A stretch of DNA of 25,351 bases from a virus, in the IMG/VR virus record IMGVR_UViG_3300042924_002906, positions 1 through 25,351 of that record; one strand, given 5' to 3'. The notes below the pieces were generated by a model that was given only the letters and a program-made list of their open reading frames with translations, was not told the origin of the DNA and made no database searches. Numbering within the stretch: position 1 is the first letter of the stretch; each line of letters opens with the position of its first letter. This document shows, one piece after another, positions 1 to 25,351 of the stretch. Position numbers and translations under genes: made by a program.

Positions 1-872
1 GTGGTGTACATGTCGGGTTGCCACTCGCCGGGCAGGCGAATCTGCATCGGCCCGACCGACACCTTGAGACTGCTCGGCGCGGTCTTCGACGTGTCGGCGC
101 TGATGACCGTGGCCGCATCGCCGCGCAACGAGTACCCGCCCATCCGCATCAAGCGCAGGCCTGGAGTCAGGGTCGCATCGCCGTCCATCGGCAGGAACAT
201 CAGCTTCACGGCCAGCGTCACGCCCGAACCGCTGCCGTTCATGATGGCGTACAGCGCCCCGCCAATCGTGCGGTCGGTGCCGACATCGGTCGAGCGGCAG
301 ACGTAGGTTGCGCCCGTCGCCGTGTTCGTCACCACCGCCGAGACGATCATCGAGTGCGGCAGGCCGAACTCTTCTTGCACGAGCGCGATGCCCTCGCCAG
401 CCCGCAGGATGATGGGCTCCACGTCCACGCTCTCGCCACTCCGCCACACGTCGGAGAAGTGCAACTTCTGGTGCGTGACCATCGACCCACCATAGGTGCG
501 AGACGAGAACTGCGAGTTCGCTGTCTGGACGCCATACGCCGGGGAGTCGTTGATGCGTCGAAACCGCGCCGTCGTGGTCACGCTGTTTGGGTTGTTGACT
601 ACCGTGACCTGAGAAGGAAACGATGCGTCTGCCGTGTCCATCTTGACCGGCGCAACCGTGTCGCCGCCCGTCACCGCGCTCACACGATACAGCCCGAGGA
701 GGCCACCCGTCCTCGCAGTACCAGTCGAAGCAGGCGCAGCCGGAGACACCCGCAGAGACACGAGCTCGAAATAGGCGCGGTCGTCAGTCGCCTCGTTCTC
801 GATGGCGAGGAAGGCGTCCTCAAGAGGCCGCACGTCCACCGCGTTGAGGCGCAGGTAGTACGTCTCAGGCAT
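1..872 (-). CDS. Beta-rich phage protein, probably structural; C-terminus cut by window edge
   Basis: The frame stays open from an ATG at 872 to the left edge (290 codons seen), so the C-terminus is missing. The protein is rich in Thr, Val, Ser and Gly with alternating hydrophobic residues, as in all-beta virion proteins. It has no signal peptide or membrane segment. Residues 62-84 (YRVSAVTGG, then APVKMDT) and 138-162 (FSDVW, VEP, RAGEG) align in order with two blocks in the protein encoded at 1054-1575, so the two are probable paralogues. The ATG overlaps the stop of the upstream zinc-ribbon gene by 8 nt, which suggests coupled translation. I do not recognise a named family. A minor structural or tail-associated role is an inference from composition and from the paralogue. 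Confidence 0.75.
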   Translation of the reverse strand, partial: MPETYYLRLNAVDVRPLEDAFLAIENEATDDRAYFELVSLRVSPAAPASTGTARTGGLLGLYRVSAVTGGDTVAPVKMDTADASFPSQVTVVNNPNSVTTTARFRRINDSPAYGVQTANSQFSSRTYGGSMVTHQKLHFSDVWRSGESVDVEPIILRAGEGIALVQEEFGLPHSMIVSAVVTNTATGATYVCRSTDVGTDRTIGGALYAIMNGSGSGVTLAVKLMFLPMDGDATLTPGLRLMRMGGYSLRGDAATVISADTSKTAPSSLKVSVGPMQIRLPGEWQPDMYT

Positions 873-1050
873 CGGGCGGCTCCGTCACGACCTCGAAGCG
901 GGTGTAACGCCCCTCCACCTTGCAGGCCGGGCAGGTAATCGGCGGGGAATACCCGCCGACCCCGCCGTTCAGGTCTTGCTGAACCCGGTCGGCCAGCTCC
1001 TGCTCCACCGCCCACTCATGGCCGCAGCTCTTGTGGCGCAGGGCGGGCAT
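865..1050 (-). CDS. Small zinc-ribbon protein (FmdB-like)
   Basis: A 61-residue protein starting MPALRHKSCGHEW. Cys9 and His11, together with the CPAC motif near residues 40-43, form a probable zinc-binding ribbon. The opening resembles the FmdB-type regulatory zinc ribbon (MP-x-Y/R-x-x-x-CGH), a small domain common in phages and bacteria with no well-defined role. It lies 3 nt after the upstream gene (1054-1575) and overlaps the next gene by 8 nt, so it sits inside a translationally coupled series. Ligand assignment comes from the visible Cys/His spacing. DNA, RNA or protein binding are all possible and the sequence does not decide between them. Confidence 0.7.
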   Translation of the reverse strand: MPALRHKSCGHEWAVEQELADRVQQDLNGGVGGYSPPITCPACKVEGRYTRFEVVTEPPDA

Positions 1051-1053
1051 GGG

Positions 1054-1575
1054 TTACGACGCCGAGTCGGTGAACTCGATCTCGAGGTCGGCAGTACCGA
1101 CCGCAGAGGAACCGCTGTGGAACAACTGGAAGCCTTCCACGGCACGGCAGGTCACCGGCTCGACGTTGGTGTCGCCGTACCCGGCGTTCCAGATCTCGGC
1201 GAACGGCACGAGCGTCAGCCAGTTGGCCTGCGTGGTACCGCCCACCACCGGCTCCTCGTTCACGAACAGGAAGCGCCGGAAGATGTCCGAGCCGGTCGTG
1301 GTCTGGTTGGTGCCGCAAGTGGTTTGCGCCGCGAGCGCCGACGAGGTGGTGTCGTGCCTGACCGGCGTCACCGCCGTGCCGCCAGACGCCGCCGTGATTC
1401 GGCGAACCTGACCAGTCGTGAGCACGCCGGTCACTGCCGCCACGCCGTTGTTGAACCAGTAGGCGCGATACACACGAATGACGCGGGCGCTGCCGGTCGC
1501 GTTGAACACGTTGAGCATGTCTTTGCTCGATGCGTAGGCGATAGCGCCGCCCGTTGCTCTCCAAGTCGCTGCCAT
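1054..1575 (-). CDS. Beta-rich phage protein, paralogue of the leftmost gene
   Basis: A 173-residue Thr/Ala/Gly/Val-rich protein without a membrane segment. The ATG is preceded by GGAG six bases upstream (GGAGTCTGATATG). Two blocks match the protein at 1-872 in the same order: residues 58-80 (RRITAASGGTAVTPV, then HDTT) and 125-150 (FAEIW, NVEP, RAVEG). A GG-TAVTPV-HDTT style motif occurs, from memory, in several families of uncharacterised phage virion proteins, but I cannot name the family. It may be a minor head or tail component. It begins one base after the stop of the upstream gene, consistent with co-translation. Confidence 0.75.
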   Translation of the reverse strand: MAATWRATGGAIAYASSKDMLNVFNATGSARVIRVYRAYWFNNGVAAVTGVLTTGQVRRITAASGGTAVTPVRHDTTSSALAAQTTCGTNQTTTGSDIFRRFLFVNEEPVVGGTTQANWLTLVPFAEIWNAGYGDTNVEPVTCRAVEGFQLFHSGSSAVGTADLEIEFTDSAS

Positions 1576-1576
1576 A

Positions 1577-1873
1577 TCAGACTCCTACCATGACTTTGCC
1601 GGTGCCTTGCGTGGCACTGTATACCGCGATATCGCCGCTGCCGTCCATCTGCGGACCTGCAGCCCACTGCTTGACCTTGCCCTCGCGCAGCGCCGTCACA
1701 CTGGCGTCGAGGTCGTCCCGAGTGTCGCCGGGCATCAGCCCCAAGCGCCGCCCGGCCTGTATCTTGAGCATGAAGTCCACGCACCGCTTCACCGCCCACT
1801 CAGGGACAGGCGACTCGACCCGCAGCAGCCACGATCCGAGGGCCGGTCGCCACTCCATCGCAGGCTGTCTCAT
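1577..1873 (-). CDS. Hypothetical phage protein
   Basis: A 98-residue protein. Its ATG overlaps the stop of the preceding 48-residue gene (ATGA), which fixes the start. The first half contains WLLRVESPVPEWAVKRCVDF, an amphipathic helical stretch with Trp and Cys. The C-terminus is Gly/Val-rich (GTGKVMVGV) and looks beta-stranded. I see no transmembrane segment, metal-binding cluster or catalytic motif. It lies directly upstream of the beta-rich protein at 1054-1575. Function unknown; the overlap chain is the main reason to accept it as a gene. Confidence 0.65.
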   Translation of the reverse strand: MRQPAMEWRPALGSWLLRVESPVPEWAVKRCVDFMLKIQAGRRLGLMPGDTRDDLDASVTALREGKVKQWAAGPQMDGSGDIAVYSATQGTGKVMVGV

Positions 1874-2016
1874 TTACGCTTTAACTCGGTCTTGACGGAC
1901 TCGCGAAACGCCTTCGCGGTCGGCGCACCCTTGCTGCCGGGCTTGCGCATCTTCTCGCCGGAACCGGCCTTGATGCGCTCGCGCTTGGCGTGGATGTTCG
2001 CGTACAGTCCAGGCAT
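1870..2016 (-). CDS. Short basic phage protein (KRERIKAGSGEKMRKPG type)
   Basis: A 48-residue protein beginning MPGLYANIHAKRERIKAG and followed by SGEKMRKPGSKGAPTAKAF. It is strongly basic (many Lys and Arg). From memory, the block YANIHAKRxRI-AGSGEKMRKPGSKGAPTA occurs almost unchanged in many uncharacterised proteins of podoviruses and other tailed phages, so it is a real gene despite its size. No function is established that I know of. Its charge suggests nucleic-acid or virion association, which is inference. Its stop TGA overlaps the start ATG of the next gene (ATGA at 1870-1873). Confidence 0.8.
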   Translation of the reverse strand: MPGLYANIHAKRERIKAGSGEKMRKPGSKGAPTAKAFRESVKTELKRK

Positions 2017-2025
2017 CTCGTTCCC

Positions 2026-2193
2026 TCACGCTGCTTCGGGCTTGCGCACCTTCGCGCCACGCACGAACTCGACCTCGACCTTCGGCGGGGGCGGCGGCTC
2101 ACAGTCGGGACACCGAACCCACCCGCCAGACGAATCGGCCACCCAGCCGCTGCTGTTGCAGTTGAGGCAAGGCTTCCGCTCAGTCTCGGTCAT
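2026..2193 (-). CDS. Small two-CxxC zinc-finger-like protein
   Basis: A 55-residue protein starting MTETERKPCLNCNSSGWV. Two CxxC pairs (CLNC and CPDC, about 22 residues apart) with Gly/Ser/Trp between them look like a DnaJ-type or rubredoxin-like zinc knuckle. A run of five prolines and a Lys/Arg-containing tail follow. Four cysteines in this spacing support zinc binding; the partner is unknown. The gene lies between the resolvase-like gene (21-nt gap) and the short basic protein (9-nt gap). I found it by reading the reverse frame from the ATG at 2193. Confidence 0.7.
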   Translation of the reverse strand: MTETERKPCLNCNSSGWVADSSGGWVRCPDCEPPPPPKVEVEFVRGAKVRKPEAA

Positions 2194-2214
2194 GCCCCAA
2201 GTCTAACCCCCCGG

Positions 2215-2538
2215 CTACCGCTGCGGCAACTCGCCACGGATCAGCGGCAGGGCGTCCTCCAATCGCATCACCACGAGCCACCCCTTCCCGTCACCCCGGC
2301 AGGCGACCACCGGGATGTCGCCGGGGCCGGATGCACGGACGGCCTGCTCGACCCATTCGTGGACGGCGATGCCCTTCCGGCGCTTGACCTCCCACCGGAA
2401 CTGGCCGGTCGTGATGTCGTCGCCGCCGTCACGGGCCTGCCCGATGTTGCGCTTGACCGCCCAGCCGAGTTGGTCGCTCAGGATCTGTGCCAACTCGCGC
2501 TCACCGGCTGCGCCCTTAAGTCTCTGACTTGCGCCCAT
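2215..2538 (-). CDS. PDDEXK-type nuclease, Holliday-junction-resolvase-like
   Basis: A 107-residue protein that fits the small phage/archaeal Hjc-like PDDEXK nuclease pattern. An N-terminal KGAAGERELA helix carries the conserved Glu. QARDGGDDI follows and supplies the catalytic Asp. WEVKRRKG supplies the E-x-K pair. A helix with HEWVEQA and a closing strand (GWLVVMRLED) complete the domain. Proteins of this type cut branched DNA (Holliday junctions, replication forks) in the host cytoplasm with Mg2+. The ATG at 2538 has a strong GAGGAGG site upstream and overlaps the HTH gene by 23 nt. It would process intermediates made by the ERF/YqaJ/NinB genes on the other strand. The nuclease fold is well supported; resolvase specificity is an inference. 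Confidence 0.75.
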   Translation of the reverse strand: MGASQRLKGAAGERELAQILSDQLGWAVKRNIGQARDGGDDITTGQFRWEVKRRKGIAVHEWVEQAVRASGPGDIPVVACRGDGKGWLVVMRLEDALPLIRGELPQR

Positions 2539-2728
2539 CGGGCCTCCTCGGTTGGTGATAGGCCTTCAGCCCGCGATTGATTATGCCGTGGATGGTGCTC
2601 ACCGGAACCCCGAGCTCACGGGCGAGTTCCTTGTTCGTCGGCAGCATCGCACGAGCCGCCTTCACATCGAGAACCCGTTGGTACTGCGCCATCGTCACCG
2701 ATGGGGGCCTGCCTGCACTGCGCTTCAC
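2516..2728 (-). CDS. Small helix-turn-helix DNA-binding protein
   Basis: A 70-residue basic protein. Residues 32-55 (NKELARELGVPVSTIHGIIN) form a classic helix-turn-helix with the Gly turn, and N- and C-terminal basic tails (GRPPSVTM; QPRRPDGRK) would contact the backbone. The start is GTG at 2728, overlapping the stop of the small membrane protein gene (GTGA) and preceded by GGAGGTGA. It is probably a site-specific DNA-binding or regulatory protein; the target is not evident. Its last 23 nt overlap the start of the resolvase-like gene, so the two are probably made together. Confidence 0.7.
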   Translation of the reverse strand: MKRSAGRPPSVTMAQYQRVLDVKAARAMLPTNKELARELGVPVSTIHGIINRGLKAYHQPRRPDGRKSET

Positions 2729-2835
2729 GACATCACCTCCACGAGCATGGCGAAAAACAGCAGGATGCCGAGGAGCACGATCGCAGCGTCCCGCAGCAGC
2801 CGGATCAGCGGGCCGAAGTCAGGAGGGCGTTCCAT
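2725..2835 (-). CDS. 36-residue single-span membrane protein
   Basis: The frame opens with an ATG at 2835 (GGAGG six bases upstream) and stops at 2725. The product starts MERPPDFGPLIRLLRDA. A hydrophobic helix of about 18 residues (AIVLLGILLFFAMLVEV) follows, enough for one membrane span. Positive residues before the span suggest a cytoplasmic N-terminus. The gene nests partly in the 3' end of the upstream gene (17-nt overlap) and its stop overlaps the GTG of the HTH gene. A holin-type, exclusion or regulatory microprotein is possible; nothing in the sequence decides. Confidence 0.6.
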   Translation of the reverse strand: MERPPDFGPLIRLLRDAAIVLLGILLFFAMLVEVMS

Positions 2836-2980
2836 CACCATCCTCCACGGCATCCTCGACGCGCCCGATAAGCTCCTCGAGCTCCTCGTCGCCGATCTGC
2901 TCCTTACCGTTGACGGCGCACCAGGCGGGGTCCATCCGGCGCAGCGCGTCGCGGACCTCGGTCAGCAGGGCGAGGCTCAT
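2819..2980 (-). CDS. Small acidic hypothetical protein
   Basis: A 53-residue protein starting MSLALLTEVRDALRRMD, with a strongly acidic C-terminal half (EELEELIGRVEDAVEDGDG). I chose the ATG at 2980 because it overlaps the upstream stop (ATGA) and has a GAGGGGGAG site before it. An in-frame ATG further upstream would start inside the upstream gene and lacks such a site. It is predicted to be helical, with no known motif. Its 3' end overlaps the next gene, a 36-residue membrane protein, by 17 nt. Confidence 0.6.
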   Translation of the reverse strand: MSLALLTEVRDALRRMDPAWCAVNGKEQIGDEELEELIGRVEDAVEDGDGTPS

Positions 2981-3201
2981 TTGCTCCCCCTCGCACGGAT
3001 GGCTTGGGCGCATTCAAAAGCGGTTCCGCTCTCAAGCCCCGCCCGAGAATCCCACACGATTTCGCACACCTTCTCACACGCCTCCCGCTCGGCCTCGACT
3101 GCTTTGGCTGCATACGCCTTCATCTGCGCGGCGGTGTAAACGCTGCCGAGTGTGCGGCTTTGGTACTTGACCCCGGTTGCAATAGGTTTAGGCAGTCTCA
3201 T
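2977..3201 (-). CDS. Hypothetical protein of the AEREAC/IRARG family, copy 2
   Basis: A 74-residue protein. The ATG at 3201 overlaps the upstream stop and follows a GAGGGGGAG ribosome site. Its second half (AAKAVEAEREACEKVCE, then ECAQAIRARGSK) matches the C-terminal half of the product of the gene just upstream (EAEREACARVCE, CARAIRARGSE). These sequences recur in small uncharacterised proteins of many phages, from memory. The paired Cys residues (EAC-KVC) are conserved between the two copies. No function is known to me. The DNA around its stop is nearly identical to that around the stop of the upstream gene. Confidence 0.7.
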   Translation of the reverse strand: MRLPKPIATGVKYQSRTLGSVYTAAQMKAYAAKAVEAEREACEKVCEIVWDSRAGLESGTAFECAQAIRARGSK

Positions 3202-3449
3202 TCGCTCCCCCTCGCACGGATGGCTCGGGCGCAATCTTTGGTAGCGTCTTTCTCGCGGTCAGCCCAATCGTAGCCTTCATACTCTGCCTCACACACCCGC
3301 GCACACGCCTCCCGCTCGGCCTCTGCGACGAGGGCGGCGAAGCGCATAAGCCCCCGCTGTAAAATCCAGCGTGTCGTGCCGGAGTCGAATATATAGTCCA
3401 TCCGTACTCCAGCCTCCCGCGCCATGTGCATGATTTCCTCGCGTGTCAT
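3198..3449 (-). CDS. Hypothetical protein of the AEREAC/IRARG family, copy 1
   Basis: An 83-residue protein starting MTREEIMHMAREAG and ending in CARAIRARGSE. A middle helix contains LVAEAEREACARVCE. This arrangement (MTREEI-x-MAREAG start, AEREAC helix, CA-x-AIRARG end) is common among short uncharacterised phage proteins that I recall from many genomes. The next gene downstream is a shorter paralogue sharing the C-terminal half. The start overlaps the upstream stop (ATGA), with GGAAGGAGG upstream. No enzymatic motif is visible. Confidence 0.75.
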   Translation of the reverse strand: MTREEIMHMAREAGVRMDYIFDSGTTRWILQRGLMRFAALVAEAEREACARVCEAEYEGYDWADREKDATKDCARAIRARGSE

Positions 3450-3814
3450 TTCCCGTCCTCCTTCCTGATCCCGTGGTGCCGCTCGGCGTCACGCCACGCT
3501 TCGCAATAAATCACCTCCCCGCCGTCGCTTTCGCTTGCCTTGTACGCCTCGGCTACCTGCTCCCTCGTCGCAGGCTCCCGCTTGGCCCATCCCCTCTCGC
3601 CCAGTACCTCAGCCAACACATCGGCCTCGGCCTCGCCTGCCGCGATGCGGCTGTAGGCGGTTTCCAACCAATGCGACCCGATGACATAACCGGGGTGTAC
3701 CGGCTCCGCAAGCGCGGCGTCGAGGGCGTCGAGGGCGGCAAAGAGTTTCTCGCCCGAGACCAATGCAGCCCGTATCTGCTCGGCATCGGCGCGGGGCAGG
3801 GTGATGTGGCTCAC
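3446..3814 (-). CDS. Hypothetical protein, mostly helical
   Basis: A 122-residue protein that starts with GTG (SHITLPRADAEQIRAAL) inside the repeated GGTGAAGCCGTGAGC junction. Long Ala/Glu-rich helices dominate, with a central VHPGYVIGSHWLETAYSRI segment and a charged C-terminus (ERHHGIRKEDGK). I see no signal peptide, membrane helix or catalytic motif. It overlaps the upstream and downstream genes by 4 nt each. Function unknown. Confidence 0.65.
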   Translation of the reverse strand: MSHITLPRADAEQIRAALVSGEKLFAALDALDAALAEPVHPGYVIGSHWLETAYSRIAAGEAEADVLAEVLGERGWAKREPATREQVAEAYKASESDGGEVIYCEAWRDAERHHGIRKEDGK

Positions 3815-4071
3815 GGCTTCACCTTCCGATGTCGCTTGATTGCGGCGATGGCGCGGTCGGCAGAGATCTCGGCCTCGCGCAACACATCAAGGGCTTCCCA
3901 CAGGTGCCACAGCGCATCGTCCACCGTGCTCTTCTTCGGCACCCATCCCCACACGGCATCGACGGACGCAATCGTCCGCTCCCGGCACATCGTCGCCCAT
4001 GCATCGGCATACTCCGGCGCAGGCTTGTGCGCCTCCAGCGCCGCCCACATCTCGTCAAGTTTCGTGCTCAC
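3811..4071 (-). CDS. Hypothetical protein, paralogue of the gene at 4373-4636
   Basis: An 86-residue protein with a GTG start. The first 33 residues (STKLDEMWAALEAHKPAPEY, then ADAWATMCRERT) are almost identical to those of the protein at 4373-4636. After that the two diverge completely until a shared AI-AIK...VKP ending. The N-terminal segment is therefore a duplicated module with a swapped C-terminal part. The rest is Trp- and Ala-rich and helical. It is linked to both neighbours by the GGTGAAGCCGTGAGC junction. No function can be assigned. Confidence 0.65.
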   Translation of the reverse strand: MSTKLDEMWAALEAHKPAPEYADAWATMCRERTIASVDAVWGWVPKKSTVDDALWHLWEALDVLREAEISADRAIAAIKRHRKVKP

Positions 4072-4084
4072 GGCTTCACCCCCT
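3974..4084. repeat. Imperfect direct repeat, copy 1 (with 4539-4649)
   Basis: About 111 nt starting at gtccgctcccggcacatcgt recur 565 nt away with few mismatches. The repeat covers the shared N-terminal 33 codons of two paralogous genes plus the upstream stop/RBS junction. It points to recent duplication and is a possible site for loss of the intervening gene by recombination. Confidence 0.7.
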
Positions 4085-4376
4085 CTGCTTTGGCGATGGC
4101 GGCGCTGGCTGCTTTATACGCGCTGGAGCCGTAGCCAAGTGCGTGCCAAGTTTTGTGTTCGGATTCCGAAAGGTTGCGTCTGTCCTCTCTCAAAAACCAA
4201 TACTCCGCGAGGTCAGCCGATTGCCGCAACGCCTCCAACAGTTCCGCGTTCACGCTGTGCAGGCGGCGCAGTTCGGCGGCGGCTCGGACTTGCGTTGCTA
4301 CCCGTGCGCCCTGCGTATACCGCTCGGCCTCAAGCAATCGTCCGGCCATCAACAACGCTTCTGGCATCTTGCTCAC
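4068..4376 (-). CDS. Hypothetical helical protein
   Basis: A 102-residue protein with a GTG start (SKMPEALLMAGRLLEAERY). It is predicted to be largely alpha-helical with coiled-coil-like heptads around residues 30-60 (AAAELRRLHSVNAELLEAL). It ends with AAIAKAEGVKP, the same VKP ending found in three neighbours because their stop codons lie in the same junction sequence. It sits between the two paralogues that share the STKL-x-EMWAALEAH module. No known domain recognised. Confidence 0.65.
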   Translation of the reverse strand: MSKMPEALLMAGRLLEAERYTQGARVATQVRAAAELRRLHSVNAELLEALRQSADLAEYWFLREDRRNLSESEHKTWHALGYGSSAYKAASAAIAKAEGVKP

Positions 4377-4636
4377 GGCTTCACCTCCTTGATCGCGTCG
4401 ATGGCCTGTTGGGCGTAGCGGTCAGCCTTCGCCGCATCTGTCGCCCCTAGCGCCCACGCCGCATCCCATGCCGCGCTCGCCCACAAGCCAAACGGCAGTT
4501 CGGGCGCTGCGCGATACGCCGCCCACGCCGCCGCCGATGTCCGCTCCCGGCACATCGTCGCCCACGCCTCGGCATACTCTGGCGCAGGCTTGTGCGCCTC
4601 CAACGCCGCCCACATCTCGGCCAGTTTCGTGCTCAC
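4373..4636 (-). CDS. Hypothetical protein with duplicated STKL-EMWAALEAH module
   Basis: An 87-residue protein. I chose the GTG at 4636 rather than an upstream ATG because the GTG overlaps the previous stop (GTGA), lies in the repeated junction, and gives an N-terminus that aligns with the paralogue at 3811-4071 (31 of the first 33 residues identical by eye). The C-terminal half is Ala/Trp-rich (AAWAAYRAAPELPFGLWASA) and differs from the paralogue. Helical, soluble, function unknown. Confidence 0.65.
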   Translation of the reverse strand: MSTKLAEMWAALEAHKPAPEYAEAWATMCRERTSAAAWAAYRAAPELPFGLWASAAWDAAWALGATDAAKADRYAQQAIDAIKEVKP

Positions 4637-4649
4637 GGCTTCACCCCCT
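4539..4649. repeat. Imperfect direct repeat, copy 2 (with 3974-4084)
   Basis: Second copy of the 111-nt repeat, covering the start of the gene at 4373-4636 and the end of the gene before it. The match includes the GCTCACGGCTTCACC junction (plus-strand reading), which also recurs at two further gene boundaries without the rest of the repeat. Confidence 0.7.
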
Positions 4650-4890
4650 TCGGTCCCGCACACTCACCCTTGAACATCGCGTGACACCGCCCGCCGCCGT
4701 CCAGGCACTTCGGGTACGCGCAGCCGGTGCGCGGCCCGCGCAGCTGCTCGAGCTCGGCCTCGAGGCGGTCGATGCGGGCCGAGTACGCCGCGCAGCGCAG
4801 CAGGGCGCTTTCGCATTCGCGACGCCATTCCTCCGGCGTGTGCTGCTGGGCCAGCCACGCCTTGTCCCACTCGTCGAGTTCGATGGTCAT
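4633..4890 (-). CDS. Coiled-coil protein with Cys-rich tail
   Basis: An 85-residue protein starting MTIELDEWDKAWLAQQH at the ATG that overlaps the upstream stop (ATGA). A short coiled coil (SARIDRLEAELEQLRG) is followed by a cluster of Cys and His (CAYPKC, GGGRCHAMFKGEC) that could bind a metal. An upstream in-frame ATG at 4947 would lie inside the preceding gene and is less likely. It sits just downstream of the HTH protein gene and begins the run of small genes joined by repeated junctions. Function unknown. Confidence 0.65.
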   Translation of the reverse strand: MTIELDEWDKAWLAQQHTPEEWRRECESALLRCAAYSARIDRLEAELEQLRGPRTGCAYPKCLDGGGRCHAMFKGECAGPKGVKP

Positions 4891-5462
4891 GCCTGGTACC
4901 TCCGCACCAATGCCTCGACGGCAACGGCGTTCCGCGCCGTCACCCATTCCCGATTCAGCTGCAGCGCCCGCGTCTTGCGCCCGAGCTCGAGCGCGATGCG
5001 GCCCTTGGTAAAGCCCTCATCGAGCAGCCACGCAATCCGCTCCCATGTCCGCTTGGCCGGGACCAGCGCAGCGTCGCCCGCGCAGGCCGGTGTCACCGCC
5101 AAGATCCGGCGCTCGGTCCGCGCACGGATGCGCATCTTGCGGCCGGTGCGGATGTCGGCGATGACCGACAGCCCCACATCCGACGCCGCCGCTACCATCC
5201 GGCGACCGACGCCCCTGCGGGACAGCGCGAGGATGTGCCGCCGCGCCGGGGCAGCGTCCACGATGCCGTTCCAGTCGCCCGCCGCCCGGGCTGCAGCACG
5301 TCCGCGCTCGTAGTCGCTGTTCGACCGGCGGCAGTGGAAGCACCGGCACCCTGCGAGGTACCGCAACCGATGCCCGTGCGGGCGGTCGGCGGCGAGCTCC
5401 GCGACCGGGCGCAGGCCGCGCTCAGACAGCGTGCGTCTCCCATCCGATTCGTCGAGTTCCAT
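4887..5462 (-). CDS. HTH-type DNA-binding protein with N-terminal Cys cluster
   Basis: A 191-residue, very basic protein. Residues about 28-50 (HGHRLRYLAGCRCFHCRRSN) carry a CxCxxC-type cluster with His, like the N-terminal Cys motif of phage proteins beginning HG-x-R-x-RY-x-x-GCRC. Residues about 75-110 contain a helix-turn-helix-like part (LSRRGVGRRMVAAASDVG then LSVIADIRTG) followed by an arginine-rich arm. A second HTH-like stretch (AWLLDEGFTKGRIALELG) lies near the C-terminus. It is probably a transcription regulator or nucleoid-type protein. It has its own promoter with a palindromic operator just upstream and a strong AGGAG site, so autoregulation is plausible but not shown. Confidence 0.7.
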   Translation of the reverse strand: MELDESDGRRTLSERGLRPVAELAADRPHGHRLRYLAGCRCFHCRRSNSDYERGRAAARAAGDWNGIVDAAPARRHILALSRRGVGRRMVAAASDVGLSVIADIRTGRKMRIRARTERRILAVTPACAGDAALVPAKRTWERIAWLLDEGFTKGRIALELGRKTRALQLNREWVTARNAVAVEALVRRYQA

Positions 5463-5485
5463 GTCCGTCTCCTGTGTGTGTCTAC

Positions 5486-5519
5486 GGAATCAGGTTAACT
5501 CAATTTAAATTGATGTCAA
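5486..5519 (-). promoter_or_regulatory. Sigma70-like promoter for the 4887-5462 gene
   Basis: On the minus strand a perfect -35 box TTGACA (5519-5514) is followed by a 16-nt spacer and a weak -10 box TAACCT (5497-5492). The spacer is AT-rich in an otherwise GC-rich genome and holds a perfect palindrome. The expected transcript start is near 5485, leaving a short leader with a CACACACAGGAG ribosome site before the ATG at 5462. It would drive the small-gene operon leftwards from this point. Confidence 0.55.
5500..5513. promoter_or_regulatory. Palindromic operator TCAATTTAAATTGA
   Basis: A perfect 14-bp inverted repeat, TCAATTTAAATTGA, fills most of the spacer between the -35 and -10 boxes of the 5486-5519 promoter. 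A dimeric repressor bound here would block RNA polymerase. Candidate binders are the HTH protein it precedes (4887-5462), the Cro-like protein (6814-7053) or a repressor outside the window. Binding is inferred only from symmetry and position. Confidence 0.5.
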
Positions 5520-5520
5520 C

Positions 5521-5634
5521 TTATTTTCGCCTCGCCTCCTCGACGCAGATCCAGACGATGCGGATGACCGCCCCGGCCAGCATCGCAAGCCAGACCGCAG
5601 CCAGTACGCCGAGCGCGATGTCGAGGTTAGACAC
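5521..5634 (-). CDS. 37-residue single-span membrane protein
   Basis: A GTG at 5634 begins a 37-residue product (SNLDIALGVLAAVWLAMLAG, then AVIRIVWICVEEARRK). It has one strong hydrophobic span and a positively charged C-terminus, so the C-terminus is likely cytoplasmic. The start overlaps the stop of the upstream gene by 8 nt and has GGGAG about nine bases upstream. A longer in-frame version starting at 5820 would lie wholly within the neighbouring gene and reads as a shadow, so I reject it. Function unknown. Confidence 0.55.
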   Translation of the reverse strand: MSNLDIALGVLAAVWLAMLAGAVIRIVWICVEEARRK

Positions 5635-6151
5635 GGGACCGCTCCCGCAGGCGACCGAGGCCGCGTTCGCCGAACAGGTGCCGGACCATCCCGGCAAGGT
5701 GCGGGTCGCCGATGACTTCCTTCGGGTCGGCATCGCGCAGCGCAGCTGCAGCCGCATCGCGCAACCGGTCCCAGGCATCCCGGTCGGCTTCGCGGATGGT
5801 GAGGCGGGCGAGGTAGGCATCGCACAACCGCAGCCGGTTGATGGGTGTCGGCTCCTGCTTGCCCCACACTCGAGCAGACCACTCGTCCTGTTCTGCGTGA
5901 CGGGCGATGTCGGCGGCTTTCTGCTTGTCGGTCTTCTCGACCTTCTCGCCGGGGCGAGGCGCGGCTTTCTTGATCTCGAACAGCCCTTGCCACTGATTCG
6001 CGATGGACTGGTCCACCACCGCCGCTTGGTCAGCGCCGAAGCGGGCCAGTTTCATCTTCATCGCGTGTTCGCTGATCGGCTTGATGGGCTTGCGGATGGC
6101 CTTCCTAAAGGCGACCCATCTCTCCCACGATGCTTCATCGAGTTCGTTCAT
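5627..6151 (-). CDS. Phage replication-protein-like (C-terminal-domain-type) protein
   Basis: A 174-residue protein. Its N-terminal 65 residues (WERWVAFRKAIRKPIKPISE, then MKLARFGADQAAVVDQSIAN-QWQGLFE) resemble the C-terminal segment of phage replication initiators of the O/DnaT-like group, where a W-x-x-F-x-x-x-R start and a QSI-x-x-x-WQGLFE end are typical. The N-terminal winged-helix part of such proteins is absent, so this could be a stand-alone version of that segment. The rest is charged and helical. A strong AGGAG with a CA-rich leader precedes the ATG. A helicase-loading or primosome-like role is an inference; no helicase is seen in the window. Confidence 0.5.
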   Translation of the reverse strand: MNELDEASWERWVAFRKAIRKPIKPISEHAMKMKLARFGADQAAVVDQSIANQWQGLFEIKKAAPRPGEKVEKTDKQKAADIARHAEQDEWSARVWGKQEPTPINRLRLCDAYLARLTIREADRDAWDRLRDAAAAALRDADPKEVIGDPHLAGMVRHLFGERGLGRLRERSRV

Positions 6152-6369
6152 GTGTGTGCTCCTGTGTGTGTGCGTTCGCAGTACGTCCGCATGAGTTCGG
6201 CGTGGTCGTCCAGGTACTGGTTTATCGACCTTGTGCCGCGCCGATTTTTGGTGTTGTTCGCGATCAGTTCGTAGGCGATGCGCTTCGGACTCTGGTACCT
6301 CTTGGGCTTCACACCCATGGCCTTGCAGAAGTCTCGAATCAGCCTATCCCTGTCTAGGTCTATATCCAT
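6148..6369 (-). CDS. Hypothetical protein
   Basis: A 73-residue protein starting MDIDLDRDRLIRDFCKAM if the ATG at 6369 is used; an ATG four codons earlier (6381) is also possible. I prefer 6369 because GGGGAAAGAG lies directly before it. The body is basic and helical (KPKRYQSPKRIAYELIAN) with a polar C-terminus rich in Arg, His and Thr, and may bind nucleic acid. Its stop overlaps the ATG of the replication-like gene (ATGA). No family recognised. Confidence 0.6.
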   Translation of the reverse strand: MDIDLDRDRLIRDFCKAMGVKPKRYQSPKRIAYELIANNTKNRRGTRSINQYLDDHAELMRTYCERTHTGAHT

Positions 6370-6469
6370 CTCTTTCCCCATATGCTCGGAAGCCCGGGAA
6401 TGACCCCCCTACCCCCCTTAAATCGGAAGGTAGCGAGGTCATGCCTAAATGCCCGTATAGCCACGGTGT

Positions 6470-6817
6470 TTAGACCCGCCGAGCTTTGGTAAGCGATGCC
6501 CGGCCCGGTCTTGTGACCGGCCCTTCGCCGACAGATTGAACCCATGTCGAGGGGTTGGGAGATGGGTGATTGACAGACCTGTTCCCCCGGTCTATCGTCA
6601 CGGCACCTCGATACGCATCACGAGAGTAGGGCCCTCCCCCCGCCCGCGTCAAGCCCCCGAAAGGGGGTTTGTCGTTTCTGGCCTCCTCCACGGCCTCGCA
6701 GATCACCGCCGCCACGCCGCGCACCCACCGTCTACGCCGAGCCATCACCCGCGCCACCTCTCGGCGACTCTCCAGGTGAGCCCGGTAGTAGGCCCGATGG
6801 TACGCAGCGCGGCTCAC
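6470..6817 (-). CDS. Small basic protein; C-terminal half dubious
   Basis: The frame runs 115 codons from an ATG at 6817 that overlaps the stop of the Cro-like gene (ATGA). The first 50 residues (MSRAAYHRAYYRAHLESRRE, then VARVMARRRR) look like a real small basic protein with the HRAYYRAH pattern seen near small phage nucleases and DNA-binding proteins. After KPPFGGL, which is encoded by a strong hairpin, the sequence becomes Pro/Gly/Arg/Ser-rich without visible structure and may be read-through rather than selected protein. A truncated gene or an unselected C-terminal extension are both possible. Confidence 0.5.
   Translation of the reverse strand: MSRAAYHRAYYRAHLESRREVARVMARRRRWVRGVAAVICEAVEEARNDKPPFGGLTRAGGGPYSRDAYRGAVTIDRGNRSVNHPSPNPSTWVQSVGEGPVTRPGRASLTKARRV
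6651..6670. other. GC-rich hairpin with GAAA loop
   Basis: AAGCCCCC-GAAA-GGGGGTTT forms an eight-pair stem (one G-T pair) closed by a GNRA tetraloop, followed on the plus strand by T-rich sequence (TTTGTCGTTT). It looks like an intrinsic terminator for plus-strand reading, yet it lies inside the minus-strand frame at 6470-6817. No plus-strand gene ends here, so its role is unclear; it may be an RNA-processing or attenuation element of the minus transcript. Confidence 0.35.
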
Positions 6818-7053
6818 GCGGCCTCGGGCTTCGGACGCAGACCGGCCTCGATCTTGCGAATCAGCCGCTTCATGCTGCGCGACTGCTCGCCGCTCTTGAG
6901 CTCGGCGACCACCTCGCCCGCGAGCTCGCGCAAGCGGACGTGCTCAGGCACACCCACACGCGCCCACTTCGACACCGCCGCACGGGTCACCCCGTACTGG
7001 CGGGCTACGGCACTCTGGTTGCCGTACTTCTTGACCAACTCCTCGATGGACAT
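6814..7053 (-). CDS. Cro/CI-like helix-turn-helix regulator
   Basis: A 79-residue protein starting MSIEELVKKYGNQSAVARQY. Residues about 10-32 (GNQSAVARQYGVTRAAVSKW) form a Cro-type helix-turn-helix with the usual Gln, Ala, Gly-Val and Trp positions. A VPEHVRLRELAGEVV helix of the kind seen in Cro/YdaS-like proteins follows. I chose the ATG at 7053 because CGGAGG lies just upstream; the ATG at 7083 has no ribosome site. It faces the rightward promoter at 7111 and is the first gene of the leftward operon, the typical position of a lambdoid early repressor. It probably binds the divergent control region; that is inference. Confidence 0.8.
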   Translation of the reverse strand: MSIEELVKKYGNQSAVARQYGVTRAAVSKWARVGVPEHVRLRELAGEVVAELKSGEQSRSMKRLIRKIEAGLRPKPEAA

Positions 7054-7107
7054 GGAACCTCCGTTGTTGACTCCCGTAAGCATGGCCTAAAAAAAAGTTG
7101 CGTACAA

Positions 7108-7117
7108 GTGTTGACAC
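7108..7117. promoter_or_regulatory. Candidate operator GTGTTGACAC
   Basis: GTGTTGACAC has symmetric arms (GTGT/ACAC) around a TG centre and covers the -35 box of the rightward promoter. A related half-like sequence, GTTGTTGAC, lies at 7063-7071. The Cro-like protein encoded next to it is the natural candidate binder. Short and imperfect, so support is limited. Confidence 0.35.
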
Positions 7118-7140
7118 GGCGAACGGGACCGGGTTAGGAT
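7111..7140 (+). promoter_or_regulatory. Early rightward promoter
   Basis: A consensus -35 TTGACA (7111-7116), an 18-nt spacer and the -10-like TAGGAT (7135-7140) lie upstream of the plus-strand operon, with an eight-A tract at 7089-7096 in the position of an UP-like element. The transcript would start near 7147 and carry an ACACACAGGGGAA ribosome leader before the ATG at 7176. It is divergent from the Cro-like gene. A leftward promoter must lie in the same 120-nt gap, but I could not find convincing boxes for it. Confidence 0.55.
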
Positions 7141-7175
7141 TGCACCCGTCGATAACACACACAGGGGAATTGACC

Positions 7176-7376
7176 ATGAGATACCGACCCATCCCGTCCC
7201 ATCTGCCCCCCGCCATCCGCTGGGGCATGACCGCAGGCCAGTGCCGCGCCGGTCGCGATCAGGCGATGCGCTTCGCCCGCCAGAACCCGAAGATGACGGC
7301 TTACGTCACGATGGCCCGCAACCAGCAGCGCATGATGCTGATGGCCCTGCGCATGGCCCGCGAGGTGCAGTCGTGA
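7176..7376 (+). CDS. Small basic hypothetical protein, first gene of the recombination operon
   Basis: A 66-residue protein beginning MRYRPIPSHLPPAIRWGMTA. It is Arg- and Met-rich (NQQRMMLMALRMAREVQS at the C-terminus) and largely helical. The ATG at 7176 has AGGGGAA upstream and follows the promoter at 7111; longer frames starting before it would run through the promoter. Its stop overlaps the GTG of the next gene (GTGA). It occupies the first-gene position of an early operon, where small regulatory or anti-host proteins often lie, but no function is visible. Confidence 0.65.
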   Translation: MRYRPIPSHLPPAIRWGMTAGQCRAGRDQAMRFARQNPKMTAYVTMARNQQRMMLMALRMAREVQS

Positions 7377-7648
7377 GCGGCTTGGATAAATTCGCACTCG
7401 CATGTCAGGCAGCGTTCTGGGACAGAATCCAGAACAATCAGCCGATCGCAGACGAGTACAACTTCGGCGACCAGTGGCGAGCATTGGTCGAGACCCGCAC
7501 GATGGAGGCTGCTCGGGCCGCAGACTTCCGAGTACACCTCGCTCGACTCGGCGTGGACGATGATGGGGATGACGCTGACGCTCTCGACGAGATGCAGAAG
7601 CAAACCTTCTCCGTCATCCACGACCTGCAGCGCAAGGTGGCAGCATGA
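7373..7648 (+). CDS. Hypothetical acidic protein
   Basis: A 91-residue protein with a GTG start overlapping the previous stop. It is mostly helical with an acidic middle (LGVDDDGDDADALDEMQ) and a Trp/Phe-containing N-terminal half (AFWDRIQNNQPIADEYNFGD). No membrane segment or metal-binding motif is visible. It overlaps the next gene by 4 nt (ATGA). Acidic small phage proteins can be DNA mimics, but the composition here is not extreme enough to claim that. Confidence 0.6.
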   Translation: MSGLDKFALACQAAFWDRIQNNQPIADEYNFGDQWRALVETRTMEAARAADFRVHLARLGVDDDGDDADALDEMQKQTFSVIHDLQRKVAA

Positions 7649-7830
7649 GCGCCTTCGACGTCGTATACGTCACGGTCGTGACCATCGGCATGACGCTGTT
7701 CTTCGGTGCCATCGTGGTTTGGATGTTCACCCGCCCTGCGCCGTGGAAGCGTCGGCGGGAGCGCCTGCCGAACCCCGCCTGGAGAGCCCGCGTCTACCAG
7801 CCCCACCACCACAGCCGATGGTGGGTGTGA
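7645..7830 (+). CDS. Single-span membrane protein
   Basis: A 61-residue protein starting MSAFDVVYVTVVTIGMTLFF and continuing GAIVVWMF, giving one N-terminal transmembrane helix. A basic cytoplasmic-type tail (KRRRERLPNPAWRARVYQ) with a HHH stretch follows. By the positive-inside rule the C-terminus is likely cytoplasmic. Its start and stop overlap the neighbouring genes (ATGA; TGATG). A role in the early operon (e.g. membrane anchoring or exclusion) is open. Confidence 0.65.
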   Translation: MSAFDVVYVTVVTIGMTLFFGAIVVWMFTRPAPWKRRRERLPNPAWRARVYQPHHHSRWWV

Positions 7831-7961
7831 TGGAAGACGACGATACCTGGTGGCACCAGCTCGACCTCGAGATGCAGGAGCGCGAGGAAGAGGAACGCAT
7901 CGCAGCCTGCAACACCGCTTTATCCCTACTGACACAGGAACACACGCATGAACCAGTCTGA
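7830..7961 (+). CDS. 43-residue acidic hypothetical protein
   Basis: The ATG at 7830 shares its A with the stop of the membrane protein gene (TGATG). The product begins MEDDDTWWHQLDLEMQEREE, is strongly acidic with a Glu-rich helix, and ends TQEHTHEPV. It overlaps the start of the ERF gene by 14 nt. It is too short for family assignment. Translational coupling on both sides supports it as a real gene. Confidence 0.55.
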   Translation: MEDDDTWWHQLDLEMQEREEEERIAACNTALSLLTQEHTHEPV

Positions 7962-8493
7962 ATCCATCGCCGCCCTCGCCGCCGCCCTCTCGAAGGCGCA
8001 GGCCGACATCACCGGAGCCTTGAAGGACAGCGCCAACCCGTTCTTCAAGTCCAAGTACGCGGACCTCGCGTCCTGCTGGGACGCCTGCCGCAAGCAGCTC
8101 GCCGCCAACGACCTCGCCGTCATCCAGACGACCGAGATCGGCGATACCGGGGCCATCCTCGTGACCACCCTCGCGCACTCCTCGGGCGAGTGGATGCGCG
8201 GGTACCTGCCCATCCTGACCAAGGACGCCGGTCCGCAGGGGCAGGGCTCCGGCATCACCTACGCCCGCCGCTACGCCCTCGCCGCCATCGTCGGCCTCGC
8301 CCAGATCGACGACGACGCCGAGGCAGCGCAGGCCCGGGGCAAGCCCGAGGCCAAGCCCGACCCCGACCTCGCCAAGAAGGTGGCCGAGTGCCAGACCCTC
8401 GCCGACCTCACCGCCCTGTTCAAGGGGTTGACCGAGGCGCAGCGTCAGGCGTCCTCCGGCATCTTCGCCGCCCGCAAGAAGGAGCTCGGCTGA
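7948..8493 (+). CDS. erf: ERF-family single-strand annealing protein
   Basis: A 181-residue protein with the ERF-type signature. The N-terminal KAQADITGALKDSANPFFKS and KYADLASCWDACRKQLAAND correspond to the conserved core helix and KYADL motif. Strands with ILVTTLAHSSGEWM follow, then the Gly/Gln segment PQGQGSGITYARRYALAAIV before the acidic DDDAEAA. ERF proteins (P22 Erf type) are ring-forming annealases that pair complementary single strands in phage recombination and circularisation. A variable linker and a short C-terminal helical part follow. The gene is followed at once by a YqaJ exonuclease, the usual partner. Start is the ATG with an ACAGGAA leader. Confidence 0.9.
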   Translation: MNQSESIAALAAALSKAQADITGALKDSANPFFKSKYADLASCWDACRKQLAANDLAVIQTTEIGDTGAILVTTLAHSSGEWMRGYLPILTKDAGPQGQGSGITYARRYALAAIVGLAQIDDDAEAAQARGKPEAKPDPDLAKKVAECQTLADLTALFKGLTEAQRQASSGIFAARKKELG

Positions 8494-9101
8494 TGGAGCA
8501 ACGCACCCCCGAATGGTTCGCCAAGCGGCTGGGGCTCGTGACCGCCAGCCGGATAGCCGACGTCATGGCCAAGACCAAGACCGGCGCGTCGGCCTCTCGC
8601 AGCGGGTACATGGCCGAACTCCTGACGGAACGCCTCACGGGACAGCCCACGGAGGGCTATAAGAGCCCCGCCATGGACAGGGGCATCGAGCTAGAGCCCG
8701 TCGCCAGAGCCGCCTACGAGGCGCGAGAGGGCGTTCTGGTGGATGAGGTGGACTTCGTGCGCCACCCGCTCCTCGAGGCCGGGGCGTCCCCGGACGGGCT
8801 GGTCGGGGAGGACGGCTGCATCGAGATCAAGTGTCCGAACACCTCCACGATGCTCGAGTACATCGAGGACCGCTCCGTCCCCCGCAAGTACCTCCTGCAG
8901 ATGCAGTGGCAACTTGCATGCACAGGTCGCAACTGGTGCGACTTCGTGGCCTTCGACCCCCGCCTGCCGGAGCATCTGCGGCTGCTCGTCATCCGGGTGC
9001 CGCGAGACGAGTCCGTCATCGCCGAGATCGCGGGCGAGGTCGGGCGGTTCCTGACCGAGCTGCGGGACCGGGTCGAGCGCCTGCAGGCGGTGCGCCTGTG
9101 A
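8493..9101 (+). CDS. YqaJ-family viral recombinase (exonuclease)
   Basis: A 202-residue protein starting MEQRTPEWFAKRLGLVTASR, the typical Q-R-x-x-EW-x-x-R-x-G-x-x-T-x-S opening of the YqaJ/lambda-exonuclease family. Conserved parts follow: RGIELEPVARAAYE (helix with Glu), ASPDGLV (metal-binding Asp near residue 100), IEIKCP (Glu and Lys near 110-112) and YLLQMQWQLACTG (Gln-rich helix). The family degrades one DNA strand 5'-3' with Mg2+ and loads an annealase. The start shares its A with the ERF stop (TGATG), and pairing with ERF supports a Red-like two-component system. All catalytic motifs look intact. Confidence 0.9.
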   Translation: MEQRTPEWFAKRLGLVTASRIADVMAKTKTGASASRSGYMAELLTERLTGQPTEGYKSPAMDRGIELEPVARAAYEAREGVLVDEVDFVRHPLLEAGASPDGLVGEDGCIEIKCPNTSTMLEYIEDRSVPRKYLLQMQWQLACTGRNWCDFVAFDPRLPEHLRLLVIRVPRDESVIAEIAGEVGRFLTELRDRVERLQAVRL

Positions 9102-9304
9102 CCCTCGTGACCGGGTACTTCATCCAGCGCGAGGGCTGGGGCGGCTGGGAGGACGTGCCGGCGCACGTTCTGGAGCACGTCGGCCACAAGCCCAACCCCT
9201 ACCTCGACATCAACCACGCACAGGCCGCGCTCGACGCAGCCGAGGCTTTCGGCGACGAGAGACACCGTCTCGTCGGTCGCCCCGTTTCCATCAACCAGGA
9301 GTAA
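9098..9304 (+). CDS. Hypothetical protein
   Basis: A 68-residue protein with a GTG start overlapping the exonuclease stop (GTGA). The N-terminal TGYFIQREGWGGWEDVPA looks beta-stranded and Trp/Gly-rich; the C-terminal half is helical (DINHAQAALDAAEAFGDERH). It sits between the exonuclease and the SSB-like gene, so a recombination accessory role is possible, but nothing in the sequence proves it. Confidence 0.6.
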   Translation: MTLVTGYFIQREGWGGWEDVPAHVLEHVGHKPNPYLDINHAQAALDAAEAFGDERHRLVGRPVSINQE

Positions 9305-9307
9305 TCC

Positions 9308-9577
9308 ATGCCCTTCGACCGTACCAACACCGGCACCCTTCGTCGCAACGACCGCAAGCAGAAGGACACCCATCCCGACTTCACCGGGGACCTGAACATC
9401 AACGGCACCGAGTTCTGGCTTTCGGGCTGGATCAAGACTGCCGGGGAGAACGCCAAGAACCCCGGCCAGAAGTTCTTCAGCCTCGCCGTCAAGCCGAAGG
9501 AGGCTCAGGCCGAGCGGCCGAAGACCATGGCCGAGCAGAACCCCGAGAAGTTCATCGACGACGATTTGCCGTTCTGA
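9308..9577 (+). CDS. SSB-like protein with canonical acidic C-terminal tip
   Basis: An 89-residue protein. The N-terminal 60 residues (TGTLRRNDRKQKDTHPDFTG, then DLNINGTEFWLSGWIK and KFFSLAVKPKE) form alternating strands with aromatic and basic residues, compatible with a small OB-fold. A disordered linker leads to the exact C-terminal end FIDDDLPF. E. coli SSB ends in DDDIPF, the peptide that recruits SSB partner proteins. Its place between the exonuclease and NinB genes fits single-strand protection. The OB-fold is inferred; the tail is directly visible. The domain also resembles small DUF736-like phage proteins. Confidence 0.65.
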   Translation: MPFDRTNTGTLRRNDRKQKDTHPDFTGDLNINGTEFWLSGWIKTAGENAKNPGQKFFSLAVKPKEAQAERPKTMAEQNPEKFIDDDLPF

Positions 9578-9590
9578 GGCGGGAGCGTAG

Positions 9591-10004
9591 ATGAACCGCA
9601 TCTTCCCCAAAGGCACCACCCCTGACCAGATCGCTTCGGCGATCTCGGTCATGGTGCGGTGGCTGGACCAGACCAAGTCCTGGAAGGTCACGCTCGAGGA
9701 GTTCAAGCCCCGGCGCTCGGACATGCAGAACGCTTTCCTGTGGGGCGTCGTCTACCCGTCCATCCTCGAGGGTGGCGGGGAGGCGCTGGCAGGCTGGCAG
9801 AAGGACGACCTGCACGAGTTCATGCTGGGCGAGCACTTCGGCTGGGAAACGCTCACGCTCGGCGGGAAGACCGTCCACAAGCCGGTGCGCCGCTCGTCCC
9901 GACTCAACAAGCAGGACTTCTCCGACTACCTCGAGTTCCTATCCCGCCGCGCCGCAGAGCTCGGCATCGTGATACCCGAACCGTCCTATGGAGACACACC
10001 ATGA
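9591..10004 (+). CDS. ninB: NinB-family recombination protein
   Basis: A 137-residue protein close to the usual NinB length. Typical features are KSWKVTLEEFKPRRSDMQNA (the R-x-x-x-QN motif that opens the family core), LWGVVYPSI, DDLHEFMLGEHFG, and an RRSSRLNKQDFSDYLEFLSR helix near the end. Lambda NinB (Orf) binds single-stranded DNA and SSB and can replace RecFOR in starting recombination. Finding it next to an SSB-tail protein and ERF/YqaJ fits that role. The stop overlaps the following ATG (ATGA). Confidence 0.88.
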   Translation: MNRIFPKGTTPDQIASAISVMVRWLDQTKSWKVTLEEFKPRRSDMQNAFLWGVVYPSILEGGGEALAGWQKDDLHEFMLGEHFGWETLTLGGKTVHKPVRRSSRLNKQDFSDYLEFLSRRAAELGIVIPEPSYGDTP

Positions 10005-10210
10005 CGCAGACCGAACAGATCCGCGCCCACCTACTATCGGGCCGCGATATCACCCCCCTCGAAGCACTCGACCAGTACGGGTGCTTCCGGCTCGCCGCCC
10101 GGGTCTCAGACATCCGCGAGGAGGGCCACGACATCGAGACCATCATCGAGGAGCGCAACGGCAAGCGGTACGCCCGCTACCGGCTCGTTGGGCAGCTCGC
10201 GCTCGTATGA
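10001..10210 (+). CDS. Winged-HTH protein (HTH_39-like)
   Basis: A 69-residue protein: TQTEQIRAHLLSGRDITPLE, then ALDQYGCFRLAARVSDIREE and GHDIETIIEERNGKRYARYR. This is the layout of the short phage winged-helix family in which an I-T-x-x-EAL helix, a RL-x-A-R recognition helix and a G-x-x-I wing are conserved. It usually lies next to late ninR-type genes. The start overlaps the NinB stop and the stop overlaps the next ATG. It is likely a DNA-binding accessory protein; targets unknown. Confidence 0.75.
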   Translation: MTQTEQIRAHLLSGRDITPLEALDQYGCFRLAARVSDIREEGHDIETIIEERNGKRYARYRLVGQLALV

Positions 10211-10500
10211 AGCGGCGTGACCTGCGCAAGGAAGCACGGGGCCGGGGCTGCACCGTGCGGCTCCCCGGCGTGTGCAACCACAACTCCGAGACGGTCGTCC
10301 TGGCACACATCCGCATGGCCGGGGTGTCCGGCATGGGGATGAAGGCCGACGACCTGCTTGGGGCGTGGGCCTGCTCTGCCTGTCACAATGCCATCGATCG
10401 CCGGTCCCACACCGAGCTCGAGCGCGACTATGTGCGGCTCGCCCACCTTGAGGGCATGGTCCGCACCATCGCGCAGTTACGCAAGGAGGACGCGATTTAG
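10207..10500 (+). CDS. YbcO-type (DUF1364) phage nuclease
   Basis: A 97-residue protein starting MKRRDLRKEARGRGCTVRLP. Cys/His positions follow the DUF1364/YbcO pattern: GC near residue 15, PGVCNHN, VVLAHIR (His), and CSACHNAID near residues 56-64. Together these make a zinc-bound HNH-like site. Family members of this type are structure- or single-strand-active nucleases of lambdoid phages. It is the last gene of the plus operon, and its TAG overlaps the TAA of the convergent fibre gene. Metal and nuclease function are inferred from family features. Confidence 0.82.
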   Translation: MKRRDLRKEARGRGCTVRLPGVCNHNSETVVLAHIRMAGVSGMGMKADDLLGAWACSACHNAIDRRSHTELERDYVRLAHLEGMVRTIAQLRKEDAI

Positions 10501-11075
10501 ATCTGATACGTCAGCGACAACTCGATTTGGTCGGTGCTCGCCCAAGTAAAGGGCTGCGACGTAGACCATGCGGACCCGGCATTGTTCGAGAAGATTGCGA
10601 GCGTAGCCACGCCAGCATTGATTCTGCAGATGCCGATGAAAAAAGCGGTTCCAGAGTCAAGCGCCCAGACCTGACCGGTGGATGCGGCAGCAGACACAAC
10701 CGGCACAGAGAAGGACCACTCACCAGTCCCGAAAGTGGTCGTGCTTCCCATCGTCAAGGAGATCTGGATATTGCACAGACCGCCGACGATGACATACCTC
10801 CCGGACAGCGTTCCGTTGCCGATGGCCGGGTTCACGGAGGCGGTCCACGCAGGCGTGTATGTCCCCTCCTCGTAGTCGTCCAGCGTCTCGGTGAGCATTC
10901 CCGGAAGGTTTGCACCCGCAGCAAAGCTCACACCAGACACAGGGATCGTGCGCCCCGCCGTCAAGTCGCTGACCGGCACCCTTACCGTGCTGCCGCCCTG
11001 CACGATCGGCAAAACCTCGGTGCCGGTCAGCGGCGTCGATGCGGCTGTCAGTTGTGAGATTTTCTTGTCTGCCAT
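10497..11075 (-). CDS. Short tail fibre / second adhesin
   Basis: A 192-residue protein. The N-terminus (KKISQLTAASTPLTGTEVLP, then IVQGGSTVRVPVSDLTAGRT) is the conserved opening of many phage tail-fibre and structural proteins. Residues 61-76 (LTETLDDYEEGTYTPAW) are the widely seen LDDYEEGT-TP fibre motif. From about residue 71 to the end it is homologous to the last ~130 residues of the tailspike encoded upstream (YTPAWTAS / YAPSWTAS, IGNGT, GSTT-x-x-x-G-x-WSFS-PV). It is the last gene of the virion operon, 15 nt after the spike gene. It probably forms trimeric receptor-binding tips; receptor unknown. Confidence 0.8.
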   Translation of the reverse strand: MADKKISQLTAASTPLTGTEVLPIVQGGSTVRVPVSDLTAGRTIPVSGVSFAAGANLPGMLTETLDDYEEGTYTPAWTASVNPAIGNGTLSGRYVIVGGLCNIQISLTMGSTTTFGTGEWSFSVPVVSAAASTGQVWALDSGTAFFIGICRINAGVATLAIFSNNAGSAWSTSQPFTWASTDQIELSLTYQI

Positions 11076-11090
11076 AAATGCCTCTTGCGA

Positions 11091-12923
11091 TTACGCCGAG
11101 AAGTACACGATGGAGATGGCGCAGACATCCCCGCTCGCCCACGCGAAAGGAACCGCGCTGCCGAGAGAGTTGTTGCTGCCATCGGCGATCAGCGTTACCA
11201 CGCTTGCGCCACCGAAAAGTTGCGCCGCACCAACGTAAAACGCTACGCCGTTGCGGAACACCCGAACCACGCCGATGCTGGTAGCGTTAGACCCCGCCCA
11301 TCGGGCTACAGGAAGGGAGAAACTCCACACGCCTGACCCAAGGTTGGTCGTAGATCCGATGGTCAGCGTGATGTTTGCCGTGACACTTCGCCCTTCTTGC
11401 CCATAGTCGCCGAAGATAGTCCCGTTGCCGATGGTCGGATTCGTGCCAGAGGCAGTCCAGGACGGCGCGTAGGTGACTGGCGAACGGTTGATGGCGTTCG
11501 ATAATCCGTTGTTGACCACGGTTACGCTTGAAAGGGTGACGTCGATTTCTGCGCGGTTGTTCACCGCGTTGGCACCGAAGGTCAAGGTCGAGCCAGCAAT
11601 CATCGAGAAGGTGTCGCCCAGAAGCACGTTCGTGGTGCTTGACGCGCCCGTTCCGATGGACACGTTCGCCGAGCAAGACCCGCCATTCAAGAACGTGTTC
11701 GACACATCGATGGTGATTGCCCCATTGATGCGGCATCCAGACACGCTCGGGCCGTGCATCCCTCCGGGGCTGCTTCCGGGCTGGACGGTCAGTTTGCCGA
11801 ACTGGCAGTCATTGATTGCCGTGAACCCCGGCGCGGTCAGCAGGATGCCGCCCGTCGCCTGAGTGCTCTGAATACCGCTGATGACGCTGTACAGGTTGGC
11901 AACACCCGCCACGCCGATTTCGATGTCATACCCCGATGCAGTCGCATCGGAGGTCTGGTAGATGTCACACGACCCAAAGATTCGAAGCCGTTGGCCGGTA
12001 CACTTGACCGCTCGACCAAATGCCCACCGCGCCCCGCAGTTCTGCAACACCGTGTTGTCGCCAGAAATCACCAAGTTATCCCCGGTGAATACCGGAGTGC
12101 CGGACTCGCCACGGAACTCGATGCCTTCAAGGACGTTGTCACTGCCGGTGATGGTCAAGATCGGGCCGTTCGCTCGCTTGACGAGGCGCACCCGACCGAG
12201 GGCAATCATCCTGCATGAGTTCGCAGCCCAAGTTAGGTTGTCTACGCGGTAAGTTCCCTCCTCGAACAGCAGCGAAACATTCTGCGAGAGCGCAACCTGC
12301 ACCGCAGCGGTGTCGTTCGTCACCCCGTCGCCAGTCGCGCCAAAGTCCTTCACGCTCACAAAGCCCTGCAGCTTCGCCGTTACCGAGCGAGGCACCGCCC
12401 CGGTGCCGGACTGGATGAACACATCCGTCGTGGCATCCACCCCGACCGTCGCGGTCGGGACACCGTTCGCGTCAAAGGTCAGGAACTTGCTCGCCCGGGC
12501 GCTGGCCGCAGGAAGCTGCGCCGAGACCGCCGCGTCCGAGGCGGGGAACTTGATGGAGCGGTCGGACTCCTCGCCGAGCTGCTGCGCGATCATCGTCAGC
12601 TTGTCGAGGCCGTCCTCGAGGTCCTCAGCCGGGAGCCGGTCGTTCGGCAGCAGGTCCGTCCCCTGCGTCGCCGCGATGCTGCGCCGGATGGTGAGCGTCG
12701 TCCCAGAGGCAGGGGCGACAAGCATCGTCACCGTGCCGCCCGCCTCGTTCCCGGCACCGCTCACTGTGTAGTTGGTGGTCAGCGCCTGGACGGTCTCGGT
12801 CGTGCCGGAACGCAGGATGACCTGCAGGTCGGCAACGGCGAGGAAGTAGAACGGCACCGCAAAGGACGTGGTCAGGCCGTTGCCTGAGTAGATTGCCTTG
12901 CTCGTCGTGGATGAAACGGTCAT
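11091..12923 (-). CDS. Tailspike/tail fibre with beta-helix domain
   Basis: A 610-residue protein. Residues 1-125 (YSGNGLTTSFAVPFYFLAVA, GGTVTML, IRRSIAATQGTDLLPNDRLP, LDKLTMIAQQL) match the podovirus tail-anchor domain that docks the spike on the tail. Residues about 190-212 (VKDFGATGDGVTNDTAAVQV) open a pectate-lyase-3-like right-handed beta-helix that fills the middle, the fold used by polysaccharide-binding or -cleaving spikes. The last ~130 residues are a separate domain shared with the short fibre. It occupies the T7 gp17 position. Whether it cleaves capsule or O-antigen cannot be judged, because catalytic residues are not fixed in this fold. Confidence 0.88.
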   Translation of the reverse strand: MTVSSTTSKAIYSGNGLTTSFAVPFYFLAVADLQVILRSGTTETVQALTTNYTVSGAGNEAGGTVTMLVAPASGTTLTIRRSIAATQGTDLLPNDRLPAEDLEDGLDKLTMIAQQLGEESDRSIKFPASDAAVSAQLPAASARASKFLTFDANGVPTATVGVDATTDVFIQSGTGAVPRSVTAKLQGFVSVKDFGATGDGVTNDTAAVQVALSQNVSLLFEEGTYRVDNLTWAANSCRMIALGRVRLVKRANGPILTITGSDNVLEGIEFRGESGTPVFTGDNLVISGDNTVLQNCGARWAFGRAVKCTGQRLRIFGSCDIYQTSDATASGYDIEIGVAGVANLYSVISGIQSTQATGGILLTAPGFTAINDCQFGKLTVQPGSSPGGMHGPSVSGCRINGAITIDVSNTFLNGGSCSANVSIGTGASSTTNVLLGDTFSMIAGSTLTFGANAVNNRAEIDVTLSSVTVVNNGLSNAINRSPVTYAPSWTASGTNPTIGNGTIFGDYGQEGRSVTANITLTIGSTTNLGSGVWSFSLPVARWAGSNATSIGVVRVFRNGVAFYVGAAQLFGGASVVTLIADGSNNSLGSAVPFAWASGDVCAISIVYFSA

Positions 12924-12926
12924 GGG

Positions 12927-15900
12927 CTACCTCGCAGCGCCGGACAGCATCTCTTGCTGCGCCTGCATAAAGTAATCGATTTCGCCTTGGATTTCAGGGA
13001 ACTCTTGCAGCACCTGTTCGCGGGCGAGCTTGCGGTACTCGCCGACGATGGCGTCGATGATCTCGGCCTTCGTCCCGTCCACGCCGTCGGTGCCTTGGTT
13101 GTAGATCTCCGACAGGAAGTGCTCGCCGTTCACCACGGCGTTGAGCAGGTCCTTCGCGCCCATGTCGTAGTTCGGATGCTTCAGCTCGTTGCCCGCCAGT
13201 TCGACGTAGCGGCTGTACGCGCCGGGGTAGGCGTTCAGGTCGATGTTCACGCCTTGGAAGGTCGCCTTCTTGCTCGGCATCGAGACGGCCTTGCCAAGAC
13301 GCAGCATCTCCTCGTCGATGGGCTCGTTCCTGGCGGGTTTGGTGTAGATGGGGCTGAACACGTCATACGCCCAGCCGAGGCCGGACTGGTGACTGACCGG
13401 GCGGCCCCACAGGTCGCGCCGCAGGGGCAGGTCGTCCGAGAGGCCGGGGGTGCGCCGCTTGATGGCATCGAGCATGTTGAACACCTCGCGCCCATAGGGG
13501 TCGGCCGCACGCGCCGCCTCGCCGACGATGGCCGGGACGGTCGAGCCGACGAGCCGCTGGACGAAACTCTCCGTGTACCGCTTCGGGTCGGAGATGGCCT
13601 CGAACAGGTCGGCAAGGCCGGAGAGGTAGGTCTTGCTCATCACCGTCGCCGAGATGGACGCGACCGCAGCCACCGCCGCCTCGCCGACGCTCTCCTCGGT
13701 GTCCTCGTCCTCGGAGTTGTTCAGGATCTCGACCATCTCCGCAGCGAGGCCAAGGAGCGACCCGGCAGGGTCGAGCCGGTTGTACGCATACCACCGCTCG
13801 CCGATCTTGATGCTGTTGCGCTGCCAGCCGGTACGCTCGAGCGCCTGCCGCTCGCGGGTGTCCTTCGGGCCGCTGCCGCTCACGACGCCGGACATCGCCA
13901 TGTCAGCCGCGACCATCATCAGCGCCGTGCCGGTCGAGAGCCGGGCAAGCGCCAGTTCCTGCCGCGCACCACCCGCCGAGAGGTCGGCACGGACGCTCGC
14001 CATCAGCGGGGCAAGCGGGGTGCGCTCGAAGGTGAACTTAAGGATGTTCGCCGGGGTGCGCACGAACGGAAGGATAACCGTCAGCGCCGGGTACTGCGCC
14101 TTGAGGCTCTGCAGCGACTGCGCGAGTTTGCCGGGGCTGTTCGTGAACGTCTGGTACAGCGCCTGATCGACCGCCGACATCCGCAGGTTCTCGGGCGGAT
14201 TCTCGAGGAGTTCAGCCACGCGAGCCTTGAGGCCGTCAGCCGGGATGAGCCCGGAGTGGACTTCGCCCGCCGCCTGCCGCAGCGCCTGCGCGTTGAGCTC
14301 CATCCGGTACCCGATGGTCTTGAAGAACTCGTCCTGCGCCGCGAGCGCACGGCCCGGCACGCGGATGATGTTCCCGAGCCCGTCCACAGCGCGGCCAGCC
14401 CATGTCTGGCTGCTCAGGTTGAAGGCGTCCGAGGTGATGGCCGCAGTCTGCGGCAGCTCGATCTTGTTCATGCCGAAGCCGGTCTCGCCGGTCTTCGCGG
14501 CCTTGGCGGCATACCGCAGGCCGTCCTTGAAGGACTGCGTGAGGCCGAACCACTGCGTCATCGCCTCGCCAGCCTGCACGCCGCCGCTGTTGCCGAGGAT
14601 GTTCGAGACGGTCGAGGCGACCTTGCGCTCGTACATCTGCATAAACACCACGGCAGAGTTCGACATCACGTTGACGATGTGCGTCTTCGGGCCAGAGAGC
14701 AGGCCCATGATCCACGCTTCCTGCATGGCATCGCCAGTCCGCGCCAAGACGCCGCGCTGGACGAAGGTGTCGAGCTCCTGGTACATCCCGGCGTTGGCGA
14801 GTTTCGCCACACGGTCGGCCATGTCTCGCGTGACCGCCGCGCCGCCGTTGGCCTCGATGGCCTGACTGATGTCACGGAACCGCTCGGCAGACCCACCGGC
14901 AGGGATGCGCCACGAGGCAAGCGCCCGGGCCGTCTCCGTCCGCGCAGCGATGACCTCGTTCTGGATGGCGTAGTGCGTCGCCAGCATCTTGCGGAAGGCG
15001 AACAGGTTCGCTTCGCTCGGGTTGGTCGCCGCCTCCTTCGCCACCTCGGAGAGCTTCGACCCCGACGCCGCCCACAGTTGCCGCGCCGCAACAGACTGCT
15101 CGGCGTTCAGCGGGTCGCCCTTGCGCCGCGCCATGAGCACGTCCCAGGCGTTGACCTGCTGCGCGTCGAGCTCGATCTCGGCGAACGAGCGCACCCCGCG
15201 CTGGGCCGTCTCGACCTGCGGGGCGAACTTGTCGGCCATGTCCTTGATGACGGTCTGCACGTCCTCCGGCGCGTTGATGCGGGCGAAGTTCACATAGACC
15301 TGCCCCGGTTCGGTTCCACGCGGAACCCCGGTGCCACCCTCGCCGACCACCTGAGCAGGGGTGACGCCCTCGGTCGCTGCTGCGGCGCGTGCGGCCTTCA
15401 ACTGCGCGGGCTGGGCTCCGCCTGCCACCGGGACGCCGGGGGCCGCAGCGGGCGTCTCCGGGGCTTTGCGGGTGAACACCACGGACCCGTCAGGGTTGTC
15501 GGTGCGCGTGAATTTTTGATTCAAGATGCGGGCCGTGAGCCCGCGCACCCTGTCCACGCCCTTGGCATCGGCGAAGGTGATTTTCTCGACCGATCGCGGA
15601 GCGAGGATGTCCGCAACGTACTCCCGCCCGCCGATGACGCCGGTTCCGGGCTTGACGTTTTCTGCCCCGCTGACCGAGTTGGCGCGGAACTGAATCATCA
15701 CGCCCTTGTTCTCGCCCTGCCCGATAGCAAGCGCCGGGTCGTCGGTCACGAACACGTTCGATGACTCGAACTGGCCATCCGCACGCAGCAGGTCATCAAG
15801 CCCAGACGCTGACGTCTCCCGGTACAGCGGCTTGCCCTCGGCGATGACCCGAGGCTTGACCCTATTCGGGCCGATAACTACCGCGTCGGTGGAATCAACT

Positions 15901-16946
15901 CGCGGGAACATCTCCTCTACTTTCGCCCCGGCGGGCGCAGCACCACCGGCAGGCGGCACGGTCACTCCGGGAGCCGCAGCGGGCGTCTCCGGGGCCTTGG
16001 GAGCCTCCTGCCGCTTGGCCACCCCGACGAGGGGCGCGTCCGGGGCATCGTCCCCGAGGTTGCGGAAGGCCGTCTCGTCCACCGCTGGGCGCTGGGCTAC
16101 GACCCCCGCCGCCTCGCGGGCCTTGGCAATCTCCTCCTGCCGCAGCCGGGCGATGCGGGCCTGACGCAGGGTCTTGAGCCCGAGCATGAGGCCGTCCACG
16201 GCCACGCCCACGCCCAGCCCCTCGACAGCGTTCTTGAACCGCCCCTCGGCGTTGCTGTCCTTCGGGTCGGCGGCGAGGAAGTCCGTGACCGGGTTCTTGA
16301 GGACCGGCACTTCCTGCAAGAGGTTGGACAGGCGCTCCTCCTGCGGGTCGAACACGGTGAAGTCCACCACCGCGCCAGTGCCCGCAGCCTTTGCCACACG
16401 CCCAGCACGGGTCGCAGGCTTCAGCGCCTTGACCGCCTTGCTCGCGCCGACGAACCCGGCGACGAACTGCGATATGCCCTTCACCGCCTTGCCGGTCGTG
16501 GACTGCGGGTCTTCCACCCCGCCCGTGATGCGCTTGAGCGTCACCTGTGAGGACACGTCCCGACCCTGCGCACGCAGCGTCCGCAGCTCCTCGTAGGAGA
16601 TCGGCTTGATGCCCTCGCGGGAGATCTCGAAGCCGCCCGTCTGGACTTGGTTCTCGACCCAATCGCCGATGTCGCCGAACAGGTTCAGCGTTTCCTGAGC
16701 CGCATCGCGGACACCAGTGAACAGCGCACGGGGCAACTCGACCACGCCACGCGCCACATCGCCCACCACCGAGCGACCGGGAGCAACCGGGGCCTGCGCG
16801 GGAGCGGGCTGCGCGGGAGCAGGAGTCTCGTCGGCGAACATCGCCTCGAGCTCTGCCGCCGCGCTTTGGTTGCTCGCTTCGTCGCGATAGGCCATGAAGG
16901 CGTTCGCGCCTTGGGCATCGTCGTTTCGCAGGTCAGGGGTTGCCAT
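12927..16946 (-). CDS. Large internal virion (gp16-position) ejection protein
   Basis: A 1339-residue protein, close to T7 gp16 (about 1320) and in the same gene position. The N-terminus is disordered and rich in Ala, Pro and Gln. Gly-rich hydrophobic segments follow (GISQFVAGFVGAS; GLGVGVAVDGLMLGL). Residues about 345-465 form an ADP-ribosyltransferase-like domain (LYRETS, VFVTDDPALAIGQG, GREYVADIL) bounded by duplicated KAPETPAAAPGV linkers. The C-terminal two-thirds is helical with LPFVRTPANILKFTFERTPL, of the type seen in large polyvalent phage proteins. I see no transglycosylase motif. It is probably injected with the DNA and spans the cell envelope. The gene is intact; the ribosome site is AGAGG. 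Confidence 0.8.
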   Translation of the reverse strand: MATPDLRNDDAQGANAFMAYRDEASNQSAAAELEAMFADETPAPAQPAPAQAPVAPGRSVVGDVARGVVELPRALFTGVRDAAQETLNLFGDIGDWVENQVQTGGFEISREGIKPISYEELRTLRAQGRDVSSQVTLKRITGGVEDPQSTTGKAVKGISQFVAGFVGASKAVKALKPATRAGRVAKAAGTGAVVDFTVFDPQEERLSNLLQEVPVLKNPVTDFLAADPKDSNAEGRFKNAVEGLGVGVAVDGLMLGLKTLRQARIARLRQEEIAKAREAAGVVAQRPAVDETAFRNLGDDAPDAPLVGVAKRQEAPKAPETPAAAPGVTVPPAGGAAPAGAKVEEMFPRVDSTDAVVIGPNRVKPRVIAEGKPLYRETSASGLDDLLRADGQFESSNVFVTDDPALAIGQGENKGVMIQFRANSVSGAENVKPGTGVIGGREYVADILAPRSVEKITFADAKGVDRVRGLTARILNQKFTRTDNPDGSVVFTRKAPETPAAAPGVPVAGGAQPAQLKAARAAAATEGVTPAQVVGEGGTGVPRGTEPGQVYVNFARINAPEDVQTVIKDMADKFAPQVETAQRGVRSFAEIELDAQQVNAWDVLMARRKGDPLNAEQSVAARQLWAASGSKLSEVAKEAATNPSEANLFAFRKMLATHYAIQNEVIAARTETARALASWRIPAGGSAERFRDISQAIEANGGAAVTRDMADRVAKLANAGMYQELDTFVQRGVLARTGDAMQEAWIMGLLSGPKTHIVNVMSNSAVVFMQMYERKVASTVSNILGNSGGVQAGEAMTQWFGLTQSFKDGLRYAAKAAKTGETGFGMNKIELPQTAAITSDAFNLSSQTWAGRAVDGLGNIIRVPGRALAAQDEFFKTIGYRMELNAQALRQAAGEVHSGLIPADGLKARVAELLENPPENLRMSAVDQALYQTFTNSPGKLAQSLQSLKAQYPALTVILPFVRTPANILKFTFERTPLAPLMASVRADLSAGGARQELALARLSTGTALMMVAADMAMSGVVSGSGPKDTRERQALERTGWQRNSIKIGERWYAYNRLDPAGSLLGLAAEMVEILNNSEDEDTEESVGEAAVAAVASISATVMSKTYLSGLADLFEAISDPKRYTESFVQRLVGSTVPAIVGEAARAADPYGREVFNMLDAIKRRTPGLSDDLPLRRDLWGRPVSHQSGLGWAYDVFSPIYTKPARNEPIDEEMLRLGKAVSMPSKKATFQGVNIDLNAYPGAYSRYVELAGNELKHPNYDMGAKDLLNAVVNGEHFLSEIYNQGTDGVDGTKAEIIDAIVGEYRKLAREQVLQEFPEIQGEIDYFMQAQQEMLSGAAR
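15442..15464. repeat. Direct repeat, left copy, inside the ejection-protein gene
   Basis: The 23 nt beginning gccgcagcgggcgtctccgg recur exactly at 15973-15995. The copies are 531 nt apart (177 codons), so they are in frame and encode part of the same linker (PETPAAA). They bracket the ADP-ribosyltransferase-like domain, as would a domain gained or lost by recombination. Confidence 0.7.
15973..15995. repeat. Direct repeat, right copy, inside the ejection-protein gene
   Basis: Exact copy of the sequence at 15442-15464, in the linker before the ADP-ribosyltransferase-like domain in protein order. The surrounding codons also match partly (KAPETPAAAPGV in both linkers), so the duplicated unit at protein level is longer than the exact DNA match. 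Confidence 0.7.
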
Positions 16947-16958
16947 GCTGTGCCTCTG

Positions 16959-18485
16959 TTATTTCGCGGGCTGCGGACGCGGCGCAGGGGGCTTGTAGAC
17001 CTGCATCCACTGCCGGATGAGCGCGGCCTGCTTCTCGTACTCGGCCTTGGGAATCTGCCCCTTGTCGAAGGCCTGCTTCGTCCTGGCGAACGTCTGTTTC
17101 AGGTCGAACGAACTCGGGCCGGTCGAGACAAGGTAGGTCGGGCGGCGCAGTGTCGCGACGCTCTGCGTCTGTGCCGTGTTGCTGTACTCGGAGACGATGC
17201 GCTTAGCCTCGGCATCGGCCTGCGCGTCGGTCGCGCTCGGGTTCTCACGCACCCATGTGTTCCAGTCGCGCAGGGCGTTGGCCGATCGGATGGTCGCCGT
17301 GTTGCCGACCTTCTTCTCGAACTCGCTCGGCTTGAGATTGTCCGCGATGTGCGAGTAACCGCGCTTGCGCCAGCCGGTCTCGCGGGAGGCGTTGACCACC
17401 ACGCGGTAGTCGTTGTCAGAGAGCAGCCCCTGCATGACCGCCTGCCGCGCCTCGGGCTCGACGTTCTCGCCACCCGCCGCACGCTCCGACAGCGTGGAGT
17501 AGGTCGTGAAGTCCGTCACGATGTCCTGACGCCGAACTGCCTTCAGGGCTCGCGTCCGGTCGGACGAGTTCATCAGCCGCCCGTTGTTCGACAGGAAGCC
17601 CTGCAGCCCGTCGAGGTCACCAGTGGCAATCATCTGGTCCACTTGGAACCCGAGGTTGCGCTCCATGTCGTCCCGCGCACGCCGCGCCTGACGGTCGGCA
17701 CGCTCCTCGACAGCGTTCTGGCGGGTGATGGCCTGCGTCGCCTCGTCCGTCGCACGGTTCAAGAGCTTCGTGCGGGTCGGCTCGTCGAGGCCGGGGTAGG
17801 CGTTGTCGATGAGCCGCTGCCGCGTGGCGATCGGGTTGTTGAACATGTCCCGGTTCACCCGGTTGGTGATGGCCGAGCTGTTGAACTTCTGCGACTTGTC
17901 CACCGCTTCCTGCGGCGAGATGATGCCCGCCGCCAGCGCGTCTTGGATGGCGAGGTTCGCCCGCGCAGAAACGTCCGCATCCTTCGCGGGGTCGTCCGAC
18001 CCGGCCAGTCCCGCGTAGATGCCGAGCGACTGGTCGAGGTCCGCACGCGCCACGCCGATGCGACCCTTGACCGCAGCGCGGCGCACGTTGAACCGCTTGT
18101 CGATGGCCGTGCGGGCAAAGTCCGACCGCCACGCCTCGAACAGCGCGTTGTCGCCGTCCGTGACCTTCGCCACGTCGTCTTGGATTTTCTGCAGCTGCTT
18201 GTCGTAACGAGACTCGTAGGTGCCGTAATCAGTGTCGGTCTCGAGCCCGAGCTCGAACTCGTTCAGCGACTGCATCGCCGCCGCGTTCAACTGCGTCAGC
18301 TTCTGCGCTCGCTCGGCCTGCCCCACGCGCTCGGAGAGCTGCTGCATCTGCGCGAAGGCCTGCGCACCTCTGGCGATGGCTTCGGTGGTCTCCGCAGCCT
18401 GAGTCCCAACAGCAGCGAGCCCACGCGCACTCGGCGTAGCGATGCGCGGGACAACCTGCTGACGGTAGAACTCGAGCTTCGCCAT
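16959..18485 (-). CDS. Internal virion protein, gp15-position
   Basis: A 508-residue protein starting MAKLEFYRQQVVPRIATPSA at the ATG that overlaps the upstream stop (TAATG). The LEFYRQQVVPR opening followed by an Ala/Gln-rich helical bundle (ARGAQAFAQMQQLSERVGQA) is typical of podovirus internal core/ejection proteins. The whole chain is predicted to be helical with long coiled-coil-like stretches, and has no signal peptide. It ends in a Pro-rich tail (KPPAPRPQPAK). By gene order it corresponds to T7 gp15, which forms the periplasmic part of the ejectosome; at 508 residues it is shorter than T7 gp15 (about 750). Assignment rests on position and composition. Confidence 0.75.
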   Translation of the reverse strand: MAKLEFYRQQVVPRIATPSARGLAAVGTQAAETTEAIARGAQAFAQMQQLSERVGQAERAQKLTQLNAAAMQSLNEFELGLETDTDYGTYESRYDKQLQKIQDDVAKVTDGDNALFEAWRSDFARTAIDKRFNVRRAAVKGRIGVARADLDQSLGIYAGLAGSDDPAKDADVSARANLAIQDALAAGIISPQEAVDKSQKFNSSAITNRVNRDMFNNPIATRQRLIDNAYPGLDEPTRTKLLNRATDEATQAITRQNAVEERADRQARRARDDMERNLGFQVDQMIATGDLDGLQGFLSNNGRLMNSSDRTRALKAVRRQDIVTDFTTYSTLSERAAGGENVEPEARQAVMQGLLSDNDYRVVVNASRETGWRKRGYSHIADNLKPSEFEKKVGNTATIRSANALRDWNTWVRENPSATDAQADAEAKRIVSEYSNTAQTQSVATLRRPTYLVSTGPSSFDLKQTFARTKQAFDKGQIPKAEYEKQAALIRQWMQVYKPPAPRPQPAK

Positions 18486-19027
18486 TATCTCGGCCCCGAG
18501 TATCGGCTGGTCGTGGTGGTGAGCGTGGTCGGGACACGCCGTCCAGTGACCTTCACCCCGGTCAACTGCGACGCATTCGGGCGGCTTCCCGGCATCGTGC
18601 CGCCCGCGCTTGCATATTGTCCGATGCCCATAGCCATGGCCTGCAGGACACCTTGCGTCCACGACGGGCGAGAGGCGCGGGTGATGCGAGCCTCGGTCAG
18701 GAGGCCCTGCGCCTGCGTCTCACCCTGATACGCCAAGGACAAAGCGTCCAACTCCGCAGCCGTCGCCGACTGCTTGTAAACGTCCCCGAAGGACACCGAG
18801 TCGAGCAGCCCCGCCTGAGCGCCAGCCGCCCGAAGTTCGCCGAACTGCCGCCGCGTCTCGCGCCCAAGCGCCTCGGTCTCAAGACCAGCCTGCCGCCGAG
18901 CGACACCGGCCTCTATCTCGAGCGCCCGCGCCTGCGCCGCGCCGATCTGCCGCTGTTGGCCTGTCGCCATCAGGGACGAAGCCGCCGCAGCCGAGGCGAT
19001 GACTCCCAAAGTGACCGGGTCTGCCAT
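18485..19027 (-). CDS. Internal virion protein, gp14-position
   Basis: A 180-residue protein. The N-terminus (MADPVTLGVIASAAAASSLM) is a hydrophobic Ala-rich helix that could insert in a membrane. A long coiled-coil-like helix (ALEIEAGVARRQAGLETEAL, then GRETRRQFGELRAAGAQAGL) and a disordered Thr/Ser/Arg-rich tail follow. These are the usual features and size of T7 gp14-type ejection proteins (196 residues in T7), which form an outer-membrane channel. The start overlaps the upstream stop by 1 nt and its stop overlaps the next ATG. Function inferred from order and composition. Confidence 0.75.
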   Translation of the reverse strand: MADPVTLGVIASAAAASSLMATGQQRQIGAAQARALEIEAGVARRQAGLETEALGRETRRQFGELRAAGAQAGLLDSVSFGDVYKQSATAAELDALSLAYQGETQAQGLLTEARITRASRPSWTQGVLQAMAMGIGQYASAGGTMPGSRPNASQLTGVKVTGRRVPTTLTTTTSRYSGPR

Positions 19028-19455
19028 CAGAGCACCCTCGCGTACATGTCCATATCCTGACCTCGCTGGAAGGCTCGCATCCGGCCTTCACGCTCGAACC
19101 CGAGCATTCTCGCCCATCGGTGACCGGGCATAAAGTCCGGCACCACATAGGCCTCGACGCGCTCGATCCCGCAGCCGTCGAAGAACTCCGCGACCGCCCG
19201 ATGCAGCGGGACCATCCACCGGCCAGAGTCCGCAGAGAGCAGCGCCCACGCCGACGCCCGCCCCTCCCAGAGGTTCACGAGCCCGGCGCAGCAGACAATC
19301 CGCCCGCCCGCCCGCGCCGTGTAGCAGGGGCCAGCCTCGACCAACTCCTGCCCATACCCGGAACGTCCGATGAACGCCGACAGGAACTCCTGCGAGGGCT
19401 GCAGGCTCAACTCCCGAAGGTCAGCAGGCGTGAAGGGCAGCACCTCGAACGTCAT
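19027..19455 (-). CDS. GNAT-fold-like protein, gp13-position
   Basis: A 142-residue protein with the outline of a GNAT acetyltransferase-like fold: a strand/helix start (FEVLPFTPADLRELSLQPSQ), central strands (GRIVCCAGLVNLWEGRASAW), a helix (HRAVAEFFDGCGIERVEAYV) and the C-terminal GHRWARMLGFEREGRMRAF, which matches the A-x-x-LGF-x-x-EG end of GNATs. T7 gp13 (about 138 residues, DUF2833) is a virion protein of this type at the same position. The usual R/Q-x-x-G-x-G/A acetyl-CoA loop is not obvious, so it may be enzymatically inactive. Confidence 0.75.
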   Translation of the reverse strand: MTFEVLPFTPADLRELSLQPSQEFLSAFIGRSGYGQELVEAGPCYTARAGGRIVCCAGLVNLWEGRASAWALLSADSGRWMVPLHRAVAEFFDGCGIERVEAYVVPDFMPGHRWARMLGFEREGRMRAFQRGQDMDMYARVL

Positions 19456-22313
19456 CCCTGCGTCTCCATCTCGGGGTACAGCGCGATGACGGTCATCGGG
19501 AGCGGCTGGTCAGCCACCACCCAGATGCGCCCGTCCGTCTCGTACCCGCCGGGGAAGGCAAACACGTCCGTGTCACCCGTCAGCAGGGGCGGCACCTCGT
19601 TCATGAAGTCGTTCAGCGTCCGGTACTGGATGAGGTCGAGGTTCGTCGGCCCCGGCCCCACCTTGCCGCCGAGGCTGGAGTACAGCCGCAACCCGCACTT
19701 GTGGATGCGCTTCACCTTGGCCTGAGCCGTCCCGAGCGCCGACCCGGCCTCAATGCGCTGCGTCGCAAGCGTGGAGGTGTACGGATAGCCAATCGTCGCA
19801 CGCGAGGTCGGGAACGGCATCGTCACCGCGCCGTCCGTCACCACGAGGTTCTTGACCTCCTGCCCGTCCGCAAGCGCCGAGACCGTCTCGCCCTCGAGGT
19901 GCCACAGCCCGCGCAGGGTCGTCGCCGTCAGCCGCCACTCGTTGAACGGCACGTCATCGTCCGGGAACGCCGCGACGATGGTCACCAGCGCCGACTCCTG
20001 GTCGATGACGGTCGTGATCTCCGCACGCGCCGAGCGCCAGAGCTCGTTCGTCTCGTCGTAGTAGCGATACACGATCTCGCGCCCGACGTCGCTAGCCAAG
20101 AACACCGGGTCGTTGATGCTGATTAGGTCGCCGTTTTCAGCGGCGATGAAATCGCCTGCCTCGCTCGCGATCTCGAGACTCGACGTCACCGTGGCCGACA
20201 CGTCGGTTGACCCGGCAGTCTGGTACCCGTCACCGAGGAACAGGTCGGCAAACACCACCGCGTTGAACTCGAGCGAGGCATCGAGATACCCCGCGCCTTG
20301 GATGTCCTCGCCTTCCTCCAGCGACTGCCCGATGTACTCGATGAACCGCTGCGTGCGAGTGACATCGGTCTCGATGACCAGTTGGTCAGACCCCTCGGTC
20401 AGAAGGTTGCCACCGGCCTCGAGCGCGAGCTCGTAGGGGAAGTCGCCCTCGATGGTGCGCGAGACCACCAGCCACACGTCGTCCAAGTCGCCGTTGGGAC
20501 TCGGGATGATCTGCACCGCCTCGACCTTCGCGTCCCGGCCTGCGACCGGATGCTGGTGCCAGCCGTAGATGTTCTGCTCGCGGTCGTAGGTCAGGCCGAT
20601 GAGCCGCCCGTCCCCGAGCACGCACCAGATGATGTCGTCCGGCTCCTTCTGGTACTCGAGGTCCACGATGCCGGACTTCGTGATCTCGGGATACAGGACG
20701 TTCATGTCCCGAGGTACCCACGCATCAACCTGCAGGTCGAACCGCAGCTCCATGATGCGCCGCCCACCCACGCGGGCGAAGATGACCGCATCCTCGACCA
20801 AGGCGGGTTCGAGCTCCATCGACCCCTCAGCCGACTGCAGGTCGAACTTCACGTTCTCAGGGCCGAGCGGGGCGGTCGTCACGTTCTCGCGGACGGCAAT
20901 CTCAGCCCCCGCAGTCCCGACGATGAGCGCATTACCCGGGCGCAGCCAGCGCACCTTGTCCACATTTCCGACCGCCAGCGTCAGGTTCAGCGCGTTGTCG
21001 GCCAGAATCTCACCGAAAGTGTCGACCGCGTGCGACGAGTAGTCCCCCGCCACCGAGGCGTACAGGTTCTGCCCACCGCCCCACCACAGCCGGTCGCGCC
21101 AGAAGGCCGTCTTGTACGGGTACACCCCGCCCATGCCCAGCCCCCACGCGCCCACACGGTACGCGCAGGAGGTCGTCGAGAGCAGTTCCGACGGCGCGAC
21201 ACCGGGGCCGACCACGTCCGCATCGACCTGCGTCGTGCTCGTCACCGCCGTGATCTTGAGGATGACGTAGCCCGGATGGAGGAACTTCCACAGCACGCCC
21301 GTGTTGCCGTCGTAGTCCTGCCCCTCCTCGTGGATAGGCCGGATCGCGCCGGTCGTGGCGCTGTTCATCGCCTCGTAGAACTTGCCCGAGGACTTGCGGA
21401 TGTCGCCAGCCGTGATGGACTTCGCCGGTTCCCACTGCGTCGTGGTGATGTTCACCGGCTGCAACCGCAGCAGCATTCCCACCGAGTCGTTGTCGAAGAT
21501 GGCCGCGCTCGAGGTCACCGTCACGTTGCCGGTCGTCGCCGAGAGCGAGAAGTCCAACTTCGTGTCCGGCTCGCGCTGGAACGGGCCATCGGTCGGCGCA
21601 TAGTCCGCGAACGCCCAGCTCGTGTTCCCGCTGCGCGTCAGGGTCTGCGGCGCATACCCCTCGCAGCCGACGTACAGCACGTCGCCAGACTGCGAGATGG
21701 ACAGCGAGGACGTGTTCTCAGACGTGAACAGGTCTTCCTCAGCATACGGACTCACGACCGTGTAGACCCGCGCTACATCGCCGCCGCCGTTGTAGGCCGT
21801 GTACCCGGTCGTGTCGATGACCCCGCCGTCGATGTCGTACAGCTCGAAGGTCTTCGCCGCTACGTTGACGTTCGTCACCTTCACATACCGGCCATTGACC
21901 TGCGACATGCCGTTCACGAGCGAGACGTACATCCAGTCGCCGTTCGACGGATCTGCGCCCACATAGGTCAGCACGCCGGGACTCGCCTGCGTGATGTTCG
22001 AGATGTCGAGCGGGTCCTCGAGTACCACACCACGGTCGGTGTAGAACCGGCAGTAGTAGTCGCCGAACTCGATGATGTACGCCTGGTCGAAGGCGAACTC
22101 GAACCGCTGCAGCCACACCCGCTTGTCAGGGTACCGCGCCTGCAGGACGTACTTCGTCCCAGGACACCGCTTCGCCGGACCCTGCGCGGTCGGGATGAAC
22201 CGCCGCATGCGGTAGGCCGAGGAGGCGTACTTGTCGAAGTCGGTGCGGCCGCTCATCAGCGACCCGACCTCGCCCCCGTTGAAGTTGACGATGGCTGGAT
22301 TGACGCTCGGCAT
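19452..22313 (-). CDS. Tail tubular protein B (gp12-like)
   Basis: A 953-residue protein starting MPSVNPAIVNFNGGEVGSLM, the FNGGE-x-S-x-x-x-x-GR-x-D opening seen in nozzle/tail tubular B proteins. KYASSAYRMRRFIPTAQGPA and a RRPG-like PAKRCPGTKYV follow, also typical. A long beta-rich body contains FWRDRLWWGG and LRPGNALIVGTAG, and the D-I-I-W-x-V-x-x-DG strand typical of the family. It forms the distal tail nozzle. At 953 residues it is longer than T7 gp12 (794). I use the ATG at 22313, which overlaps the upstream stop (TAATG), rather than an ATG seven codons earlier. Confidence 0.88.
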   Translation of the reverse strand: MPSVNPAIVNFNGGEVGSLMSGRTDFDKYASSAYRMRRFIPTAQGPAKRCPGTKYVLQARYPDKRVWLQRFEFAFDQAYIIEFGDYYCRFYTDRGVVLEDPLDISNITQASPGVLTYVGADPSNGDWMYVSLVNGMSQVNGRYVKVTNVNVAAKTFELYDIDGGVIDTTGYTAYNGGGDVARVYTVVSPYAEEDLFTSENTSSLSISQSGDVLYVGCEGYAPQTLTRSGNTSWAFADYAPTDGPFQREPDTKLDFSLSATTGNVTVTSSAAIFDNDSVGMLLRLQPVNITTTQWEPAKSITAGDIRKSSGKFYEAMNSATTGAIRPIHEEGQDYDGNTGVLWKFLHPGYVILKITAVTSTTQVDADVVGPGVAPSELLSTTSCAYRVGAWGLGMGGVYPYKTAFWRDRLWWGGGQNLYASVAGDYSSHAVDTFGEILADNALNLTLAVGNVDKVRWLRPGNALIVGTAGAEIAVRENVTTAPLGPENVKFDLQSAEGSMELEPALVEDAVIFARVGGRRIMELRFDLQVDAWVPRDMNVLYPEITKSGIVDLEYQKEPDDIIWCVLGDGRLIGLTYDREQNIYGWHQHPVAGRDAKVEAVQIIPSPNGDLDDVWLVVSRTIEGDFPYELALEAGGNLLTEGSDQLVIETDVTRTQRFIEYIGQSLEEGEDIQGAGYLDASLEFNAVVFADLFLGDGYQTAGSTDVSATVTSSLEIASEAGDFIAAENGDLISINDPVFLASDVGREIVYRYYDETNELWRSARAEITTVIDQESALVTIVAAFPDDDVPFNEWRLTATTLRGLWHLEGETVSALADGQEVKNLVVTDGAVTMPFPTSRATIGYPYTSTLATQRIEAGSALGTAQAKVKRIHKCGLRLYSSLGGKVGPGPTNLDLIQYRTLNDFMNEVPPLLTGDTDVFAFPGGYETDGRIWVVADQPLPMTVIALYPEMETQG

Positions 22314-22915
22314 TAGAGCCTCACGGACAGCCAAGTCGTGTCGGCGATGCTCTCCGGCGGGTTCTCGATGGCGTTCGAACGGACCGCCTCAGTCAGGCAC
22401 AGGCGATAGTCGCGCAGCGCCGCGTTCTTCTTGGCGTCCGACTGCGTCAGGGCCTCAGCGACGTTGTACGACAGCAGGGCCGCGAACGCCTCGTCGAATG
22501 CCGAGTCGAACTTGGTCGGGTCAGACACCCGCGCAAGGTAGCGCAGGTTCATCTGCCCGGACGTGTTGGTCAGGATCTTGCCGCCCTCGAGCTGGTACTC
22601 CTGCCCACCGCCGCCGATCAGGTCGGACAGGTCAGGGGCCGGGAAGTACGCACCAACCTGCAGGATGCGCAGGCAGTCGGACGGCAGCGTGTACTGGTAC
22701 GAGTAGCCGAAGACCGGCGTCGCGACGTCAGCCGCAAGGTTCGCCCGCTTCACGCAGAACCGCCAGTTGTAGGTGCGCTGCAGCTTGTCGCGCAGCATCC
22801 CATAGATGGCGTTCAGCTCACGCGCAGGCTTGGTGTTCTCAGTCAGCGAACCGATGCGCAGGTCACCAATCTTGGTGAGCGCAAGGTTCGCAATTGCGAC
22901 GTCACTCGTAGCCAC
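22313..22915 (-). CDS. Tail tubular protein A (gp11-like)
   Basis: A 200-residue protein, the same size as T7 gp11 (196). Signature parts are the N-terminal AIANLALTKIGDLRIGSLTE, the helix with ARELNAIYGMLRDKLQRTYN-WRF, the YSYQYTLPSDCLRILQVG strand and the C-terminal helix with LLSYNVAEALTQSD. The protein forms a ring between portal and nozzle. The start is GTG at 22915 with GGGAGGAG upstream. Its stop shares bases with the nozzle start (TAATG). Confidence 0.92.
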   Translation of the reverse strand: MATSDVAIANLALTKIGDLRIGSLTENTKPARELNAIYGMLRDKLQRTYNWRFCVKRANLAADVATPVFGYSYQYTLPSDCLRILQVGAYFPAPDLSDLIGGGGQEYQLEGGKILTNTSGQMNLRYLARVSDPTKFDSAFDEAFAALLSYNVAEALTQSDAKKNAALRDYRLCLTEAVRSNAIENPPESIADTTWLSVRL

Positions 22916-22933
22916 GGGCTCCTCCCGCAGCTA

Positions 22934-23122
22934 TTAGGCTGGCGGCCAAGTGTCCTGGATGATCGCTTCCTTGAGCGTGTCGATCAGCGTGAGCACTTCG
23001 AGCTTGCTCATGCCGATGAGATCGACTCGGACCTCGACGTCGAGGCTGGTCGTGGAAGCACTCTCGGTCACGTTGCGGACCCCGGCGTTGCCGCGATCGA
23101 TGCCGTAGAAACGGTCTGCCAT
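22934..23122 (-). CDS. Small hypothetical protein between head and tail genes
   Basis: A 62-residue protein: MADRFYGIDRGNAGVRNVTE, then SASTTSLDVEVRVDLIGMSK and LEVLTLIDTLKEAIIQDTWP. A beta-strand region is followed by an amphipathic helix. It is probably a minor virion component by location. The ribosome site GGGAG lies about seven bases before the ATG. A strong hairpin lies just upstream, so it may be expressed at a lower level than the capsid genes. Confidence 0.65.
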   Translation of the reverse strand: MADRFYGIDRGNAGVRNVTESASTTSLDVEVRVDLIGMSKLEVLTLIDTLKEAIIQDTWPPA

Positions 23123-23132
23123 GTCTGTCTCC

Positions 23133-23170
23133 CAGAAAGAAGGGGCGAGCCGGTCTCCCAGCCCGCCCCT
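23133..23170 (-). terminator. Terminator-like hairpin after the decoration gene
   Basis: On the minus strand AGGGGCG...CGCCCCT makes a seven-pair stem extended by four pairs (two G-T), with an eight-base loop, followed by the pyrimidine/T-rich tract TTCTTTCT. It lies between the stop of the decoration gene (23176) and the start of the small gene (23122). The tract is not a pure U run, so partial termination or attenuation is more likely than a full stop. Confidence 0.5.
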
Positions 23171-23175
23171 GTACC

Positions 23176-23679
23176 TTACGCCGTGTAGCGCCCGATGAGC
23201 TTCACGGTGCCGCTGGCGTCAGCCGCGCCCGTGAGGGTCATGGTGACGTCGTAGAACACCGACGGGTCGCTCGTGAGACCGAGAGCGTCCCACAGCTCCT
23301 TGCCCGAGTTGGCGATGGTGAACACCGCCGCCTCGTGCAGGACATCCGTGCCGTTGATGGCACCCGCGTTGAGCACCAGAGCCGACGCGAAGAAGTCGGC
23401 ATCCACCACCGCGCCGCCGTCTTTGGCGGTGCGGTAGAGGCCGATGTCGGTGGCGGTGGTGGTGCCGATGTCCGGGGCGTAGATGCGGAGGTCGGTGACC
23501 ACCGCATTCGACGGCACCCGGAACATCCGGTAGGTCGAGGCGACCGAGTCGGCGCTGACGATCTCGACCGTTGCGACCTTGGTGCGCTCGAACCCACCGT
23601 CCACGCGGGGGTTGTTGAGCACAGCAGGGACCGCGTCAGCGTTGGTGACGAGGGAGGACTTGCGAGCTTCGACTGCCAT
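23176..23679 (-). CDS. Probable capsid decoration/stabilisation protein
   Basis: A 167-residue protein, beta-rich (VVTDLRIYAPDIGTTTATDI, then GLYRTAKDGGAVVDADFFAS and YDVTMTLTGAADASGTVKLI). It lies 14 nt after the major capsid gene, with its own GGGAG site. Small beta-sandwich proteins beside the capsid gene often bind the outside of the shell. The N-terminus (EARKSSLVTNADAVPAVLNN) is extended and could clamp onto the capsid. No family name is certain; decoration is inferred from fold type and location. Confidence 0.6.
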   Translation of the reverse strand: MAVEARKSSLVTNADAVPAVLNNPRVDGGFERTKVATVEIVSADSVASTYRMFRVPSNAVVTDLRIYAPDIGTTTATDIGLYRTAKDGGAVVDADFFASALVLNAGAINGTDVLHEAAVFTIANSGKELWDALGLTSDPSVFYDVTMTLTGAADASGTVKLIGRYTA

Positions 23680-23693
23680 GGTGGGTTACTCCC

Positions 23694-24587
23694 TTACTCT
23701 GCGCACAGGATGTCGACGACCTTCTTCTCCTCGGTGCGCGTGGCACCGAAGGTTCCCATCAGGTACACCTGGAAGGGATGCGAAGACAGGTCACGACGCT
23801 GCGTGACGTTGGACTGGATGTCGTTCCACATGCCGAGGTGGACGCCCGACGGCACCCAGACGGGGCAGCGGCGGTGCGACGTACCAGCGGCGACGGGAAG
23901 ACGCTCGGTGTGGATGAAGTTGATCCCGAGGAAGCGGGTCACCTTGCCGTCCTGCAGCACCGGAGCATCGGTGTTGAAGTCGGCGTTCGTGACCTGCAGC
24001 TGACCGAGGAGGTCGTCGTGCTGCTCGGCGCTGATGGCGCAGTAGGCGGGCTCGGCATCGAGGTCCACCTCGTTCTCCATCAGGATGCGACGCGCTTCAC
24101 GCAGCTTGTCCACCGTGAGACCCACGTTGCCAGCGGCAGCGTAGTTCACGACCACGCGCTGGTTGGTGGTGTCGAACGCGGTGTTCGTGCCACCGGCCTC
24201 GCCGGTCTTGTTGTCGCCGAAGATGCCCGAGATGATGACGTCGTCGATCGCGCGGCCCATCGCGTACAGGCCGTTCTGCGAGTAGGCAGACTGCGGGTCG
24301 GCGAGGAGACGGAGCTTGTCGAAGTTGTCGATCAGGTCGGCCCAGTCGTAGTCCTCGGGGAACACCCACCGACGGTTGTTCGGGGTGTTGACCGGGACGA
24401 TCGGCTGGTAGCGGGTCGAGACGGCGCGGGCGCTGGTGGCACCGTACTGCGTCACGACCTCGGAAGCCTTGCCCTTGTACGAGCCAGTCTGCACCGCCTG
24501 GCGCAGCTTGGAGCCCTTCTGCTGCAGGAGCAGCGAGATGTTCGTGCCGTACTGAACGGCATAAACGGATGCGATGTTGTCGGCCAT
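23694..24587 (-). CDS. Major capsid protein
   Basis: A 297-residue protein. Features of HK97-fold phage capsid proteins of this group are the YAVQYGTNISLLLQQKGSKL N-arm, RYQPIVPVNTPNNRRWVFPE-DYDWADLIDNFDKLRLLADP, AMGRAIDDVIISGIFGDN, and a C-terminal strand with TEEKKVVDILCAE. The KLREARRILMENEVDLDAEP-AYCAISAEQHDDLL spine helix and following strand are also typical. It has a strong TGGAGGG ribosome site. It follows the scaffold gene, and together with the terminator upstream and the hairpin downstream forms a separately expressed capsid/decoration unit. Confidence 0.9.
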   Translation of the reverse strand: MADNIASVYAVQYGTNISLLLQQKGSKLRQAVQTGSYKGKASEVVTQYGATSARAVSTRYQPIVPVNTPNNRRWVFPEDYDWADLIDNFDKLRLLADPQSAYSQNGLYAMGRAIDDVIISGIFGDNKTGEAGGTNTAFDTTNQRVVVNYAAAGNVGLTVDKLREARRILMENEVDLDAEPAYCAISAEQHDDLLGQLQVTNADFNTDAPVLQDGKVTRFLGINFIHTERLPVAAGTSHRRCPVWVPSGVHLGMWNDIQSNVTQRRDLSSHPFQVYLMGTFGATRTEEKKVVDILCAE

Positions 24588-24815
24588 GATAGCCCTCCAG
24601 AAAACATGAAATGACGATGTTCTCGGATGGCTTGTCCGTTACCGGGGCCGAACCCTTGCCCGTTCCGCTCGGGCCGAGCGACCGTCTTTCCGGCTGTCAG
24701 CGGGGCCTCGCGGCTTACCCGGCCTCCGGTAAAAAGCCGGGAGGTTTGACCCTCCCGGCAAGACACACAGAGGAAGACACGGGGAGATGGTACTGCGACC
24801 ATCTGACGGATGCAA
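24588..24815 (-). promoter_or_regulatory. 228-nt intergenic region upstream of the capsid gene
   Basis: No gene is seen here on either strand. It holds the terminator at 24731-24759, a 15-nt near-palindrome (CGCTCGGGCCGAGCG, 24666-24680), and the capsid ribosome site next to 24587. A promoter for the capsid unit would be expected downstream of the terminator, but I could not find a convincing sigma70 -35/-10 pair; a phage-specific promoter or read-through may serve. Confidence 0.45.
24731..24759 (-). terminator. Rho-independent terminator after the scaffold gene
   Basis: On the minus strand GCCGGGAGG-GTCAAA-CCTCCCGGC forms a perfect nine-pair stem with a six-base loop, followed directly by TTTTTA. 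This is a textbook intrinsic terminator. It lies between the scaffold stop (24816) and the capsid start (24587), where it would limit scaffold-to-capsid read-through or mark a separate capsid transcript. Confidence 0.85.
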
Positions 24816-25351
24816 CTACTCGTCCGTCAGCCCCGGATTCGCCATCTGGTTCAGCGCCATCATCTCGTCGATGGCACCCTGACGGACACGCGAGTCCTGG
24901 TGCATGTAGCGCCCCATGAACTCCTTGTCGGCGAACAGCGAGGCCACCTTGTTCTTGGCCTGCGCCGGGGTCAGCGCACCGCCCGTCGGGGCATCGCTGC
25001 CCACGAAGTCAGCCTCGCCGAACTTGGCACCGATGGCGTGGAACAGCTTCATCACCTTGGCGGTGCCGATTGCACGCTCGAGCGAGTCGAAGGTCGCCTC
25101 ATCGAGCCCCGCCTCCTTGCCGAACTTGAGGACGGCACGCTTGGCGAGCTCCTCGTTCTGCGCAGCCGCCGCGCCCCACTCGCCCTTGAGCGCCGCGTAC
25201 TCGGCCTCGGACTGCCTGGAGAACGCCTCGTCTGCCGCCTCGATGCGCGAGGTCGAGGCCTTGTTCCACCACTCGGCGAGCCCCTTGGCCTGCTTCGTGG
25301 TCAGCCCGAGCTCGTGCAGCACCGGGGCCGCAGCCTGCGCGAACGAGCCGT
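24816..25351 (-). CDS. Probable scaffolding protein; N-terminus cut by window edge
   Basis: The frame is open to the right edge (178 codons seen). The visible part is helical, charged and Ala/Glu/Lys-rich (AEWWNKASTSRIEAADEAFS, EYAALKGEWGAAAAQNEELA). It ends with a short helical tail (KEFMGRYMHQDSRVRQGAID, then MMALNQMANPGLTDE). Acidic and helical composition directly upstream of the capsid gene is the pattern of T7 gp9-like scaffolding proteins, which guide shell assembly and then leave. The C-terminal helix probably binds the capsid protein. Assignment is by position and composition. Confidence 0.75.
   Translation of the reverse strand, partial: GSFAQAAAPVLHELGLTTKQAKGLAEWWNKASTSRIEAADEAFSRQSEAEYAALKGEWGAAAAQNEELAKRAVLKFGKEAGLDEATFDSLERAIGTAKVMKLFHAIGAKFGEADFVGSDAPTGGALTPAQAKNKVASLFADKEFMGRYMHQDSRVRQGAIDEMMALNQMANPGLTDE

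Follow-up and report, generated by a model that had tools for sequence, protein, structure and literature searches.

Why should four consecutive gene boundaries in one virus carry the same DNA? The window analysed here, the whole 25,351-nt stretch of the IMG/VR virus record IMGVR_UViG_3300042924_002906, has on its minus strand a series of small genes, A to E, joined by four consecutive stop/start overlaps, and at each overlap lies an exact copy of the 15-mer GGTGAAGCCGTGAGC (4631-4645, 4371-4385, 4066-4080 and 3809-3823). The first-pass annotation had read this 15-mer as the VKP end of the upstream protein together with the overlapping stop and start codons, and had suggested that it may serve as a modular join between genes. 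The list of open reading frames and the sequence confirm the reading itself, since VKP is the C-terminal end of the proteins upstream of the four overlaps and the overlapping GTGA lies where it had been placed. What the junction is for is the subject of the following analysis.

The repeated junction and the genes it joins

When one mismatch is allowed, the four copies alone are found in the whole window, where the reversed control of GGTGAAGCCGTGAGC has no match at this threshold; raising the limit to three mismatches gives 7 matches, where 100 shuffles average 1.83 and reach 5 at most. Across relatives the full junction measures about 18 bp, GGAGGTGAAGCCGTGAGC, compared with the 15 of the first reading. 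It includes GGAGGTGA, which, from the presumed 16S rRNA complement, we take to be a near-full Shine-Dalgarno sequence, and which is replaced by GGGGGTGA or GAAGGTGA in three of the four window copies. All copies are on the minus strand: copy 1, between genes A and B, is GGGGGTGAAGCCGTGAGC (4631..4648, overlapping TGA/GTG at 4636-4633); copy 2 (B/C) is AA and then exact GGAGGTGAAGCCGTGAGC (AAGGAGGTGA; 4371..4388, overlap 4376-4373); copy 3 (C/D) is again GGGGGTGAAGCCGTGAGC (4066..4083, overlap 4071-4068); and copy 4 (D/E) is GAAGGTGAAGCCGTGAGC (3809..3826, overlap 3814-3811).

Gene A (85 aa, 4633..4890) is the first of the array, and its end class, E4, precedes the first junction in all of 14 runs among the matches listed. 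It is followed, on the same minus strand, by gene B (87 aa, 4373..4636), a cassette of family S3 (MSTKLAEMWAALEAHKP...), gene C (102 aa, 4068..4376), a cassette of family S2 (MSKMPEALLMAG...AAIAKAEGVKP), gene D (86 aa, 3811..4071), a second S3 cassette, and gene E (122 aa, 3446..3814), of family S1 (MSHITLPRADAEQ...), which usually closes a run (42 of 45 S1 occurrences among the matches listed, runs cut by a contig end being taken as ended). The earlier statement that unrelated genes are joined holds for C and E, which belong to families other than that of B and D, but not for B and D, which are paralogs. The starts of these two genes, with their junctions, form a 111-bp direct repeat of 95% identity (4539..4649 and 3974..4084, minus strand), so that the A/B and C/D junction copies both lie inside it. 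No tandem repeats were detected between positions 1500 and 6600 of the window.

No PHROG or Pfam family was matched by genes A to E or by the gene at 3198-3449. Compared with isolated phages, the DNA of 2700-6400 gave no match, nor did the gene B protein, an S14 protein or an S1 protein; for an S2 protein there was a single partial match, covering 28% of the query. The surroundings of the array are more familiar. Upstream is a replication initiation O-like gene (5627..6151, minus; phrog_678, 7.6e-12, slightly outscored by a family of unknown function at 1e-12), and downstream is a RusA-like / PDDEXK resolvase gene (2215..2538, minus; phrog_244, 2.4e-21; PF24608, 1.3e-7). In lambda and P22, the nin region follows the replication genes; it consists of small overlapping genes, includes a resolvase gene and varies between relatives. 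The array resembles it in its small genes with 4-bp overlaps, its upstream O-like gene and its downstream resolvase gene; it differs in that cassettes A to E show no nin homology by PHROG or Pfam and in that one 18-bp junction is common to the overlaps. A NinB/Orf homolog is present outside the array, on the plus strand (9591..10004; phrog_72, 4.6e-12; no Pfam match), and no Q-type late-gene control gene was found among those downstream window proteins that were scanned.

A shared pool of genes in changing orders

The junction recurs at least 387 times in at least 214 non-redundant viral contigs (397 qualifying junctions before loci that overlapped on one contig were manually combined), and at least 138 cassettes, in at least 77 contigs, have a junction on both sides. 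Alignments were made with the 92 of the 214 listed contigs that have one of 14 named cassette families, and removal of those covered over more than 70% at 95% identity or above left 72 representatives. Among the matches listed, a related contig holds up to seven junctions, and the 193 junctions of the representatives bring together 28 upstream-end classes in 89 distinct pairs of end and start, with gene families defined as single-linkage blastp groups. End class E2 is joined to 15 start classes, E3 to 14, and the 29 runs with three or more junctions are in 27 orders, again among the matches listed. In the relatives, then, it is the gene order that varies while the junction stays, the opposite of a fixed order with diverged junctions. 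Order is partly retained and non-random (MI of 1.60 versus 1.16 in shuffles), and little varies at the two ends of an array, with gene A-type ends first and ITLPRA (S1) or DRELLEL (S6) genes last.

Most of these contigs were retrieved by the junction itself, which biases the conservation seen inside the 18-mer, whose interior was ascertained at two mismatches or fewer; the flanks, with less than 0.7 bits, and retrieval by protein are free of this bias. With the gene B protein, 15 of the 20 scored loci, several of them near-identical, carry exact GGTGAAGCCGTGA at the start and 5 have no junction (one of 21, L301, was omitted because its match begins mid-gene). With the gene E protein, the exact junction is present at 2 of 5 scored loci, and the other 3 lack it, with 6-7 mismatches at best (3 of 8 were likewise omitted).

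Between junctions, entire cassettes are there in one relative and missing in another, within DNA that is otherwise 91-99% identical. A search of all 92 listed contigs gave 6 pairs of empty and occupied sites, some of which repeat one event; the same insert occurs in two (L061 and L173, each against L194). In the clearest pair, L317 and L174, one 284-bp cassette is the difference, between flanks that are 98% identical over 391 bp and 99% over 350 bp. At the D/E junction of the window, relative L157 has three more cassettes, and where the window has C and D, L103 has two others. For L336 and L294, the breakpoint may lie in the stretch with which two S2 genes both begin, and not in the junction. 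The modular join of the first-pass annotation is in this way supported, as a common pool of small genes joined in different orders, with whole cassettes inserted, missing or replaced between junctions.

Translation signal and shared DNA

The breakpoints between relatives tell a similar story, with a caution. In blastn alignments of the array regions of the listed contigs, 778 of 5,411 alignment ends, which are non-independent events, lie within 15 bp of a junction centre, where 115.5 would be expected under uniformity (6.7x). The right ends cluster at the final bases of the 18-mer or immediately after them, the left ends at its first base. In the same contigs, ends were found at 157 of 191 junctions, at 196 of 344 other coupled gene boundaries and at 171 of 1,368 random points; since other coupled boundaries are enriched too, the signal comes partly from selection for intact genes.

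This enrichment is also what would be seen if the junction were only an optimal signal for coupled translation, with illegitimate recombination occurring anywhere, selection keeping the clean joins, and the junction travelling with its cassettes and being held by expression. The Shine-Dalgarno core within the junction fits this explanation, and so do the bacterial and archaeal genomes, in which the 18-mer (two mismatches or fewer) occurs at 81 loci of up to 8 kb. Of these loci, 80 have a single junction and the remaining one has two, and none matches proteins of 13 cassette families at E 1e-3; because 71 of the 81 copies in unrelated bacterial genomes sit at stop/start overlaps, the 18-mer can arise for translation alone. 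However, translation does not demand this sequence, given that 440 of 523 coupled boundaries with a Shine-Dalgarno sequence outside the arrays differ from it at 7 or more of 18 bases (0-2 differences being impossible by construction). Within arrays, the coupled boundaries with 0-2 mismatches number 190, against 20 with 3-5, among the matches listed, which indicates a discrete element. The AGCC spacer, AAG in place of AAA and AGC as the second codon are held without a clear role in translation, and sequences shared inside genes, EAEREA and AALAEP, mark alignment ends as well. We consider translation alone a rather unlikely explanation, although it is the most serious of the rivals.

The lysine codon bears on a related point. 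AAG is used in 84 of the 84 Lys-bearing pair types (of 89), and AAA at none of the 193 junctions, among the matches listed, whereas within cassettes AAA accounts for 220 of 520 lysines (42%). Conservation of the C-terminal VKP at the protein level is therefore rejected as the main cause, the codon being fixed as AAG in the DNA. AAA is rarer, 22 of 208, in 17 genes of the window, which weakens the codon argument and makes its strength depend on the yardstick. As judged from its bases, the junction is conserved at the DNA level.

Local tandem duplication followed by divergence, in which the junction would be the common end of copies made within the lineage, draws on the paralogy of B and D and on the 111-bp repeat around two of the junction copies. 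It is very improbable, as C and E come from other families, the one junction comes after 28 different end classes, in 89 pairs, among the matches listed, and the flanks of the 18-mer carry so little information; as a full account it is contradicted, and it is the likely origin of the B/D pair only. Scarcely any weight can be given to an integron-type system, in which a recombinase of its own would act on the junction, and this reading was rejected. It shares the cassette logic, with reading frames end to end in arrays and precise gain and loss, but in window positions 1500-6600 the junctions coincide with none of the inverted repeats of at least 14 nt, and no integrase of IntI type is among those window proteins scanned. 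Equally hard to credit is an assembly artefact, in which strains of one phage were mis-joined at the repeat: the array-bearing relatives are environmental viral contigs, many of them short, but the same gene orders occur in separate metagenome records (L137/L186, L153/L126, L131/L160 and L063/L145), for which reason chimeras were rejected, and 18 bp is presumably below the usual assembly k-mer length.

In our judgement, the window probably holds one state of a nin-like accessory region, from an uncultured tailed phage, whose small-gene cassettes are interchangeable and whose 18-bp junction is both a translation overlap and shared DNA for gene joining, with the phage's own annealing system as the likely enzyme. 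Each cassette would begin with GTGAGC and end with GAGGTGAAGCCGTGA or a near variant, and two cassettes side by side would recreate the same 18-bp junction. Through the overlap of stop, Shine-Dalgarno sequence and start, an inserted gene would retain its start signal and its translation would be coupled, as the sequence suggests. As common DNA where unrelated genes join, the junction may allow whole genes to be gained, lost, doubled or swapped, the pattern seen by comparison.

Eighteen base pairs is short for efficient homologous exchange. The window encodes a candidate shuffling enzyme, an Erf-type single-strand annealing recombinase (7948..8493, plus; PF04404, 2.8e-21), adjoined by a YqaJ-type exonuclease (8490..9101, plus; PF09588, 3.2e-26), and we infer that these genes may carry out homologous exchange at the junction, probably with the NinB mediator and on short homology. 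Among the 72 representatives listed, the window included and many contigs being fragments, Erf is found in 7, YqaJ in 15 and NinB in 14. The Erf of phage D3 is reported to recombine identical and 78%-identical DNA with about the efficiency of lambda Red (PMC3945230).

Other linkers lie near the array. A second kind of junction occurs twice on the minus strand, as CCATCCGTGCGAGGGGGAGCGAATGA (AIRARGSE-stop / ATG, 3198..3223) and as CCATCCGTGCGAGGGGGAGCAAATGA (AIRARGSK-stop / ATG, 2977..3002). The intragenic linker GAGGCCGAGCGGGAGGC (EAEREA) lies in the gene at 3198-3449 (3307..3323, minus), with a further copy at 3080-3096; EAEREA and AALAEP are the shared in-gene sequences that coincide with alignment ends between relatives. 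It is conceivable, and we propose it tentatively, that these phages carry a combinatorial gene-building region, in which the 18-bp stop/RBS/start linker (J1), the 26-bp AIRARGSK-stop/ATG linker (J2) and the in-gene linkers EAEREA/AALAEP, joining different heads to tails, would with the phage annealing recombinase keep whole and half-genes swappable, the linkers being kept for evolvability. New small proteins and operons would then be built from a common pool with frame and translation intact.

Comparison with known systems

Integron cassettes differ from those of the window, where no attC-like inverted repeat was found at a junction. The PeSL of T4-type phages (Arbiol et al. 2010; Comeau et al. 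2014), described as an early promoter with a stem-loop between genes, is likewise a repeated short sequence said to mediate gene shuffling between related phages (PMC4503421); the junction is instead a coding, translation-level element inside overlapping genes, and no hairpin was found for it in the window. Closer in some respects are the Start-Associated Sequences of Cluster K mycobacteriophages, which have a 13-bp consensus, GGGATAGGAGCCC, 3-7 bp before mostly ATG starts, lie mainly in gaps of more than 50 bp, and are accompanied by inverted repeats in about half of the cases (PMC3203893). They, too, are repeated elements with a Shine-Dalgarno core just before the starts of several gene families; they hold further conserved bases outside the pairing with 16S rRNA, and homologous recombination is raised by their authors as well. 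The junction has a different sequence, GTG starts and 4-bp overlaps, and it ends the upstream gene.

In the mycobacteriophages Brujita and Island3, a gene was gained at a shared 60-bp gene 3' end (PMC3029335). There, too, the variation is the presence or absence of a whole small gene, flanked by two copies of a shared gene end; the case amounts to one event, with some 50-60 bp of homology, whereas here an 18-bp linker recurs along the array and in many contigs. The same text states that linkers are not findable at most mosaic boundaries (PMC3029335). Our literature search on phage gene boundaries, RBS and shuffling, and on gene cassettes with short direct repeats, returned no matching paper.

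It has long been asked whether phage mosaics arise by homologous exchange at conserved linkers or by illegitimate recombination, with selection then acting as a filter. These phages are a natural set in which one short linker stands at join after join, with matched empty and occupied sites, so that the two models become directly testable. The arrays are also a source of small unknown phage genes, and they give a simple view of how one stretch of DNA can be a translation signal and a recombination site at once. They are a rare instance in which a proposed, seldom observed route of virus gene mixing becomes visible. Conserved boundary (linker) sequences have reportedly been proposed for the mosaicism of lambdoid phages, by Susskind and Botstein in 1978 and by Clark et al. 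in 2001, as short conserved DNA at the edges of exchangeable modules, with homologous exchange as the suggested process. The arrays likewise have a conserved block, of 18 bp, that flanks unrelated modules and has breakpoints at it; they differ from the lambdoid linkers in that one near-identical linker is reused between many genes per array and doubles as stop, RBS and start. We regard the junction array, which lies in a nin-like region, as a new and unusually clear form of the "conserved boundary sequence" model.

The repeated junction and its arrays in related viruses

The four boundaries between five consecutive small minus-strand genes (A to E) of this viral record of 25,351 bases carry exact copies of the 15-mer GGTGAAGCCGTGAGC, in which the TGA stop overlaps the next GTG start and whose in-frame reading is V-K-P-stop, just as the first-pass annotation had described for the boundaries and for the VKP end of the upstream protein. 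When up to 3 mismatches are allowed, 7 sites match, whereas 100 shuffles gave 1.83 on average and never more than 5. Within the wider consensus, GGAGGTGA is the part that pairs with the 16S 3' end. The annotation also held that the junction joins unrelated genes, which fails for B and D, since these are paralogs, and stands for C and E, which belong to other families. In related viruses, the families recur in differing company. Because the starts and junctions of B and D form a 111-bp repeat of 95% identity, two of the four junction copies share a common origin.

We scanned IMG/VR with the 15-mer, the 18-mer of the full junction, two extended 23-mers and two protein-based scans, the resulting contig counts being lower bounds. 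Many contigs contain two or more junctions; after merging, at least 387 junctions at which both frames are open were counted in at least 214 contigs, and at least 138 cassettes (genes between junctions), whose median length is 82.5 aa, have a junction at both ends, in at least 77 contigs. The order of cassette families (S numbers) is S3-S2-S3-S1 in the window, S4-S3-S57-S10-S1 in contig L103, S3-S10-S2-S4-S6 in L306, S2-S15-S2-S4-S6 (preceded by a separate S13 junction) in L126, and S10-S2-S1 in L194. The proposed search for the junction flanking different genes in relatives thus gave a positive answer: in 72 non-redundant representatives, 193 junctions join 28 classes of gene end to start classes in 89 pairs, and runs of at least three junctions show 27 orders among 29 runs. 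The order is not fully random, because shuffling gives more pairs (mean 110.1, minimum 98) and lower mutual information (mean 1.16 versus 1.60 observed). The array edges are largely fixed, with S1 last in 42 of its 45 occurrences, S6 last in 8 of 8 and gene A-type ends (E4) first in 14 of 14 runs, counting runs stopped by the contig end as ended.

Cassettes of family S4 (MSALERLLAWVWRRFMAWGSKEVKP and its relatives) are roughly 25 residues long and resemble a small peptide of amphipathic or membrane type; at least 14 contigs have one, L014, L103, L119 and L126 among them. Another contig group (L006, L088, L073, L125, L138) has variant junctions, GGAGGC(C/G)AAGCCGTGA, encoding KEAKP, and partly different cassettes, e.g. 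SDTPRTD.

Breakpoints and conservation at the junction

Breakpoints were analyzed by all-against-all blastn of the representatives, over the arrays plus 2 kb. Of 5,411 alignment ends, 778 are no more than 15 bp from the centre of a junction, where a uniform distribution predicts 115.5. An end lies within 12 bp of 157 of 191 junctions, but, as an important control, also of 196 of 344 other coupled boundaries, versus 171 of 1,368 random points. Alignments shared upstream enter the 18-mer and end on its last bases or just past it, while those shared downstream mostly start at its first base. We found six empty/occupied pairs and three replacements, some of which represent one event in near relatives. 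In the clearest pair, a 284-bp cassette between junction copies is present in L174 only, and the flanks match L317 at 98% over 391 bp and 99% over 350 bp; in the pair L336/L294, the join can equally be placed in the common start of the S2 genes. The D/E junction of the window is without three cassettes that L157 has (flanks 93% over 200 bp and 92% over 125 bp), and the window's S2-S3 pair (genes C and D) stands where L103 has S57-S10.

The junction sequence can arise for translation alone, because 81 genome loci of scattered taxa contain the 18-mer, and in 71 of them it lies where the stop and start of two open frames overlap. Of the 81 loci fetched, 80 have one junction each, and the proteins of 13 cassette families have no match in these 81 loci; what is distinctive here is the repeated reuse of the junction between interchangeable genes.

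When each pair type is represented by a single junction (n=88), information is 1.3-2.0 bits at each of the 18 positions and below 0.7 outside, a profile biased inside the 18-mer by junction calling at up to 2 mismatches. This ascertainment bias is reduced by loci found through protein patterns and by the junction lysine codon. Among scored gene-B relatives, GGTGAAGCCGTGA is exact at the start in 15 of 20 loci (several near-identical) and nothing resembling it occurs in the other 5; among five scored gene-E relatives, it is present in 2 and absent in 3. All 84 Lys-bearing pair types have AAG as the lysine codon, and none of the 193 junctions has AAA, although AAA alone costs one mismatch and would be detected. 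AAA encodes 220 of 520 cassette lysines (p = 9e-21 for junction AAG, independence assumed); it is rarer in 17 window genes (22 of 208), against which junction AAG is far less extreme (~1e-4). Coupled boundaries within arrays are bimodal, 190 having 0-2 mismatches, 20 having 3-5 and 95 having at least 6. Conservation is at the DNA level, and not only at that of protein or translation.

Further linkers and gene neighbourhood

A second junction, CCATCCGTGCGAGGGGGAGC[A/G]AATGA (AIRARGSK* / ATG), joins genes downstream of the array at 3198-3223 and 2977-3002 (minus strand). It lies between different genes in 69 viral-contig stretches, and at up to 4 mismatches it has 65 distinct contexts in 55 contigs, combining several gene ends with 25 first-eight-residue starts, some alike. 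An in-gene linker, EAEREA (GAGGCCGAGCGGGAGGC; 3307-3323 and 3080-3096, minus strand), connects 23 head classes and 20 tail classes in 38 pairs in relatives (93 contexts; rough short-peptide classes). S1 genes have another recurring alignment end, after AALAEP. In L174 the stretch LLEALTDLLGWQTLAPDDVVAAARAAI runs on to an end in VKP; in L366 it is followed by AIRARGSK, and it looks as though the tail had been swapped at the shared GCCATC.

The minus strand of the window also encodes a major head protein and tail proteins, and the long tail protein resembles, among the matches listed, proteins of Xanthomonas CP2-like and Pelagibacter HTVC010P-like phages (28-37% identity), which are podoviruses. 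In the early region, the plus strand carries Erf (a single-strand annealing recombinase), YqaJ exonuclease and NinB, and the minus strand an O-like gene, genes A-E, and then more small genes with a RusA-like/PDDEXK resolvase. Judged by its position, the array region is nin-like, by comparison with the nin region of lambda and P22. A small Cro/YdaS-like DNA-binding protein (6814-7083, minus strand; PHROG transcription regulators, Pfam P22_Cro just under the cut-off) near the recombination genes suggests a control region of the lysis-lysogeny type.

Possible mechanism and known systems

A common junction, shuffled order, breakpoint enrichment at the junction and whole-cassette gain and loss are demonstrated in these arrays. 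Translation would be coupled across the junction, homologous exchange may occur at the 18-mer, and Erf is a candidate enzyme for it, found in only 7 of the 72 representatives, many of which are fragments. Phage D3 Erf reportedly came close to lambda Red in its efficiency of recombining substrates of 100% and 78% identity, in a study whose authors ascribe to Rad52-like recombinases the joining of regions with only short common homology (PMC3945230).

Our literature search, with most subscription journals outside its coverage, found no report of the junction or the arrays. Conserved boundary sequences are an old idea. According to PMC3029335, no such sequence can be identified at the majority of mosaic boundaries, and the gene gain in Island3/Brujita discussed there is the nearest documented event in the literature covered. 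Within the same coverage, the nearest repeated elements are the Start-Associated Sequences of Cluster K (PMC3203893) and the promoter/stem-loop cassettes (PeSLs) of T4.
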